Assembly (NCBI GenBank): GCA_028284235.1
Contig: JANQSC010000071.1
Location: 1 to 64,000, forward strand
Length of the DNA: 64,000 bases
Origin: Opitutaceae bacterium
GTDB lineage: Bacteria > Verrucomicrobiota > Verrucomicrobiia > Opitutales > Opitutaceae
Direction of reading: 5' to 3'
Shown here: one piece after another, positions 1 through 64,000 of the stretch
How positions within the stretch are numbered: position 1 is the stretch's first letter
How the letters are laid out: each line of letters starts with the position of its first letter
Made by a program: the position numbers and the translations under genes
The notes under the pieces: generated by a model
Databases searched by the model: none
The model's input: the letters and a program-made list of their open reading frames with translations, nothing else
Told to the model about the DNA's origin: nothing

Positions 1-258
1 ACTGTGATTGTGGGTGCGGGCTTCGAAGGGAATGGGCTCGTAGGCGCGTCCGCGTCGGGCTTTGGGGCGGAACACGATCTCAAAGTTTCGGATACAGGCG
101 TAGGAAACGGCGACGTGGAAAAGGAATCCGAAGAGGAGCGTGTATCCGAGGGCGGCGGCGACGGCGTTCCCGTTGAACCACGCCAGGGCGAGCGCTCCGA
201 CACCGGTCAAACCGCAGACGAGGCCGGCGGCGATCGGTTTTTGGGAGACGCGTTTCAT
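1..258 (-). CDS. DUF58-type protein, N-terminal part (runs off the window)
   Basis: An open frame starts at an ATG at 258 on the minus strand and is still open at base 1 (86 codons seen). It begins with a basic stretch and two hydrophobic segments (about residues 9-27 and 34-56). The soluble part then reads 'NFEIVFRPKARRGRAYEPIPFE'-like, a layout typical of the membrane-anchored start of DUF58 proteins. It lies 8 bp downstream of a MoxR ATPase, and MoxR-DUF58 is a standard gene pair. The DUF58 core is outside the window, so the name rests mainly on context. This part is only the membrane anchor. Confidence 0.6.
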   Translation of the reverse strand, partial: MKRVSQKPIAAGLVCGLTGVGALALAWFNGNAVAAALGYTLLFGFLFHVAVSYACIRNFEIVFRPKARRGRAYEPIPFEARTHNHS

Positions 259-266
259 AGGTAGCT

Positions 267-1241
267 CTAATCTTTTGTGTGAGGCGGCGGGAGTTCGCCG
301 AGGATTTCATCGATGATCTCGGCGGCCCGTCCCCAGTCGTAGGACCCGGAGAGGGCGTTGGCGAGGCGGAGTCGGTGGGCGAGACAGGGGGCAGCGAGGT
401 TGCGAATGTCGTCGGGTGTCACGTAGCTTCGTCCGTCGACGAGGGCGGCGGCTTGGACCGCGGCCCGAAAGGAAAGCGCGCCGCGCGGGCTGATGCCGGT
501 GGCGATGCTGGGTCGGTCGCGGGTGGCGAGGACGATGTCGTGGAGATGCTCGTAGAGCGAGTCTTCGATGTAGACGGAATCTACCTGCGATTGTAGCGCT
601 TGTATTTCTTGTTTCGATACGACGGGTTCGATCTCCATGCGGTCGTAGTGGAGTTTGCCGGACCGGAGTAGACGCGACTCGTCGGCGCGTTCGAGGTAGC
701 CCATGGAGATGCGCATGAGGAATCGGTCGAGTTGGGCGCTGGGCAGGGGAAAGGTGCTTTCGAAGTCGACCGGGTTCTGGGTGGCGATGACCATGAACGG
801 CGACTCGATGGGGCGGGTTTCGCCGTCGATGGTGACGAGTCCGCGCTCCATGGCTTCGAGGAGGGCGGACTGGGATTTCGGCGAGGCGCGGTTTATTTCG
901 TCGGCGAGAACGATGTTGGAGAAGACCGGGCCTGGGAAGAACTGGAACTGGTTGTCGCTTCCTTGATAGATGGATACACCGAGAATGTCGGAGGGAAGGA
1001 TGTCGCTGGTGAACTGGATTCGGTTGAATTGGCAATCGATGGATTTGGCCAGCACGTAGGCGAGGGTGGTTTTGCCGACTCCGGGAACGTCTTCGATGAG
1101 GATGTGCCCTTCGGCGAGGAGGCAGGCGATGATGCGGTCGATGGCCTCGGCTTTGCCGTGGAGACGGGCGGAGAGGGAGGCCTTGAGGCGGTCGATGACG
1201 GGGCTGACGGCGGTTTCTGGGGTTGGGTCGGCGGTTTCCAC
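267..1241 (-). CDS. MoxR-family AAA+ ATPase
   Basis: This 324-residue protein has the normal MoxR length. Walker A (DVPGVGKTT) is at residues 51-59, Walker B (VLADEINRA) near 111-119, and a sensor-1 region 'IATQNP' near 152-157, with the typical 'LPSAQLDRF' further on. The C-terminal third is the AAA lid domain with the 'GISPRGAL' signature. MoxR proteins are cytoplasmic chaperone-like ATPases that act with VWA or DUF58 proteins in envelope or metalloenzyme maturation. The DUF58-like frame starts 8 bp downstream. The start is a GTG at 1241; no ATG fits upstream in frame. Confidence 0.92.
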   Translation of the reverse strand: METADPTPETAVSPVIDRLKASLSARLHGKAEAIDRIIACLLAEGHILIEDVPGVGKTTLAYVLAKSIDCQFNRIQFTSDILPSDILGVSIYQGSDNQFQFFPGPVFSNIVLADEINRASPKSQSALLEAMERGLVTIDGETRPIESPFMVIATQNPVDFESTFPLPSAQLDRFLMRISMGYLERADESRLLRSGKLHYDRMEIEPVVSKQEIQALQSQVDSVYIEDSLYEHLHDIVLATRDRPSIATGISPRGALSFRAAVQAAALVDGRSYVTPDDIRNLAAPCLAHRLRLANALSGSYDWGRAAEIIDEILGELPPPHTKD

Positions 1242-1535
1242 GATTTGGCTGATCGAATGCGTAATTGGCAGTGAGAGACAGTCTCTCAGGGTTTTTGCCG
1301 GTTTTGGGCGGCGGGTTCAAAGGTTAAACGGAGAAAGGGCGGGATTGACCTCTCAAAAAGCGATCCAGAGGGGCAGATGGCGTGAATTCCGTTCTAAAAC
1401 CGGAGACATAGTCACCTTTATTTCAGGAAAATCTGGCTAAAACCGTTTCAATGGTTGCGTAATGTCGGAAAATCGCGACTTATGCGGGGTCTTTTTTGAA
1501 CAAACCCTTCCTTCACAGGACCTTTATTCTCACAC

Positions 1536-2639
1536 ATGCGTATTCAAAACTGGGGAACTTTTTGGGCAATTGCCGGCTATCACGTCGCTCTTCTCGTCTT
1601 GCTGCCATTCGCTTGGGGCGATTTTAATTGGGCGACCTTCGCGATTTATTTCGTGACCTTTGTTTTGTCCGGATTCGCGATCACCGGCGGCTACCATCGC
1701 CTCTACGCCCACAAGACCTACGACGCGAGCCCGGCGTACGAGTGGTTCTGGCTGATCATGTCGATGCTTTCGGGCCAGATGTCGGCCCTGAGCTGGTCGA
1801 ACGACCACCGCGTCCACCACAGCCACGTGGACACCGACAAGGACCCGTACAACATCAATCGCGGCTTCTGGTTCGCCCACATCGGCTGGCTCTTCGAGAG
1901 CAAGCCGCTGCCGATCGACAATCGAATTGTCGGGGACCTCCTCAAGAACAAGCGCGTGGTTTTCCAGCACGACCACTACGGTAAACTCTTTTTACTCGTG
2001 AACGGCGTCGTCTTCGGGATCGGCTGCCTGTTCATGTCGCCGCTGGCCTCGTTTGTGGGCTGCGTGCTGCTGCGTATTTTCACGATCCACCACTGTACCT
2101 GGTTCATCAATTCGCTGGCCCACATGTGGGGCTCGCGGACCTACTCGAAAGAGCAGACCGCGGCGGACAACGCGTTGCTCGCGCTCGTGACTTTTGGCGA
2201 AGGCTACCACAACTACCATCACGCGATCGCCAACGACTACCGCAACGGGATCCGCTGGTACCACTTTGACCCGACCAAATGGCTGATCTGGACGTCGTCA
2301 AAGCTCGGGCTGGTTTCGAACCTGAAGTGGGTGAACAACATCCGCATCCAGCGCACGCTGGTCAAAAACGACAAGCAACTCCTGCTCGAGCGGATTCGCC
2401 ACGAGATCGACGAGACGGCTCACGAATTCCGCACGAAACTGGAAGAGCTCTCCAAGAATTTCGAAGGCAAAGCGGCCGAGCTGAACAAAGCCTACCGCGA
2501 ACTGAAGGACGCTACCGACGAACGCCGCCGCGTCCTGCTCATCGAGATCAAGCAACTCCGTCGCGAACTCCAAGCCGCCTGGAAAAGCTGGGTCTCGCTG
2601 ACTGAACTCACGCAGCAACGGTACGCTCTCGCTCATTGA
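1536..2639 (+). CDS. Membrane fatty-acid (acyl-CoA-type delta-9) desaturase with coiled-coil tail
   Basis: This 367-residue di-iron desaturase has all three histidine boxes: H54xxxxH59, H91xxHH95 and H225xxHH229. Four hydrophobic segments lie between them. The fold introduces a double bond into acyl chains at the membrane using O2. Residues 1-280 match the usual family length. After that comes an extra tail of about 85 residues rich in Glu, Arg, Lys and Leu with heptad-like spacing, predicted to be helical or coiled coil. The ATG at 1536 follows a 294-bp gap shared with the divergent MoxR gene, in which I see no other gene. The stop codon lies inside a perfect hairpin. Confidence 0.9.
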   Translation: MRIQNWGTFWAIAGYHVALLVLLPFAWGDFNWATFAIYFVTFVLSGFAITGGYHRLYAHKTYDASPAYEWFWLIMSMLSGQMSALSWSNDHRVHHSHVDTDKDPYNINRGFWFAHIGWLFESKPLPIDNRIVGDLLKNKRVVFQHDHYGKLFLLVNGVVFGIGCLFMSPLASFVGCVLLRIFTIHHCTWFINSLAHMWGSRTYSKEQTAADNALLALVTFGEGYHNYHHAIANDYRNGIRWYHFDPTKWLIWTSSKLGLVSNLKWVNNIRIQRTLVKNDKQLLLERIRHEIDETAHEFRTKLEELSKNFEGKAAELNKAYRELKDATDERRRVLLIEIKQLRRELQAAWKSWVSLTELTQQRYALAH

Positions 2640-2669
2640 GAGCGAAGCTCGCTCTCAATGAGCGAGAGC
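2625..2669. repeat. Perfect 21-bp inverted repeat over the desaturase stop codon
   Basis: The arms at 2625-2645 and 2649-2669 are exact reverse complements with a 3-base loop (agc). The left arm contains the end of the desaturase frame. No T-run follows on the plus strand, so it is either a Rho-independent-like stabilising hairpin or a REP-type palindrome rather than a classical terminator. Confidence 0.8.
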
Positions 2670-2671
2670 TA

Positions 2672-2793
2672 AAGAGTGAATAGTGAGTGGTGAAGAGTGA
2701 AAGGATCTCCTTGCTGGGCACTCAGCGAGGGACTTTTCCACTCCTCAATCACAACCCAAGAAATTCACTCTTCACCACTCACTATTCACTCTT
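2672..2793. repeat. 30-bp inverted repeat pair with 62-bp spacer
   Basis: The sequence at 2672-2701 (aagagtgaatagtgagtgg...) recurs as its exact reverse complement at 2764-2793. No reading frame is credible inside. The purine/pyrimidine-biased arms and the small total size (122 bp) suggest a small non-autonomous palindromic element, immediately beside the tRNA gene. Confidence 0.75.
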
Positions 2794-2798
2794 CAATC

Positions 2799-2875
2799 TG
2801 GCAGGGCAGGAGGGACTCGAACCCCCGACCACCGGATTAGAAATCCGATGCTCTATCCAGCTGAGCTACTGCCCC
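2799..2875 (-). tRNA. tRNA-Arg (anticodon UCU), CCA encoded
   Basis: Read on the minus strand, a full cloverleaf runs from GGGGCAG at 2875 to a genomically encoded CCA ending at 2799. The acceptor stem GGGGCAG/CTGCCCT pairs apart from one wobble. The D-arm contains AGCTCAG-CTGGATAGAG. The anticodon loop TTTCTAA gives UCU, and the T-arm carries GGTTCGAGTCC. It reads arginine AGA codons. An integrase remnant begins directly at its 5' side. Confidence 0.93.
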
Positions 2876-3184
2876 GTTCGATTCGCCTGAGGCGAAAGAA
2901 GGCGGAACGAAACACCAGCGACCTTCAAAACTCAAGACTGAAAATCGCGCGGATCGACACTGCGAAAACAGTGCTGATCTCTGCGACGGGAATCGCGGAG
3001 TTACCACACTTTGATCATCACTGCTTGCGTCACTATTTCGTTAGCAATGCGATTGAAAAGGGAATTGATTTTAAGACCATAGCGGCAGGGGTTGGGCACA
3101 AAGACGGCGGGTTGCTGGTTGCGAGAACTTACGGTCATCTGCGGGGACGCTCATTTGCATGAAATGGCCAAGTTGATGGCCTAG
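2876..3184 (+). pseudogene. Remnant of a tyrosine recombinase (phage-type integrase)
   Basis: Only the C-terminal catalytic part survives. It shows an 'HCLRHYF' box (HxxR), then 'VGHKDGG' (GH box), then 'ARTYGHLR' with the tyrosine nucleophile. No N-terminal DNA-binding domain or start is present; the frame is simply open from the tRNA edge. After 'YGHLR' the frame ends early, but shifting one base near 3142-3146 (a cgggg run) restores a family-like tail (GDAHLHEMAKLMA) ending at 3182-3184. It is therefore both truncated and frameshifted. It probably once drove integration of the neighbouring island at tRNA-Arg. Confidence 0.75.
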
Positions 3185-3273
3185 ACTACTGCTGTCGGAT
3201 TCTCCGGGTTGACTGATCAAGCTTGGTTTCGCAGAGTCTTGGCTAAACGGAAAGCTGTATTCACTCTTCGCCT

Positions 3274-3792
3274 GTGGGATTCTCCTCTGAAATTGCTTCG
3301 ATTGAAGAAGCTAGGATTTACTATCCGAAACTGAAAAAGCGGTATCGAAGGCTGTTCCTTCTAGATATGACGCTCTGGGGCGCGTATTCATTGTTTGGAC
3401 TTTTTCATCTCGTAATCGCTGTAATTGAAAGCCGCAGCGTCGTTTATCATCTGTCAATTGGGACGAGTGTCGTGATCGTTGCTTGTTTGGGAATTTGGGC
3501 TAACTGTCTCCTGAGAAAAGGCGAGGCCAAAGGTGAGTCGCTAAGCTGGTTTGCTACCGTTTTTGTGCCCCTTCTTCAGGTGATTGGTTGGGGGATTTTG
3601 ATCTGGTGGATTGCGAGGCAAATAGGAGCCCCGCCATTTTCAGCGCTTCCAGTCTTGGTAGTACCCTCGTTTTATTTGTTTTTCTTGTTCGGGTCCTACC
3701 GGGCGATCTACCACATCGCGGTACGCGGGCATGTTAAGTTGTTTATTGTGGGTCGAAAAGAACTTGCGAATAGGATAAAGGTGGATTTGTAA
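3274..3792 (+). CDS. Hypothetical four-helix membrane protein
   Basis: This 172-residue protein starts at GTG 3274. A short soluble N-terminus is followed by four hydrophobic segments at about residues 30-52, 56-78, 89-112 and 120-138, and a short charged C-terminal tail. I do not recognise a family. It precedes the immunity-type cluster by 24 bp on the same strand and shares its AT-richer composition, so it probably belongs to the acquired region. The start is uncertain because no strong ribosome site is seen. Confidence 0.55.
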   Translation: MGFSSEIASIEEARIYYPKLKKRYRRLFLLDMTLWGAYSLFGLFHLVIAVIESRSVVYHLSIGTSVVIVACLGIWANCLLRKGEAKGESLSWFATVFVPLLQVIGWGILIWWIARQIGAPPFSALPVLVVPSFYLFFLFGSYRAIYHIAVRGHVKLFIVGRKELANRIKVDL

Positions 3793-3816
3793 ACGCGAGC
3801 AGTGCCGAATTAGCGA

Positions 3817-4401
3817 ATGAATTGGGTCATAGTCGATTGGACGAATATCCAGAACTCAGACGAGTTCTACGACTCGGTTTTCATGCAAACCGGAGCCCCA
3901 TCCTGGCATGGGCGAAACTTAGACGCGATCAATGATTCTTGGATTGTAGGATCGATTTGCGAAAAGGGCCCGCCTTTTGGGTTTGTTTTCCTAAACGAAA
4001 AAACAGTCTGTTCCGCATTGATCGAACTACAGGGGGCTATCCGTGAAATTTCAGAAAGGTCAGTAGAGGAAAACGAAGGTGAGATCGTTTCGGTGGATGA
4101 TCTGAAAGCAGATATCTTGGGTAGAATCCAAGAGAATTTTGGTGAGGACTACCACTTGGCCCTTCTTGAGATTGGCAGGTGGAAGTCTGAGGCAGAAGGG
4201 GCTGTTGTGGATCGTGTATTACGAGCTGTCGTTCACCTGGCGAGTGGAAGCCTAGACGAGCTTAAGCGCATGATTGTAGTCGCGAGGCAAGATTTTAGAG
4301 ATGTACTGTATTGGTCAGAATACGACGAATTTAAAATAAGATTACGGGACTTTAATAACCCTTTTGGTGAAGAAGTGATCGATTGCCCTGAGCAGAGATG
4401 A
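3817..4401 (+). CDS. Barstar-family immunity-like protein with C-terminal helical domain
   Basis: This protein has 194 residues. Residues 1-70 match barstar: a start strand ('VIVDWTNI'), a Phe/Tyr helix, then 'WHGRNLDAINDSW', the barstar signature that contacts and blocks an RNase active site. Residues about 95-185 form a second domain with 'LASGSLDELKRMI' and 'FRDVLYWSEYDEF', resembling the helical domains often found on bacterial immunity proteins. It overlaps the next gene by 4 bp (ATGA), so the two are translationally coupled. No barnase-like toxin gene is seen nearby. It is probably an orphan immunity gene against a secreted nuclease toxin. Confidence 0.75.
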   Translation: MNWVIVDWTNIQNSDEFYDSVFMQTGAPSWHGRNLDAINDSWIVGSICEKGPPFGFVFLNEKTVCSALIELQGAIREISERSVEENEGEIVSVDDLKADILGRIQENFGEDYHLALLEIGRWKSEAEGAVVDRVLRAVVHLASGSLDELKRMIVVARQDFRDVLYWSEYDEFKIRLRDFNNPFGEEVIDCPEQR

Positions 4402-4658
4402 AGACTGACGACGTAAGGAAGTATTTTTGCAAGGACTCGCTCTACGTGGTGAAACGAACTACGAAGACCGGATTTCAGCGAGACTCAGAGATTCAAGCAG
4501 GGACAAAAGTCCGGTTTAGGCATTTCCAGTATAGTCACTATGATGGGTGCTTTGCTTGCCATTTTGAAAATTTAGATACAAATCAGAGTCTAGAATTATG
4601 GATACAAGAAGAAGCGACAAATCGAGAGCTAGACGAGATTTTCGAACCAGTTAAGTAA
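4398..4658 (+). CDS. Small hypothetical protein in immunity-type cluster
   Basis: This protein has 86 residues and begins within the stop of the barstar-like gene (ATGA overlap). It contains 'LYVVKRTTKTGFQRD', an aromatic-rich middle ('FRHFQYSHYDGCFACHF') and an acidic end. The pattern resembles small DUF3601-like immunity or accessory proteins, but similarity by eye is weak. There is no signal peptide or membrane segment. Coupling to the barstar and DUF5063 genes suggests it works in the same protective unit. Confidence 0.55.
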   Translation: MKTDDVRKYFCKDSLYVVKRTTKTGFQRDSEIQAGTKVRFRHFQYSHYDGCFACHFENLDTNQSLELWIQEEATNRELDEIFEPVK

Positions 4659-4659
4659 A

Positions 4660-5172
4660 ATGGAATCATACCTAAAGCTATTGGAGCAGTACTTCGAGTT
4701 GATTGAAAACTGTTCCAGCCAAACAAAAGAGAGTTTCTTGATTCGGTGTGCTTCACTAGTTCCCATGCTCTATGTTGCGACTCAAGAGCTGCCGAAGTCG
4801 AAAGAGATTAGAGATGAAGAAATCGACGTGGATCGCTCCCAGGTCAATTCACCGATGGCTAGAATATTGGACCTATTAGGAGAGGAGGCGTATTACGACG
4901 AAGTCTTTGATCCCGTTGAAGATTGCGAGTTGGTGAAGGCAAATATCGCGGACGACTTAGCTGATATCTATCTCGATCTAAAATCTGGATATTTGAAATG
5001 GAGTACAGGCACAGAGGAAGGGATGGACGAGGCTCTCTGGGATTGGGCATTTTCACTCGAATGTCACATGGGAGATCACATGGTCGATGTCATGAGGCCA
5101 ATCCATCGAATGATCAGGATGGGTTTCAACCAAAACCGACGCGAACGAGTTACTTCTGATAAGAATAACTAA
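4660..5172 (+). CDS. DUF5063 family protein
   Basis: This acidic 170-residue protein is probably all-helical. The N-terminal helix 'YLKLLEQYFELIEN', the central 'LVPMLYVATQELP' and the C-terminal 'DIYLDLKSGY' followed by 'HMGDHMVDVMRPIHRMI' match the DUF5063 pattern. The function of the family is unknown. Members often sit beside immunity genes of polymorphic-toxin systems, as here. It starts 1 bp after the preceding stop, which indicates one transcript for 3817-5172. Confidence 0.7.
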   Translation: MESYLKLLEQYFELIENCSSQTKESFLIRCASLVPMLYVATQELPKSKEIRDEEIDVDRSQVNSPMARILDLLGEEAYYDEVFDPVEDCELVKANIADDLADIYLDLKSGYLKWSTGTEEGMDEALWDWAFSLECHMGDHMVDVMRPIHRMIRMGFNQNRRERVTSDKNN

Positions 5173-5618
5173 CGCATTCTTTGCCGGTGATGGTGAAAGC
5201 TGAGTCAATCGAAGTCAAACGAGGCCAAGCAACCGTTTCCAAATGGGAGCGAGTTCATTCCTAGACCAAATGAAAAGCCCTGAGGGAGCATCTACGTAAG
5301 CGGGTGCCCCTCGGGGTCTTTCCTTGATTAAACAATTAATAATTGTCCGAGTGCACTTTTGTTCTGGAGCATAAAGACATTCTTGGTACGAGATCTTCGT
5401 CTTAAAAGTCGGCGAAAATTCCCGACAATCAGTAGGAAGAACATCAGGCGTAGAGTGATATAGGATTCTCCCGAATCACCCCATTTGGGACGCCATTGGA
5501 ATAGAATCAACACCCGAACTAGATTGAATCACCTAAATCTGGCTTGAAAAGTTTCTATTAGCTGGGATGATATGACGGCCTTGTCAGATTAACCTAATTA
5601 CAAAAACCAACTCAACAT
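5173..5618. other. 446-bp gap without a credible gene
   Basis: This gap holds the terminator-like hairpin at 5278-5325 and AT-rich DNA after it. The short open frames on either strand lack start context and coding-like composition. It separates the immunity cluster from a solitary membrane-protein gene. Confidence 0.5.
5278..5325 (+). terminator. Rho-independent terminator-like hairpin
   Basis: The arms CCCTGAGGGAGCA (5278-5290) and TGCCCCTCGGGG (5305-5316) pair with one bulge and one G-T pair. They are followed by TCTTTCCTT. It lies 106 bp after the DUF5063 stop and probably ends the 3817-5172 transcript. Confidence 0.5.
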
Positions 5619-6122
5619 ATGTATGACGATTATCTAATACAGCTCGGTCGTGAAGCTGGCCTGACCCTCTTCGATTTTTTGCTGCTGTCCTTGTGCCCTA
5701 TCGCAACTATGCTTGGAACGATGGTTTCGAACGCTGTATCCAAGATCATCAACAAACCAGAGTATGAACCTGAAACCGAGTTGCCGCCACACCTCCAAGC
5801 AAAGCTAGGAGCCGGCGATGACGAAGAAATCGCATTAGCCCGGTACAACGCAGAACGAAGAGATTGGCATGAAAAAAATACTGCAAGAGAACGTAGGGCT
5901 GATTCATTACGGCTTCCGTTCGTCGGTTTTGTGTTAGGATTGGTTATTGCATTATATTTCGTCGGAGCGATCACAACCAGTGTAACATCTTTGGCCAGGG
6001 TTTTAGGGTTGTGTGTTCTTCTGGGCTATCAAGCACCATCACTTTGGATCACACAAGAGAAGGCCATTAAGAAATTTGTGGACAAGAAAGTTGAATCGCT
6101 GATTGGAAAACACACTCAATAA
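5619..6122 (+). CDS. Hypothetical membrane protein
   Basis: This protein has 167 residues. There is one hydrophobic segment near residues 16-43 and a hydrophobic block at about 107-145 long enough for one or two helices. A charged cytoplasm-like stretch (residues 48-100, rich in Glu and Arg) separates them, and the C-terminus is basic. I do not recognise a family. It stands alone between a terminator-like hairpin and the PHP-ATPase gene and could be a membrane partner of either neighbour, but nothing shows this. Confidence 0.5.
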   Translation: MYDDYLIQLGREAGLTLFDFLLLSLCPIATMLGTMVSNAVSKIINKPEYEPETELPPHLQAKLGAGDDEEIALARYNAERRDWHEKNTARERRADSLRLPFVGFVLGLVIALYFVGAITTSVTSLARVLGLCVLLGYQAPSLWITQEKAIKKFVDKKVESLIGKHTQ

Positions 6123-6237
6123 CAAAAGTGCTAAAAAACCTAAGGTGGCACATGCACAGCGACATCAATGCAACACATCTAGACTTTGCTCTTAAGCAAC
6201 CACAGAGATAAGGTTAGATCTGTGTAAGAGGGGACCC

Positions 6238-8382
6238 ATGAAAATCGATATTCATTCACACACGAAGCAGTGCAAGTCGGGTGATGCACCGAGTCGCGAG
6301 ATCGCGGCGAAAGATTTTTGTGAAGCGTTGCGGGCAACTGAAGTCGGGATCATCGCGGTCACGAACCACAATGTCTTCGATCTTACGCAATTCGAAGAGA
6401 TTCTCGAAGAAATGGACGGCGACACTCAGGTCTGGCCCGGCATCGAGCTTGACGTCGCCTATGAAGGCGCGCGGGGGCATTTGCTTGTAATCGTTTCGCC
6501 GGATAAAGCAGATGAGTTCTCCGCGGCTGTTGACGACATCACCGATGGCTCAACGCCTGACAAATTCGAGACCACAATCGAGGAGGTGCTTGAGCGGTTC
6601 GATACACTCGGGCCTCTTTACGTTGGGCATTACAAGCAGAAGAAACCCAATCTCTCTGATGAAGCGATCGAAAAGCTGATCACCGGATCAGCCCGCCCCG
6701 CGCGGGTTATCAAGGAGGTCGCGAATTCAATCTCAGCAGGGATCTATATTTCACACGGTCACGCCTCGATCTACGGATCCGACATTCACGACTGGGAGAA
6801 GTATGAAGAGGAAGCGCGCGAGCTGCCTGACCTAAGACTGCCGGTAGAAAGCTTCGAGCATTTTTGCCTGCTCCTCGAGAAGGATCCGACTACTATAAAT
6901 ACCACCCTTGACCAAAAGGTCGCAGAGGATCTGATCCTCACGCCCTTTGAGGATAGCACAATCATCAAGCTAAGAGTCTATAACGACATCAATGTCGTTT
7001 TCGGTCCAAAAGGCACTGGCAAGTCCTGTCTGCTCAAGGCCATCGCTAAGCACTACAGCGATAGCGGTATCGAGGCCGAGGTCTACGTTTCAGACAGCGG
7101 CCGTCTTGATACGAGCTTTGATATAAAGGGTAAAAACCTCTCCCTAAACTTAGAGCCGCTCGGCATCAGCTATTGCAAGGATGAGATCGAGGCTCTCAAG
7201 AAGGCCCACGAAGGAGGCGTGACGAGCCTTAGCAGGTATGTCGGCTTCTTTCGCACCAAGGCGACCAATAAGAACGCCAAGAAGATTAAACTCAAGGATA
7301 TCGAGCCGGAGAAGACGGCATCTGCCGAGCGTGAGTTTGGTGAGTTTAATAAGGCTGTGATCAAGACCGATGAATTCATCACATTCTTGCGTGAGCATCC
7401 GGCAGTGCAAGCAGAGCTGGAAGACAAGGAACGCACCGATCTGATAGAAAAGCTCTCAAGGATTTTGGAACGTCTCGAGGGTCGCGAATGGAATAGTTTT
7501 GCAGGATGGAAAGAAGTGGTATTGATGAATAGCGCGATTGAAATGTTCCGGAAAGAAGTGGAACGCAAAACCGGTTCACCTGCAAAACCGACAAGCACCG
7601 GTTTCAAGAAATATGCGATTAACCGGGCGACCATCGAGGCGAACGCCGCTGCCATTATCAAGAGCTTCGATACCAGGATTCGAATTGAAAAGCAGCCGGT
7701 TGGCAGTCTCGGTCCCAACAAGGGCAATCTCGAGCTGTGCACTGTCCTCAAGTTCCAGAACGGCAGGATCTCAGATGGCTCGCTTGGCAAGCACAAGGCC
7801 ATAAAGAAAAAATCGCTTAAGGATTTTGCGAACGCAATTAGAAAGATCCGGAGCTATGCCTACAAGGACGATCTATTCCTACACATCACCGTATTGAACG
7901 ACATCGAAGATATCGAGAAAATCGAAACCGTTTACGAGTTACTGCTCTTCAAGAGATATTTCGCGCTGGACGGAAAGTCATATGCCCCTTCCAGCGGTGA
8001 AGCCTCTATGATTATGCTGCAAAAAGAGCTGGAGACGGATAAGGAAGTCTACATCCTCGACGAGCCGGAAAAAAGCCTCGGGAATGAGTATATCAGCGAT
8101 GTCATCGTGCCGCTGATCAAGGAGCGGGCACGTGCCGGCAAGAAGGTCTTTTTGTCAACGCACGATGCAAACATTGCGGTCCGGACCTTGCCCTATTGCT
8201 CGGTCTATCGCTGCCACGGCTCGGAGGGCTACGCCACATACATCGGCAATCCCTTCTCGAATGACCTCGCCAATCCAGACGATGAAGCCGACCGGCACGA
8301 CTGGAAGAAGGTGAGTATGAGAACACTTGAAGGCGGCGAAGAGGCCTTCGGAGAGAGAGGAAAAATCTATGGAAACGGTTGA
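6238..8382 (+). CDS. PHP-domain / ABC-type AAA ATPase fusion (candidate defence nuclease)
   Basis: This 714-residue protein has two halves. The PHP metal-dependent phosphoesterase domain (1 to about 200) keeps its metal ligands: H6xH8, 'TNHN' 42-45, E70, H81, H173/H175 and SDxH at 181-184. An SMC/ABC-like ATPase follows, with Walker A GPKGTGKS at 256-263, a signature-like 'SSGEAS' at 585-590, Walker B 'YILDEPE' at 605-611 and an H-loop His at 642. A charged helical insert lies between Walker A and the signature. The order matches TrlF-like and Ppl-like (PHP plus ATPase) proteins, some of which protect against phage. The gene overlaps a small acidic partner by 14 bp. Its composition is GC-richer than its neighbours. 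The substrate is unknown; nucleic acid is an inference. Confidence 0.8.
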   Translation: MKIDIHSHTKQCKSGDAPSREIAAKDFCEALRATEVGIIAVTNHNVFDLTQFEEILEEMDGDTQVWPGIELDVAYEGARGHLLVIVSPDKADEFSAAVDDITDGSTPDKFETTIEEVLERFDTLGPLYVGHYKQKKPNLSDEAIEKLITGSARPARVIKEVANSISAGIYISHGHASIYGSDIHDWEKYEEEARELPDLRLPVESFEHFCLLLEKDPTTINTTLDQKVAEDLILTPFEDSTIIKLRVYNDINVVFGPKGTGKSCLLKAIAKHYSDSGIEAEVYVSDSGRLDTSFDIKGKNLSLNLEPLGISYCKDEIEALKKAHEGGVTSLSRYVGFFRTKATNKNAKKIKLKDIEPEKTASAEREFGEFNKAVIKTDEFITFLREHPAVQAELEDKERTDLIEKLSRILERLEGREWNSFAGWKEVVLMNSAIEMFRKEVERKTGSPAKPTSTGFKKYAINRATIEANAAAIIKSFDTRIRIEKQPVGSLGPNKGNLELCTVLKFQNGRISDGSLGKHKAIKKKSLKDFANAIRKIRSYAYKDDLFLHITVLNDIEDIEKIETVYELLLFKRYFALDGKSYAPSSGEASMIMLQKELETDKEVYILDEPEKSLGNEYISDVIVPLIKERARAGKKVFLSTHDANIAVRTLPYCSVYRCHGSEGYATYIGNPFSNDLANPDDEADRHDWKKVSMRTLEGGEEAFGERGKIYGNG

Positions 8383-8674
8383 AGCATCAGTGGTCGAAGA
8401 GGACGAAAAATACTTCATCGAGATTACGATCGGAGAGGAAATGATTTGGATCCCTTTGTCGGAGGATAAACCTAAGGAGGTTAAGAGTGCATTTAACAAA
8501 CTAATCGAGCGGATCAAGGAAGGCGAATTCGAGATCGAACTGGATGAAGTTGGTGAGGATCTCTTTTCGCAGGTCGCAAACGAATACATCACCCAGCTAA
8601 ATCGCGAGATCTCCGAAGTGCGCGAAGAAATGATTTATCTTGGCCTTATCGAGGAAGACGAGGAGGACTCCTAG
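8369..8674 (+). CDS. Small acidic partner of the PHP-ATPase
   Basis: This very acidic protein has 101 residues. ATG 8369 is chosen because a purine-rich ribosome site (gagagagagg) lies just upstream; a longer frame would start at 8327. A beta-like start ('YFIEITIGEEMIWIPL') is followed by two charged helices ('AFNKLIERIKEG' and 'EVREEMIYLGLIEE'). The start lies inside the end of the ATPase gene (14-bp overlap), so the two are almost certainly co-translated. I do not recognise a named family. Roles consistent with this context are an inhibitor, DNA mimic or sensor for the ATPase. Confidence 0.7.
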   Translation: METVEASVVEEDEKYFIEITIGEEMIWIPLSEDKPKEVKSAFNKLIERIKEGEFEIELDEVGEDLFSQVANEYITQLNREISEVREEMIYLGLIEEDEEDS

Positions 8675-8711
8675 GATGAAGACGAGGACGACGATATTTT
8701 TAGGAGCACTG

Positions 8712-8735
8712 AGGTTTTGCTCGGGGCAAAATCCT
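8712..8735 (+). terminator. Short hairpin after the PHP-ATPase operon
   Basis: AGGTTTTGC and GCAAAATCCT pair around a 5-base loop (tcggg) about 40 bp after the stop. No long T-run follows, so termination is only suggested. Confidence 0.3.
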
Positions 8736-8830
8736 TGTAACGAACCTTAAATTTGGAAATGATGAAGCCCATCAAGCAGTGGCACATCAACCCGCTACGC
8801 ACATGAGCGCACTCAATAATTCTCAAAAAA

Positions 8831-9301
8831 ATGAATCCATCTTGGGTCACAGCTATCGCCTCCACTATTTTTGGAATAAGTGCTATCTTTTTTGCTTATC
8901 AACAATGGAAGATAAATACATCCAAACTTAAGCTCGACCTCTTTGAAAAAAGATACGCAGTCTACGATGGTGTCCGAAAGTTCCTTTCTGTCATCTTAAG
9001 TGAAGCCACGTTCACCGATAAAGACCTTTTTCAGTACTACGCAGACACGTCTGATGCCGAGTTCTTATTTGGCTCGGAGGTTGTTACCTTCATCGATAAA
9101 GTGAAAAGAAAATCTTTGCGAATGAGGACTTTGCAGAAAAAATATGACAGACTTCCCACAGGAGAAAAACGAAGTGAACTAGTAGAAAAAGAACATGTTG
9201 AACTTGAATGGTTGATGGGTCAATTATCTCAATTAAGGAAGGTGTTTTCTCCTTATCTTTCGTTTTCCAAGGAAGCTAATGATCCTTTTGATGTAATATG
9301 A
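8831..9301 (+). CDS. Hypothetical single-pass membrane protein
   Basis: This protein has 156 residues. A single N-terminal transmembrane helix (about 5-23, 'WVTAIASTIFGISAIFFAY') is followed by a charged helical cytoplasmic domain. Its 'LKLDLFEKRYAVYDGVRKFL' type of motif is widespread in short uncharacterised membrane-anchored proteins of accessory regions. The DNA is clearly AT-rich compared with the flanking core genes. No enzyme motif is visible. The gene is alone on its transcript as far as can be judged. Confidence 0.6.
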   Translation: MNPSWVTAIASTIFGISAIFFAYQQWKINTSKLKLDLFEKRYAVYDGVRKFLSVILSEATFTDKDLFQYYADTSDAEFLFGSEVVTFIDKVKRKSLRMRTLQKKYDRLPTGEKRSELVEKEHVELEWLMGQLSQLRKVFSPYLSFSKEANDPFDVI

Positions 9302-9429
9302 ATTTATCAGACATAGTTCTCCAACAGACCAACCAATCAGGAAAAAAGTAACTGGTTAGAACCAGTCGGGAGATACAATAGATTTCGTTGTGCTCATCTA
9401 TGAATCCCCTCGACGTTGGACCAGACTAA

Positions 9430-10107
9430 ATGAAAATCGCGTCTTACATAGCATCAGTGCTGGTTCTGGCATTTGCACTCTGGGCAGGATACCAAGACAG
9501 GGTCGCTGTGATGTCGGTCGCCGCAGTATTTTTCTTCGGGGTTCTGTTCTTTGCGAATATCGACCGAATTTCGTCCTTCAAAGCCGGAGCAAAGGGATTT
9601 GAAGCTGAGACTCGAGAAATCGTGAAAGAAGCCAAAGATGTAACCAGAGAATTGCGAAGACTCGCGGTGATTTTGGTAGAGAACCAACTTACCTCAATTC
9701 AGAGAGTAATGCGGCTCGGTGGATACACCGATGCTGACAAAGAGGCTCGAAAAGCAGCTCTTGTCGATATACTCAAAGATCTAGAGATCCCTGACGAAGA
9801 GATCCAACGAGCATTGAAAGAATGGAACGAGCTTATCATTTTTGATTATGCGCACCACCTTTTGGGAGGCGGATATCGCCCTTCGAATCTTTCAGAGGAA
9901 GCGATGGCGGATTGGGAAGTTCTCCGAAAAGGAAAGCTCTACGATATGCCTCGCCCTTCTCAAATCCGCGATTTTGTCACGAAGCATGGATTGATCACTC
10001 CCGAGATAGATGAACGAATTGAGGACTATGCATACTTCCTTGAGCACAAGAGGATCCGAAGACCTGAAGATTTTGCACTGAGGGACAAGTGGAAACTCAC
10101 CGACTGA
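9430..10107 (+). CDS. Hypothetical membrane-anchored protein
   Basis: This protein has 225 residues. Two hydrophobic helices (about 4-20 and 23-42) are followed by a helical region with charged heptads (50-100), then a mixed region that ends 'YFLEHKRIRRPEDF'. No family is recognised. The stop is followed 3 bp later by an attC-like site (10110-10176), so this gene plus that site has the shape of an integron-type gene cassette, although the case is weak. Confidence 0.55.
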   Translation: MKIASYIASVLVLAFALWAGYQDRVAVMSVAAVFFFGVLFFANIDRISSFKAGAKGFEAETREIVKEAKDVTRELRRLAVILVENQLTSIQRVMRLGGYTDADKEARKAALVDILKDLEIPDEEIQRALKEWNELIIFDYAHHLLGGGYRPSNLSEEAMADWEVLRKGKLYDMPRPSQIRDFVTKHGLITPEIDERIEDYAYFLEHKRIRRPEDFALRDKWKLTD

Positions 10108-10109
10108 AT

Positions 10110-10176
10110 GTCCAACAAGACGCTACACTCAACTCCGGGACTAACGTCCCTGCGTCGGGTGAGCTCCACGTTAGCC
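10110..10176 (+). repeat. attC-like inverted element (candidate cassette recombination site)
   Basis: The 67-bp element begins with GTCCAAC (fits RYYYAAC) and ends with GTTAGCC, so the AAC/GTT trinucleotides of the outer boxes face each other. The inner part has a hairpin GGGAC-TAAC-GTCCC and partly matched flanks (CTCA/TGAG). Size and placement just after a stop codon are typical of attC sites. The outer boxes are only partly complementary and one base departs from the GTTRRRY consensus. Confidence 0.35.
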
Positions 10177-10228
10177 AAGAAACTGAATACAGGAAAAACC
10201 AACCTTCAAAACCCCACCCAAACCCAGA

Positions 10229-10510
10229 ATGAGTTTCGTTCCACAAACAGCATCTGAAGTAGAGTCATCGCCAGACTTCGAATTGAAGCATACTACCTCT
10301 AATGGAATAAAGATTTACATTAGAGAACTAACAGAGGAGCAAGCTGACTCAATCATCGTTGCGACTAGAGATGACGAGTTTCTTTCATACCAAGAGGATT
10401 CAAAAAGACTCATGGTAACGATTAAAGATGATGAAATAGTTGAAGGAGAATTCGACGATACTGACGACACAATGGAAGTGATGGACTTCATGGTAGACAA
10501 TGGATTGTAA
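10229..10510 (+). CDS. Small acidic hypothetical protein
   Basis: This protein has 93 residues and is strongly acidic (many Asp and Glu, ending 'DDTDDTMEVMDFMVDNGL'). There is no membrane segment or recognised motif. It sits exactly between the two attC-like elements, the position of a gene in a cassette. Composition is AT-rich. The ATG at 10229 follows a C/A-rich leader without a clear ribosome site. Confidence 0.5.
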   Translation: MSFVPQTASEVESSPDFELKHTTSNGIKIYIRELTEEQADSIIVATRDDEFLSYQEDSKRLMVTIKDDEIVEGEFDDTDDTMEVMDFMVDNGL

Positions 10511-10636
10511 GGCTAACAAGGCATCGCACACAATGGCGGCAAACGCTCGCCTCTTTCACAACGACCCCATGAAGATTAACCCCAACAGACTTGGAACCAC
10601 TACCGAAGCCGCCATCGTGTGGATTTGACGTTCTAG
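10511..10636 (+). repeat. attC-like long hairpin
   Basis: Starting at the stop of the preceding gene, GGCTAAC (10511-10517) faces GTTCTAG (10630-10636). Internal arms GCACACAATGGCGGC (10526-10540) and GCCGCCATCGTGTGG (10608-10622) pair at 13 of 15 positions, with an unpaired base in the inner arm as in attC sites. At 126 bp it is within the known attC size range. The last box deviates from the GTTRRRY consensus. An ordinary hairpin is possible. Confidence 0.35.
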
Positions 10637-10637
10637 A

Positions 10638-11465
10638 ATGGAGTTGCCGGACAAAGAAACCATGTCAGTTCGTTCGAGATTTTATCGGATCGTTGCAGCG
10701 ATTTCGATTCTGTTAGTTTTGGATCGACTACAGGAGATACTGTATCTGCTTCCGGTCTACAAAGGCCTCTACGAATCTTATCCATTCTATATTCCCGAAG
10801 GAGGGAAAAGCATACTTCAAATATTGTTGGCTGTATTCGGGATGCAACTTTTGACGAGATCGCAAACTCGAGACGCTGTTTCAGAGCTTGGATTCAAGGC
10901 ACCGTTTTGGAAAGGACTATCCTTCGGTCTCGGAGCGACATTCTTAATGATTTTGGGTTTCGCTCTCACGAATCCATTCAGGCTTCCGGACGACGGATTT
11001 GCCGCCGTCTACTTAGCGGGCATATCTCCCTTGGCCGAAGAGACCCTCTATCGCGCGTTTGCAGTAGGAGCATTGTACTTTCGCTGCCGTCTGCCGCTGT
11101 GGCTCTCGCTGCTAATTCCTGCCTCAATCTTCGGGTTCGGGCATGTGAGTTCGGGGTCAGGTCTTGTGGAGAATATCGGGCTATTCCTGCTGCTGTCCTC
11201 CGGCGGACTTTTCTTTGGCTGGTTCTATATAAGATGGAGTCGGAATCTATGGGCACCCTTTTTCTTGCATGCAGCAATGAATCTTTGCTGGCAGATCTTT
11301 GACGTAAGCAACAGTGCAATCGGAGGATGGTGGCCGTTCCTATTGCAAATCTCTGCAATCATCGTAGCGGTTCTCTTGACCTTGAAGTTCACGTCAGGGA
11401 AAGAGCAAAAAGATGAACACTTAGAACAAGAAGATTCAGGCAATGCGGATATGCCGCAAGCCTGA
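10638..11465 (+). CDS. CPBP-family intramembrane metalloprotease (CAAX protease/bacteriocin-processing type)
   Basis: This 275-residue protein has about eight hydrophobic segments. The catalytic E134E135xxxR139 motif is present, followed by 'FGFGHV' and 'FFLHAAMN', which supply the histidines and Asn of the CPBP (Abi) active site. Members are membrane proteases used in prenyl-protein processing, bacteriocin self-immunity or unknown tasks. It begins directly after the attC-like hairpin, stands alone in the accessory region, and ends with a charged, non-membrane tail. The substrate is unknown. Confidence 0.82.
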   Translation: MELPDKETMSVRSRFYRIVAAISILLVLDRLQEILYLLPVYKGLYESYPFYIPEGGKSILQILLAVFGMQLLTRSQTRDAVSELGFKAPFWKGLSFGLGATFLMILGFALTNPFRLPDDGFAAVYLAGISPLAEETLYRAFAVGALYFRCRLPLWLSLLIPASIFGFGHVSSGSGLVENIGLFLLLSSGGLFFGWFYIRWSRNLWAPFFLHAAMNLCWQIFDVSNSAIGGWWPFLLQISAIIVAVLLTLKFTSGKEQKDEHLEQEDSGNADMPQA

Positions 11466-11547
11466 TCAAAACGTTGTGCAGAAAATTAGTTCCTCGGTTT
11501 GGAAAGGGAGTGCGCTCAACGAGGGTTTTCAACATCGCTTCGCTGGA

Positions 11548-11591
11548 TCTCGGCTGCGCCGAGAACAGAATGGCCCCGCGAATACGGGGCC
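11548..11591. repeat. Two adjacent small hairpins, possible terminator
   Basis: TCTCGGC-TGC-GCCGAGA (11548-11564) and GGCCCCG-6 bases-CGGGGCC (11572-11591) are perfect 7-bp stems. They lie between the CPBP gene and the convergent gene at 11656, so they could stop transcription from either side. No T-run follows. Confidence 0.4.
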
Positions 11592-11655
11592 AACAGGTTA
11601 GTTCGAATCGTGTTCCAGCAACCGCTGGATCCTGTTCGCTGAAAGTCGATCTGTG

Positions 11656-11946
11656 TTAGACTTCACCTTTATGAATCTCGACTTCGTCAAGTTTCTCAAC
11701 GAGATCTTCAGCGTCTCGGGCAGAGGCGAACTCTTCCAGTGCAGAAAGAATGCGGCAGGAGTAGAGCGACATTAAGTCGTTGAGTTTGCCCAAGGCGAAG
11801 GGGCTGATTTCGATTCGGTCGTCGGGCCAGTCTTCGAAGACTGAAAAAATCGACGCGATGCAGATGATTAGGTCCGCGTTCTCGTCGACTTGCTTTCTCG
11901 TTTCCGCGTAACGGCGGATTGTTTCGTGATCCATCCCTTTGAGCAT
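11656..11946 (-). CDS. Hypothetical small helical protein, divergent to an RHH regulator
   Basis: This protein has 96 residues from ATG 11946, which is preceded by AGGA at good spacing. A longer version from a TTG at 12009 would run across the palindrome, so it is less likely. The sequence is helical and mixed-charge with 'RRYAETRKQVDENADLI'. There is no catalytic motif I can name. Head-to-head arrangement with the ribbon-helix-helix gene at 12029 and a shared palindrome suggest joint control. It may be part of a toxin-antitoxin-like pair, but this is not shown. Confidence 0.5.
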   Translation of the reverse strand: MLKGMDHETIRRYAETRKQVDENADLIICIASIFSVFEDWPDDRIEISPFALGKLNDLMSLYSCRILSALEEFASARDAEDLVEKLDEVEIHKGEV

Positions 11947-11967
11947 GATTCCTATTTTGTTACTAAT

Positions 11968-12025
11968 GTTACGAAACGTAACTTTATTGATGTTGTGAAT
12001 CAAGGACAAAAGTTACGAAAGTTAG
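11968..12025. promoter_or_regulatory. Palindromic operator between divergent genes
   Basis: GTTACG-AAA-CGTAAC (11968-11982) is a perfect inverted repeat. A related copy, GTTACGAAAGTTAG, occupies 12012-12025, just before the ATG of the RHH gene at 12029. Repeated half-sites of this kind between divergent genes are typical binding sites for ribbon-helix-helix autoregulators. Confidence 0.6.
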
Positions 12026-12028
12026 CGT

Positions 12029-12196
12029 ATGGCAAAGAAGAGTTACACCATCGGTGTCCGCGTTGACGAAAAAGTGAATGGGATCATTGAAACGTTGGCG
12101 AAGAACGACGACCGGACCATGGGAGCAATGGCTAGAAAACTGATTCTGGAGGCGCTCGAAAATCGCAAACTAGTCAAGCCAGGCGAGGGTGACTAG
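12029..12196 (+). CDS. Ribbon-helix-helix DNA-binding protein
   Basis: This short gene encodes 55 residues (MAKKSYTIGVRVDEKV..., ending KPGEGD). A beta strand with alternating residues ('SYTIGVRVDE') is followed by two helices ('KVNGIIETLAKND' and 'TMGAMARKLILEALEN'), the MetJ/Arc/CopG fold that dimerises and inserts its strand into the major groove. It is probably an autorepressor and perhaps an antitoxin. The palindrome at 11968-12025 lies immediately upstream and is the probable target. The divergent gene at 11656-11946 is its likely partner. Confidence 0.65.
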   Translation: MAKKSYTIGVRVDEKVNGIIETLAKNDDRTMGAMARKLILEALENRKLVKPGEGD

Positions 12197-12332
12197 TCGA
12201 TAAATTTGCGGAAAAAGGCATATCACGCAGTCTGTGACCAGGGGATTGCTTCGTGTGATCACAACCACAAATTAAAATGAGTATCCGGACCGCTCTCGGG
12301 TTCTTTTGAGTTGTCTCGAAATTCGTCGAAAA

Positions 12333-12713
12333 ATGGAATATCTATACGCAGCTCTGGCGATCGCGTTGTTCGGTTATCTCTTCGTCTATCGGGCGAGGTA
12401 CAATTTCGGAACTAAAAGAATCATAGAAGAGACGGATAGGTACAGAGTGGAAACTCTCTGGACAGAATTCGAAATTCCTAAGCGCGAATTAGTGGAGGAA
12501 AATACCACCGACATGTGGAGTTTGCTTGGACACGACGTAGGCTGGTTTTCGCTGCGATTCTACGGTATGTGGCCATTTGGAGAGCTTAAGCTTCTCACCC
12601 AAAAGTCAGGGCGAGTAATCCATCATCTCATTCCAGTCTCGATAATTGAAAAACGAGCGTCCAACCAAGCCGTTGATTCAATGGGTGCTGAGGCACCTAT
12701 CGAGTCACCTTAG
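12333..12713 (+). CDS. Hypothetical protein with N-terminal membrane helix
   Basis: This protein has 126 residues from ATG 12333; an upstream in-frame TTG at 12306 gives a longer version but no better context. The first 20 residues form one transmembrane helix ('YAALAIALFGYLFVY'). A soluble part of about 100 residues has no known motif. It lies 14 bp upstream of a leucine-rich gene and could be co-transcribed with it. I do not recognise the family. Confidence 0.5.
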   Translation: MEYLYAALAIALFGYLFVYRARYNFGTKRIIEETDRYRVETLWTEFEIPKRELVEENTTDMWSLLGHDVGWFSLRFYGMWPFGELKLLTQKSGRVIHHLIPVSIIEKRASNQAVDSMGAEAPIESP

Positions 12714-12727
12714 AGTTCGATAAAATA

Positions 12728-13378
12728 GTGAGCGCTACCTTCGAAATTCGTGACCATGAGCACGGCCTTGGGGAAGTGCTCTGGTTAAAACAGGCGTGGG
12801 AACCACGTTTCAAGAGGATGTTGGATGATCGAGGTATTTCTGCGGTGCGCTTCAGCGCGCTCGGCTCCATTAAAGACCTCGATCTCTCAGTTCTTGCTGA
12901 CTTGCCGTTTCTCAGGGGACTGGAGATTTATGATTGGGAGGTCACAGACGCTCGAATCGTTGAGGAGCTCCCGAAACTTGAAGCGCTTGGATTACAAATC
13001 AAGCGAACCAAGCCAATCGACTTCTCCAAGTTGCCGAACCTCAGAGTGGCCCTCTTGATCTGGTGCAAGGGCTTCGAAGGAGTGTTTTCATCACCACGAC
13101 TTGAATACTTGAACGTATCCAATTTTCCGTTGGAAGACTTGCGAGCCCTATCAGGGCTACAGTCCCTTCGACGGCTCTCGCTAACCTCAAGGAAACTCAA
13201 ATCTCTCTCGGGGATTGCTGATCTCCCGCTGCTCGAAGAACTTGATCTATACGATTGCCGCGCATTGGAAGACGACGAAGGACTTGAGAACCTTCCCAAT
13301 CTGAAGAAGCTCCAGATCGAAGCCTGCAACAAACTGAAAACCAAAATGCGGGAACAAATCGATAGAGGCAATGGTTGA
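12728..13378 (+). CDS. Leucine-rich-repeat-like protein
   Basis: This protein has 216 residues and starts at GTG 12728. From about residue 40 on, Leu recurs in 20-24-residue units such as 'LDLSVLADLPFLRGLEIYDW', 'LPKLEALGLQI', 'LQSLRRLSLTSRKL' and 'LPLLEELDLYDC', roughly seven leucine-rich repeats. These form a curved interaction surface. There is no signal peptide, so it is probably cytoplasmic. The partner is unknown. It ends 4 bp into a longer, unlikely start of the next gene. Confidence 0.6.
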   Translation: MSATFEIRDHEHGLGEVLWLKQAWEPRFKRMLDDRGISAVRFSALGSIKDLDLSVLADLPFLRGLEIYDWEVTDARIVEELPKLEALGLQIKRTKPIDFSKLPNLRVALLIWCKGFEGVFSSPRLEYLNVSNFPLEDLRALSGLQSLRRLSLTSRKLKSLSGIADLPLLEELDLYDCRALEDDEGLENLPNLKKLQIEACNKLKTKMREQIDRGNG

Positions 13379-13410
13379 CGCCGCGCCTTCTTTTTCACGT
13401 CGGAGCAAAA

Positions 13411-14256
13411 ATGAAAAAAATCGAACAACAAACATCGCTAGTGCTCCTCTTTTGCATGTTTTCGCTCTCTTGCTCGATGGAAAGAAGCGAAACCGCTAAC
13501 GACTCTCAATTGGAGCGTTTCACGCTTCAATCGCATCAGTTGAATGACACTTTCAACGTAGACGTCTGGTTGCCGGAAAACTACCACGACAGCGGCAAGT
13601 CCTATCCTCTATTGCTCCTGCTTGACGGCGAGTCCGCGTTCGATCCTGCGAAACTGATAGGCAGCTATCTTCAACTAGAAAAAGAAATTGCCGAATTTGC
13701 CATCGTTGGTCTGAGCTACAATGTCGGGTTCAGTGATCCGTTGCTCGATGCCAAGCGGAGCCGAGACTTTGTTCCTCCGCTTGATGATCAGGGAATTATA
13801 AAGAAAGTCGACACGGCCTATTACACTTTCATACGCGATGAGCTTTTGTCCGAACTTGATCGTAGGTATCGTGTTGATACGGACCAAAGAACCTTGTGGT
13901 CGTATTCCTTGAGTGGTTCCTTTGCGGCGTGGCTTAGCTATCACGACCCATCTCTTTTCAGGCACTATATTTTCGCTAGCGCGAACTTGATCCAATGGGG
14001 CATTTTTGAGAAACTCGCCGGTGGGGAGATCTTCAATGCGGGTGATTCATCGAAGAGAAGAGTCTTCATTTCTTACGACCAGACGGAGATACCTGATCCG
14101 GAGATTCTGGAGCGAGGAAGGGCTTTGCTCACTCGGCCTGATGCATTCCCGGGCTACGACGTGAAATTCCACCTTACGGAAAATGAGTCGCACGCGAGTT
14201 CCTATTTTGTGTCGATGCCTACCGCCTTAAGACACATCTATGGTCTGGAAAAGTGA
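13411..14256 (+). CDS. Esterase-D/Fes-like alpha/beta hydrolase, probable lipoprotein
   Basis: This protein has 281 residues from ATG 13411, the start of a hydrophobic signal ending near Cys ('LLFCMFSLSCS'). The body reads as a PF00756-type esterase: 'YPLLLLLDGES', the nucleophile elbow 'YSLSGSF' and a late His in 'ENESHAS'. Such enzymes hydrolyse small esters or S-formylglutathione-like substrates. Export is predicted, so it may act in the periplasm or outer envelope. The elbow reads SxSGS instead of GxSxG, a common variant in this family. It follows the LRR gene by 32 bp. Confidence 0.7.
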   Translation: MKKIEQQTSLVLLFCMFSLSCSMERSETANDSQLERFTLQSHQLNDTFNVDVWLPENYHDSGKSYPLLLLLDGESAFDPAKLIGSYLQLEKEIAEFAIVGLSYNVGFSDPLLDAKRSRDFVPPLDDQGIIKKVDTAYYTFIRDELLSELDRRYRVDTDQRTLWSYSLSGSFAAWLSYHDPSLFRHYIFASANLIQWGIFEKLAGGEIFNAGDSSKRRVFISYDQTEIPDPEILERGRALLTRPDAFPGYDVKFHLTENESHASSYFVSMPTALRHIYGLEK

Positions 14257-14369
14257 GCGGCACTCGCCATCAGCGAGTCAGAATTCGCGACCTAAAAGTC
14301 GCTCTTGTGACAGCGCGCGGTGGCACAGGGAAAGCTTGCAGAGAGCAGTGTCTCCAATAGTTTTCCGTC

Positions 14370-14585
14370 ATGGCCAGATTAGCGGATGTCCAGAAACAGG
14401 TGGACGCACTTTCTTCTGAAGATCGGGCAGGCTTGCTCGCCCACCTCCTGCATACATTGGAGGGCGCTCCAGAAGGTCTTACTGACCAAGAGGTTATTGA
14501 GAGAGATAGGATGTTGGAGTCGGGTGAAGTCACCCCAATCAGCCACGACGAGTTCATCAGCGAGGTACTGTCCCGTGCCTCGTAA
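14370..14585 (+). CDS. Orphan antitoxin (addiction-module component family)
   Basis: This protein has 71 residues: helical, acidic, with 'LSSEDRAGLLAHLLHTLE' and a C-terminal 'EFISEVLSRAS'. It resembles the TIGR02574 'addiction module component' antitoxins that pair with RelE/ParE toxins. No toxin frame follows; only 42 bp separate it from the next antitoxin. It is therefore probably a left-over half of a module. A similar antitoxin with an intact toxin lies at 16850-17364. Confidence 0.65.
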   Translation: MARLADVQKQVDALSSEDRAGLLAHLLHTLEGAPEGLTDQEVIERDRMLESGEVTPISHDEFISEVLSRAS

Positions 14586-14627
14586 GAAGATTGAAAAACC
14601 ACTCGATAACAGCATAGTTGATCCATC

Positions 14628-14852
14628 ATGGAAGACCTCACAGAGAGAATAACCGACGAACCCGGGAAGTGCGGAGGAAAACCCTGCATAAGAGGAATGC
14701 GGATCAGGGTCATTGACGTTTTGGATTTCCTTTCTCAAGGGCTTAGCCACTCGGAGATTCTAGAGGAGCTCCCTGATTTAGAAGAGGCCGACATTCGAGC
14801 TTCAATTCTCTATGCTAGAAAGCGCATGGATCATACTGTGATCGCGGTATGA
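14628..14852 (+). CDS. DUF433 antitoxin
   Basis: This protein has 74 residues. It has the DUF433 signature 'ITDEPGKCGGKPCIRGMRIRVIDVLDFL' shape (Cys-Gly-Gly-Lys-Pro motif), then a winged-helix-like 'SHSEILEELPDLEEADI'. DUF433 proteins are antitoxins of DUF5615 PIN-like ribonuclease toxins. The toxin frame overlaps its stop by 4 bp (ATGA) but is broken after about 40 codons, leaving this antitoxin without a working partner here. Confidence 0.8.
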   Translation: MEDLTERITDEPGKCGGKPCIRGMRIRVIDVLDFLSQGLSHSEILEELPDLEEADIRASILYARKRMDHTVIAV

Positions 14853-15004
14853 GGATTTGGATCGACGCCCACATCTCTCCAGGCGTCGCGGCATGGCTCA
14901 ATGAGACGTTCGAGCATGACTTTGTCTCCCTCAGAGAGTGTCTAGTAAATCATGAAGATGTGTCGACCGCGTCCAGTTCGTCCAATTGTTGTTGCTTGTT
15001 GTAG
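14849..15004 (+). pseudogene. Truncated DUF5615 PIN-like toxin
   Basis: The frame begins at ATG 14849, overlapping the DUF433 stop. The first 30 residues (MRIWIDAHISPG..., 'WLNETFEHDF') are the conserved start of DUF5615 toxins, with the catalytic Asp at residue 6. After about 'NHEDVSTAS' the sequence no longer fits, and a stop occurs at 15002-15004. That stop is inside the left arm of the palindromic repeat at 15000-15077. The toxin is therefore disrupted, probably by insertion of that element. Confidence 0.7.
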
Positions 15005-15077
15005 GGGCGTTGCTCGCGACGCCCGCATCAGTTTGAGTTTAGCTGCTAGCGCGGGCGTCGCAAGCAACGCCCCTACA
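15000..15077. repeat. Palindromic REP/MITE-like element inside the toxin gene
   Basis: The arms at 15000-15026 (TGTAGGGGCGTTGCTCGCGA...) and 15051-15077 are reverse complements over 27 bp with one mismatch, separated by 24 bp. GC-rich arms and small size are typical of non-autonomous palindromic elements. Its left end coincides with the end of the DUF5615 frame. Confidence 0.75.
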
Positions 15078-15237
15078 TTGGTTATCATCTGAGTGAAGCG
15101 CTATCTCGTTTCGAGGAGAGGGAGACGACTGTTGAAATAGGGTAGTCCCAGACCAAACACATTTCAACTCCGGTCGTCGCTCCTTTACAAATCTTCGCGT
15201 ATAGCTTCGACTTTGCCGTATTGAATCGAACAACACG

Positions 15238-15780
15238 ATGAAAACCAGCAAATGTTTTAGTTGCGGGGGAGAATTCCCCGAGACGGTGGGACCAGTTCAC
15301 GCCTACATGAAAAGCGCGCCGGGATGCTGGGCGACTTATGGCGAGGTGCTTGCTCGCGAATACAGCGATCCGGCGTATTTTTCCGTTCATCGCCTCACGG
15401 TAGACGCTTACGCGGTTCAGCATCCAGGATCGAAGGACCGGCAGAGCATTCAATCGGTCGCGTTTCATCTCATTCGATTGTGTATGTTTTTGGAGCACGA
15501 CCTCACCGCGGAAAAGGCGAACGACCTGATGCTAGAAGTGGGGAAGTACAAGAGCGCCTTCACTTGGTTGAGTCCGCCTGCATTCATGGGAGCGATCACC
15601 TGCGCGGATGTGGAGCGAACGACCACTGTGGAGGCGCACAAGCAAAGGGTCCGCGAATGGGCACGAAGCTCGTGGGACGCGTGGTCTCTGCATCACGACC
15701 AAATCAGAAGTTGGTTGCCTGCGCGACAAAGGAGTCGTCATAGTTCTGGCGCCTCTGCTACCTCTATCGTGAGGCCGTGA
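15238..15780 (+). CDS. DUF5946 family protein
   Basis: This protein has 180 residues and begins with a zinc-knuckle-like 'CFSCGGEFP'. It then has 'HAYMKSAPGCWATYGEVLAREY', 'RLTVDAYAVQHPG' and 'QSIQSVAFHLIRLCMFLEHD', which are characteristic of DUF5946. The function of the family is unknown. The Cys and His residues suggest metal binding. It is a solitary gene after the palindrome at 15000-15077, without membrane segments. Confidence 0.75.
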   Translation: MKTSKCFSCGGEFPETVGPVHAYMKSAPGCWATYGEVLAREYSDPAYFSVHRLTVDAYAVQHPGSKDRQSIQSVAFHLIRLCMFLEHDLTAEKANDLMLEVGKYKSAFTWLSPPAFMGAITCADVERTTTVEAHKQRVREWARSSWDAWSLHHDQIRSWLPARQRSRHSSGASATSIVRP

Positions 15781-15908
15781 CGTTTACCTAAAATAGAAAG
15801 AATGAAGACAAGCCCACATCCTCAAACTTTTCGTCGCAACTGAAAGAAGTTCAAATTTCCAGCCGGGAGTTAGTTCAATGGATAATCAATGACTGAACCA
15901 ATAGAATA

Positions 15909-16715
15909 ATGAAACGCAGAGACTTTATTAAATCATCTGTTGCCTTTGCGGGCGCGCTGGGGCTCCGCTCCGCGGGTTTGGGCGCAAGTGACGAGAAGAC
16001 CCATGCGTTGTCGTTGAGTTTTGACGACGGGTTCAAAAAGTCGTTTTACCGAATTGCGGAAATCCACGAGAATTACGGGTTGAGGGCCTGCCTCAATGTC
16101 ATCGCGACCGGGCATTTAAAGAGCTTCAACGCGGAGCCTCAGTGGATTCCGCAGAATATCTTGGGCGATTTCGATGATTGGAACGCGCTCAAGGGACGTG
16201 GGCACGAAGTCATGCCGCACACTTGGGAGCATTTGAATCTTACGAAGATCCCTGTCGAAAAGGCTAAAGAAAATATCGAAAAATGCCTCAACTACTTCGA
16301 AGAGAATTTATCCGGATACGAACCGGAGGAAGCGGTGTACAATTTTGCATACAACGCGTCCACGCCTGAACTGGAGGATTTCACGTTGTCAAAAGTCCCT
16401 GCCATTCGGACGGGTGGGTGGCTGGTGTTGAAGGGGACGAAGGTAAACGGATTCCCTGTAGCGAAACTTCCCCTACGATTGGGTTGCTGGGGGCATGGTC
16501 CTGGCTTTTGCGACGACTACATCGAGCAGGAGATCAACGAGTTTTTAAAAAGCGAAGGGGGCTGGCTCATCTTGAATCTGCACGGCCTCGACGAGGAAGG
16601 CTGGGGGCCGGTCAGCACGGCTTATCTGGACACTCTGCTCAAGCGATTGGTGACAGTTGATTCTCTCACCGTACAACCAACCGGCGAATTCGTGAAACGC
16701 TTGCGGCGGCGCTAG
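15909..16715 (+). CDS. Exported polysaccharide-deacetylase-like protein
   Basis: This protein has 268 residues with a Tat-like leader ('MKRRDFIKSSVAFAGALGL'). The NodB/CE4 fold is indicated by 'LSLSFDDGF' (metal and catalytic Asp motif) and 'MPHTWEHLNL' (HxxxH metal motif), with a late 'WLILNLHGLDE' motif. Such enzymes remove acetyl groups from N-acetylated or O-acetylated polysaccharides. Export by Tat suggests folding and cofactor loading before secretion. It stands alone, and its substrate is unknown. Confidence 0.78.
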   Translation: MKRRDFIKSSVAFAGALGLRSAGLGASDEKTHALSLSFDDGFKKSFYRIAEIHENYGLRACLNVIATGHLKSFNAEPQWIPQNILGDFDDWNALKGRGHEVMPHTWEHLNLTKIPVEKAKENIEKCLNYFEENLSGYEPEEAVYNFAYNASTPELEDFTLSKVPAIRTGGWLVLKGTKVNGFPVAKLPLRLGCWGHGPGFCDDYIEQEINEFLKSEGGWLILNLHGLDEEGWGPVSTAYLDTLLKRLVTVDSLTVQPTGEFVKRLRRR

Positions 16716-16849
16716 GCGAAAGCCACCCGAGTAAAGAATCCGAGAACCCGGCGTGAAAGCTGGCACGCCTTGGGTAGCCGACACCGTTGATCGCTGGTCA
16801 AAGAAAAGACCATCTTGCAACCGCTCAAAAACGCGCTACTGTAGTACTT

Positions 16850-17053
16850 ATGAGCATCCCGGAAATTAAGAAAATGACTATCCAAGAACGACTTAAGACG
16901 ATGGAACACATTTGGGATTCGCTCCGTGATGAGGGATTCGAACCCGAGTCGCCGGATTGGCACGAAACGATCGTGGCAGAACGAAAGAAGAAGATGAACT
17001 CTTCGGATGCCAAGTTCCTGACGATTGAACAGCTTCGAGAGCGTTATCGCTGA
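16850..17053 (+). CDS. Antitoxin, addiction-module component family
   Basis: This protein has 67 residues from ATG 16850; the upstream part of the open frame is not gene-like. 'LKTMEHIWDSL', 'WHETIVAERKKKM' and 'TIEQLRERY' are the usual features of antitoxins in the TIGR02574 group. The stop codon touches the start of the toxin gene (ATG 17053), which is normal for a coupled pair. A small palindrome (TACTGTAGTA) just before the ATG may be its operator. Confidence 0.8.
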   Translation: MSIPEIKKMTIQERLKTMEHIWDSLRDEGFEPESPDWHETIVAERKKKMNSSDAKFLTIEQLRERYR

Positions 17054-17364
17054 TGGAAGTCAGGACTGTCGTCACTTTAGAAGAGGCGGCCAAGGACCTG
17101 GACGCGGGAAAGGCGTTTTACGATTTCAATGAGGAGGGGATAGGCCTCTACTTCATCGACAGTCTTCTTTCCGATATTGAATCGCTCAGAATCTTAGCTG
17201 GGATTCACAGCAAGAAGTTTGGCTTTTATCGCATGCTATCCAAACGGTTCCCATTTGCCTTGTACTACGACATCGATGACAACATCGCGCGAGTAGCAGC
17301 GATTTTAGACATGAGGAGGGATCCAGCTTGGATTCGGACCGAGCTGCAACGAAGAAAGGGCTAA
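17053..17364 (+). CDS. RelE/ParE-superfamily toxin
   Basis: This protein has 103 residues. The order is an alpha hairpin ('AAKDLDAGKAFYDF', 'YFIDSLLSDIESL') followed by beta strands with 'KFGFYRMLSKRFPFALYYDI' and 'VAAILDMRRDP', the standard RelE/ParE layout. It acts either as a ribosome-dependent mRNase or a gyrase inhibitor; the sequence alone does not decide. It is directly coupled to the antitoxin at 16850-17053, and the module looks intact. Confidence 0.8.
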   Translation: MEVRTVVTLEEAAKDLDAGKAFYDFNEEGIGLYFIDSLLSDIESLRILAGIHSKKFGFYRMLSKRFPFALYYDIDDNIARVAAILDMRRDPAWIRTELQRRKG

Positions 17365-17433
17365 CAAAAGTCCCTAACTATTATCGAGCCATCGCGTGGC
17401 TTTTTAGAGTGAACTTGCGATTCGATAAATGAA

Positions 17434-17883
17434 ATGAACATCCGTGCCTACGCTTGCAGTGACGAAACCCAAGTTATTCAACTGTGGAACGACTGCGGGT
17501 TATTGGCGCCGCAAAACAATCCCGTTCGGGACATTCAGCGCAAATCTCGAGTGAATCCGGAATGGTTCTTGGTTGGCGAAATTGACGGCGACATCGTTGC
17601 AACGTGTATGGCGGGTTATGAGGGCCATCGAGGCTGGATCAACTATCTCGCGGTAGCTCCGAGCCGGCAACGCGGGAAGCTGGCGTCGAGAATCATGGAA
17701 AGGGCTGAACAATTGCTGCGAGAGGCCGGTTGCCCGAAAATCAATCTGCAAATCCGTTCCACTAACGAACAGGTGATAGAGTTTTATAAGAGTATTGGAT
17801 ACGAAATGGACAAGGTTGTCAGCATGGGCAAGCGACTCGAAATTGACGGGCCATACGAATTCAATCAAACCGAGGGAGAGTAA
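17434..17883 (+). CDS. GNAT N-acetyltransferase, YpeA type
   Basis: This protein has 149 residues. GNAT motifs are present: 'INYLAVAPSRQRGKLASRIM' (acetyl-CoA pyrophosphate loop Q/RxxGxxS/A) and 'INLQIRSTNEQVIEFYKSIGYEMD' (motif B). The opening 'MNIRAYACSDETQVIQLWNDCGL' matches the YpeA subgroup. Substrate unknown. It is 70 bp after the toxin gene. Confidence 0.85.
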   Translation: MNIRAYACSDETQVIQLWNDCGLLAPQNNPVRDIQRKSRVNPEWFLVGEIDGDIVATCMAGYEGHRGWINYLAVAPSRQRGKLASRIMERAEQLLREAGCPKINLQIRSTNEQVIEFYKSIGYEMDKVVSMGKRLEIDGPYEFNQTEGE

Positions 17884-17944
17884 CAAACTCCCCGCCGGCG
17901 TCTCGCTCCGTCTTTTATCGTAGCCGTTGGACCAATCTAGCAAG

Positions 17945-18700
17945 ATGAGCTCCCACCCAGCATTCGAGCAAACCGACCACCGCCCGTGGCCGCTACCAAC
18001 GTCTCGCTGGAAATGGCGTCAGCAGTGGAACGACTTGGCGTTTATCCATTGGGAAGTCGACGCGCAGTGGCTACGGAGTGTCATTCCCCCGGACCTCGAT
18101 TTGGATTTACACGATGGAAAAGCGTGGATCGGCATCGTTCCGTTCACGATGGAGGGAGTCACTCGCAGAGGGTTTCCCGCTCCCCGTTTCATGTGCGACT
18201 TTCCCGAACTCAATGTTCGAACGTACGTCACCAAAGACGACAAACCCGGGGTTTGGTTTTTCAGTCTCGATATCACGAATCGCTTCGCGGTTTGGGTCGC
18301 CCGAACGTTTTTTCATCTGCCTTATTTCAGCGCGGAAATGGAAGTATCGGAGGAGGGTGACGGAATTCGCTATCGATCATCGCGGGACGGGACGTTGTTC
18401 GACGCCACGTACATTCCCGGCGAAGCGCGCGCGTTTGAATCAGGGTCGTTTGAGATTTGGGCGACTGAACGCTATTGTCTGTATTCAAAGAGCAACTCCG
18501 GAGTCTTGTATCGAGGCGAGGTTCACCACAAGCAGTGGTCACTGCAACTCGCTAAGTTCGAGATTAGATCCAATTCGCTTCTGGAAGGCATTCCTGTCGG
18601 AGCGATGCACCCATCCATACTATTCTCGAAATCGATCGACGTAGTTGTCTACGACCTAGAGAAAATTGGGTCCAGCGAGACGGCTTGGGGCGCGGAGTAA
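17945..18700 (+). CDS. DUF2071 (YqjF-like) protein
   Basis: This protein has 251 residues from ATG 17945; a TTG at 17927 is also in frame. The pattern 'NDLAFIHWEVDAQWLRSVIPPDLDLDLHDGKAWIGIVPF' followed by 'FPELNVRTYV' and 'GVWFFSLD' is the DUF2071 signature. The family adopts an acetoacetate-decarboxylase-like fold. Its role is unclear. It is a single gene without membrane segments. Confidence 0.83.
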   Translation: MSSHPAFEQTDHRPWPLPTSRWKWRQQWNDLAFIHWEVDAQWLRSVIPPDLDLDLHDGKAWIGIVPFTMEGVTRRGFPAPRFMCDFPELNVRTYVTKDDKPGVWFFSLDITNRFAVWVARTFFHLPYFSAEMEVSEEGDGIRYRSSRDGTLFDATYIPGEARAFESGSFEIWATERYCLYSKSNSGVLYRGEVHHKQWSLQLAKFEIRSNSLLEGIPVGAMHPSILFSKSIDVVVYDLEKIGSSETAWGAE

Positions 18701-18772
18701 GCAGCTCGGGTACGATTCGATTCTTCAATTGGAACTCGTTCCTTGGAACGTTCCTGGTCACGATTCTAGCGG

Positions 18773-18871
18773 ATGACGATTCGCGTCGATTATGCAACTG
18801 TCACAGATTTTGAAGAAGTTGAGTTGCTCCTCACTGATAGACTATCTATAGAAATCGAGATAATAGAGTAG
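18773..18871 (+). pseudogene. Possible truncated acetyltransferase start
   Basis: A 32-codon frame starts 'MTIRVDYATVTDFEEVELLL', which looks like the first strand and helix of a GNAT acetyltransferase. It ends at a stop without any of the acetyl-CoA motifs. It lies in a 261-bp gap with no other gene. It is offered only because a second, clearer fragment of the same kind occurs at 21691. Confidence 0.3.
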
Positions 18872-18961
18872 GCAGGGCCAACGCATCGAACCAACGGAAG
18901 ACTGCCTCCGTCATGTGTGGACGTTCGCTGCAACCTATCAAAAAGCATCTTGGGTAATCAT

Positions 18962-20236
18962 ATGAACCGACGTTCTTTCCTCCGACACTGCGGTATTCCA
19001 GCGCTCGGCCTGGCCATGGGGTCCAGCTTTGGCGCCTCTAGTCGGCCCCCGCCGCGTATTCTGCTTCGCTCCTCATGGCAGACCGTCAACATTGGTGACA
19101 TCGCCCACACGCCAGGCGTACTCAGCCTTCTGCGAAAATACCTGCCTGAGGCGGAAGTCACCCTTTGGCCGTCCAATGTAGACAATGGCATAGAAGAGTT
19201 GCTGACGACTGAATTCCCGAGGCTCAAGATCGCAAAACCGGGGAGTCCCGCCTTGGAACGCGCTTTCGAGGAGTGCGATTTCCTCCTTCATGGCTCCGGA
19301 GCGTCAATTGTCGCCGAGCGCGACTTGATTCGTTGGCGCGAAGAGACCGGCAAACCCTATGGCATCTACGGGATCACCTTTCCGCTGAAGAACTCCTGGC
19401 AAACCGTTCCGCGGTCGAAGGAGGCGCTGGCTCGTTCCGTCGACGTTCTCGACCAGGCGCGGTTCGCGTATTTTCGCGACAGCAAATCACTCGAATTGGC
19501 CAAGCGACTGGGGGCGAATGCGCCTGTGATGGCGTTCGGCCCGGACGGCGCTTTCGCGTGCGACCTTCGTGACCCTGAGAAGGCCAAACGATTTCTCGAA
19601 GACAATAAACTCGAGGAAGGCAAATTCCTTTGTTGCATCCCGCGACTGCGTTACACGCCGTATTGGGCGATCAAAGAGGGTGCGCCGTTCGACGAGGCAA
19701 AACACGCCCGTAACGAGGCGATGAAAGAGCCGGACCATGAGCCGTTGCGAAGGGCCATTGTCGAAGTGGTGACGCAGACAGATTTGAAAGTATTGATCTG
19801 CCCGGAAGACCGCTCCCAAATGGCCGTGGGAAAGGAGATGCTCTACGACAGGCTGCCCAGCGCCGTTCGGGAACGCGTTGTATGGCGCCGCGACTACTGG
19901 TTGACGGGTGAAGCCGTCAGCGTCTTCGTTCGAAGCGCCGGCTTGTTTGGAAACGAAATGCACTCGCCTATTATGTGCATTGGGCAGGGTGTGCCGGCGA
20001 TCGTTTGCCGATTCGCCGAGCAAACGAGCAAAGGCTTCATGTGGGAGGATATTGGATTGGGCGATTGGCTCTTCGACCACGACTCGCCGGCGGATCAAGA
20101 GAAAATCGTTCCCACGGTATTGGAGATCGCGACAAATCCGAAGGCCGCCCGCGCAAAGGCTGCGCAGGCAAAAGCGTTCGTAGAGAAACAGCAGAAGCGA
20201 ACGATGGATGTTCTTCGAAAACAGTTCTCCATTTGA
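18962..20236 (+). CDS. Exported polysaccharide pyruvyl transferase family protein
   Basis: This protein has 424 residues from ATG 18962, the start of a Tat-like leader ('[20 protein letters not shown]'). The body has '[22 protein letters not shown]', '[12 protein letters not shown]' and the late '[19 protein letters not shown]', matching PF04230. Family enzymes transfer pyruvyl groups to cell-surface sugars, but a Tat-exported form is unusual, so the actual reaction here is uncertain. The composition is close to the core genome. The gene is alone. Confidence 0.72.
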
Positions 20237-20334
20237 GCGGGAGCCGGCGCCGCGCGAGGCCTTGAATCCAGAGCCAACTAAGGGTTGTGACCGAAATGCA
20301 ACCAGCAATCCAATTTTACAGCTTCGACTGCCCC

Positions 20335-21180
20335 ATGCGTAATGTGATTATTCGATTTCCTGCCTGGTTTCATCTGTTCGTGGTTGCGTTGGTTTCGTCC
20401 ACCGTTGCGTATTCGGAGGAGCATACGGCGGGAACTCTGCTCAAGGCAGCCGTGGAGCGATACGGAGAGTTGGATCGCTACGCGTGCAGCGGTCATATCG
20501 TTTCGACTAAAAACGACACTTCTCCGGGAAGACAGGCGGGCATTACCGACGATTCGCCGTCAAATCGTATGGGCCCTCCCGTCACCCGCGATTGGTATTT
20601 CGAATTTAACTACGCGAGAAACGAGAGTCTTTCCTTTTACCTCTATGCGGGAAAAGCTCCAACTCACTTCCCGCTCTTGAAAATCGAGACCCAACCTGAT
20701 GGTAGGGTTCTGTCTTACAATGCAGTGGATACTCGCCGCACAGGAGGAATCCCCGTCAATTATTTCGCCAGCGCGACGGATGCGGCCAACTTGCTCGGGG
20801 GAGATTCCCAGTGGATGTTTCCGTTTCTCCTGGATTTGCTCGAACCGGAACGGCATTTTAAACTGCTCGAGGAAGAACCGAAATGGACCCGATCGGAACG
20901 GATTGCGGGCGAGAAGATTCGTGGCGTTGAGCTGAAGGCCAACACCAGAAAGTCTATTTGGATAGACCCGGAAACAAAATCGATCCTGAAAGTTCGGTAC
21001 GTGAGAGATGGCAAGGCCCGGCGTTCCGAGATTGGGCAACTCAATCGCCGACTCGACGAAACAAGCGACGACGACGTAGCTCTTGGAGAACGCTTAGCAA
21101 AGGAAATCGATGCTCTCGAAGACAGTCGCAATGCCAAGACGGCGCGGTTCACTTACGAGTTCATCCATCAGTCGTTTTAG
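20335..21180 (+). CDS. Exported LolA-like / DUF2092-like protein
   Basis: This protein has 281 residues from ATG 20335, chosen because a signal peptide begins there ('FHLFVVALVSSTVAYS'). A GTG at 20287 lies further upstream. 'LLKAAVERYGELDRYACSGHIVS' and later 'IRGVELKANTRKSIWIDPETKSILKV' resemble the unclosed beta-barrel LolA/LolB/DUF2092 group of periplasmic lipid-handling or sensor proteins. The function is not established. Confidence 0.6.
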   Translation: MRNVIIRFPAWFHLFVVALVSSTVAYSEEHTAGTLLKAAVERYGELDRYACSGHIVSTKNDTSPGRQAGITDDSPSNRMGPPVTRDWYFEFNYARNESLSFYLYAGKAPTHFPLLKIETQPDGRVLSYNAVDTRRTGGIPVNYFASATDAANLLGGDSQWMFPFLLDLLEPERHFKLLEEEPKWTRSERIAGEKIRGVELKANTRKSIWIDPETKSILKVRYVRDGKARRSEIGQLNRRLDETSDDDVALGERLAKEIDALEDSRNAKTARFTYEFIHQSF

Positions 21181-21216
21181 CTGGCAAATTCGTCTCGCAT
21201 AGCCGGAGATAACGGA

Positions 21217-21621
21217 ATGGAAAAGAGCCATGAAGCGAAACCTCAATTCCTGCCCATTTGGGTTTGGATAGTCGCGCTCGCACAGATATTCTTGGTGTTG
21301 TTTTTCTCCTTGGGAACTGCCTTGAATCCGGGAAACTTCATTCCAGATGTGACCGAGATAAACTACGTCACCCAGCTTTACATTACGAGAAATGTGACCG
21401 TGGCCTTGGGGATCGTGATCGCTTTGCTTCTCAGGTCTCATAAAGCCCTGTTGGCGATTCTAGTCGTTCGACTGTTAACGGACGTGTCCGACATTGTTTC
21501 CGTCTATGCGCTGGACGTGGACGCAATAAAGAAAAGTGTCCCAATGGTGGTCGTATTGCTCGTTGTCCCGGCTTTGGCGGCGATTGGCTATTTGTGGAAA
21601 CGGGTGAGGTCGGTTTCTTAG
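21217..21621 (+). CDS. Hypothetical four-helix membrane protein
   Basis: This protein has 134 residues with four hydrophobic segments (about 12-33, 54-71, 75-95 and 108-127) and short loops. Both termini probably lie in the cytoplasm. No family motif is recognised. It starts 36 bp after the LolA-like gene and could share its transcript. Confidence 0.6.
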   Translation: MEKSHEAKPQFLPIWVWIVALAQIFLVLFFSLGTALNPGNFIPDVTEINYVTQLYITRNVTVALGIVIALLLRSHKALLAILVVRLLTDVSDIVSVYALDVDAIKKSVPMVVVLLVVPALAAIGYLWKRVRSVS

Positions 21622-21690
21622 TTCAACGAATGGGATCGCGGCGCGGAAGCCAGAGGGACTGGAAGCGTGAGCTTGGCATTGAGTAGACGA

Positions 21691-21762
21691 ATGATCATTC
21701 GTAAAGCAATTGAGGACGACTTCGCACCGATAACTCGCTTTAACGATAGACAGCAATTATGA
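21691..21762 (+). pseudogene. Truncated GNAT acetyltransferase start
   Basis: A 23-codon frame reads MIIRKAIEDDFAPITRFNDR..., the typical first strand and helix of a GNAT acetyltransferase. It stops at TGA 21760-21762, overlapping the start of the DUF2911 gene at 21759. The rest of the enzyme is missing, so it looks like a leftover 5' end replaced by the downstream gene. Confidence 0.5.
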
Positions 21763-22643
21763 CAATCCAACGCGTACTCCCTGCCATAGCGCTTGTACTC
21801 GCAAGCTCGTTGAGTTTTGGTGAAATCGACTATCCCCCGCTGAGCGCAAAGGGGTGGCTCAAGCAAGTCGTCGGAAACACAGTAGTCGAGATAGAGTACG
21901 AACGACCTTCCGTGAGAGGTCGAACGATTTTCGGCGAGCTCGTGCCATGGGGAGAGCTTTGGAGAACTGGAGCGGGACACAGCACTAAAATAAGCTTCGA
22001 CAAAGACGTGGTCATTCGGGGGCAGAGCATCCCTAGAGGGCAGTATTCACTATTTACGATACCAAGTGAGGATCAGTGGACGGTTATTCTGAATTCCGAT
22101 GCTAGTTTGTACGGATCATTCAACTACGATAGTGACAAGGACGTCATTCGCTTCACGGTGGATTCAACGAAGACGCGACGATTCTACGAAACGATGACTA
22201 TTGACATCGACTTGATACCCAACAACGCGAAAATCTATCTGTCCTGGGAAAATACTCGGATTGGATTCGATGTAATCACTGGAACGGATGCGGAAATGGT
22301 CGAATACATAGACGAACACCTTCTCGCGCGAAAATCGAACGTCAGCGATCGCTATGCCGGAGCCGCCGAGTACTTGTACTATCAAAACCGAGACGATCGG
22401 AAAGCGGTAGCCCTCGCAAACATTGCGATCGAGTTGGATGAATCCAACGGCTGGGCGAGGCGGCTAAAGAGGGAGTTATACGAAAGGCAAGAGATGTATC
22501 CAGAAGCGCTTGAAACCATTGCGCAGGCTATAGTGGAGATCGAAAGCCGCGATGAAGTCGACGCGGCTGCCCTGAGAAGCCTGCAGGGTTGGAAAGCTCA
22601 CCAAGAACGTATCAAGGCGAAGGTGAGGGAAGGAAGCAAATAA
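21759..22643 (+). CDS. Exported DUF2911 protein with helical C-terminus
   Basis: This protein has 294 residues with an N-terminal signal peptide ('VLPAIALVLASSLSFGE'). Residues 25-170 carry the DUF2911 signature ('YERPSVRGRTIFGELVPWGELWRTGA', 'IPRGQYSLFTIP', 'WTVILN'). Residues 190-290 look like two TPR-type helical hairpins ('ALANIAIELDESNGWARRL', 'EALETIAQAIVEI'). DUF2911 function is unknown, though it is common in exported proteins of Bacteroidetes and related groups. Its start overlaps a truncated GNAT frame. Confidence 0.8.
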   Translation: MTIQRVLPAIALVLASSLSFGEIDYPPLSAKGWLKQVVGNTVVEIEYERPSVRGRTIFGELVPWGELWRTGAGHSTKISFDKDVVIRGQSIPRGQYSLFTIPSEDQWTVILNSDASLYGSFNYDSDKDVIRFTVDSTKTRRFYETMTIDIDLIPNNAKIYLSWENTRIGFDVITGTDAEMVEYIDEHLLARKSNVSDRYAGAAEYLYYQNRDDRKAVALANIAIELDESNGWARRLKRELYERQEMYPEALETIAQAIVEIESRDEVDAAALRSLQGWKAHQERIKAKVREGSK

Positions 22644-22741
22644 CCATTGAAATCAAACAAGCAATCGGTCCAGGCTATCGTTGTGGTCTTACTCGTTTTC
22701 GCGATCGCCTGAATTTGGTGTCATGTGGCCATCGAGAGAGA

Positions 22742-23221
22742 ATGAAAAGGAACACTAATCCGATGAAACTGATCACCTCGCGAACGAAGGAAATCGCAGC
22801 GCCCCCTTTGGCCGTTTGGACTGTCATTACTGATATCGAGAGCGCTGCGGATCGCATCTCAGCTATCAAAGAGATAGCGGTGCTGGAGCCCGGCGGGGAT
22901 GAGAGCATCGTTGGCTTGAAGTGGCGAGAAACCCGCGAGTGGATGGGCAGGGATGCGGTCGAAGTCATGTGGGTTACGGACGCTCGCGAAGCCGCGTATT
23001 ATGAAACGCGCGCTGAAAGCCATGGCTCTGTGTACAAGTCCCGTTTGGAAGTCGTCGAAACGCCTTCCGGATCCGAGCTTTCGATGACGTTCTACTGTCG
23101 CCCGGAAACAGCTGGCGCCAAACTGATGTGGTTGCTGACTGGCTGGATGGCTAAGAAGTCTCTGGGCAAGACCATCGATCAAGATCTGGAGGACATCAAA
23201 ACTGCGGTCGAGAAATCCTGA
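22742..23221 (+). CDS. SRPBCC (polyketide-cyclase/START-like) protein
   Basis: This protein has 159 residues from ATG 22742, which follows a purine run; ATG 22763 gives a more typical start (MKLITSRTKEI). The order 'EIAAPPLAVWTVITDIESAADRI', 'VGLKWRETREW', 'YYETRAESHGSVYKSRLEV' and the final helix 'IDQDLEDIKTAVEKS' is that of the SRPBCC hydrophobic-ligand fold. The ligand is unknown. It is convergent with metE; no clear terminator is visible in the 103-bp gap. Confidence 0.78.
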   Translation: MKRNTNPMKLITSRTKEIAAPPLAVWTVITDIESAADRISAIKEIAVLEPGGDESIVGLKWRETREWMGRDAVEVMWVTDAREAAYYETRAESHGSVYKSRLEVVETPSGSELSMTFYCRPETAGAKLMWLLTGWMAKKSLGKTIDQDLEDIKTAVEKS

Positions 23222-23324
23222 TTCGGCGTAACAAGACACTTCGGGACGCTCGGACGAGCCGGGCTCTTGGGAACGACGCTCGTTCGAGAATAGGAAAGCT
23301 AGCCTCCGTTTCTCGTTTTACCGA

Positions 23325-25682
23325 TCAGACGCTCACCGCGACACGGAGTTTCTCCGCGGTCTCGACCATGTTGATGAGCGAAGGCTTCACTTCCGTCCAT
23401 TGGCGGGTTTTGAGGCCGCAATCGGGATTGACCCAGAGATTCTGGCGCGGGAGTACCGCTTCCGCTTTTGACATGAGCGCGCTCATCTCGTCGGTGGGCG
23501 GCACTCGTGGCGAATGGATGTCGTAGACGCCCGGGCCGATCTCGTTGGGATATTTGAAATCAACGAAGGCGTCGAGCAGTTCCATGTTTGAACGCGAGGT
23601 CTCGATAGTGATGACGTCGGCGTCCATGGCAGCGATGGACTCGATGATGTCGTTGAACTCTGAGTAGCACATGTGCGTGTGAATCTGAGTATCGTCTTTC
23701 ACGCCGCACGCGCTGAGACGGAAGGTCTTAACGGCCCAGTCGAGGTAGTGCTCCCATTCGCTCCGGCGCAGCGGCAGGCCTTCGCGGAAGGCCGGTTCGT
23801 CGATTTGGATGGCGGCGATCCCGGCGGCTTCGAGGTCCACCACTTCGTCGCGAATGGCCAGAGCGATTTGGTGAGTGGTGACGGAGCGCGGCTGGTCGTC
23901 GCGGACGAAGCTCCACTGCAGAATCGTCACCGGGCCGGTGAGCATACCCTTGACGGGACGCTCGGTCAGCGACTGGGCGAACTCGGACCAATAAACGGTC
24001 ATTGGCTTGGGACGGCTGACATCCCCAAATATGATCGGAGGCTTCACGTAACGCGTCCCAAAACTCTGCACCCAGCCGTTGCGTGTGAAGGCGAAGCCTT
24101 CAAGGTTTTCGCCGAAATATTCCACCATGTCGTTGCGCTCGAATTCGCCGTGAACGGGCATGTCGATTCCGATCTCATCCTGGAAGGCGACGCAATGGGC
24201 GGTCTCCTTTTTCAGAAACTGATCGTAGTCCGCATCGCTGAGCGCGCCTTTTTTCCATTGGGCCCGCGCCTGGCGCACCTGCTTGGTCTGCGGGAATGAT
24301 CCAATGGTTGTCGTGGGGAATTCCGGGAGACGGAGTTTTTTTCGCTGTTTGCGTTGGCGATCGACGAATGAGGATGCTCGGTCGAAGGCCCTAGGAGTGA
24401 TCGCAGCGAGTCGGGATTTCACCGCGTCGTTGTGGATCCGCCTGCTGGACTTGCGGGAGGCGGCCGCCGCTCGGTTCGCCTCGAGGATGCTCTTACGTCC
24501 GTTTCCAGAGAGAAGCTGCCTGAGTTCGTCCACTTCGACGAGTTTCTCGTCGGCGAAGGCCAGCCAGCCTTTCAACTCTGCATCGAGCTCGGGCTCGTTT
24601 TGCAGGGTGATAGGCGAGTGGAGGAGCGAGCAGCTCGGCGCGACCCAGAGTCGATCCGCGCCGACGGCGGCCTTGGCCTTCTGCAAGACATCCAACGAAG
24701 CGTCGTAGTCGTTTTTCCAGATGTTGCGACCTTCGACGATTCCGGCGGAGAGGATCTTGTCGCACGGAAAGGCCGCCAGAACGGCGTCGATATCCTCTGC
24801 TCCTCGAACAAAGTCGAAGTGCAGGGTGTCCACCGGTAACGCGAGGTAATCGCTGAGATTGTCTCGCACGCCGCCAAAATACGTAGTCACGAGCAGCTTC
24901 GCTGAGCCTTTCGCTTTGGAGAGGCGAGCGTACGCTGATTTCAGCGCGTCGCGTTGCGGATCGCTGAGATCGGTTGAGAAGATCGGTTCGTCAATCTGTA
25001 TCCATTCCGCTCCTACGTTCTCAAGCTTGGCGATGATTTCCGCGTAGACGGAGACGAGGTCGTCGAGCAGCGCGAACGGATCAAAGTCCGGATTCTTCGA
25101 ATCCTGCGTCTTGCCGAGCGAGAGGTAGGTGACTGGGCCCACTAGCGCAGGCTTTGCATTGATGCCGAGCGCGCGGGCTTCCGCGAACTCGTCGAAGACC
25201 TTGTTGCTGCTCAGCGCGAATCGCGTGTCCGCCCGAAACTCGGGCACGATAAAATGGTAGTTCGTATCGAACCACTTGGTCATTTCGCTGGCGAAGGTCG
25301 AGACCTTGCCGGTCTGGCAGTCTTTTTCGTCTTCGCTTAACGAAGCACCGCCCTGCGTGCCCCGGGCGATGGTGAACGCCGTGTCGACGTCCGCCTGACC
25401 GCCTTGCCACTGGAAGCGCGGCGGAACGTTGCCGAGCAGGCAGCTCATGTCGAGCACCTGGTCGTAGAAGGAGAAATCGTTGACCGGAACGAGGTCGATG
25501 CCGGCGTCGCGCTGCTTCTTCCAGTTGATCGCTCGCAAGGCCTTGCCGGTGGCCAGTAGCTCGGAAAGCGGGACGTCGCCTTTCCAGTAGGCTTCGGTGG
25601 CCTTTTTAAGTTCACGTTTCTCCCCAATGCGCGGGTATCCGAGCGAATGGGTTTTGATGCGGGTCGTTTGCGTTTCAGACAT
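23325..25682 (-). CDS. metE: Cobalamin-independent methionine synthase
   Basis: This enzyme (785 residues from ATG 25682) transfers the methyl group of 5-methyltetrahydropteroyl-glutamate to homocysteine, giving methionine. The N-terminal half is MetE domain 1 ('LGYPRIGEKREL'). The C-terminal half holds the zinc site: His and Cys in 'HTHMCYSEF', Glu in 'ITIETSRS' and Cys in 'NPDCGLKTR'. Length is normal for MetE. The open frame continues upstream into the metR region without a plausible start. It is divergent from a MetR-like regulator with a 63-bp shared promoter, so it is probably induced when homocysteine accumulates. Confidence 0.96.
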   Translation of the reverse strand: MSETQTTRIKTHSLGYPRIGEKRELKKATEAYWKGDVPLSELLATGKALRAINWKKQRDAGIDLVPVNDFSFYDQVLDMSCLLGNVPPRFQWQGGQADVDTAFTIARGTQGGASLSEDEKDCQTGKVSTFASEMTKWFDTNYHFIVPEFRADTRFALSSNKVFDEFAEARALGINAKPALVGPVTYLSLGKTQDSKNPDFDPFALLDDLVSVYAEIIAKLENVGAEWIQIDEPIFSTDLSDPQRDALKSAYARLSKAKGSAKLLVTTYFGGVRDNLSDYLALPVDTLHFDFVRGAEDIDAVLAAFPCDKILSAGIVEGRNIWKNDYDASLDVLQKAKAAVGADRLWVAPSCSLLHSPITLQNEPELDAELKGWLAFADEKLVEVDELRQLLSGNGRKSILEANRAAAASRKSSRRIHNDAVKSRLAAITPRAFDRASSFVDRQRKQRKKLRLPEFPTTTIGSFPQTKQVRQARAQWKKGALSDADYDQFLKKETAHCVAFQDEIGIDMPVHGEFERNDMVEYFGENLEGFAFTRNGWVQSFGTRYVKPPIIFGDVSRPKPMTVYWSEFAQSLTERPVKGMLTGPVTILQWSFVRDDQPRSVTTHQIALAIRDEVVDLEAAGIAAIQIDEPAFREGLPLRRSEWEHYLDWAVKTFRLSACGVKDDTQIHTHMCYSEFNDIIESIAAMDADVITIETSRSNMELLDAFVDFKYPNEIGPGVYDIHSPRVPPTDEMSALMSKAEAVLPRQNLWVNPDCGLKTRQWTEVKPSLINMVETAEKLRVAVSV

Positions 25683-25703
25683 GAGCACATAATAGCAGGC
25701 TTG

Positions 25704-25740
25704 ATCGATTAATAAAAATGGTAATAGTTCATTAATCGAT
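25704..25740. promoter_or_regulatory. metR-metE intergenic inverted repeat (probable MetR site)
   Basis: ATCGATTAAT (25704-25713) is repeated as its exact reverse complement ATTAATCGAT (25731-25740) in the 63-bp gap between the divergent genes. LysR-type regulators bind such paired half-sites. The right arm lies 6 bp before the metR ATG, suitable for autoregulation. The E. coli-type TGAA-N5-TTCA box is not obvious. Confidence 0.55.
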
Positions 25741-25745
25741 GAGCT

Positions 25746-26681
25746 ATGTTCATCGAAAGAATGATGAATTACTTGGAACGCATTCACCTTGAAACGATCC
25801 GCGCAGTCGACTGCCACGGGACGATGACCGCCGCGGCGGAGGCCTTGCACCTGACGCAATCCGCGCTGAGCCACAGCATGCGTAAGTTGGAGGACCAGTT
25901 GGGTGTGCCGCTCTGGCATCGTGAAGGGCGCAGTCTTCGTCCCACGCAAGCGGGCGAGTACTTATTGGCCACAGCGAAGCGTTTGCTGCCGCAGTTCGCC
26001 CATGCCGAGGAACGGCTCGCCCAGTTTGCCCGAGGCGAACGAGGAACGTTGCGTATCGGCATGGAATGTCACCCATGCTACCAGTGGTTGCAGAAGATTA
26101 CGCCTCCCTATTTACGCGATTGGCCGACTGTGGATTTCGAGGTCAAACAGGAGTTCCAATTCGGTGGCATTGGGGCCCTTTTCGCCCATGAGATCGACTT
26201 GCTGGTGACGCCTGATCCGCTGCGGAAAAAGTCGCTGCATTTCGAGCCGGTTTTCGACTACGAGCAGGTTCTGGTGGTTTCCGCGGATCATCCGCTCGCC
26301 CAGAAGACTCACGTCGTCCCGCGGCAGCTTGGGGACGAAGTGTTGTTCACGTATCCGGTATCTCAGGATCGCCTTGATATCTACAATCGCTTTCTCGCCC
26401 CGGCCGGAAGGACGGTCAGAAAGCAGAAGGTCGTCGAGACGACGGATATGATGCTGCAAATGGTGGCCTGCGGTCGCGGAGTCGGAGCCCTGCCGCGCTG
26501 GCTCGTCGAGGAGTTTTCGGAAAAATACGCCGTGCGCCCGGTCCGATTGGGTCCCAATGGCGTGCAAAAGCAAATCTTCGTGGGCGTCCGTCGAACCGAT
26601 CTTGAAGTCGACTATATAAACGCTTTTCTGGAACTGGCTCGCGGCTTCCGAGAACGCTCGGAAGAGCAAGCGCCAAGTTAG
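25746..26681 (+). CDS. metR: LysR-family regulator, MetR type
   Basis: This protein has 311 residues. An N-terminal winged helix-turn-helix ('GTMTAAAEALHLTQSALSHSMRKLED') is followed by a periplasmic-binding-like effector domain. The effector domain has 'IGMECHPCYQWLQ' and 'LVTPDPLRKKSLHFEPVFDYEQVLV', close to the pattern of E. coli MetR, which senses homocysteine. Divergence from metE fits. A shorter start at ATG 25764 is also possible and would move the start away from the operator. Confidence 0.88.
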   Translation: MFIERMMNYLERIHLETIRAVDCHGTMTAAAEALHLTQSALSHSMRKLEDQLGVPLWHREGRSLRPTQAGEYLLATAKRLLPQFAHAEERLAQFARGERGTLRIGMECHPCYQWLQKITPPYLRDWPTVDFEVKQEFQFGGIGALFAHEIDLLVTPDPLRKKSLHFEPVFDYEQVLVVSADHPLAQKTHVVPRQLGDEVLFTYPVSQDRLDIYNRFLAPAGRTVRKQKVVETTDMMLQMVACGRGVGALPRWLVEEFSEKYAVRPVRLGPNGVQKQIFVGVRRTDLEVDYINAFLELARGFRERSEEQAPS

Positions 26682-26862
26682 CGGATTCGGTAGCGAATCG
26701 CGGCAAGAAAGTCTCGGCTGAGACCTCGCTTTTCGTTTCGATACGTATTCGTAACATTGAGACAGGCACTCTTGCGTTTATTGGCGTTTGCACGAAAAAA
26801 GAACCATATAATAAAGATTATTCTTGATTTAATAAAAAGGCAGCGCTATCCGTTTGAGCGTT

Positions 26863-28584
26863 ATGCCCGACTGGATTCTCGTAGGAAAACGCGCTGAGCT
26901 CGAAGAACGCAAAGTAATCACGGTACGGGCGAGCGATCGTCCGGTTGCTGTGTTTTGGAACGAAGGCGAGCCGTTGGCCGTCGACAACCGCTGCCCGCAC
27001 ATGGGATTTCCTTTGGACAAGGGAAGCGTCAAGGACGGCATACTCACTTGCCACTGGCATCATGCTCGCTTCGCCCTCAAAGGCGGTTGCGCGTTTGATC
27101 TGTTCGCCGACGATGTTCCTTATTACGACATCAAAGTGACTGGCGAAGACGTCGAGGTCGCGTCCGATCCCGCTTCGAACGGAGGCGTCGACTATTTGCG
27201 GGCGCGCTTGCGACGCGGGATGGAGCAGAATCTCAGTCTGATTCAGGCCAAGAGCATCGTTGGCATGCGTCATGCAAATTTGAGTACGAAAGCGATTTTG
27301 CGAGAGATCGTGGATTTCGGAAGCGAGAGCCACGACGAATGGCGCGATGGCATGACGCTGGTGTCGCTCATGGGTCAACTCGATGAAACCCTCGACGAAG
27401 AGACGCGCGTGCACGGATTGGCCTGGGCGGCCTCGCGCGTAGCCAACAATTGTGCCGGACAACCACGGCGGCGCGAGCGAGGACGACTCGACAATGCCGA
27501 GGATTCCTTCGAGCGACTTCAGTCCTGGTTCAAGGAATTCGTAATGATGCGCCACCGTGACGGAGCGGAACGCGCGCTGCTCACTGCAAGCGCCCAGGCC
27601 GAAAGCAATCGACACCGACAACGGATTCTCGCTACCGGAATTCTGCAACGTGTTTTTGCCGACACGGGACATCTTTTCGATTTCGCCAACAAGGCCCTCG
27701 AGCTCGGCGAATTTCTCGATGCCGACGCCCACGCGCTTTGGCCGCAAATCCTGCCGCTTCTCGTAGAGGAAGCGGTCGCGGGCCAAGGCGAGGAGGACAA
27801 AGCCTCCTGGCGCAGTCCGACCGATCTTGTGGCGCTCGTGAAAGAGGCGGAGAAGGCATTGCCAGGTATCCAAATTGGCAATGCGCAACCGAGTATCGAT
27901 TTGTCAGAGCGTTTCCTTGGCGACGATCCCGAACGCATTGTAGCGGGTGTGGTCGAGGCCTTGCGGTCGGGCGTCAATCCAATCGCTATTGCCCGGGCGA
28001 TAGCGAACGCCGCGGCATGGCGAATGGCTCGCTTCTCGTCCGCCAACGAGCTAGGGGACTGGTTTAATCCGACGCACACGTTCATTTACTCCAATGCCGT
28101 GGTTAACGCACTGAAACGTTCGCTCTCGCCCGAGTTGCTTCCCGCATTGCTGCACGGAGCGATGGCGGTCTATCAGGACCGATTCCTCAATGTACCGGCA
28201 GCTCCTTATCCAGCGGAATCCGACTCGCCTTCGGAAGGCGTTCTCGACGATCTGCTCGAATCCTTCAACCACGCCCCCGATCCGCGGTCCGCTGTCGAGC
28301 GAGTCGTCGCTTTTGTTCGGCACGGCGGATCGATTCAGAAACTTGCCGACCGCTTGTCATGGGCGGTTATCCGAGAGGATCTCGATTTCCATAAGTTGCA
28401 AACCGTCGAAGCAGCGTATCAGCTCTCCAAAGACATCGAGGACAAGGAAGCGCGCGCTCTGCTCTTTGCCGGAGCTACACGCTATATCGCCATGCATTGC
28501 CCGACTCCACGCGCCCGGCTCAAGACTACATTGACCGCAATTAAACTCCATCGCAGCGGCGATCCTGCCGAGACCGGGAGCTAG
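26863..28584 (+). CDS. Rieske [2Fe-2S] protein with long helical C-terminal domain
   Basis: This protein has 573 residues from ATG 26863; a TTG at 26854 is less likely. Residues 1-105 form a Rieske domain with ligands C44xH46 and C63xxH66. The remaining 460 or so residues are almost entirely helical, with several His ('VGMRHANLSTKAI', 'NPTHTFIYSNAVVNAL', 'LLHGAMAVYQDRFL'). I cannot assign this part to a family. The combination suggests an electron-transfer domain fused to a catalytic or binding helical bundle. There is no signal peptide, so it is cytoplasmic. It follows metR by 181 bp and stands alone. Confidence 0.75.
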   Translation: MPDWILVGKRAELEERKVITVRASDRPVAVFWNEGEPLAVDNRCPHMGFPLDKGSVKDGILTCHWHHARFALKGGCAFDLFADDVPYYDIKVTGEDVEVASDPASNGGVDYLRARLRRGMEQNLSLIQAKSIVGMRHANLSTKAILREIVDFGSESHDEWRDGMTLVSLMGQLDETLDEETRVHGLAWAASRVANNCAGQPRRRERGRLDNAEDSFERLQSWFKEFVMMRHRDGAERALLTASAQAESNRHRQRILATGILQRVFADTGHLFDFANKALELGEFLDADAHALWPQILPLLVEEAVAGQGEEDKASWRSPTDLVALVKEAEKALPGIQIGNAQPSIDLSERFLGDDPERIVAGVVEALRSGVNPIAIARAIANAAAWRMARFSSANELGDWFNPTHTFIYSNAVVNALKRSLSPELLPALLHGAMAVYQDRFLNVPAAPYPAESDSPSEGVLDDLLESFNHAPDPRSAVERVVAFVRHGGSIQKLADRLSWAVIREDLDFHKLQTVEAAYQLSKDIEDKEARALLFAGATRYIAMHCPTPRARLKTTLTAIKLHRSGDPAETGS

Positions 28585-28726
28585 AGGGTTAAAGCTCGTG
28601 GGGCTGCGCCGGTTCCCTGCGCGAGCGAAAAAGGCAAGGTCGTTCGCGGGGATCGCTCCGTGACGTATCTTGACCTTTCCGCGTTCTGGCTGCTAGTACC
28701 TATCCTGTGAATCTACCCGATATCCG

Positions 28727-29704
28727 ATGAGAAAAACAGATAGCAACAGGCTCCTCTCTTTTCAGATTATTCTTCTCGCTATAGGGATTCTTTTGACAGC
28801 TTCCTGCTCGTCCTCGCCAAAGAGGGACCTGAGGCTGACAGGGCACGAGGATGCTGTCACTGACGTTGCCTTCAGTCCAGACGGCAAGCAGATCGCTTCG
28901 TGCAGCAATGATAAATCTATCAAGCTATGGGACGGTGAATCGGGTGAACAACTGCTGTCGATCAACACGGACACCTTTCGTCAGCGAATTGCCTTTTCCC
29001 CCGATGGTAATCTCCTCGCTCACTGTGGTAAAGGAGGTTGGATAAAGATCTGGGACACTCGCGATGGTCACGAGGTTCTCGCGATTAAGGCGCACTCGGT
29101 GGATGCGTATTGTATCGAGTTTTCGAATGACGGATCGCAAATCGCTAGCGGGGGATTCGACAAGGTGGTTAATATTTGGGATACGAAGACGGGAGAACGT
29201 GTATTTACGTATGAAGGCCATACCTCGCGGGTAAATGCGGTCAAGTTCTTGCCGGGCGGAAAACGTATCGCAAGTGCCGGCTACTACGACGGGATTCGAA
29301 TATGGGGCTTGGAGCCGGGAAGTGAAGAGCTCGTTCTCGAACACGAGTCGGTCCGCGATCTGGATTGTTCGAGTGATGGTCATCGACTCGTTTCCTGCGG
29401 CGGAAGCGCGGTCTCCTCAACTGGAGTGAAACTCTGGGAACTCCCGTTGGGCAAACTGCTCCAATTCTTCGATGATCATACTGGGCCGGTCCCATCGGTC
29501 GCGATTGACGCGAAAGGAACGGTTGTGGTGAGCGCTTCGTCCGACGTCGACACGACGATACAAGTATATAATCCTGACACAGGAGAGGTAGTGAACGAGT
29601 TCAACAATCACGGACGCGGTGTTCTGTGCGTCGCGATCTCTCCCGACGGTGAAAGAGTCGCCAGCGGGAGCTTCGGAAATGACATTCTCGTGGAGTCCTT
29701 GTGA
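28727..29704 (+). CDS. WD40-repeat lipoprotein
   Basis: This protein has 325 residues. The signal ends in a lipobox ('ILLTASCSSS'). Seven WD40 units follow, each with a GH-like start and an ending such as 'IKLWD', 'IKIWD', 'VNIWD' or 'VKLWE', enough to close one seven-bladed propeller. It is probably anchored in the outer membrane or periplasm as a protein-binding platform. The partner is unknown. It is a single gene. Confidence 0.85.
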   Translation: MRKTDSNRLLSFQIILLAIGILLTASCSSSPKRDLRLTGHEDAVTDVAFSPDGKQIASCSNDKSIKLWDGESGEQLLSINTDTFRQRIAFSPDGNLLAHCGKGGWIKIWDTRDGHEVLAIKAHSVDAYCIEFSNDGSQIASGGFDKVVNIWDTKTGERVFTYEGHTSRVNAVKFLPGGKRIASAGYYDGIRIWGLEPGSEELVLEHESVRDLDCSSDGHRLVSCGGSAVSSTGVKLWELPLGKLLQFFDDHTGPVPSVAIDAKGTVVVSASSDVDTTIQVYNPDTGEVVNEFNNHGRGVLCVAISPDGERVASGSFGNDILVESL

Positions 29705-29823
29705 CTTTTACTAACTTAATCTTGGTGAAACGCTTGGTATTGCTTGTATCCGTCGGTTCGTGACGAATTCTCATTTATGGTTTGATTTCACGATCGAGCC
29801 TTGCGACACAAATCCAAAATCCC

Positions 29824-30381
29824 ATGTTAGAGTTACGACAATTGCACAACGCGGATGAACGTTCCTTTCGGAGCGCTGTGGACGAGTTCTTGGACGAAAT
29901 TCCGCCTTGGGAATTTGCCTTCCACTACGATCCAGCCGAACCTTTCTCAGCGTATGTGGAGCGAGTAAGTAGTTGGCCGCGCGGCGCGGAGGGTTTTGTG
30001 CCGAATTCCTACCTCGTAGCCGTTGTGGAAGAAAAGGTGGTGGGACGAGTTTCAATCCGTCACGAACTAAACGACTTCTTGAAAAAGTACGGCGGACATG
30101 TGGGGTATGGCGTTGTCCGAAGCGAACGACGAAAAGGATACGCCACGGAGATCCTTAGGCAGTCGCTTTCGGTATGCAGGGTTCTGGGACTCGACCGCAT
30201 CATGATTAGTTGTGACATCGACAACGAAGGTTCTCGAAAAGTCATTGAACGAAATGGAGGCGTTTTCGAGAGGGAGACGCAACTGAAGGAGCTCGAAACG
30301 CAAAAGCGCATCTACTGGATTGATACGAACGGAGCGCCGAACCAAACGGAGGAAGCCACTGCTGCCCAAGCTCCGCGATGA
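29824..30381 (+). CDS. GNAT N-acetyltransferase
   Basis: This protein has 185 residues from ATG 29824; a TTG at 29782 is upstream. The acetyl-CoA motif is 'GYGVVRSERRKGYATEILRQSL', with the pyrophosphate loop RRKGYA. 'ISCDIDNEGSRKVIERNGGVFE' is motif B. The opening 'LELRQLHNADERSFRSAV' with a Tyr/Phe-rich N-terminal half resembles the subgroup of predicted acetyltransferases with substrate unknown. Confidence 0.82.
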   Translation: MLELRQLHNADERSFRSAVDEFLDEIPPWEFAFHYDPAEPFSAYVERVSSWPRGAEGFVPNSYLVAVVEEKVVGRVSIRHELNDFLKKYGGHVGYGVVRSERRKGYATEILRQSLSVCRVLGLDRIMISCDIDNEGSRKVIERNGGVFERETQLKELETQKRIYWIDTNGAPNQTEEATAAQAPR

Positions 30382-30420
30382 GCCTTGTGTATTGCCTGAG
30401 CGTTCGCCAGAAACGTAGCG

Positions 30421-31413
30421 ATGCAATCGAACGATCTTAAAAACTGGAGCCACTCGCATAGTTTTGGTCAGGAAAAGAAGCGGCCCGGCGAAAGCCGCAC
30501 GTTGATCGTTATTGGCATCACGGCTACGATGATGGTCGTCGAGATTGTCACCGGCGTTCTTTTCGGCTCGATGGCGTTGCTTGCGGACGGGCTGCACATG
30601 GCATCGCACACCGCGGCTTTGACGATCAACCTCTGCGCCTATGTGTTCGCGCGACGCTACGCCCGCGACCCATCATTTAGCTTCGGCACCGGAAAGATCA
30701 ACGCGTTGGGCGGATTCACCGGAGCGATTCTTCTCGCAGGGTTCTCCTTGCTGATGGTTTGGGAAAGTCTGCACCGGCTTGTCGATCCAGTAGAGATTGT
30801 ATTCAATCAAGCGATCATGGTCGCCGTGCTCGGGCTTGTGGTAAATGGAGCCAGCGTGTTCATTTTAGGGTTCGATGGGCATCATCACCATCACCACGAT
30901 CATCATGATCACGAGCACGAGGGTGAGGAGGATGAGCGCCACGGCCTCCATTATCACGACCAAAATTTGAGATCGGCGTATTTGCACGTTCTAGCGGACG
31001 CCCTCACGTCCGTTCTCGCCATAGTCGCGCTGCTGGCAGCGAAACATTTTGGATACATTTGGATGGACCCGTTTATGGGCATTGTCGGAGCGGTGTTGGT
31101 CGCACGTTGGTCGTGGGGACTGCTGAAATCAACGAGTTCGATTCTCCTGGATCGTCAAGGGCCGACCAATCTCATGAAGAAGGTTCACGCGTGCATCGAG
31201 GAGGATGGCGACAGTCGTGTCACGGACATGCATCTGTGGTCAATCGGACCGGGAATCTACTCCGCGATCATTGCTGTGGTCGCTCACGAGCCGAGGGAGC
31301 CCAGTGCATACAAGAAACGAATCCCGAAAGACTTTGGATTGGAGCATGTTTCCATCGAAGTGAATCGTTATCCTGACGAAAAGCTGGAAGACCAGGAAAC
31401 GCAACACGGCTGA
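30421..31413 (+). CDS. Cation diffusion facilitator (CzcD/DmeF-type) metal exporter
   Basis: This protein has 330 residues and six hydrophobic helices. Helix 2 contains 'LLADGLHMASHTAALTI' (HxxxD-type metal site) and helix 5 'YLHVLADALTSVLAI' (HxxxD). Between helices 4 and 5 is a His-rich cytoplasmic loop (about a dozen His over 25 residues), typical of Zn/Co/Ni carriers. The C-terminal cytoplasmic domain ends 'HVSIEVNRYPDE'. It exports divalent metal by proton exchange. The His run is natural for this family. Confidence 0.92.
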   Translation: MQSNDLKNWSHSHSFGQEKKRPGESRTLIVIGITATMMVVEIVTGVLFGSMALLADGLHMASHTAALTINLCAYVFARRYARDPSFSFGTGKINALGGFTGAILLAGFSLLMVWESLHRLVDPVEIVFNQAIMVAVLGLVVNGASVFILGFDGHHHHHHDHHDHEHEGEEDERHGLHYHDQNLRSAYLHVLADALTSVLAIVALLAAKHFGYIWMDPFMGIVGAVLVARWSWGLLKSTSSILLDRQGPTNLMKKVHACIEEDGDSRVTDMHLWSIGPGIYSAIIAVVAHEPREPSAYKKRIPKDFGLEHVSIEVNRYPDEKLEDQETQHG

Positions 31414-31463
31414 GAGAACGCTTAATGCAGCGTTTTTATAATTGCTGCTTTGTGTTGATACGA

Positions 31464-31967
31464 ATGAGCAGAATAAGCCAAATTCTCATATCCGAGTCCC
31501 CAGAGAGTCCAATGGTATCGGTACGCGAAGCGGAAGCGGTCGCGGGCAGAGGCATCAAGGGGGATCGGTATTACCAAAAACGGGGTACGTTTAGCCCCGA
31601 TCCGCACAAAGCCGACTTCGAGCTGACGATGATAGAGAAAGAGAAAGTAGATGCGTTCGCCCAGGAATCGGGACTGCCGTTTACGGCAAACGACGCCCGC
31701 CGAAATCTAGTCACCGAAGGAATCGAGTTGAACGAACTCGTCGGAAAAGAGTTTTACGTTGGAGAAGCTAAGCTAGCGGCAATCCGACTGTGCGAACCGT
31801 GCAACTACCTCGCGAAAACGAGTTTCCCAGAGACGCTCAAAGGCCTCGTGCACAAAGGAGGCTTGCGCGTCCAGATACTCCAGAGTGGAAGGATTCGAGT
31901 GGGCGATAGGATACGAGTCGGGGAAAAAGAAAAACCGGTTCAAAGCAGTGGCAGCGCCGTCGGCTAG
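31464..31967 (+). CDS. MOSC-domain protein
   Basis: This protein has 167 residues from ATG 31464. It has the MOSC pattern: 'EAEAVAGRGIKGDRYY', 'NDARRNLVTEGIELNELVG', and a conserved Cys in 'LCEPCNYL', followed by 'GGLRVQILQSGRIRVGD'. MOSC domains bind molybdenum cofactor or carry sulfur from a Cys. This short, stand-alone form is common in bacteria, and its substrate is not known. It is 50 bp after the CDF gene on the same strand. Confidence 0.85.
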   Translation: MSRISQILISESPESPMVSVREAEAVAGRGIKGDRYYQKRGTFSPDPHKADFELTMIEKEKVDAFAQESGLPFTANDARRNLVTEGIELNELVGKEFYVGEAKLAAIRLCEPCNYLAKTSFPETLKGLVHKGGLRVQILQSGRIRVGDRIRVGEKEKPVQSSGSAVG

Positions 31968-31989
31968 CGCCGGCGTTGTATCGTGCTGC

Positions 31990-34686
31990 CTATTCCACCT
32001 CGTTCGTGACAACGCGTAGAAACAGGGTCTCGGTGTTTGTATCCAGGAGTTCGATAACGAGGGTTTCGATTCCGCTCCCGTGGTCCGTCGTGGTGACGAT
32101 CGTGTAGTCGGTTTCGTAGGTCAGCGGTGTCCAGTTCTGCAGGTCCTCGGATACCACATAGCTGTAGCTGAACGTTCCCAGCGACGTATCCCGCGTGTGG
32201 CTCAGTTGCCATTTATCTTCGACGCGCTCGAGTTCGACCGGTGTTTTATAAATGGGGTCGTTCTGGTTGGAGATAATCACTGTGACAGCGCCGTATACTG
32301 TTTCCCCTAGCAGATTGGTGGTGTAGGCAGTGACGTTGATTTGGCCATTCTCCGAGGCGGTTACGAGTCCGTCTGATGAAACCGAGCCCGCAACGCCACC
32401 CTTGATCCAATTGAGATCTGTGGATTCGCCGTGGTTGGCTGGGAGGAACTGGGGGCTGAGTTGGAGTGTGCCGTCCTTCTCCGCGATGTAGACGGTCGAA
32501 GGATCAAACGCGATGCCCTCCAACACGATTGGTCCGCTGGACTGATTGGATATCGTAAGTTCGCGGACCATGCTTGGGCCGTCTGGCGACTGGGCGAGAA
32601 TATTAGTGATCCCGTTGCCTTTTGCAGTGACTAGCCCCGTTTGGTCGACAGTGGCTACGGATTCGTCCGAACTCGACCAGGTGACTGACGGGTCGGTGGC
32701 GTCGCTCGGATAGATTGAAGCGGTAAACTGAAGTGTTCCCTCATCGGTCGTGATGGTTTCATCAAGGGGGAGAATCGTTACGAAAATCACTTCTATTCGG
32801 CCGTTGTCGATCGTCACTTCACGTGTGGCTTGGATGCTGGATCCATCCTGGGTCTGGGCGGTAACGGTGACGGCGCCATTTGCGTTCGCGGTGAGAACGC
32901 CATCATCGTCTATGGTGGCGTACACCGGGTTATCGACTGACCAGGCGATGGACTGGTTTGTCGCGTCGGCGGGAAGTATGATGGCGTCGAAGTCAATCGT
33001 GTCGCCGTGCGTTTCTATCTTGTTCGTGGAGGGCGTGATGGTGATAGAAGTAATGTGGTTGGTAACTTCGATTGTCTTGTTAGCGCTGATACCGGATCCA
33101 TCGTTAGCGGTAGCGGTGACGACTACGCTGCCAGCGCCGACTGGACTCACGAGTCCTGTGGAAGAAACGGTTGCGACATTGGTATCGGAAACCGACCAGC
33201 TGAGGGAGCGATCCGATGCGTCAACGGGAAGCGCGGTGGCATCCAATTGCAGCGTACCGCTGAAAGACGTGATGCGGTCGCTTGGCCCCGTTATCGAAAT
33301 ACTGTCAACCAAGACGATGGGAGGCGTGGCGTCTTGATTGGATATTGTAATTGTTATCGTATCCTCGACGCCGAGACCGAAGTTGGCCGTTGCGGTGATG
33401 TTGACCACGCCATTGGAACGGGCGGTTACTAGGCCATCGGAAGACACCGTCGCTATTGTTGTATTGTCGCTCGACCACTCGAGCGGTTGACCGCTTGCTT
33501 CGGAGGGCAGTACGGTCGCCGTCAGTTGAAGCGCGCCGTTGTCGGTGTCGATAATGTTGGCGGGAGCGTCGATGGTAAGGGAAGTGACCGTTCGTTCACC
33601 AACTTCCAGAAGCACTGTGTCAATAGGGAAACCATCGTCCAGGCTCTGGATTATCGAGGCAGATTCGCTTGCTAGATCGTATTCGAAAATTGTACCGAGC
33701 CCTAAGCCTGTACCTCCGTATCGGGTAAGCCCATACATTTTGCCGGAATAGGTACCCATGAGAGAGCCCGTGACGATATGAGGGTTGCCCAGATCTGCGA
33801 ATTCGTGGACGAATTCGAGCGTATTGTTAGCAGGGTCGAATTTGATTACGGCGCCGCCCTCGAGACTTCCGCCGATGCTATCGGTTAGATAGAGATTGTC
33901 GTCCGGGCCCAGCGCAATCCCCTCCGGAAGCAGGTGAGGAGCGTCCAAGTGTTGCTTCGCGGAATAAGCGTCAGTGCTCAGATCGTATTCAAAAATGACT
34001 CCTCTGCCGTTGTCTCCACCCGATTGCGTTCTGCCGTATAATTTGTTGTCGAGGTGGACGAGGGTCGCATCCGGACGACTACCGTCGGCGCCGAAATGGT
34101 GTTTAACCGTAAACGTATCGGTGTTGATATCGTACTCGAACAGCGTCCCGGTGTTGCTATTTCCGCCGCCTCTTGCGATGCCGTAGATCCGGCTGTCTCC
34201 GACTAGGGTAAGCGTACTCTCAACGAACGCGAGCCTGCCTTCAGACGTGGGAAAGTTGTCGACGATCTCGTAAGTCTTGTTCAGAGGATCATAGGATACG
34301 AGCATGCCTGAATTACTTGTGGAAATGCTGTAGAATTTTCCGTCGGAGGCGAGCGTCAGGGAAATCCCAGTATGGTGTTCCAAGTGATACTCGACGTTGA
34401 ATGTGTCGTAGGTCGGGTCATAGGCGAAGATCACGCCGCGATCGTTCAAGCCGCCCAGAATAGTAGTTCCGTAGATACGTCCGTCCGGTCCTTCGGCGAG
34501 CATGCCGGTCGGGTGGTTCCCTCCGTGGATTCCGTCAAAGTCGTGGATGATCTGATAGTCGCCCCCGTCCGGATTCATTTTGAACAAGAATCCCGCGTCG
34601 TGGGCGCCGCCTGTAAACGCAGCTCCGTAGATATCGGAATACTGGGCCATGGCGTTGATTGGCAGGATGCACAGAATAAGCGACAT
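31990..34686 (-). CDS. Large secreted protein: GloVer-type repeats plus five Big_2 domains
   Basis: This protein has 898 residues from ATG 34686, the start of a signal peptide ('LILCILPINAMAQYSD'). The frame stays open upstream to 34842 but is not signal-like. Residues up to about 360 hold some seven repeats of the form 'xIYGTTxxGGxxxxGxIFxYDP' (GloVer type), likely a beta-propeller. Next come five tandem bacterial Ig-like group 2 domains, each with 'LPxxA/D...W' and 'VATVSSxGLVTA'. A C-terminal module of about 80 residues ends in 'LFLRVVTNEVE'. It is probably extracellular or surface-displayed, with a role in adhesion or glycan binding. Confidence 0.8.
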   Translation of the reverse strand: MSLILCILPINAMAQYSDIYGAAFTGGAHDAGFLFKMNPDGGDYQIIHDFDGIHGGNHPTGMLAEGPDGRIYGTTILGGLNDRGVIFAYDPTYDTFNVEYHLEHHTGISLTLASDGKFYSISTSNSGMLVSYDPLNKTYEIVDNFPTSEGRLAFVESTLTLVGDSRIYGIARGGGNSNTGTLFEYDINTDTFTVKHHFGADGSRPDATLVHLDNKLYGRTQSGGDNGRGVIFEYDLSTDAYSAKQHLDAPHLLPEGIALGPDDNLYLTDSIGGSLEGGAVIKFDPANNTLEFVHEFADLGNPHIVTGSLMGTYSGKMYGLTRYGGTGLGLGTIFEYDLASESASIIQSLDDGFPIDTVLLEVGERTVTSLTIDAPANIIDTDNGALQLTATVLPSEASGQPLEWSSDNTTIATVSSDGLVTARSNGVVNITATANFGLGVEDTITITISNQDATPPIVLVDSISITGPSDRITSFSGTLQLDATALPVDASDRSLSWSVSDTNVATVSSTGLVSPVGAGSVVVTATANDGSGISANKTIEVTNHITSITITPSTNKIETHGDTIDFDAIILPADATNQSIAWSVDNPVYATIDDDGVLTANANGAVTVTAQTQDGSSIQATREVTIDNGRIEVIFVTILPLDETITTDEGTLQFTASIYPSDATDPSVTWSSSDESVATVDQTGLVTAKGNGITNILAQSPDGPSMVRELTISNQSSGPIVLEGIAFDPSTVYIAEKDGTLQLSPQFLPANHGESTDLNWIKGGVAGSVSSDGLVTASENGQINVTAYTTNLLGETVYGAVTVIISNQNDPIYKTPVELERVEDKWQLSHTRDTSLGTFSYSYVVSEDLQNWTPLTYETDYTIVTTTDHGSGIETLVIELLDTNTETLFLRVVTNEVE

Positions 34687-35202
34687 CAAGACAACACGCG
34701 TGTCAGCAAACAATGCGCTTGAAGAACCTCTCTGCCTCCGTCTCAACCCGGTTTCCGAGCGATTCGAGCGGGGAGGCGATGAAACGCCCGGCGTTGTCCC
34801 GGGGAAAGTCACTTCGCACCCTTCGTCGCTGACGTATCCCAACGATCGTAATCGTGCGCCGGTGACGACGCGCGTCTTCTAAAATACGAGCGGACGGCGA
34901 GCTCAACTGTACTACCTGAACGAGACACGGTGGAATTCCTGTAGGTTGAGACGGCTCGTTCATTTAGAACTTAAGAAGATGAACAGGAATTCATTTTAGC
35001 CTAGGGTAACGCTCTATGGGAAAGAGCATTTTCAGGGGTGTGGGCGGAGCCAGTTGATTGCTCGACGAGGGTGGAGCTCGATTCCGCTCAGCGGAAGCCA
35101 CGTCGGTTGGGCAGTCTCCAGTCGGCTTCGGGGCGTTCGGCAGGCGTCCGAATTGTCAGGGAACGTGGCGAGGCCGATGCCTCAAGGTCGCCGAGTTCCG
35201 GC
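34687..35202. other. 516-bp gap without a credible gene
   Basis: This gap lies between the chemoreceptor (leftward, upstream) and the Big_2 protein (leftward, downstream). It must hold the promoter of the latter. The open frames that cross it are short and lack start context. I see no strong hairpin. Confidence 0.5.
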
Positions 35203-37113
35203 TTAAAGCTGAAACTCTTTTACGAGCGGCTCGGATTGCAGTCGATCAAAGCCGGGGGTGTCAAAAGGCGACTTCCCAGGTTCTTGGAGCTTGGAAGGAC
35301 CGGAATCGCTATTTCCGACCAGAGCCTTGAGCTGAAGAACGGATTCTTCCAGATCTTGGGATTGTTTGTTGAGCTCGGTCGCGGCGCTTGCGGTCTCTTC
35401 TGAGGAAGCGGCGTTGTTTTGAGTGACGTGATCCATGTTGATGACTGCCCGGTTGATTTCTTCGACGCCTTTGTACTGCTCTTGCGAGGACTGAAAGACC
35501 TCGTCGATCAGCGAATTCGCGCTTTTCGTTTCGGACAGAATCGCCTCGAACCGTTCCGACAACTGCTGGCAAATGGAATGTCCTTCCGCGCTTTTTTCAG
35601 CCGCATCGGTGATACGAGCGGAGGTTTCTCTGGCAGCTGCAGCGCTGCGCTGGGCAAGACTGCGTACTTCATCCGCCACTACAGCGAACCCTGCGCCCGC
35701 TTCGCCTGCTCTGGCAGCTTCCACTGCCGCGTTGAGCGCCAGTATGTTGGTTTGAAAAGCGATCTCGTCAATCGTGTTGATGATGGTCGAAATGTCCTCG
35801 CTCGACTTGTTTATGGCCGTCATGGCGCCCGCCATCGCTTCCATTTCCGAACAGCCGGTGTCTGCCTGAACACGGGTGCGCTCGGCTGCCTCCAACGCTT
35901 TTTCAGCGCCTTCCGCCGACTTGGCCACCATGGAGGTTATCTCCTCGAGCGACGCGCTGGTTTCCTCGAGCGACGCTGCTTGCTCGCTGGAGGACTTGGC
36001 TAAAACGTTGCTGCTTTGCGATACTTGAAGAGATGAGGCGCTCGCCTGGTCTGCCGCGGTTTGCAACGAACCAATTACTGAAGATAGACTGCGGACGATT
36101 TTTGTCTTTACCAGAATCGCTATGATTCCAGCGGCAACAAGGCAGATCAAATTTCCCCAGAGAGTCAGCGTAAAACTCGCTTTGCTGTCCTTCGCAGTCG
36201 CCTCGCCGATTGCCAGGCAATTATGGATACTCATTTCCGCGATCTTATCGCTCGAACTAATGATGCTGTGAAGGGCGTGGCTTGTTTTCTCTTCGAGATC
36301 AATCAGTTCAAGCCAGTCTTTCGCCAGTATTTCGAGGGAGGCTTTGTAGGCCTGCTCCGACTCTATCGCCTCTTCTAGGAACTCCTTGTTTTGACGACTT
36401 TCCAGATGAGGACGGACGGCGTGCAGATGATCCTCGGTTTCCGACAATTCGGTGAACGCTTTCTCCAGATAGCTCGGCTTGCGATACATCCGCGCGTTGG
36501 CAATGGAGATCTGCGATTTCTCGAATTGCTCCAGTACCTGATGCAGTTCTTCAATGATGCGAAAACTCGCTAGGTTCGCGCTCGCGTCGGAACCGGTTGT
36601 AAGCGCGGATTCGAATGCCTTTCGCCTCGATTCGATAATCGCATGTAGGTCATGCTCGAATACTTGGGCGGCCTCCAGCATTTCCAATTGGACTTTTTCC
36701 ATCTCCCGAACGTCTAACTCAATTTTAGGAGCGTACGCTTCGAGCGACTGAATCTGATGTTCGATGTCGGATACGTCGGCAGCAAATTGCTTCAAATCGT
36801 CAAAGCTGTGAATAAGCCGCTCCGACTCGACTCTGTGGTTTTTTAGTTCCGACGCGTGAGATTGATACGACTCCAAGGCTTCATCGGACCCATTGTGAAT
36901 GAACATCTCGATCTCCGCGAGCATCTGGGCGGAGTTGCGGGCCATCTCCTCGCTCGAAGTAGACAAGGGAATGTACTCGGTCGCAAGTGTAGTGGATTCT
37001 TTCACTACATGGTCCAAATTCTTCAAGGCGAATGCCGCAAGCAACGCGGTTCCTGTGGCTAGAGTCGCAAATCCAAAGAGAATTTGCCGGTCAACTGTCA
37101 GTCGTTTTTTCAT
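35203..37113 (-). CDS. Methyl-accepting chemotaxis protein
   Basis: This protein has 636 residues. There is one transmembrane helix near the N-terminus (about 9-28), a four-helix-bundle-like sensor region (about 30-300), and a second transmembrane helix (about 325-345). No HAMP domain is evident: the charged helical signalling region follows within a short linker. The hairpin tip is conserved ('[15 protein letters not shown]', '[16 protein letters not shown]') and binds CheA/CheW. Long Glu/Ala-rich flanks contain methylation-type EE/QE pairs. There is no CheR-binding pentapeptide at the end. No other chemotaxis gene is in the window. Confidence 0.9.
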
Positions 37114-37496
37114 GGGAGTACAGCGAAAGTAGATCGGTTGAAAATCTCATTTGGACACCGCTAATTTTCGTATGAACAATTGAGTAGCCCCTTTTAATCA
37201 ACGTCTTACAAAAAGCGACGCAACGCGCTACTCAAAACCTATTCAACGAGAAAGCATAACCCTAATTCGCTGATCAGCATTTCTACTAGGCCGCTGTTGG
37301 TAGCTGCCGAAGCAATCCGAATTTTCATCTGTATTGACTGATGTATGACAGTCAACGCGAGCATAATTGGAGGAACGACTGGGACGTTGCGGCAATTCGA
37401 TCGAAGTAAGTGCAACCCCTAGATTACGCTTGAAATAACTCTGATTAGTAACAATGTTTGGCGAGAACTGTTCGTTAACCCCTTTTCCCAGCTTCT
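37114..37496. other. 383-bp gap between divergent genes
   Basis: This stretch is AT-richer and contains the promoters of the chemoreceptor and the small lipoprotein. I find no tRNA, obvious riboswitch or coding frame. Confidence 0.5.
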
Positions 37497-37880
37497 ATGA
37501 AATCCACACTCGTTACCCTCGCGCCCTTGCTGCTCTTGGGTTGCGTATCAATTGAGAAGCACGCGACCACAGAAGAACTGTTGGGAGCGGCTCAAGGCGG
37601 TTTGGCTCAGTCTGAAAACTACTTCGCCCAGCGAGTCACTGGACTTAACACCAGAAGCGAGATCCTCGACGCGCTGGGCCCTCCGCTGCGGGAGCAGGAA
37701 TCCAAAACGACGACGCGCGAGTCTGGTGTCGCCAGTCACGAATACGAATCCACTGCGTACTGGGAACGACAACGTGACGAGGAGAACTCGGAATCGATAG
37801 AAATCTCGTTCGACGAAAACGGTCGCCCGATAAAATACAAAACCGCTGAAAAGTATTCGAAAGTGACGAAGTACTTCTAG
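37497..37880 (+). CDS. Small lipoprotein
   Basis: This protein has 127 residues. The signal ends in a clear lipobox ('LLLLGCVS'), so it is lipid-anchored. The mature part has 'NTRSEILDALGPPLREQES' and ends 'FDENGRPIKYKTAEKYSKV', a shape similar to SmpA/BamE-like small lipoproteins ('G.P' after a helix, then strands). The resemblance is modest. It is 84 bp upstream of another exported protein. Confidence 0.6.
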   Translation: MKSTLVTLAPLLLLGCVSIEKHATTEELLGAAQGGLAQSENYFAQRVTGLNTRSEILDALGPPLREQESKTTTRESGVASHEYESTAYWERQRDEENSESIEISFDENGRPIKYKTAEKYSKVTKYF

Positions 37881-37964
37881 TCCTGTTGAGATAGTGAACG
37901 CGTTTCAAGTTCGCGCCTGTCGCCTACGTTTCAAACACAATAGATAATTGGATACATAAAGCTG

Positions 37965-38486
37965 ATGAAACCCCCATTGTTGTTAACCGCTTTAATTGTA
38001 TTCGCTTCACTCTTGAACGCCGAGACTATCGAAGTGGGCGACACCGGTGTGACCTTTGAAGCTCCGGAGGGCTTCGAGCCCCTGAGTAAGGAAATCATGG
38101 CAATCAAATGGCCGACGAATCAGGCGCCTGCCTACGCGATCGGAACACCGAGCGGATCGACGACGATCGCCTACGACCTCAAACCCCATACGATTCCCCA
38201 AGAAGCGCTTCCCGAAGTGCAAACGTCGTTCACGCAGCTATTCGAACGCATGATCCCGGGCATCGCTTGGAAAAAGAACGAGATCATCGAACACTCGGGG
38301 CAGAAATGGCTGTTTCTGGAGATGACCTCCAGCGCAGTTGATACAGACATTCACAACATTATGCTGGTGACGGGATTCGAGGGCAAGATGCTGGTGTTCA
38401 ATTTCAACTCGACGAAACAGGATTTTCCAAAACACGAGGCAGCGCTTCGAAAGAGTTTGAAAACCGTAACGCTGCCCAAGCGATAG
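37965..38486 (+). CDS. Exported hypothetical protein
   Basis: This protein has 173 residues with a signal peptide ('LLLTALIVFASLLNAE'). The mature part begins 'IEVGDTGVTFEAPEGFEPLS' and continues with alternating strands and a helix near the end. It resembles short periplasmic proteins that fold like the DUF1795/PsbP group, but I cannot confirm this. It is 18 bp upstream of the next gene, so co-transcription is likely. Confidence 0.6.
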   Translation: MKPPLLLTALIVFASLLNAETIEVGDTGVTFEAPEGFEPLSKEIMAIKWPTNQAPAYAIGTPSGSTTIAYDLKPHTIPQEALPEVQTSFTQLFERMIPGIAWKKNEIIEHSGQKWLFLEMTSSAVDTDIHNIMLVTGFEGKMLVFNFNSTKQDFPKHEAALRKSLKTVTLPKR

Positions 38487-38504
38487 GCTGACGATGCTCA
38501 CGTT

Positions 38505-39992
38505 ATGACCCCCGCGAGATGGATCGGTCTCATTTTGGCCTTAGCGCTTTGCGGCGCGATTGGTTATCGAACCGGCGAGCGTAAGGCCCGCGATGAGAAT
38601 AGAATAGCAGATTCGCCGCTAGATCAGGCGGTTGCTGTAGAGGTCGTGGATCCACCGGCAATTTCCCACCACGGCGATCCGCCCGCTTCAAGGCCGAAAC
38701 TCTCAGCGTTCATGGACCAGATCAGCAGCTTCAACGGGTATAGCGCTGCGAGCGCGTATTTTGAAGGCATGACGGGCGTCAACGTTCAATCCTACTTGAG
38801 TGAGATTCGGTCCCTGCCTCCTAGCTTCAAACGAGCCCGTTTGTTCGAGGCGTTTTTTAGGAAGTGGGGAGAGATTGACGGGGAGGCGGCATACCGCCAT
38901 GCGGAGACCTTCAAAGGCCGGGAACGAATGAGGCACCTTTCCAACGCGGCGGCGGGATGGGCGAAGAACGACCCGGTAGCGGCTTACAACCGAGCGATTC
39001 TCGAATCCGGAAATGTAGGAACGCACCACGCATTGCTGGGCGGTATTTTGGCGGAGATCGCCAAACAAGACCTGCGGCTGGCAGCCCAGCTTGCGGTGGG
39101 TACGAAAAACCAGGAAACGATGGGATTCAACAGTGGACCTTCCGTGAAGGTAGGGATGGGTTTTCTCATCCACCAGGCCGAGGTCGAATCCCGGTTTGGG
39201 GAATTGTATCCAATATTGCTTGACGAGAGCGATTCCCACGATCTGGGAAATAACCTGCGGGCCCTTTTTCATTCCTGGGCGAAGTACGAGTACGATGATC
39301 CGCTCACGCTCATTGAATCGATTGGCGACGAAACGCTTTCCAATCAAGCAATGGTGGGGTTTCTCACCGGCTGGGCCGAAGCTGATGGCGAGGGCGCGTT
39401 TCGATACGCGATCGCCAATAGAGAGAGCGCGGCTGCCAAACACACCCTCTCCGGTTTGGCTAGCGCCTGGGTGCGGGAGTCAACCGGACCCGAGGTGGCA
39501 TCAATCATCGAGGAATTTGCAGCGATCGAGGATAAGTCCTTCCTGAATTTCGGCGTAATGAGCGGTCTCGCCAGCTATGATCCCGTGGCATCCATAGATT
39601 TGGCGATGGATATGGAAGACCAACGCAGCCGAGAGCGAAATCTGTCCGTTGTCATGGATCGCTGGGCGGAGCGCGATGTGCGGGCTGCGGAGGCGTATGC
39701 GACCGCACTGGAAAACCCTTCGGAGCGATCCCGGGCGATCAATGAAGTAATCGACGCTCACTTCGAGCAAGGAACGGATCCGGATCATGTGATAGCTCTT
39801 ACGGTTGACCTCGAAAACCCAAAGTATGCCGAACGAGCGCTTTTTGGACTCGTAGGACGTGTGGCTAACGACCGTTCGCCGCAATCAAATCGAGCCGAGT
39901 ATATCGAGGCGCTCAAAACTGAGGTGAACGCCCGCGAGGGGATTTCAGATAGGAATCGAACGCGCATGCTGGAAATGCTAGAGGCTCGATAA
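38505..39992 (+). CDS. Membrane-anchored helical-repeat protein
   Basis: This protein has 495 residues with one N-terminal anchor helix (about 5-21). Units of about 30-40 residues recur with a 'WA/WG...D...A' pattern: 'KWGEIDGEAAYRHAE', 'GWAKNDPVAAYNRAI', 'GWAEADGEGAFRYAI', 'RWAERDVRAAEAYA'. Each looks like a helical hairpin of a TPR/Sel1-like solenoid. Such proteins occur often in Verrucomicrobia, usually without known function. It is likely a periplasmic scaffold. Confidence 0.65.
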   Translation: MTPARWIGLILALALCGAIGYRTGERKARDENRIADSPLDQAVAVEVVDPPAISHHGDPPASRPKLSAFMDQISSFNGYSAASAYFEGMTGVNVQSYLSEIRSLPPSFKRARLFEAFFRKWGEIDGEAAYRHAETFKGRERMRHLSNAAAGWAKNDPVAAYNRAILESGNVGTHHALLGGILAEIAKQDLRLAAQLAVGTKNQETMGFNSGPSVKVGMGFLIHQAEVESRFGELYPILLDESDSHDLGNNLRALFHSWAKYEYDDPLTLIESIGDETLSNQAMVGFLTGWAEADGEGAFRYAIANRESAAAKHTLSGLASAWVRESTGPEVASIIEEFAAIEDKSFLNFGVMSGLASYDPVASIDLAMDMEDQRSRERNLSVVMDRWAERDVRAAEAYATALENPSERSRAINEVIDAHFEQGTDPDHVIALTVDLENPKYAERALFGLVGRVANDRSPQSNRAEYIEALKTEVNAREGISDRNRTRMLEMLEAR

Positions 39993-40125
39993 GGGCGCGT
40001 TTCCCTACCGGCGTTTCCGAGTCGAGTCGCGGTCCTGCAAGTACGGACAACTTCTGGATCGCTCGAATGCGAGCGCGATTCGAATCGATTCTTGAGAGGG
40101 TGGGGATATCACCGACGATAGTTGA

Positions 40126-41103
40126 GTGAGCGACCGCAACCCCATCGTTGATTGCGCCATCGTAGGCGCTGGCATTGCGGGCCTGGTGGCGGCCCGATAT
40201 CTATCCCAGGCGGGACACTCCGTTGCTGTTTTTGACAAGAGTCGCGGCTTAGGAGGTCGCGTCGCGTCTCGACGCATCGAAAGCGCGACCTTTGACCATG
40301 GCGCTCAGTTTTTCACACGACGAAGTCCAGAGTTTTCCACGTTCGTGGACCAACTTCTAGAGAACGATGTCGCCTTTCCGTGGTTCGGCGAGGCCGGGAA
40401 AGAACGCTATGCGGGACTCCCGAGCATTAATCAAATTGCCAAGAATCTGGCTCATTCCCTTGATGTGACGCGTGAGACACGAATCGAGGGCGCGCTGCGG
40501 GATGGGGATTGCTGGCGGCTATTCAATGGGGCGGAAGTGGCGCGAAGCCGTAGCTTGCTGCTTACCTGTCCGGCGCCGCAAGCGCTGCCGTTGCTCGCCG
40601 GAGTAACGGATAAATTGAGTCCAAGTTTTCTTCATACACTGGCTCAGATCGAATACAGCAAGTGCATCGCGTTAATGGCTCTTCTGGACACTCCGTTTCC
40701 AGTCTCTGATTCGGGTTTCAAACAATTCGACAATCCCGAACCGATCGCGACCGCGGCGGACACGTTGAAGAAACGAGGTTTCGAGCGTCCTGGTATCATT
40801 CTCCAATCCGGACCCGAATTCGCCGAGAGGTATTTCGATTCGGAACCCGAGTCAATTACTCGGTCGATCCTCGAGGCATTGCCGGGTTCGAGAGCGCTTA
40901 AGATCAAGTCGGTGTCGCTGCAAAAATGGCGATTCGCGAAGCGACGCGAACACGAGGTTTCCGGTTCGTTTGGCACTGATCTCGATCGAATGCTCTGGCA
41001 CGCCGGAGACGGCTATGTCTCCCCGAAAATCGAAGGAGCCTACTTGTCCGGTCTTAAAGCGGCACGGGCCATCGTATCGGCGCTGGGGGAGAAGGCGGCA
41101 TGA
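40126..41103 (+). CDS. Renalase-like FAD-dependent oxidoreductase
   Basis: This protein has 325 residues and starts at GTG 40126. An FAD-binding Rossmann motif is at the start ('AIVGAGIAGLVAARYL'), then 'FDKSRGLGGRVASRR' and 'FDHGAQFFTRR', which are typical of renalase-like NAD(P)/FAD amine-oxidoreductase proteins. The C-terminal FAD contact 'WHAGDGYVSPKIEGAYLSGLKAA' is present. It overlaps the photolyase gene by 4 bp (ATGA), as is common in photolyase operons. The substrate is unknown. Confidence 0.86.
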   Translation: MSDRNPIVDCAIVGAGIAGLVAARYLSQAGHSVAVFDKSRGLGGRVASRRIESATFDHGAQFFTRRSPEFSTFVDQLLENDVAFPWFGEAGKERYAGLPSINQIAKNLAHSLDVTRETRIEGALRDGDCWRLFNGAEVARSRSLLLTCPAPQALPLLAGVTDKLSPSFLHTLAQIEYSKCIALMALLDTPFPVSDSGFKQFDNPEPIATAADTLKKRGFERPGIILQSGPEFAERYFDSEPESITRSILEALPGSRALKIKSVSLQKWRFAKRREHEVSGSFGTDLDRMLWHAGDGYVSPKIEGAYLSGLKAARAIVSALGEKAA

Positions 41104-42695
41104 AAGCGTCGCGCTCTGTCAAGGGGGATAGTATTCGGTCGAATCGCGTTCGCAATCTAGTCGTCGCGCTAGGCGACCAGCTGAGTAGGGAGTTGGATTC
41201 GTTCCGGTCGTTCGATCCCGACCAGGATGCGGTTTGGATGGCGGAGTCTTTAGCGGAAGCGAACCACGTCTGGTCCCACAAACAGCGGATTGCTCTCTTT
41301 CTTTCCGCGATGCGTCATTTCCGGCAGGAGCTGGAAGAAAAAGGTATCCGTGTATTCTATACGCGCTTGGAGGATGAAAACGGAGCGCGAGGCCTAGACG
41401 AGTCGCTGAGCGAGTTTTTGAATTCATTCATGGTAACCGGTTCGGTAATCGTGACCGAGCCGGGCGAGTGGCGCCTAAAGAACGCGTTCGAAAAATTGCA
41501 AACTCGTTTGGAAGTTCCGTTGGAGATACGGGAGGACAACAGTTTCCTCTGCTCGAAGAGCGCCTTCGAGGAATGGGCTGCGGGGAGAAAGCAGTTGCGC
41601 ATGGAGTATTTCTACCGGGAAATGAGAAGACGCTCCGGAGTATTGATGAATGACGGGTCTCCGACTGGGGGAAAGTGGAACTTCGATTCCAGCAATCGCT
41701 CGTCATTTGGTAAGCGAGGCCCTGAATCCGTTCCTGCTCCTCTGCGCTTCAAACCCGACACGATTACACAAGAAGTTCTACAGTTGGTAGAGGAGCGATT
41801 CCCGAATCACCCGGGAAAGCTGGACTCGTTTGCCTGGCCGGTAACTGCGAAGGATGCCCAAGCGGCGCTCGCCGATTTCGCGAAGAAGGGCTTGCCTGAA
41901 TTCGGCAGGTATCAAGATGCCATGTGGGCGGGAGAACCCTTTCTCAACCATTCCCTCCTTTCTTCTTCCTTGAATCTGAAACTGCTGTCTCCCCGCGTAG
42001 TTGTGGAGGTCGTCGAGCGCGAGTACGCCGCCGGGCGAACCCCAATCGAGTCGGCCGAAGGTTTTATCCGTCAAGTGATTGGCTGGCGGGAATACGTCCG
42101 AGGCGTTTACTGGCGCTACATGCCTGAGTACGTTGAGCGCAACGCGATGCAAGCGGAACACGCGTTGCCGGAATTCTACTGGACCGGTAAGACCTCGCTC
42201 AATTGTTTAAGGCAGAGCTTGGGACAGACCTTGGAATACGGATACGCGCATCACATCCAGCGATTGATGGTGACTGGGCTTTTCAGTTTGCTGTGGGGCG
42301 TTCATCCAAAAGAGGTGCACCGCTGGTATCTGTCGATATACGTGGACGCGGTGGAGTGGGTGGAGTTGCCCAACACCCTCGGTATGTCGCAGTACGCTGA
42401 TGGCGGCGTAATGGCATCCAAACCCTACGTATCCACAGGAAAATACATCAATCGTATGAGCAACTATTGCAAGGAATGCGTCTGTCGCCCTGATTCGAAG
42501 ACAGGCGACGACGCGTGCCCGTTTACCGTCCTGTACTGGGAGTATTTGATGAAGCACGAGAAGCGTCTGGAGACGAATCCACGGATGAGTCTGCAACTGC
42601 GAAATTTGGATCGTTTCACGGACGAACAACGCGGTGAATTGCTCGCCCAAGCGGAGCGGACGCGAAAATGGGTGATGGAGGACGCTAAAAACTAA
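41100..42695 (+). CDS. Iron-sulfur bacterial photolyase/cryptochrome (FeS-BCP, PhrB-like)
   Basis: This protein has 531 residues of the PF04244 photolyase-related family, with a Rossmann start ('LVVALGDQLSRELDSF') and an all-helical FAD domain. Four Cys at 369, 457, 460 and 473 have spacing 88-3-13, the same as the [4Fe-4S] ligands of PhrB from Agrobacterium (350/438/441/454). FeS-BCP proteins repair (6-4) photoproducts using blue light. The next gene, an SDR, is 18 bp downstream. Length is as usual for the group. Confidence 0.92.
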   Translation: MKASRSVKGDSIRSNRVRNLVVALGDQLSRELDSFRSFDPDQDAVWMAESLAEANHVWSHKQRIALFLSAMRHFRQELEEKGIRVFYTRLEDENGARGLDESLSEFLNSFMVTGSVIVTEPGEWRLKNAFEKLQTRLEVPLEIREDNSFLCSKSAFEEWAAGRKQLRMEYFYREMRRRSGVLMNDGSPTGGKWNFDSSNRSSFGKRGPESVPAPLRFKPDTITQEVLQLVEERFPNHPGKLDSFAWPVTAKDAQAALADFAKKGLPEFGRYQDAMWAGEPFLNHSLLSSSLNLKLLSPRVVVEVVEREYAAGRTPIESAEGFIRQVIGWREYVRGVYWRYMPEYVERNAMQAEHALPEFYWTGKTSLNCLRQSLGQTLEYGYAHHIQRLMVTGLFSLLWGVHPKEVHRWYLSIYVDAVEWVELPNTLGMSQYADGGVMASKPYVSTGKYINRMSNYCKECVCRPDSKTGDDACPFTVLYWEYLMKHEKRLETNPRMSLQLRNLDRFTDEQRGELLAQAERTRKWVMEDAKN

Positions 42696-42713
42696 TCGAT
42701 TTCTATTAGCAGC

Positions 42714-43448
42714 ATGAAACAAACATACGTGATCATTGGGGGAGCGGGGGGAATCGGAAGCGCGGTTTGCAAGGAGCTATTGCAGCAGGGCAAGGCGGTC
42801 ATTGCGGGCGTGCGTAATCCAGAGATTCGCGACAGAGCGAACTTGATAGACGGGGTCGACTACCGGGAGGCAAACGCGGAGGACTGGGACAGTCTGGACG
42901 ATCTGTTTGCCGGAATCGTCGCGGAGAACATCAATCTTGCCGGGGCCGCGTTGTGCGTCGGTTCGATTCTTCTCAAGCCCGCTCATTCGACGAGTATAGA
43001 AGAATTCGATACGGTTCTATCGAAAAATCTCTATCCCGCGTTCGGTTTGATTCGTTCGGCGGGAAAGGTTTTGGCGAAAACTGGCGGCTCGATCGTGCTG
43101 GTCTCCTCCGCCGCCGCCCAGCAAGGCTTGGCCCACCATGAAGCAATAAGCGCCGCCAAGGCGGGTGTCGAGGGCTTGGTCCGTTCCGCCGCGGCGACCT
43201 ATGCCCCGAAAGGGCTGCGCGTAAACTGCGTCGCTCCGGGACTGGTTCGTACTGGGTTGGCGGAGAGGATCATTTCCAATCCCAACGCGCTGAGGACGTC
43301 GGAAAAAATGCACGCGCTGGGGCGCATCGGCGAACCGGGTGAAGTCGCTCGAGCGATTGCCTGGTTGTTGAACGAGGATCAAAGCTGGGTAACCGGACAG
43401 TCGATCGGAGTGGACGGAGGATTGTCCGAGCTCGTAGCCGTCGGATGA
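42714..43448 (+). CDS. SDR-family protein lacking the catalytic Tyr
   Basis: This protein has 244 residues. A Rossmann nucleotide motif is at the start ('IIGGAGGIGSAV'), Asn105 and the Ser pair 131/132 are present, and the C-terminus is normal ('WVTGQSIGVDGGLSEL'). The usual YxxxK is I145xxxK149, so the proton-donating Tyr is missing while Lys is kept. SDRs of this kind accompany photolyases in other bacteria. Either another residue supplies the proton or the protein is a non-catalytic binder. It overlaps the next gene by 4 bp. Confidence 0.82.
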   Translation: MKQTYVIIGGAGGIGSAVCKELLQQGKAVIAGVRNPEIRDRANLIDGVDYREANAEDWDSLDDLFAGIVAENINLAGAALCVGSILLKPAHSTSIEEFDTVLSKNLYPAFGLIRSAGKVLAKTGGSIVLVSSAAAQQGLAHHEAISAAKAGVEGLVRSAAATYAPKGLRVNCVAPGLVRTGLAERIISNPNALRTSEKMHALGRIGEPGEVARAIAWLLNEDQSWVTGQSIGVDGGLSELVAVG

Positions 43449-43855
43449 GTCCGGAGGAAAGCGGCGTCCTTTTTTGGATACGGGCGATTTCGGATTGGGG
43501 AATGCTCATTCTCATCTGGGTGGTGCAACTCTACCTGTACCCGAAGTTCAATCGCATCGAAAGCGTGAGATTCGTTGCGTGGCACAAGCGATACATGGAG
43601 CGGATCACCTTGCTCGTGGCGCCGCTCATGCTCGGTCAACTGGTCGTGGCGATTGTCTTTCTGCTTACCGAGTTGAGCCTGTCCTCAGGCGTGTATTTCG
43701 GTCTAGTAGCGCTCACTTGGGCGTTAACTTGTATCGTGGCGGCGTCATTGCACAAGCAGCTGCAGGAGGATGGGAAAGACGCCGCCACAATTAACCGGCT
43801 CCTAAATTGGAATTGGCTGCGGACTCTCGTCTGGACGGCGATCGTGTTCGTGTAG
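43445..43855 (+). CDS. Small membrane protein of the photolyase operon
   Basis: This protein has 136 residues with four hydrophobic segments (about 9-30, 52-73, 78-96 and 117-135). 'MERITLLVAPLMLGQLVV' and 'LLNWNWLRTLVWTAI' resemble small uncharacterised membrane proteins linked to photolyase clusters. ATGA coupling with the SDR shows it belongs to the same operon. The function is unknown. Confidence 0.7.
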   Translation: MSPEESGVLFWIRAISDWGMLILIWVVQLYLYPKFNRIESVRFVAWHKRYMERITLLVAPLMLGQLVVAIVFLLTELSLSSGVYFGLVALTWALTCIVAASLHKQLQEDGKDAATINRLLNWNWLRTLVWTAIVFV

Positions 43856-43856
43856 G

Positions 43857-43905
43857 GCGCAATTGAATACTCGTCCGCGCGACCTCGCGAAAGGCCTTAT
43901 TGCGC
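43857..43905. terminator. Possible bidirectional stop hairpin
   Basis: GCGCAAT (43857-43863) is matched by ATTGCGC (43899-43905) across a 35-bp loop. It lies between the ends of two convergent genes. The long loop makes it weak. Confidence 0.3.
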
Positions 43906-43909
43906 TTCC

Positions 43910-45331
43910 TCAGTTTTCCAACCATCCGCCGGGTTGCGGTGTCGCGTCGCGGGTGACTCGTTCAAACCAATCCTGAATCTGTCGATGCATTTGGGCCGCT
44001 TTTTCTGGAAAGCGGGTCTCCAGCCGGGTCGTCTCTTCGGGATCGGATTGTAGATTGTAGAGTTCGAGAGCCGGGTTTTCAAAGGTCCCGGGCGGGGCGT
44101 CGGGGTGCTGGACGACCAGTTTCCACGAACCATCGCGCATGGCCTCTGACCGAGCGCCCCGATTGGAGAGCGACGCCCAATACAGCGGTCGCTTAGTGAG
44201 CGTTTCCTGGCGAAGCAAGACGGGTGAGAAATCTCGACCGTCGAACGACGCCACGTCGAAACTGACGTTTGCCAACGCGAGCAAAGTCGGCATGATATCG
44301 GTCGTAATCAGCAACTCGTCGGACGTCGTTCCCGCAGGGATTCTTCCGGGCCAATGGGCGATTGCGGGGACGCGATGCCCGCCCTCGTAGACCGATCCCT
44401 TCAGCCCGCGAAACTTCGGACTGCTGCTCGGACCCTCGCGAGTGCCTCCATTGTCGGAGAAAAAGAGGATGAGCGTGTTTTTCTCGATGCCGAGCTCGGC
44501 GAGAGCGTTGCGCAGCAGGCCGACGCCTTCGTCGATGGGAAGGGTCATTCCTTTCAGTTTTTCGACGCGTTCCTCCTCGCTGTGTTCTCTCCAGTCCCAT
44601 CGAGTCCATTTCTCCTCAGTTCGCCGCACGGGATCGCCACGGGTTTGAATCGGATTGTGGATGGCCAAGTGGGCGATGTAGAGGCAGAACGGCGCTTCTT
44701 GTTTTCCGTGGCGCCGGACGAATTCGTCGGCGTAGCGATTAATCAAATCAGTAGCGTAGCCTTCTTCTTTCGTATTCGTTTTTCCATGCCACCAATCGTG
44801 TTTGTTGTGGTCGCCTACATGACTGACGAAATCGATATTCCCGCTGTGGTAGCCTACGAATTCGTCGAACCCGTGCTCCTGTGGATGAAAGTCGGGAGAG
44901 TTGACCGGATACCCTTGGTGCCATTTCCCTACGATGCCGGTGCGATAGCCCGCTTCCTGGAGACGTTCCGCGAAGGTGGACTCTTGCCGCTGCAGTCCCT
45001 TGCGATGTTCCGGGTGGGCGCTGTCCGGGTGTATCACCGCCTCGATACCCGTTCGTTGCTGGTAGCGGCCGGTGAGGAGTCCGGCGCGAGTTGGGGAGCA
45101 GACGGTTCCGGACGAATGGAAATCGGTGAACCGCATTCCCTGGGCGGCCAAGCGGTCGATCTCAGGCGTATTGAAATAGGGATTCCCAAAACAGCTAAGA
45201 CCCGCGTATCCCATATCGTCCACCATTATTACGATGAAATTGGGACGCTTGAGGTCGCACCAGGCGAAGGACGACGCGAACGCGACGAGTATAATAAGAA
45301 CGATCGATAGGGAGGGGGCGCTCCGAGGCAT
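43910..45331 (-). CDS. Exported sulfatase (formylglycine type)
   Basis: This protein has 473 residues from ATG 45331, which starts a signal peptide ('LSIVLIILVAFASSFAWC'). Another ATG at 45382 is possible. The active-site Cys is C78 in CSPTR, the C-x-P-x-R signal converted to formylglycine. 'IVIMVDDMGY' supplies metal ligands, and 'FFSDNGG' the late Asp/Asn. It removes sulfate esters from glycans or similar compounds in the periplasm. It is divergent from a second sulfatase (174-bp gap). The maturase is not in the window. Confidence 0.92.
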   Translation of the reverse strand: MPRSAPSLSIVLIILVAFASSFAWCDLKRPNFIVIMVDDMGYAGLSCFGNPYFNTPEIDRLAAQGMRFTDFHSSGTVCSPTRAGLLTGRYQQRTGIEAVIHPDSAHPEHRKGLQRQESTFAERLQEAGYRTGIVGKWHQGYPVNSPDFHPQEHGFDEFVGYHSGNIDFVSHVGDHNKHDWWHGKTNTKEEGYATDLINRYADEFVRRHGKQEAPFCLYIAHLAIHNPIQTRGDPVRRTEEKWTRWDWREHSEEERVEKLKGMTLPIDEGVGLLRNALAELGIEKNTLILFFSDNGGTREGPSSSPKFRGLKGSVYEGGHRVPAIAHWPGRIPAGTTSDELLITTDIMPTLLALANVSFDVASFDGRDFSPVLLRQETLTKRPLYWASLSNRGARSEAMRDGSWKLVVQHPDAPPGTFENPALELYNLQSDPEETTRLETRFPEKAAQMHRQIQDWFERVTRDATPQPGGWLEN

Positions 45332-45505
45332 AGTGCTTGTCAAGCTGGCGGAACCGAGAGTGTTCCTCAATACATTTCGCATCTGTTTCGGAGCGCGTTC
45401 CTTGGAACGCGAACTACGCGTCGCCGGGTAGTTTGGTTCACGGTTACGTGTATTGAAACTATTGGCTCGCGGAATCGGTGGGGCGACGCTTAAGCTATCG
45501 CTGAT

Positions 45506-47050
45506 ATGCCGCCCCATACCCCTTTGAAATTCCCGCTTTGGCGAAACGTTCTTCTACTTTCTGCGCTCTTCCTCTGCGTCTCCTGCGCGTCGGAGCGAGA
45601 TGGCCCCGCGTCCTCGGCTCGCCCGAACATTCTGTTCGTAATGACTGACGACCACACGCACGGCCAGATGAGCATCGCCGGAAACCCGCTTATCGATACG
45701 CCGAATCTGGATCGAATCGGTCGAGAAGGCGTTTGGTTTAAAAACGCGTTTTGCACCAACTCGATCTGCGCGCCCGCTCGGGCAACCATTCTGACAGGGA
45801 CGTTCTCCAATGTGAACGGCATTCTGGGCAACTCGGAATCCAAGGACCGCATCGAGCGACTCGATCCGGAATTGCCGACGTTTCCTCAGCTGTTGCAGCA
45901 ATCCGGTTATCAGACCGCGATCGTCGGAAAGTGGCACCTGCCGCACGATCCGCGCGGATTCGACTATTCCTGCATATTGCCCGGACAAGGGCTCTATTTC
46001 GACCCGGATATGATTGAGAATGGCGTCCGCAAGTCGTTCACCGGCTATGTGACCGATATCGTCACCGATCTTTCACTCGCGTATCTGGAGAAGGTGGATA
46101 CCGAAAAACCGTTCTGCCTCGTCTATCAACACAAAGGCCCTCATCGCCCCTTCACGCCGGCGCCGCGTCACCAGAATTTGTATAGCGATATTGAATTCCC
46201 GTATCCGGAAACCTTCGACGACGACTACAGTACGCGACTCATCGCGGGGAAGGCCGCAGACATGAAATTCGAGCAAAGCCTCGCCCGAGACTACGGGGAC
46301 GCTCTCGACGGGATGAGCGAGCGGGAAAAAAAAGAGTGGATCTTCCAGCGATTTGTCAAAGACCACTACCGAGCAGTCGCGAGCATCGACGAAGGGCTCG
46401 GTCGAATCCTCGAATTTCTAGACGAACGCGGCCTGGCGGAGAACACGCTAGTCGTCTACACCACGGACAACGGATTTTATTTGGGCGAGTATGGCTGGTA
46501 CGACAAGCGCTTCATGTACGAACCCTCGTTGAGGATTCCATTCCTGGTCCGCTACCCGAAACGGATCCAGCCGGGCCAAATCGAAGAGCGGATGGTGATG
46601 AATGTGGATGTCGCCCCGACGTTGCTCGATTTCGCGGGAATTCCGATACCCGAAGTGATGCAGGGCGAGAGCTTGAAGCCACTCATGACGGGCGAACGGG
46701 TCGACTGGCGGGACCATATCTACTACTCCTACTACGAGAATTCGTGGACCTTGCGAAACTTCACGCAGGAGGACCTCAGCGATCCGTCCTTCAATTTTTT
46801 TACCGCCCATCGGATCGGGCCGCACCGAGGGATTCGCAATGATCGCTATAAACTGATCGAATACTACAGCGAACAGGAGTATTGGGAGTTTTTCGATCTC
46901 GAGACGGATCCGCGGGAACTGAACAATCGCTATGGGGATCCGCAGGTCGCAGGAGTCATTGAGGAAATGACCGCGCAGTTGCGCCAAACCCAAGCCAAGT
47001 ATTTGGATACGGATACTTGGGATCGATTGGCGACGCCCAACTACGAGTGA
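45506..47050 (+). CDS. Lipoprotein sulfatase (formylglycine type)
   Basis: This protein has 514 residues with a lipoprotein signal ('LFLCVSCAS', Cys27). Metal motif 'FVMTDDHTHG' and formylglycine Cys88 in CAPAR are present, with 'YTTDNGFYLGEYGWYDKRFMYE' as the late metal and substrate site. It resembles choline-sulfatase and N-sulfoglucosamine-type members in length and order. It is probably on the outer membrane or periplasmic face and desulfates a polysaccharide. The dehydratase gene downstream (52-bp gap) could use the released sugar. Confidence 0.92.
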   Translation: MPPHTPLKFPLWRNVLLLSALFLCVSCASERDGPASSARPNILFVMTDDHTHGQMSIAGNPLIDTPNLDRIGREGVWFKNAFCTNSICAPARATILTGTFSNVNGILGNSESKDRIERLDPELPTFPQLLQQSGYQTAIVGKWHLPHDPRGFDYSCILPGQGLYFDPDMIENGVRKSFTGYVTDIVTDLSLAYLEKVDTEKPFCLVYQHKGPHRPFTPAPRHQNLYSDIEFPYPETFDDDYSTRLIAGKAADMKFEQSLARDYGDALDGMSEREKKEWIFQRFVKDHYRAVASIDEGLGRILEFLDERGLAENTLVVYTTDNGFYLGEYGWYDKRFMYEPSLRIPFLVRYPKRIQPGQIEERMVMNVDVAPTLLDFAGIPIPEVMQGESLKPLMTGERVDWRDHIYYSYYENSWTLRNFTQEDLSDPSFNFFTAHRIGPHRGIRNDRYKLIEYYSEQEYWEFFDLETDPRELNNRYGDPQVAGVIEEMTAQLRQTQAKYLDTDTWDRLATPNYE

Positions 47051-47102
47051 GCCCGCGCAAGCCATTTTCCCGAGTCAACTTAAACCCTAGAACCTACTCC
47101 AA

Positions 47103-48440
47103 ATGAATAGACGCCAAGCGCTCTCCCTCATGGCAGCCGGTACCGGAACCGGACTGCTCAATTCATCCATTGGCCGGAACGACGCAATCGCTCAGCGCTA
47201 CCAGGACGCTAATCCGCATAGTTCGCCATTAAAAATCACCAAAGTGAAAATTATCCATACCTATCCGAATGGCACCGGATTTGGCGTGGTAAAAGTCGAG
47301 ACGAGCGAACCTGGGCTTTACGGAATCGGCTGTGCCACGGGTATCCGTCGTTACAAGACAATCACAGCCGCTGTCGAGGAGTATCTCGATCCACTGTTGC
47401 GCGGAAAAGATCCTGACAATATCGAAGACATTTGGCAGACCGTCAACGTGAGCACCTACTGGCGCAACGGGCCCATACTCAACACGGCGCTCGCCGGGCT
47501 CGACCACGCGCTGTGGGATATCAAAGCGAAGCGGGCCGGAATGCCGGCCTATCAACTATTCGGCGGGAAGTGCCGGTTCGCAGTGGATTGCTACGGGCAC
47601 GCCAGTGGCGAGGATTTCGTAGAGCTCAAAGAGAGCATTTCAAAGTTCAAGGAAGATGGATTTCGACATATTCGAATCCAGCTGGGCCGTTATGGCTCAC
47701 CCCATTTGGCGACCGAGGAACCGGACTTCAGGAAAGCGGGATTTGGCATGCCGACCGATACGGTCATGGAAATCCGGCCGTATATGAAAGTCGTCCCGGA
47801 AATGTTCGAGATGGCTCGTTCCGAATTTGGCGAGGAGCTCGAGTTTTTGCACGACATTCACGAGCTTTTGCCGCCAATTGAGGCTATCAATCTGGTTAAA
47901 GAGCTAGAGCAGTATCGACCCTTCTTTATCGAAGACCCGTTCGCTCCGGAAGACATCGGCTACTTCAAAACCCTCCGTCAGCAGACCTCGTGCGCGATCG
48001 CCATGGGCGAATTGTTTAACAATCCGCACGAGTGGGTGGGGCTGATAACGGAGCGATTGATCGACTTCGTCCGTATCCACATTTCACAGATCGGCGGAAT
48101 CACGCCTGCCTTGAAGACGGCTCGACTCGCCGAGTGGTTCAACGTGCGGACCGCTTGGCACGGGCCGGGCAACACTTCGCCCGTCGGCCACGTGGGCAAT
48201 GCCCACATCGATCTAGCCATTTGGAATTTCGGAATCCAGGAGCAAACCTATTTTGGCCCCGAAACTCAGGAGGTGTTTCCCGGTTGCCCGACGTTTGACA
48301 ACGGCTATATGATCGTAAACGACAAGCCCGGCTTCGGTATCGATATCGATGAGACGCTCGCTGCCAAGTATCCCTTGCCCGAAGAGCCCTGGTATCGACC
48401 CATCGTTCGCCGACCTGACGGCACGCCAGTGCGGCCGTAA
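47103..48440 (+). CDS. Enolase-superfamily dehydratase, RspA/ManD-like, Tat-exported
   Basis: This protein has 445 residues with a Tat-like leader ('MNRRQALSLMAAGTGTGLL'). The sequence 'KITKVKIIHTYP', 'NTALAGLDHALWDIKAKRAGMPAYQLFGG', 'DIHELLPP', 'FIEDPFAPED' and 'MGELFNNPHEW' gives the capping domain and the metal ligands Asp/Glu/Glu. 'WHGPGNTSPVGH' is the RspA/D-mannonate-dehydratase loop. It probably dehydrates a sugar acid. A Tat signal is unusual for a family that is mostly cytoplasmic. It is likely co-transcribed with the upstream sulfatase. Confidence 0.85.
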   Translation: MNRRQALSLMAAGTGTGLLNSSIGRNDAIAQRYQDANPHSSPLKITKVKIIHTYPNGTGFGVVKVETSEPGLYGIGCATGIRRYKTITAAVEEYLDPLLRGKDPDNIEDIWQTVNVSTYWRNGPILNTALAGLDHALWDIKAKRAGMPAYQLFGGKCRFAVDCYGHASGEDFVELKESISKFKEDGFRHIRIQLGRYGSPHLATEEPDFRKAGFGMPTDTVMEIRPYMKVVPEMFEMARSEFGEELEFLHDIHELLPPIEAINLVKELEQYRPFFIEDPFAPEDIGYFKTLRQQTSCAIAMGELFNNPHEWVGLITERLIDFVRIHISQIGGITPALKTARLAEWFNVRTAWHGPGNTSPVGHVGNAHIDLAIWNFGIQEQTYFGPETQEVFPGCPTFDNGYMIVNDKPGFGIDIDETLAAKYPLPEEPWYRPIVRRPDGTPVRP

Positions 48441-48451
48441 AGAGTGGCTTG

Positions 48452-48521
48452 AAAACCCGCCGAGACGTCGGGTTCCACCCACTAGACAGTAAGGGTGGAA
48501 CGCGACGTCTCGGCGCGTTTT
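48452..48521. terminator. 29-bp inverted repeat between convergent genes
   Basis: The arms 48452-48480 and 48493-48521 pair over 29 bp with two mismatches around a 12-bp loop. The arms begin AAAAC and end GTTTT, so A- and T-runs flank the stem on both strands. This fits a bidirectional terminator. A related half sequence (GTGGTACCCGACGTCCCGGC) occurs near 53565, so this is perhaps a dispersed palindrome. Confidence 0.7.
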
Positions 48522-48533
48522 CTATAGAGCATA

Positions 48534-49448
48534 TCACCCCAAATGCTCTTTGAAAAACGCGATGGTGCGTTCCCAGGCGAGCTTGGCGGCGGCTTCGTCG
48601 TAGCGCGGCGTGGTGTCGTTGTGGAATCCGTGGTTGGTGTCCGCGTAGATGTAGGCTTGGTAGTCGACGCCGTTCGCTTTGAGGGCCGCTTCGTAGTCGG
48701 GCCAGCCGGCGTTGACGCGTCCATCATTCTCGGCGTAGTGGAGAAGCAACTTCGCTTTGATCTTCTTGGTGTCCTCGGCCGAGGGTTGTCCGCCGTAAAA
48801 CGGAACGGCGGCTTTGATGATATTCGGCAGGCGGACGGCGAGCGTATTGGACATGCCGCCGCCGAAACAGAATCCGACTACTCCGGTTGAGCCAGCGCTT
48901 TCGGGGTGGGCGTCGAGGAATTGAGCCGCCGCCACGAAGTCTTCGGTGATCTTGTTCCGATCGAGTTCCCGTTGCATCGCGCGTCCTTCGTCGTCGTTGC
49001 CAGGATAGCCGCCTTTGGGGGTCAAGGCGTCTGGCCCGAATGCGAGGAATCCCGCTTTGGCGGCGCGACGGACGACGTCTTCGATGTACGGGTTGAGTCC
49101 GCGGTTTTCGTGCACGACGAGGATGCTCGGGAGTTTCTTGCCCGCGTTGGCGGGGCGGGCGAGGTAGCCCCGCATCGTTCCGTGCCCGTTGGGCGAATCG
49201 TATTCGACGTACTCGGCTTTGATGCTCGGGTCGTTTTTGGAGACTTGCTCGGCCCAGGCGTAGTGGGGGTTGAGCGATTCGACCAAGGCGGCGACGGTGA
49301 CGCCCGCGGTGGCGAATTTGGCGGCCTTGCTGAAAAAGAGGCGACGATCGATGACCCCGTGCACGTATTCGTCGTAGATATCGAGCAGTTCTTGAGGAAA
49401 GTCTGTGGCTTCTTTGCGTTCGGAAACGGGGGTACTGGTTTGGGTCAT
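48534..49448 (-). CDS. Dienelactone-hydrolase family protein
   Basis: This protein has 304 residues. An N-terminal extension (1-65) includes '[21 protein letters not shown]', a Tat-like segment set inward from the start, as in many DLH proteins of this subgroup. The core has '[24 protein letters not shown]', the nucleophile Cys in 'GFCFGGG', and the late His in 'NHGFHND'. It hydrolyses lactones or esters. Its start overlaps the stop of the sensor-kinase-like gene by 4 bp, so the two are coupled. Confidence 0.88.
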
Positions 49449-50404
49449 ATTTGGACGGGGGTGGTTGGGTTGCTAGTGGCCGCGTCCGGGTCGTCGGCTG
49501 ATTCATGGGCCGCTTCGGGCGGACGGAATTCCATGATATTGCCTTCTTCTATGCGTTCGGTCGAGTCGGTGCTCGGGGTTTCCGATTCCGTTTGAGCGAG
49601 GCGGTCGATTTGCTCGATGAGGAAGTCGCTTTGCTCTCGGAGCGTTTCGACGTCGGACTTGAGCCGGGCGAAGGAGCTGCTGTCCCAGTTTTCCGATAGT
49701 TGGTGGGAGGTATTCTGGATGATCGCGGCGGGTGTTCTCAGGTCGCGCTGCAGCTGCGGAAACCAAATCGACTTGTAGGAAGTCGCCTCTACGGCTTTTT
49801 CCATCTGGGCGTAGATCTCATCGCTCCGTTTCCCGACTTCGATATCGACTTGAGCATTGCGTCCTTCCTCGACGGCGGCCTCTAGATCGGCGCGAATTTT
49901 CTGAAGCTCCAAACGTTCCAGACGGAGCTCTTCGATTTGCTTCGCTTTCTCTTTCAAGTCGAGACGACCGGAGTCGCGATCGGAGGTGGTTTGAGCGACC
50001 GTTCGCTCCAAGTCAGCTGCATGCGTTTCCAGCTCTTTGATTTGCTCTTCCATCTTCTCGGCGACCAGCAGTCGGTTTTCGAGGAGGTACTTGAAGCGGT
50101 CCACTTCCATTATCTTCGACTTTGGGGAGAAGGCGCTGTTGAGCCGGTTGGTCTCGACTTGTTGGATGAGCCGGACGAGCGGATTCGCAATGAGGTGCTG
50201 CACGCGCAGGTAGGCGAACGCGAATACTCCCGACTGGAGAAACAGAGCGACGATAAAAAGGGCGGCCGGGTTCAAATTAAGTCGGTCGTCGAGTGTGGCT
50301 CGAACGGGTTCGAGCGCCGGCAGGGCCAAGAAGGCGAGCGACAAGGCGGCGGTGAGAAAACAAAGAACTAAGTAGCGGGCGAAGACAGAATTGGCGGTGG
50401 TCAT
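49445..50404 (-). CDS. Degenerate sensor-histidine-kinase-like membrane protein
   Basis: This protein has 319 residues from ATG 50404. Two transmembrane helices (about 12-30 and 47-66) are followed by a long charged coiled coil (100-200). A kinase dimerisation-like helix then reads '[14 protein letters not shown]' at 215-228. Kinases have His-Glu-Leu-Arg-Thr-Pro there; here the phosphorylatable His is replaced by Arg220. No ATP-binding domain follows; the end is an acidic, low-complexity tail. It cannot act as a normal kinase. A scaffold or ligand sensor that pairs with another kinase is possible. It is coupled to the DLH gene. Confidence 0.65.
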
Positions 50405-50592
50405 GGCGTTTGATAAAGTCGCTCCCGAGAGCAGGTGTTGGACCGCAAAGTGTCTATCGGAGCCGCGGCGGTGTCCACACAATATGGACGAATGGAGCGA
50501 CCTTTAGCGGGCCTTTTCGAACGCGCGCGAGAGTGAAGCTAAACTAATAGGGGTGCTGCCCAGCTCCGGCTCGGGCGAAGCTGGAATCCGGA

Positions 50593-51234
50593 TTACGAGT
50601 TCGGACTATCCGTCGTCGCGTTTTTGGCTCGAAGCGTTTTTCTCGCGTAGAGTCCGAGGCGCCAAGTTTGGAGGATTAGCAACGGGGCGAATACTTGGGC
50701 GGTCTCCCGGAAACCGGTTTTCTCTTGCGCGGCCTGATGGTAGATCAGGAGGAACATAATCAGGTAGGCGAGTCTATGAACCCGTTTCCAGTTCTTCGAG
50801 CCCAGGGCCCGCACGGAACGGTTGTTGCTGGTGATCGCGAGAACGAGTAGCAGGACGAAGCCTGCGATGCCGGAGAGAATGAAGAGTTTGTCCCAGTCTT
50901 TGACGAATTCCGCCCAACTGCCGGTGTAGGCGTAGTAGATTAGAAAGTGGAGCGCAGCGTAAATGAACACACTCACGCCGATTTGCCGGCGGTGGTAGGC
51001 GAGCGTGTTTACGAGCGCCGACTTTGGAGAGATTCGCCGCAGCGGGGTGATCGAAAGAACGACGACGAACAACCAGGTTGCTGCGAGCCCGACGTAGTCT
51101 AGCAGGTATTTAGCCGGATCCGCGAAATACTTCGTGTCCGATTGTAGTACCGGAACCACTACGTACGCCATGGGCAGACAGAGAAGGATATAAAGTATCC
51201 ACCGTTTTCTGAGAATCCGGGCGAGGGAGGCCAT
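50593..51234 (-). CDS. msrQ: Heme-binding membrane subunit MsrQ
   Basis: This 213-residue protein has about six hydrophobic helices. 'YHRRQIGVSVFIYAALHFLIYYAYTG' and 'WKRVHRLAYLIMFLLIYHQA' contain the conserved His that bind heme b, as in MsrQ/YedZ. MsrQ passes electrons from the quinone pool to MsrP. It lies 29 bp downstream of msrP on the same strand. Confidence 0.92.
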   Translation of the reverse strand: MASLARILRKRWILYILLCLPMAYVVVPVLQSDTKYFADPAKYLLDYVGLAATWLFVVVLSITPLRRISPKSALVNTLAYHRRQIGVSVFIYAALHFLIYYAYTGSWAEFVKDWDKLFILSGIAGFVLLLVLAITSNNRSVRALGSKNWKRVHRLAYLIMFLLIYHQAAQEKTGFRETAQVFAPLLILQTWRLGLYARKTLRAKNATTDSPNS

Positions 51235-51263
51235 GCGAGAGCAGAAAGATCCGCGCCGAACGG

Positions 51264-52223
51264 CTAGTAGTAGCGTTTCAAGTCCATCCCTTCGTAGAGA
51301 TGAGCGACTTGCTCTTCATAGCCGTTGAACATTAGGGTGTCCTTGCGCTTGCTGAAAAATCCGGAGCCGATGACGCGCTCCGTCGCTTGCGACCAGCGCG
51401 GGTGGTCGACGTTCGGATTCACGTTGGCGTAGAACCCGTACTCCTTCGGCTGCAAGTCCTGCCAGGTGTTGAGCGGTCGTTTGCTCGTGAACTCGATTTT
51501 GACGATCGACTTGATCGACTTGAATCCGTACTTCCAGGGAACGACGAGCCGAATGGGGGCCCCATTTTGATTGGGGATCGCTTTTCCGTAGATTCCGGTG
51601 GCGAGAAAACTGAGCTCGTTACGGGCTTCCTCAATTGTGAGTCCTTCCACGTAGGGCCAATCAATCGACCCGCCTCGCTGGCCGGGGGCGACCTTGGGAT
51701 CGTAGAAGGTGGTGAACTTCACGTATTTGGCTTTGTCCGTGGGCTCGACCAAATCGATGAGCTTGCTGAGGGCGAAGCCGTCCCAGGGAATGACCATGGA
51801 CCAGGCTTCGACGCAGCGAAACCGGTAGACGCGCTGCTCGATTCCGCCCATTTTCGCAATCAACTCGTTGACGTCGATTTTGAGCGGATTGGCGACGTGG
51901 CCCTTAACCTGGATTTCCCAGGGTTCGGTTTCCCAGCCTTTGTTGGCGAGTTCCTGGACTTCGCCTTTGTCGTAGGAAAACTCGTAGAAATTGTTGTACC
52001 CTTTGATGAGGTCGTACGCGGTCGGTTCGAGTCCCTCCAGGCGGTAGTCCGCGTTCACTTTAGACGGGAAGCCGCTCGTGGCGGCCCGAGCCAGCGAGCC
52101 CCCGAGCAGAGCTCCCGATCCGAGACCGACGGCTTTCAGAAAGCGGCGGCGGTTGATGAAATCGGCTTCAGGCGTGGCGGCGGATTCGGGGAGGTTCCAG
52201 GGCTGGCGTTTCGAAATATGCAT
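51264..52223 (-). CDS. msrP: Periplasmic methionine sulfoxide reductase catalytic subunit MsrP
   Basis: This protein has 319 residues with a Tat signal ('NRRRFLKAVGLGSGALLGG'). The molybdopterin-binding fold is indicated by 'YRFRCVEAWSMVIPWDGF', whose Cys ligates molybdenum. 'GGSIDWPYVEGLTIEEARNE' and 'GAPIRLVVPWKYGFKSIKSI' are typical of YedY/MsrP. It repairs oxidised methionine in exported proteins. It is transcribed together with msrQ. Confidence 0.95.
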   Translation of the reverse strand: MHISKRQPWNLPESAATPEADFINRRRFLKAVGLGSGALLGGSLARAATSGFPSKVNADYRLEGLEPTAYDLIKGYNNFYEFSYDKGEVQELANKGWETEPWEIQVKGHVANPLKIDVNELIAKMGGIEQRVYRFRCVEAWSMVIPWDGFALSKLIDLVEPTDKAKYVKFTTFYDPKVAPGQRGGSIDWPYVEGLTIEEARNELSFLATGIYGKAIPNQNGAPIRLVVPWKYGFKSIKSIVKIEFTSKRPLNTWQDLQPKEYGFYANVNPNVDHPRWSQATERVIGSGFFSKRKDTLMFNGYEEQVAHLYEGMDLKRYY

Positions 52224-52312
52224 AGGTCGCTAAGCGTTGAGTTGTGGGATAAACGATTGACGGCAGCAGGTGAATGAGAAAATTCGCGGGGTCATCGACC
52301 CAGAGCGGCTCG

Positions 52313-53143
52313 CTACGATTCGTTTTCGGAAATGAGGTGGACGTCGCGCTGAGGGAAGGGGATAGAGATTTTGGCTCGTTTGAGGGCTTTGAAAACCTCG
52401 AGATTGGCGGCGTACTGGATCGGATAGTAGTCGTCGGTTTTCACCCAGTAGCGGTATCCAATATTGATGGACGAGTCGCCGAATTCTTGAATCCCGACTT
52501 GCGGTGTTTTCTCCGCATCGATACCTGACACATTGGCCAACGCCCCGCGAACGCATTCGATCGCCTCTTCGGGGTCGGCGTTGTAGTCGATACCGACTAC
52601 GCCTTCCACGACCAGGATCGTGAACGAATTAGTCAGAATTTCGCCGAGGATTTTTTTGTTGGGAATGGTGACTTCCTGGCCGTCCTCGGTGACCAGTCGG
52701 GTGTAGCCCAGGCTAATAAGCGACACGATTCCCGTACGGCCGTGTATCGTAAGCGTGTCGTCGACTTTGAACGGGCGGGTGAGAATGATGGCGATCCCCG
52801 CTCCGTAGTTGGATACAGGACCTTGCAAGGCCAAGCTGAGCCCGAGAGCGCCGGCGCCGAGAAGGGCGATGAAGGGCGTGATGTCGACCCCGATTTTCTT
52901 CACGGCGATGAACAGGAAGAGAAAGAGGATGAGCAGTTTGACCGAGCTGGCGAAAAACCGGGCCAAGGTGACGTCGATCTCCCGCTTGGAGCAGACGCGG
53001 ATGATCAGTCGTGAAATCGAGGATCCGAAAACGAAGCCGATCACGAGGATGGCGGTGGCTGCGAGTAGGTCGGGCGAAAGATCGATCAGCCTTTGGCTGA
53101 GCGTTTCGACGAACGACTGTATTTGGTCAATTTCCTCAGGCAT
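52313..53143 (-). CDS. Small-conductance mechanosensitive channel (MscS family)
   Basis: This protein has 276 residues and three transmembrane helices. The pore helix with alternating Gly/Ala ('ALLGAGALGLSLALQGPVSNYGAG') is the hallmark of MscS. The cytoplasmic beta domain follows ('PFKVDDTLTIHGRTGIV', 'VTIPNKKILGEILTN'). It opens under membrane tension after osmotic downshock. It is shorter than MscK-type channels and close to E. coli MscS in length. Confidence 0.93.
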   Translation of the reverse strand: MPEEIDQIQSFVETLSQRLIDLSPDLLAATAILVIGFVFGSSISRLIIRVCSKREIDVTLARFFASSVKLLILFLFLFIAVKKIGVDITPFIALLGAGALGLSLALQGPVSNYGAGIAIILTRPFKVDDTLTIHGRTGIVSLISLGYTRLVTEDGQEVTIPNKKILGEILTNSFTILVVEGVVGIDYNADPEEAIECVRGALANVSGIDAEKTPQVGIQEFGDSSINIGYRYWVKTDDYYPIQYAANLEVFKALKRAKISIPFPQRDVHLISENES

Positions 53144-53238
53144 TCCTTAGGAATACAGCAGAGGGCGGTCTCCAAACAAGCCCGAAGCGCATTCCCATCA
53201 GCGATTTGCAGGATCGAGACGACCGTTTGCGCCGCGGG

Positions 53239-53493
53239 CTAGAAATCAATGTTCCGGTCGCGCAGAAACCGCTCGAGCTCGTCCGTATCGAAGTCCCCGA
53301 GGACCTGCCCGTCGATATCGATGGACGGGGCCAAGGTCTGACCCGTCAGTTGAAGCATCTCGCGCGCGGCCGAAGGATCCGAGAAAACGTCGCGTTTCTC
53401 GTACTCGAACTTGTGGGCGTCGAGCCAGGCGATTGCTTCGTGGCACCAGGGGCAGGACGGCTTGATGTACAGTCGTATCGATTTCGGTTTCAT
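53239..53493 (-). CDS. Glutaredoxin
   Basis: This protein has 84 residues from ATG 53493. The redox site is CPWC near residues 14-17, following 'IRLYIKPS'. 'LAPSIDIDGQVLGDFDTDEL' provides the cis-Pro and glutathione-binding region. It is a small cytoplasmic dithiol glutaredoxin that reduces disulfides with glutathione. It is co-directional with the MscS gene. Confidence 0.9.
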   Translation of the reverse strand: MKPKSIRLYIKPSCPWCHEAIAWLDAHKFEYEKRDVFSDPSAAREMLQLTGQTLAPSIDIDGQVLGDFDTDELERFLRDRNIDF

Positions 53494-53657
53494 TGTTGTG
53501 CGCGACCGGGAAAACGCAGGCGCGCCTGAATTGAATGCAATAGAAAACATCCAGACGCGAGCAAAGAGGTGGTACCCGACGTCCCGGCGGGTTCGCCCAA
53601 ACACCTTCGCGCGTTTTGTTCTTCCCTTGTCGCTCCATGTTTCGGTTAATGCCCGAC

Positions 53658-54644
53658 ATGAACGAACGGCGTTTTGGCAGAGATTCGATTGCTATATCCG
53701 AAATGGGATTGGGCTGCTGGCAGATTGGCGGCAACTGGGGACAAGTCGAGGAAAGCGTCGCTCAGTCCATTTTGACGGAAGCGGTCGAAACAGGAGTGAC
53801 TTTTCTGGATACGGCGGATGTTTACGGCAACGGGCGGAGCGAGGAGATTATCGGGCGCTTTTTGCGGAACGCCGCTTCTCGGTCGGAGCTGTTCGTCGCA
53901 ACTAAAGTAGGTCGCGGACCGATGTATCCAAATGGCTATACCGAAGCGGGTGTGCGGTCGGCCATCGAAGGCTCCTTGACGCGACTGGGCGTGGACGCCC
54001 TCGATCTGGTGCAAACCCACTGTATTCCGGAAGAAGCAATGCGGTCGGGCGAGGTGTACGGCTGGCTGCAGACTTTGGTCGACGAGGGGAAAATTAAACG
54101 CGTCGGAGCGAGCGTCGAAACAGTGGACGAGGCGAACTGGCTTATCGACAACCTCGATTGCCTCTACTCGCTGCAGATCATTTTCAATCTGTATCGCCAA
54201 AAACCGATCGACACCGTGTTCGCGAACGCTCAAGCCCGCCAGGTCGGTATCATCGCTCGCGTTCCGCTGGCGAGCGGCGCCCTGTCGGGGAAGTTCACCA
54301 AAGAGACGGTATTCGGCGAGGACGACCATCGCAATTTCAATCGGGATGGAGCAATGTTCAACGTGGGCGAGACATTCGCAGGCGTTCCGTTCGAACAAGC
54401 AGTCGCGTTCGCCGACGAGATTCGCTCGCTGACGCCCGACGGTTGGAGTGTGGCGGATCTAGCCTTGCGTTGGATTCTCGATTTCGAGGCGGTTTCCGTT
54501 GTGATTCCAGGCGCCACGCGTGTCGAGCAAGCGCGGGGCAATGCCCGCGTTTCCGAGCTTCCGCCCCTGAGCGCGGATATCCACGAGCGTTTACGCGCTC
54601 TCTATCGCGAAAAAATTGAATCGAGCGTGCGAGGACGCTACTGA
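53658..54644 (+). CDS. Aldo/keto reductase
   Basis: This protein has 328 residues from ATG 53658; ATGs at 53637 and 53649 are alternatives. It is a TIM barrel with 'EMGLGCWQIGGNWG', the catalytic Asp/Tyr motif 'FLDTADVYGNGRSEEIIGRFL', Lys in 'VATKVGRG' and His in 'LDLVQTHCIP'. 'SVVIPGATRVEQARGN' binds NADPH. The substrate is unknown; it may work on sugars or aldehydes together with the cluster that follows. Confidence 0.9.
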   Translation: MNERRFGRDSIAISEMGLGCWQIGGNWGQVEESVAQSILTEAVETGVTFLDTADVYGNGRSEEIIGRFLRNAASRSELFVATKVGRGPMYPNGYTEAGVRSAIEGSLTRLGVDALDLVQTHCIPEEAMRSGEVYGWLQTLVDEGKIKRVGASVETVDEANWLIDNLDCLYSLQIIFNLYRQKPIDTVFANAQARQVGIIARVPLASGALSGKFTKETVFGEDDHRNFNRDGAMFNVGETFAGVPFEQAVAFADEIRSLTPDGWSVADLALRWILDFEAVSVVIPGATRVEQARGNARVSELPPLSADIHERLRALYREKIESSVRGRY

Positions 54645-54686
54645 CGCTTCGGTTGAATTCAATTGTAGTAACGTATCCAAAAATTT

Positions 54687-56036
54687 ATGAGTTCCCGGTT
54701 GCTCCTCGCTATCGCTCTACTGTTAACGCTCGTTGCGGCGTCTTCGTGCAGTCGCCAGCCAAATGCAGAGCTGGCGACTGAGTTTCGCGCCGCGTTGACT
54801 ACGGGGATGATGGAGAAGTGGTTTCCGGCTATCGTCGATACTGAGGCAGGCGGCTACTTGTCTAACTTATCGGCGGATTGGAGTGTTGGCGAAACGCAGG
54901 ACAAGATGATTGTCACGCAGGCCCGGCACCTTTGGTCGGCATCGCAGATGGCGTTGTTCGCGCCTGAAGACACACGTTACGAGGCGGCGACGGAAACGGG
55001 GTATCGATTTCTTCGCGACAAAATGTGGGACGAGGAATTCGGAGGCTTCTACAACGATGTTTCGCGCGAGGGGACGCCGCTCTCGGGAGACAAGCGGGCC
55101 TATGGAAACGCGTTTGCTATATTCGCTCTAGCGTCCTATTACGAGCTGACGCATTCCAACGAGGCCCTCGAGCTGGCGAAGAAAACTTTCCACTGGCTGG
55201 AGGCGCATTCGCATGATCCCGAGAATGGAGGCTATTTCCCCTTTTTGACGCGCGAGGGCGAAGTGGTCACGGAAGCGCCCGGGCCCGATGAAGGACTGCG
55301 CCAGTCGCAGTATCCCTACAAAGACCAAAACCCGACGATCCATTTGCTCGAGGCGTTTACCGACCTCTACAAAGTGTGGCCGGATCTGTTGTTGGAGGAG
55401 CGCTTGCGTGAACAACTGGAAATCGTTCGAGATGTCATTGTCGATCCGGAAGGGTTCATGCGACTCTATTTCACGCCGGAGTGGGAGCCGGTTTCCTTTC
55501 GAAATTCGGATCCAAAGACGCGCGAGGCGAATTTTCACTTGGACCATCTTTCTTTCGGCCACGACGTGGAGACTGCCTACTTAATGCTAGAGGCATGCGA
55601 AGCGCTGGGCGAGGCGTCATGCGAGAAGACGCTGGCCGTGGGAAAACGAATGCTGGACTACAGTTTAAAGTGGGGGTTCGACAAGGAGTACGGAGGATTC
55701 TACGATCGAGGATACGATTTTCCGGGCGAGCTATTTCCGAGCATAATCGACGACCGAAAGACGTGGTGGGCTCAAGCGGAGGGATTGCATACGCTGCTGC
55801 TGTTTTCGATTCGCTTCCCGGAAGCCCGCCAGTACCGCACGGCCTTCGAGCTGCAGTGGTGGTACATCCAAAACTACCTGATCGACCACGAGCGCGGAGG
55901 ATGGTTTCGGGATGGACTAGATACCGAGCCGGAAGCGTTCGACAGCTACAAGGCGAGCATTTGGAAAGGCAGCTACCACAATGGCCGGGCTTTGATCCGC
56001 TGTATTCGCCTGCTGGAGGAGAACAGCGATTTATAG
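54687..56036 (+). CDS. AGE-family epimerase/isomerase, lipoprotein
   Basis: This protein has 449 residues with a signal and lipobox ('LVAASSCSRQ'). The barrel of paired helices has 'QARHLWSASQMALFA', 'FGGFYNDVSREG', 'YGNAFAIFALASYYE', 'DQNPTIHLLEAF' and 'WWAQAEGLHTLLLFS'. These are the N-acylglucosamine 2-epimerase family sites, including the His/Glu acid-base residues. It interconverts sugars or sugar acids. An exported lipoprotein form suggests periplasmic action. The palindrome TTGAATTCAA lies just before it (54653-54662). Confidence 0.85.
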   Translation: MSSRLLLAIALLLTLVAASSCSRQPNAELATEFRAALTTGMMEKWFPAIVDTEAGGYLSNLSADWSVGETQDKMIVTQARHLWSASQMALFAPEDTRYEAATETGYRFLRDKMWDEEFGGFYNDVSREGTPLSGDKRAYGNAFAIFALASYYELTHSNEALELAKKTFHWLEAHSHDPENGGYFPFLTREGEVVTEAPGPDEGLRQSQYPYKDQNPTIHLLEAFTDLYKVWPDLLLEERLREQLEIVRDVIVDPEGFMRLYFTPEWEPVSFRNSDPKTREANFHLDHLSFGHDVETAYLMLEACEALGEASCEKTLAVGKRMLDYSLKWGFDKEYGGFYDRGYDFPGELFPSIIDDRKTWWAQAEGLHTLLLFSIRFPEARQYRTAFELQWWYIQNYLIDHERGGWFRDGLDTEPEAFDSYKASIWKGSYHNGRALIRCIRLLEENSDL

Positions 56037-56173
56037 ATTAACTGTATCCGTTAATTGGATATCTTTAGGAACGAATCGACCCGATCACGGCCGAAACCCC
56101 CTCGAAACAACGATTTTCGAGCGGACTTTATTTAGATATTGCATTTTCCAAACACGTGTGTGAAAAGCCGGGA

Positions 56174-57229
56174 ATGAGTCCACGCAACCAGTCTCGGAAA
56201 GTGAATACGACTTTGGCGCTCGCCCAGCATCTTGGGCTGTCGCGCTGGACGGTTTCGCGCGCCTTGAACGGTCATCCGGGCGTGAAGGCGGAAACGGTCG
56301 AGCGTGTCCAAGAGGCGATGAACGATCTCGGTTTCAGCCCCAATGCGCTCGCCCGTGGCCTGCGTGGGGGAAAGACCGGCGTCGTTGGGATTTGCTTCCA
56401 GACATTCGGTACCCCGGTGTTTTCCAAAAAGCTGATCGCTCTGCAAGAGTCGCTGCGCAAGAGCGGGTATCGAGCGATAATCGAGTTGATCGAGGACGAC
56501 GCGGAATCGGAGCGGCAGGTTATTCGCCACTTTCTTTCTTTGAAGGTAGAAGGGATTATTTTCGTCGGCGGAGCCAGCGCGGGAAATCTGGATTTCGTTC
56601 GCGAATTGCGGCAGAATCAGTCGATTTCGATTTTAGCCATCGACCCGGTGCTCGAATCGGACCTTCCGCAAATCAGTTTGGATCGAGGCTACGCTATGCG
56701 CATCTCGCTGGAGAAGCTCGTCGAATACGGGCACCGCAAAATCGCCTTGTTGGGAATTCGCGACGATATTATTTACGGCGCGGAGCGGATCAAAAGTCTA
56801 AAAGAATACTCGCGAACGCTGGGATTGAAGTGGGGCGAGGATGTGGTCTTGATTTCGGACGAGGAAGGCAAGCGAATGGATTTTGACGCCGGCCGCTATT
56901 TGGGGCAGCGGTTTGTCGAAAACGACTCTGGGTGCACTGCGTTGCTGGCCATTAACGACCAAGTGGCGATCGGGGCGATGCGTGTCCTGCAAGAACAGGG
57001 AACGTCGATCCCCGAGGAAATCTCTATAGTCGGCTTCGATAACCTGGATTGCTCATCACACTTGCATCCGTCCCTCGCGAGCGTGGACCAGCGGATCGAT
57101 TCCTTCATGGGTGAAGCTGTCAGCCTTCTACTTGAGGATATTCAAAATCCGGCCCCCGAGGAGTCCATTGGCAAGCAAGTCAAGCCGGAGTACGTGGCCG
57201 GTGAGTCGATAGGACCTGCGCCGGCATAG
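56174..57229 (+). CDS. LacI-family transcriptional regulator
   Basis: This protein has 351 residues from ATG 56174; an earlier GTG at 56156 is possible. The N-terminal helix-turn-helix is 'LAQHLGLSRWTVSRALNGHPGVKAETVERVQEAM', with hinge helix 'NALARGL'. The periplasmic-binding-like sugar domain follows ('TGVVGICFQTF', 'LLAINDQVAIGAMRVLQE', 'SIVGFDNLD'). It most likely controls the surrounding sugar-acid genes. A 7-bp-spaced inverted repeat ATTAAC...GTTAAT at 56037-56055, between the epimerase and this gene, is a candidate operator. Confidence 0.9.
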   Translation: MSPRNQSRKVNTTLALAQHLGLSRWTVSRALNGHPGVKAETVERVQEAMNDLGFSPNALARGLRGGKTGVVGICFQTFGTPVFSKKLIALQESLRKSGYRAIIELIEDDAESERQVIRHFLSLKVEGIIFVGGASAGNLDFVRELRQNQSISILAIDPVLESDLPQISLDRGYAMRISLEKLVEYGHRKIALLGIRDDIIYGAERIKSLKEYSRTLGLKWGEDVVLISDEEGKRMDFDAGRYLGQRFVENDSGCTALLAINDQVAIGAMRVLQEQGTSIPEEISIVGFDNLDCSSHLHPSLASVDQRIDSFMGEAVSLLLEDIQNPAPEESIGKQVKPEYVAGESIGPAPA

Positions 57230-57272
57230 CCCATCGGGAAACGCGTTTTCTCTATTTTTATTAAGAACAATA

Positions 57273-58229
57273 ATGAAAGTACTGCTTACTACAACGAGCT
57301 ATCAGGATACTCCGGGACCGCATCACGACATCCTCGAGTCAAACGGCTGGGAAATCGTCCGTGAACGGGGTCCGCTGCCAGAAAACCGGATGCTGGAACT
57401 AGCGGGGGATTTCGACGCTTTTCTTTGCGGCGACGACGCAATTACTCAAGCGGTGATTGAAAAGTCACTACCGAAACTGAAATGCATTAGCAAATACGGT
57501 ATCGGGCTCGACAAGATCGACGTTGAATTCGCCACATCTCAAAAGCTACCCGTTCTCTTCACTCCGGGAGTAAATCATACCACGGTCGCGGAGCATACGT
57601 TTGGACTTTTGATCGGCATCACCAAGCACGTGATCACGACTGCTGCCGCCGCTCGCAATGGCGAGTGGAAGCGAATCACCGGCCACGAGATCATGGGAAA
57701 GACCATGGGCATCGTCGGTCTCGGGCGCATCGGAAAAGAGGTCGCGACGCGCGCCAAAGCGTTCGGCATGGACGTCATCGCTTACGACATTTACTGGGAC
57801 GAGGCGTTCGCGAGCGAACATGGAGTTGAGCGCTGCGAGACCATGGACGACGTTTTGACCGGGGCAGATGTGGTTTCGCTGCACTGCTTTCTTTCCGACG
57901 AAACGCGCGGCATGATCAACGCGGAGAAGATCGCCGAGATGCGTGACGGCGTGATCGTTCTTAACTGCGCTCGCGGAGAACTCGTGGTTACAGAGGATAT
58001 GGCGGCTGCGCTGGAGTCTGGGAAAGTAGGCGGCTATGGGGCGGACGTGCTCGATGTCGAGCCGCCTCCAGCGGACCATCCGCTGCTGAACGCTCCCAAT
58101 TCCGTCATCACTAGTCACATCGGTTCGCGCACGCACGAGTCGGTGATCCGGCAAGCGACAATGGCGACCAGGAACTTGGTGCAATACCTCAATGGCGAAG
58201 CGCCAATCGCTCAGGCCAATAAATTCTAG
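57273..58229 (+). CDS. D-2-hydroxyacid dehydrogenase (phosphoglycerate-dehydrogenase-like)
   Basis: This protein has 318 residues. The NAD-binding motif 'GLGRIGKEVATRAKAFGM' and the catalytic Arg ('NCARGELV'), Glu ('VLDVEPPP') and His ('NSVITSHIGSRTHES') are all present. There is no ACT domain, so it is a catabolic or general 2-hydroxyacid dehydrogenase rather than a full SerA. It is 44 bp after the LacI gene and 11 bp before an Ldh-family gene. Confidence 0.88.
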   Translation: MKVLLTTTSYQDTPGPHHDILESNGWEIVRERGPLPENRMLELAGDFDAFLCGDDAITQAVIEKSLPKLKCISKYGIGLDKIDVEFATSQKLPVLFTPGVNHTTVAEHTFGLLIGITKHVITTAAAARNGEWKRITGHEIMGKTMGIVGLGRIGKEVATRAKAFGMDVIAYDIYWDEAFASEHGVERCETMDDVLTGADVVSLHCFLSDETRGMINAEKIAEMRDGVIVLNCARGELVVTEDMAAALESGKVGGYGADVLDVEPPPADHPLLNAPNSVITSHIGSRTHESVIRQATMATRNLVQYLNGEAPIAQANKF

Positions 58230-58240
58230 ATTAGTTTTAT

Positions 58241-59335
58241 ATGAAATACTTTGTCGTTTCAGAAAAAGATCACAACGAACTCGTTGCGGCGGCTTACCAA
58301 AAGCGAGGCTACACGCCCGACGAGTCGGAAGACGCCGCTCGTCTCTGCGCGGAAGCGGCCCGTCACGGGATTCGTACGCACAACGCGATCAAGGCCCTGC
58401 ACTTGGACGAGTTGTTTGGAAGCGGTTCCCAAGGGTGCGTTCCCGGAGCCGAGATAGTACAGAAAGAGTCGCGATTTCCCGCAGTACAATGCTGGGACGC
58501 TCACAAGAAACTGGGCCAGTCGACCGCCTATCGCGCGTTGGAGAAATGTATCGAGCTTGCCGATACTTACGGCGTAGGAATTGTTTCAGTCGACAACGCG
58601 TTCCATTATCTCTGGGGAGGCGGTTATATGGTTGAAGCGGCGCAGCGTGGATATATAGCGTACACGAACTGTACCGCGGCGCTGGCGGAGGTCGTGCCGT
58701 TTCAAGGGAAACACGCGACGCTCGGAACGAATCCGCACTCCTGGGGATTTCCGACCACGGACGCCATCGGCTTCCCGCTCGTCGTCGATTGGGCCACGTC
58801 GGTCGTCGCATTCGGACGCGTCGAGCAATTCAAACGCGAGGGGATGCAACTGCCGCCCAATGCCGCGGTCGACGCGGATGGAAACGCGACGCAGGACCCG
58901 CACAAGGCGGCGGCATTGATGCCGTTTGGCGCTCACAAGGGATATGGACTTTCTTTGATTAATGAAATCGTAGCCGGACTCATCGGCGGTTCTTTGCCGA
59001 CTTTGCGCAGTCGCTGGATCGCCGAAGACGACGGCGAAAAACGCGCCCCGTGTTTCTTTTTCCAAGTGATTCATCCGGAAGCGATTTCAAGCGGCGCGTT
59101 TGCCCAGGGGCGCGATCAAGCCGCCAATGTAAAAGCGGTGATTGACGATATACTGGGACACGGAAACGAGAATTGCATGCTTCCGGGACAGATGGAAGCG
59201 GACGCCGCTCGTCTTTCGGAAACCCACGGCGGACTCTTGTTCTCCGAAGCGGAGTTGAAGGAGTTTAACGAGCTGTCGATCGAGTGCGGCATGGCTCCGT
59301 GGGAAATGGGCGGACTTAAAGAAGTCGAAGCATAA
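58241..59335 (+). CDS. Ldh/malate dehydrogenase family (YlbC/ComC/DpkA-type) oxidoreductase
   Basis: This protein has 364 residues of the MDH/LDH2 superfamily, which uses NAD(P) with a fold unlike classical Rossmann enzymes. '[27 protein letters not shown]', '[30 protein letters not shown]', '[12 protein letters not shown]' and '[23 protein letters not shown]' are family sites. It oxidises 2-hydroxy acids or sugar acids such as 2,3-diketogulonate-type compounds. It sits between the 2-hydroxyacid dehydrogenase and the SDR in the same run. Confidence 0.88.
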
Positions 59336-59351
59336 AGAACGAGTAAACAGT

Positions 59352-60134
59352 ATGGCATCCTATATTGAAAAGTTATTTGGTCTAGAAGGTCAGGTCGCCG
59401 TGATTATGGGCGGAACGGGCGAATTGTGCGGCGCAATGGCGGAAGGTTTGGCCGGCGCCGGCGCTTTCGTATATCTTCTCGGCCGCAGCGAAGAGAAGGC
59501 GTCGGCTCGTCTGGCCCGCATTGAGTCCAATGGGGGATCCGGCGCATTCCTGCCGGTCGAGGCAACGGATCGCGAATCGATCGAGTCAGTCCTTTCCAAG
59601 GTAGTTGAAGATCAAAGTCGAGTGGATATACTCGTAAACGGCGCGGGTGGTAACTCGCCAACGCCGTTTCTAGAGATCGAGGACGAAGAATTCCAATGGC
59701 TATTGGATTTGAATCTCCGCTCGGTGTTCGCGACCAGTCAAATATTCGGCAAGCGAATGATTGAACAAGGAAATGGCGGCTCGATTATAAATGTGGGCTC
59801 AATGTCCGGGATTATACCTTTGTCGCGCGTTTTCACTTATTCGCTGACAAAAGCGGCTGTCCATAACCTGAGCAAAAACTTGGCGCGTGAATGGGCACCG
59901 CACAATATTCGAGTGAATACGATTGTTCCCGGTTTTTTTCCAGCGGAGCAAAATAAGAAGGTATTAACGCCGGATCGCGTATCGAGTATAATGGGCCACA
60001 CGCCGATGAACCGATTCGGCAAGGCGGAAGAACTGATTGGAGCGACTTTGTTGCTCGCGTCGAGCGCTGCGGGTTCGTTCATCACTGGAGAGGAGCTTGT
60101 GGTGGATGGCGGCTACGCGTCTATGACGATATAA
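59352..60134 (+). CDS. SDR oxidoreductase, D-mannonate/gluconate-5-dehydrogenase type
   Basis: This protein has 260 residues. The NAD(P) motif '[21 protein letters not shown]', the catalytic Ser in 'NVGSMSG' and YSLTK (YxxxK) are intact. '[15 protein letters not shown]' and '[21 protein letters not shown]' are characteristic of the SDR type acting as D-mannonate oxidoreductase in uronate breakdown. It is 16 bp after the Ldh-family gene, the last of the run starting at 54687. Confidence 0.88.
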
Positions 60135-60366
60135 AGGATTCTGCAGTTCGTCACGGACGTTATGCAGAATTCGCCCGGAGATTTGATATAGCGACTCTGA
60201 CGAAAGTAGTTTGCGCGCCAGGCACTGGTACTCGTTGGTATATTACCAGTGTTTTAAAACTATTGTAGGGGTTACTACTTAGAGCGACGCTATTTATTCG
60301 TTTTTTCCTCAATATAAAGCGAAAAAGTAGTTGATTTAAGGATAAAAGGCAATTTTGTCTGGCCCC

Positions 60367-60855
60367 ATGATTTCTAACACGCTTAAGGCAATTAAAGAAA
60401 CTAAATCAAAACTCGCGGCTTTGGAAAAGAAAGCAGCGGACGAACAGAAGAAGCGCATTGTGAATCTTCACAAGGACGCGGGCTTCGCGACTCGGGGCGA
60501 GTTGATCGCTGCCCTGCAAGCTCTCGGTGGCGGCAAGAAGCGCGGTCGCAAGGCGGCGGCAGCTCCGAAAGCGAAAAAAGGCGCTAAGAAGCGGGCAAAG
60601 CGCACGCTCATCACGCCTGAGTTGAAAAAGGGGATCATCGCCGCGTTGAAGGCGGGCGGCAAAGGCGCTGCGGTTGCCGCTAAGTTCGGCGTATCCGTTC
60701 CGACTTTGCACAATATCAAGAAAGCGGCTGGTCTGACGAAATCACGTGGCGCTAAAAAAGCCGCCAAGAAAGCGGTTGCCAAGGCTCCCAAGAAGGCCGC
60801 GGCGAAGAAGCCAGTTGCGAAAAAGGCCGCTAAGAAAGCTGCCAAGAAAAAGTAA
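60367..60855 (+). CDS. Histone-H1-like nucleoid protein with helix-turn-helix core
   Basis: This protein has 162 residues from ATG 60367; a TTG at 60355 is in frame. It is very basic. Residues 1-50 form a coiled-coil-like helix with Lys/Glu heptads. Residues 55-80 are a Lys/Arg/Ala linker. Residues 82-122 contain a helix-turn-helix ('AAVAAKFGVSVPTLHNIKKAAGL') like those of recombinases. Residues 125-162 are a KAAK-rich tail like eukaryotic H1 and bacterial Hc1. It probably compacts or bridges DNA. A strong terminator follows the gene. Confidence 0.8.
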   Translation: MISNTLKAIKETKSKLAALEKKAADEQKKRIVNLHKDAGFATRGELIAALQALGGGKKRGRKAAAAPKAKKGAKKRAKRTLITPELKKGIIAALKAGGKGAAVAAKFGVSVPTLHNIKKAAGLTKSRGAKKAAKKAVAKAPKKAAAKKPVAKKAAKKAAKKK

Positions 60856-60880
60856 CGGCCTTCCGAAGTATTTCAATTTC

Positions 60881-60907
60881 AGCCCACTCAACCGAGTGGG
60901 CTTTTTT
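60881..60907 (+). terminator. Rho-independent terminator
   Basis: AGCCCACTC (60881-60889) and GAGTGGGCT (60894-60902) form a perfect 9-bp stem with loop AACC, followed by a T-run. It ends the H1-like gene, and in the other direction it lies just after the convergent moeB-like gene. Confidence 0.9.
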
Positions 60908-60939
60908 GTTTATTCGCGCGATTGGGAGACTGACGGGCG

Positions 60940-62112
60940 CTAGTACCGTTGCAGTTTTGGGTCGATGCGTTGCGACCAGGCGTCTATCCCGCCGGCGACG
61001 TTGATCGCGTTGTCGAAGCCGTTTTGCCGCAAATATTGGGTTACATGCATGCTGCGCGAGCCGTGATGGCACATGACGAGAAGCGGTCCGGACTTGGGAA
61101 TCGCGTCGAGATGATTGGGAATGCTGTTCATGGGGATGGGCGTTGATGGATCGACGCGGCAAATGTCTAGTTCATAAGGTTCCCGAACATCGACGAGTCG
61201 CGCGTTGCCAGAATCCAAATATTGCTTCGCTTCGCGGACGTCGACTTCGATCGGATAGTCTGTGTCTGCCATTGCGGGAGGCGTTTCTGCGTCCACGTCG
61301 CAGGTATCTTGATACCGGTCGGACGAGATCGAGGTGATCGTCGGGTTGGCGCCGCAAATCGGGCATTTCGGGTCTTTTTTGATCTTCAAGTTTCGGGTCC
61401 GCATCGAGAGCGTGTCTAACACAAGAAGCGATCCCGCTAGCGAATCCCCAATACCCAATAGCGCTTTGATCGTCTCCAGCGCTTGCATACTGCCGATGAT
61501 GCCGCAGAGCGCTCCGAGCACGCCGGCTTCCCCGCAATTGGGCACGGATCCAGCGGGGGGAGGCTCGGGAAATAGACAACGGTAGCAAGGCGCGTCATCC
61601 GTCGCATTGAAGAGCGAAACTTGTCCTTCAAATTTGAATATGCTGCCGTAGACGAGCGGTTTACGAGCGAAGTAAGCGGCGTCGTTGTTCAGGTAGCGCG
61701 TCGAAAAATTGTCGGAACCGTCAACGATTATATCGTAGTCGGAAAACAAGTTGACCGCATTGTCCGGCGTGATTCCGGATTCGTGCAGCGTTACCGAGAC
61801 GTGTGGGTTGATGCTTTGAATTCGCTCTCGGGCGGACTGCGTCTTGGCTGCCCCAACGTCGTCGGTTCCGTGTAGGAGCTGACGTTGCAAGTTGTGTAGT
61901 TCAACCGTGTCGAAGTCGGCGATTCCGAGAGCGCCCACTCCTGCGGCGGAGAGATACATGGCCACTGGACTGCCGAGTCCGCCGGCGCCGATTACGAGGG
62001 CCCGCGCGTTTTTCAAGGTTTCCTGTCCGGAGACTCCGATCTCCTCCAGGAGCACATGGCGACTGTAGCGAGCGAGTTCGGTTGCAGAGAGCGTTTCAGT
62101 GGAGTGGCCCAT
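60940..62112 (-). CDS. MoeB/ThiF-type adenylyltransferase with C-terminal rhodanese domain
   Basis: This protein has 390 residues from ATG 62112; a TTG at 62148 is upstream. The E1-like domain has 'RYSRHVLLEEIG', 'ALVIGAGGLGSPVAMYLSAAGVG' (ATP motif) and 'DGSDNFSTRYLNND'. Zn Cys pairs occur at 'PCYRCLFPEPP' and 'CPICG'. Residues about 290-390 are a rhodanese domain with active-site Cys in 'MCHHGSRS'. It adenylates and sulfurates a small carrier such as MoaD or ThiS (MoeZ-like), supplying sulfur for molybdopterin, thiamine or tRNA. It is divergent from the GMP gene. Confidence 0.92.
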   Translation of the reverse strand: MGHSTETLSATELARYSRHVLLEEIGVSGQETLKNARALVIGAGGLGSPVAMYLSAAGVGALGIADFDTVELHNLQRQLLHGTDDVGAAKTQSARERIQSINPHVSVTLHESGITPDNAVNLFSDYDIIVDGSDNFSTRYLNNDAAYFARKPLVYGSIFKFEGQVSLFNATDDAPCYRCLFPEPPPAGSVPNCGEAGVLGALCGIIGSMQALETIKALLGIGDSLAGSLLVLDTLSMRTRNLKIKKDPKCPICGANPTITSISSDRYQDTCDVDAETPPAMADTDYPIEVDVREAKQYLDSGNARLVDVREPYELDICRVDPSTPIPMNSIPNHLDAIPKSGPLLVMCHHGSRSMHVTQYLRQNGFDNAINVAGGIDAWSQRIDPKLQRY

Positions 62113-62259
62113 CAAAGCGGTAGATAGGAATCCGGACAGCAAGGGCAAATTTAATCGTCCTTGGGCGGTCGAGCCGTTTTGTTACGAATGACGGGCAAGC
62201 GATGAATCCGTGTGGATAAGCATTGACGTCGAAAGGACGTCGTTGAGATTGGGTCGGCG

Positions 62260-63333
62260 ATGTCAGAGAGATTTGTAGTAATCATGGCGGGTGGCAGAGG
62301 AGAGCGATTCTGGCCGGCCAGCCGATTGAAGAAGCCCAAACATCTGCTGCCTATAGTGGGCGACAAGCCGATGTTGACGCAGACGGTAGATCGCCTGGAT
62401 GGCTTGGTGCCGCCGGCGAACGTATTCGTTATCACCAATAGCGAGCAACTCGAGGGCGTGCGCGCGGTTTGCCCGACTTTGCCGCCCGAGAATGTCGTTG
62501 CGGAACCGGTCGGTCGCGACACCGCGGCGGCAGTCGGACTGGCTATGTTGCTCATCAAGCGCCGCGATCCGGATGCGTCGCTGGCGATGCTGCCTGCAGA
62601 CGCGCTCATCAAGGACGTAGCAGGATTTCAGTCCGCTCTCGACGCGGCGTTTTCAGCGGCGGAATCGGCCTCACAGTTGGTCACGCTCGGGATTGAGCCG
62701 ACGGAGCCGGCGACGGGTTATGGCTACATTCAAAAGGGAGAGTCGATGACCGAGTTCAACGGGGTCCCGGTCTTTCAGGTCGTCGAGTTCAAGGAAAAGC
62801 CGAATCTCGAAACGGCGAAGGCGTATTTGGAAAGCGGCGACTATTTTTGGAACGCCGGAATGTTCGTCTGGAGCGTCAATGCGATCGCCGACGCCTTGAC
62901 TCGCTTTACTCCGACCTTGAAGACGGGGCTGGACGCGATCGAAGATCGGCTCGAGGGCGGGGAGCGCCTGGACACGCTTTTAGAAGAGTTGTACCCGGAA
63001 CTCGAAAAAATATCGATCGACTTCGCTGTGATGGAAAAGGCGGACAATGTGGTTACACTAGCGGCGCCATTTGATTGGGACGATGTCGGGGCCTGGCCTG
63101 CGATCGAGCGTCACTACGCCGCGGACGCGGATGGAAACGTGGCCGACGGCGAGGCGGTTTTCGAAGCGAGCCGACGCAACATCTCGGTCGCGCCAGACGG
63201 CCATCTGATCGCCTTGATTGGCGTGGACGATCTCATCGTGGTCAATACTCCGGACGCTACCTTGGTGTGCAAGAAAGAGGAAGCGCAACGTATCAAAGAT
63301 TTGGTGAAAGGACTGAGCTCGGATCGCGTCTAG
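62260..63333 (+). CDS. Mannose-1-phosphate guanylyltransferase
   Basis: This protein has 357 residues. The nucleotidyltransferase signature 'MAGGRGERFWPASRLKKPKHLL' (GTP and Mg site) lies at residues 9-30. The substrate-binding 'GYIQKGE', 'VVEFKEKPNLETA' and 'YFWNAGMFVW' are present. It makes GDP-mannose from mannose-1-phosphate and GTP, for glycan or capsule synthesis. It lacks the C-terminal isomerase domain of bifunctional ManC. It is 25 bp upstream of ruvX. Confidence 0.94.
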   Translation: MSERFVVIMAGGRGERFWPASRLKKPKHLLPIVGDKPMLTQTVDRLDGLVPPANVFVITNSEQLEGVRAVCPTLPPENVVAEPVGRDTAAAVGLAMLLIKRRDPDASLAMLPADALIKDVAGFQSALDAAFSAAESASQLVTLGIEPTEPATGYGYIQKGESMTEFNGVPVFQVVEFKEKPNLETAKAYLESGDYFWNAGMFVWSVNAIADALTRFTPTLKTGLDAIEDRLEGGERLDTLLEELYPELEKISIDFAVMEKADNVVTLAAPFDWDDVGAWPAIERHYAADADGNVADGEAVFEASRRNISVAPDGHLIALIGVDDLIVVNTPDATLVCKKEEAQRIKDLVKGLSSDRV

Positions 63334-63358
63334 GCGCCTCGCCGCGGTTCAGATTGAA

Positions 63359-63808
63359 ATGCGGTGTATCGGAATAGACTACGGCGAGCGCCGAGTCGGC
63401 CTGAGTTTTGGCGACGAAATTGGCGTCGCGGTGCCTTTGGACGCCGCAATTGAGGAAACGGAAGACGCCCGCATCGAGCGCATCGTTCGTGTCGCTCGTG
63501 AACGGGACGCGACTGATCTCGTATTCGGATACCCCTACAATATGGACGGATCCATCGGCTTCAAAGCGAAGGAAGTCGATCAGTTCATCGAGAAAGTCGC
63601 TAGTCGCATAACCTTGAATGTCCACCGTATCGATGAACGCCTTACATCGCAGGAAGCGTCGAAGGGATTCAAAAAGGGGCGTGACGACGCCTTGCGGCGA
63701 TCCGGCAAACTGGATTCGTCCGCGGCGACTCTCATCTTGCAGGATTTTCTGAATCAGCGGATTGACTTGCCGGATTGGGAAAGCGAAGAGGGCGAGGAGC
63801 GATCATGA
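63359..63808 (+). CDS. ruvX: Putative pre-16S rRNA nuclease / Holliday-junction resolvase YqgF (RuvX)
   Basis: This protein has 149 residues of the RNase-H-like fold. 'CIGIDYGERRVGLSFGD' has the catalytic Asp7. 'LVFGYPYNMDGSIG' and 'RIDERLTSQEA' carry the next acidic residues, and 'DSSAATLILQDFL' the last Asp. It completes 16S rRNA 5' maturation; a Holliday-junction role is also reported for the family. It overlaps truA by 4 bp. Confidence 0.93.
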   Translation: MRCIGIDYGERRVGLSFGDEIGVAVPLDAAIEETEDARIERIVRVARERDATDLVFGYPYNMDGSIGFKAKEVDQFIEKVASRITLNVHRIDERLTSQEASKGFKKGRDDALRRSGKLDSSAATLILQDFLNQRIDLPDWESEEGEERS

Positions 63809-64000
63809 GGTGGAAATGCGGGTGCGCCTACGACGGCGCGGACTACGCGGGTTGGCAGACGCAAAACGAACTCGAGTCGGTGCAGGAAGTCATCACTCGC
63901 GAGCTCTCAGGGATATTCAAGAAGGACGTACGCATCGCCGGAAGCGGCCGGACCGACGCCGGCGTGCACGCGTTGGAACAAGTGTTTCATTTCGACTTTG
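63805..64000 (+). CDS. truA: tRNA pseudouridine synthase A, N-terminal part (runs off the window)
   Basis: The frame starts at ATG 63805 overlapping the ruvX stop and is open to the window end (65 codons). It reads 'AYDGADYAGWQTQNELESVQE' and the catalytic 'GSGRTDAGVHA' with Asp51. TruA forms pseudouridine at positions 38-40 of tRNA anticodon arms. Only the first quarter is present. Confidence 0.95.
   Translation, partial: MRWKCGCAYDGADYAGWQTQNELESVQEVITRELSGIFKKDVRIAGSGRTDAGVHALEQVFHFDF

Follow-up and report, generated by a model that had tools for sequence, protein, structure and literature searches.

According to a review (PMC12904381), Ppl of Escherichia coli is an NTP-inhibited PHP exonuclease that carries its PHP and NTPase domains in one protein and is encoded by a single gene. 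The stretch of Opitutaceae DNA analysed in this work (64,000 nucleotides, hereafter the window) codes for a protein, A, in which the same two kinds of domain are paired; unlike that of Ppl, the locus comprises two genes, A and B. TrlF (NF045780) likewise combines PHP and ATPase domains and, in the six TrlF-type copies that we compared, ends in a C-terminal tail (EG--AF-R) similar to that of A, but these copies are longer (872–913 aa) and no overlapping B-type gene of ~100 aa was seen next to them. Lamassu systems contain a small partner of an SMC-like ATPase. The likeness to A and B includes a very weak LmuC match (E 0.003–0.006), but this match is at chance level and A has a PHP domain of its own. 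The Lamassu gene set (LmuB, LmuC and LmuA) was not recovered, since that chance-level match to B is its sole counterpart and the ten neighbours of the pair in the window had no PADLOC match at E < 0.001.

PADLOC-DB also holds a two-gene candidate defence system, PDC-M49A/PDC-M49B, with B models of 94, 97 and 135 positions and a name series that reportedly stems from a preprint. As in the window, the gene after the PHP-ATPase overlaps it and codes for a protein of ~95 aa, the A proteins are homologous over their length, and B starts in the same frame and on the same Tyr codon; by contrast, the A of the window matches only distantly and falls in a separate clade, and its B matches none of the B models. 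Because the layout is catalogued, A is distant and B is unmatched, the window pair is, judged by sequence, a divergent subtype of this candidate and not a new kind of system. The first-pass annotation, which had presented the locus as a candidate two-component anti-phage system, did not notice that the layout was already catalogued. We found no paper on PDC-M49 by name in open-access PMC, nor any description of a PHP-ATPase paired with a small partner in open-access PMC titles and abstracts. The window pair widens the candidate to include a clade with a partner gene that escapes the PADLOC-DB models, and its two genes make a clear construct with which to ask why a small co-translated partner is required by a PHP-ATPase but not by Ppl.

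The A/B gene pair and its motifs

Gene A is an open reading frame of 714 aa (6238..8382, + strand) coding for a PHP phosphoesterase domain joined to an ABC/SMC-like ATPase. It is followed on the same strand by gene B (101 aa, 8369..8674), whose ATG at 8369 lies within A, so that the two genes overlap by 14 bp (8369..8382); relatives of B stand beside A elsewhere. The ATPase portion contains a Walker A motif (GPKGTGKS, residues 256–263, 7003..7026), a Walker B motif (YILDEPE, residues 605–611, 8050..8070), an ABC-type signature upstream of the latter (SSGE, 585–588) and an STH switch downstream of it (640–642). The lengths of both proteins, the overlap and the two Walker motifs agree with those initially reported from the raw sequence. 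The PHP domain spans residues 1 to ~190 (6238..6807) and was recognized from sequence and from nine positions which we take to be its metal ligands (H6, H8, D16, H44, E70, H81, H131, D182 and H184); all nine are present in the A of the window, in line with the earlier claim of an intact ligand set.

Most of the metal positions and the ATPase motifs are also kept across an alignment of 14 A proteins. Six of the nine ligand positions (H6, H8, H44, E70, H81 and D182) are invariant, while H131 is kept in 10 and H184 in 7 of the 14, and in the rows of the nine canonical PDC-M49A proteins the Asp corresponding to D16 is displaced by one column towards the N-terminus. In the ATPase, K262 of Walker A as well as G587, D608 and E609 are invariant (14/14), and the ABC-type His, H642, is kept in all 13 rows that reach its column. 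Pfam reported no PHP model for A, its sole models above cut-off being ABC_tran and AAA_21; the PHP assignment relies on the NCBIfam TrlF model (E 1.6e-20, best stretch at residues 2–103, with 73.5 bits against the more than 350 expected of a TrlF), the NCBIfam CehA/McbA metallohydrolase model (E 4.7e-5, below cut-off), PADLOC PDC-M49A and the ligand motif. A is related to TrlF and PDC-M49A, which bears out its first description as a TrlF-like PHP-ATPase. An AlphaFold2 (AF2) model of A was set aside (mean pLDDT 43.9).

B had been described as very acidic and without a family, and both points hold: its pI is 4.05 and its net charge −23 over 101 aa, and no family was found at E < 0.001 in Pfam, NCBIfam, PADLOC or PHROGs. 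Its best AF2 model, built from 3 sequences, reached a pLDDT of 76.3 and a pTM of 0.61 (the other four models, 51–66) and predicts a beta-beta-beta-alpha-beta-alpha fold, with strands at residues 2–11, 14–21 and 24–29, a helix at 35–51, a strand at 54–58 and a helix at 65–90. A fold search with this model (pLDDT 76) retrieved nothing at E ≤ 0.001 from PDB or BFVD; RNase H-like and ribosomal proteins, the top PDB matches, were discarded as kin of B at TM scores of just ~0.33–0.43. Matches of B-type proteins to LmuC, REase_II and Cas8b (E 0.0002 to 0.022) differed between relatives and were attributed to chance, as was a PDC-S11 match (E 0.0016) to the B of an IMG/VR contig (L028). By eye, the order of strands and helices in canonical PDC-M49B resembles that of the AF2 model of the window B.

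Conservation of the pair and kinship to PDC-M49

In all 15 other loci that reach past the end of A, a B-type gene overlaps this end. These loci (L001, L024–L028, L031 and L033–L040), all found through A, come from Myxococcota, Photobacterium, Alphaproteobacteria, plasmids of Staphylococcus and Enterococcus, and one IMG/VR contig. Two of them, L033 and L040, share one B accession and are thus not independent, and the Staphylococcus aureus record L027 has B with no A annotated, just a tblastn match to the end of A; two further loci, L002 and L042, end inside A and are therefore uninformative on B. Reverse searches with three B proteins retrieved plasmid records that hold A or part of it in every case (1/1, 1/1 and 3/3, the query's own record being counted in the last two). 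Among 387 genomes of the phylum, a strong B match occurred only in the window's own, along with two weak ones (E 4.6e-4 and 0.006) within frames of 576 and 422 aa. On this comparative evidence, A and B are a real, conserved two-gene unit with B as a dedicated partner. The first-pass annotation had proposed such a partnership, and the conservation of B beside PHP-ATPases in other genomes, on which that proposal hinged, is borne out.

Full-length relatives of the window A are 49–71% identical to it, and relatives of B that stand beside an A gene are 69%, 47%, 39% and 21–25% identical to the window B. The closest pair, in a genome labeled Myxococcota by the tree tool (L001), has 71% identity in A and 69% in B, followed by a Photobacterium plasmid (L024; 51% and 47%) and the IMG/VR contig (49% and 39%); the A of L002 is 68% identical, and L042 belongs to a second genome of the phylum. 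A third group consists of plasmids from Staphylococcus and Enterococcus (L025, L026, L027), where B is complete but what is annotated of A amounts to short pieces or nothing; L025 and L026 have a B that is homologous to window-type B (hhalign 96%, E 2.3e-9).

The overlapping junction is itself conserved. In the window, the ATG of B is formed by the TAT Tyr codon of A and the next G, and the same Tyr codon plus G, in the same frame, provides the start of B in all 15 loci in which both genes could be read (the window included, L027 excluded), with overlaps of 11, 14, 20 or 23 bp and always one frame. For the staphylococcal plasmid L031 this start is the said ATG and not the annotated one 18 bases upstream, and in the window, L001 and L028, where B is unannotated, the start was chosen by us. 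A Shine-Dalgarno-like GAGGA for B lies at 8357..8361 (+ strand), within the A frame (residues ERGK), and a similar word occurs at most 20 bases upstream of B, in the last codons of A, in 14 of the 15 loci by raw count; the word is missing in L034 and is only 14 bases away in L028. This conservation of Tyr codon, frame and Shine-Dalgarno-like word suggests translational coupling of A and B, as expected for subunits of one complex. The junction is the same on both sides of the long branch that parts window-type A from canonical A. A tree of the 14 proteins places the five window-type rows in a clade of their own (100/100), at 2.22 changes per column from the nine canonical ones, a length at which, as the tree tool warned, branches can mislead.

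The kinship of A to PDC-M49A is evident: in a search without score cut-off, the window A matched this model at E 1.8e-37. Canonical pairs match far better, with best-model E values for A of 1.7e-210 on a Staphylococcus capitis plasmid (L031, where B reaches 1e-22), 3.7e-263 in Enterococcus faecalis (L033), 6.9e-260 in Phaeobacter (L034) and 0 in Enterococcus casseliflavus (L036). The PDC-M49A model is loose: at E ≤ 0.001 it picked up 121 of the 288 genomes searched in the phylum and also 10 of the 14 used as controls, in most cases by a short piece of PHP or ATPase, and no genome other than the window's own had a strong match that took in both ends. B directly after A and overlapping it, as the PDC-M49 layout has it, is what the window contains (14 bp). 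B itself matched none of the three PDC-M49B models (PDLC04681, 04682, 04683) at E up to 1 by hmmscan, and direct searches of the window's genome with two of the three gave no match up to an E of 10. A and the layout thus qualify for PDC-M49, and the B sequence does not. Window-type and canonical B have no homology detectable by hhalign (0.3–0.4%), so that one B may have taken the place of another or B may have been gained on two occasions, and the two types may be of independent origin.

Genomic setting and possible function

The pair lies in a low-GC stretch that has a tRNA-Arg (2799–2875) at its edge, upstream of the pair, and extends to about position 14 kb. An open reading frame overlapping this tRNA (2848–3162) holds a remnant of the C-terminal part of a tyrosine-recombinase integrase (E 4.6e-6; 27.0 bits, just under the cut-off of 27.1); no repeat of at least 16 bases that could be an att copy of the tRNA was found within the window. 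Eight genes of this stretch (3274–6122 and 8831–10510) have a GC content of 38–47% (GC3 37–51) against 51.1% for A (GC3 62.9) and 45.8% for B (GC3 57.8), and the difference in composition from the neighbours had been seen correctly. A barstar-like gene (3817–4401) and a DUF5063 gene (4660–5172) on the same island are possibly of the immunity type.

The defence context of window-type loci is mixed. Restriction or nuclease genes adjoin three of the six: in L002, A stands 51 bp downstream of a McrBC-family gene, which is preceded by an McrB-like AAA_5 gene; in the Photobacterium plasmid, the pair adjoins a type II restriction-modification system; and in the IMG/VR contig it has a helicase/T5orf172 pair on one side and, on the other, a DUF4365 gene and a PDDEXK_4 gene (PDC-S26, of the PD-(D/E)XK kind). 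No such neighbour was seen in the window, and none appeared among the few genes checked in L001 (NikR and DUF3644; two by Pfam, the rest by eye) or among the few checked by eye in L042. The DUF3644 gene of L001 (7624–8163) follows the pair.

PDC-M49A proteins in the wider sense are common on plasmids. The S. capitis A matched 58 of 72,556 plasmid records, 45 of them from Enterococcus, and 40 of the matches covered at least 80% of its length. A genome-contig scan with a single query sequence yielded two loci, and closely related A proteins are rare, occurring in 1 of 257 genomes of the class of L001, namely that of L001 itself. GenBank phages had no match to the window A (1e-5) or to the S. capitis A (1e-6); two of six viral-contig scans found one and the same record, the other four no relative, and E. 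coli genomes had no DNA match to the Photobacterium pair.

Our preferred reading, to which we give about even credence, is that A and B form one two-subunit complex, a divergent PDC-M49 and probably Ppl-like, in which A would be a PHP nuclease or phosphoesterase that depends on metal and is gated by ATP, and B its obligate, non-catalytic, co-translated subunit. B would help A assemble or keep it inactive until infection; the ABC-type ATPase domain would sense nucleotides or DNA ends, and this sensing would release the PHP domain to degrade DNA. The nuclease activity, its gating by NTPs, the binding of B to A and the defence role of the pair are what we infer here; the shared PHP and NTPase pairing with Ppl is the basis for reading A as an ATP-gated enzyme with a co-translated B. 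In favour of this reading are the B-type overlap in 15 of 15 loci, the shared Tyr-codon start, the reverse searches with B and the homology between window-type B and that of L025 and L026, as well as the conservation of most metal positions and of the ATPase motifs, the PDC-M49A matches, the defence neighbours and the precedent of Ppl. Against it weigh the PADLOC-negative neighbours in the window and the neighbours of L001 and L042, the missing homology between window-type and canonical B, the overlaps at the tails of TrlF-type genes (see below), the looseness of the PDC-M49A model and the fact that H131 and H184 are not universal.

A pair akin to toxin-antitoxin systems, in which free A would be toxic, B would be a labile inhibitor removed by phage infection, and addiction would be the main reason for persistence on plasmids and islands, seems to us rather improbable and is still the strongest of the alternatives. 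B is small and acidic and has an overlapping start, such pairs often turn up on plasmids of Staphylococcus and Enterococcus, in several cases beside Fst toxins or recombinases, and other genes on the island of the window look toxin-antitoxin-like by eye. However, B lies downstream of A, whereas in toxin-antitoxin operons the antitoxin usually comes first; the S. aureus record in which B remains with no A annotated is neutral in this respect. We hold it unlikely that the pair is an enzyme complex for DNA repair or plasmid maintenance with no role in defence. PHP domains occur in polymerases and phosphatases as well, plasmids carry many of the copies and the annotated flanks of several are free of defence genes, but the patchy spread (of 387 genomes in the phylum, two have a close A, one of them being that of the window, and a third match, G048, is TrlF-type), the three loci adjoining restriction or nuclease genes and the kinship to the TrlF and PDC-M49 models speak for something else. 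That B could be a DNA mimic or a sensor of phage components regulating DNA binding by A, a role partly foreseen in the first-pass annotation, we judge very unlikely, because the charge of −23 that favours it is peculiar to the window copy, 15 relatives carrying merely −5 to −15.

Returning to the two-subunit complex, it can be extended, with clearly less confidence, to a broader and still doubtful proposal: the window pair might found its own lineage of two-component immunity based on PHP-ATPases, with B as a new family serving as an assembly or trigger subunit absent from Ppl, and PHP-ATPases might have repeatedly gained different partners at one C-terminal overlap site.

Tails of TrlF-type genes

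The PADLOC Ppl model (894 positions) was not among the best 25 of the 43 matches of the window A, and the full set of matches at E ≤ 1 of its Photobacterium relative lacks it as well. The six TrlF-type genes comprise one annotated as TrlF on a Polaromonas plasmid (L030), one that matches Ppl best (L047) and four labelled by us. The annotated TrlF of L030 matches the Ppl model (1e-28), which makes TrlF and Ppl look related; this gene adjoins the BREX genes brxL and pglZ.

TrlF-type genes keep a similar C-terminal tail, and in two of the six (L047 and L048) their end overlaps a different, larger downstream gene, whose start by its coordinates lies in the other frame. The tail of PHP-ATPases thus seems to be functional in itself and a recurrent site of overlap. 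Elsewhere, L049 and L050 have a frame of 363–364 aa and one of 230 aa starting 34–52 bases downstream of the TrlF-type gene, in L051 a GTG frame of 102 aa lies 140 bases downstream and there is also an overlapping GTG frame of 168 aa, and L030 has no such downstream frame. The overlaps in L047 and L048, both from genomes of the window's phylum, measure ~19 and 13 bp with genes of 318 and 395 aa. By eye, the protein encoded downstream in these two genomes looks like an ATP-binding protein of the AlbA_2/Schlafen type, which suggests another partner of PHP-ATPases.
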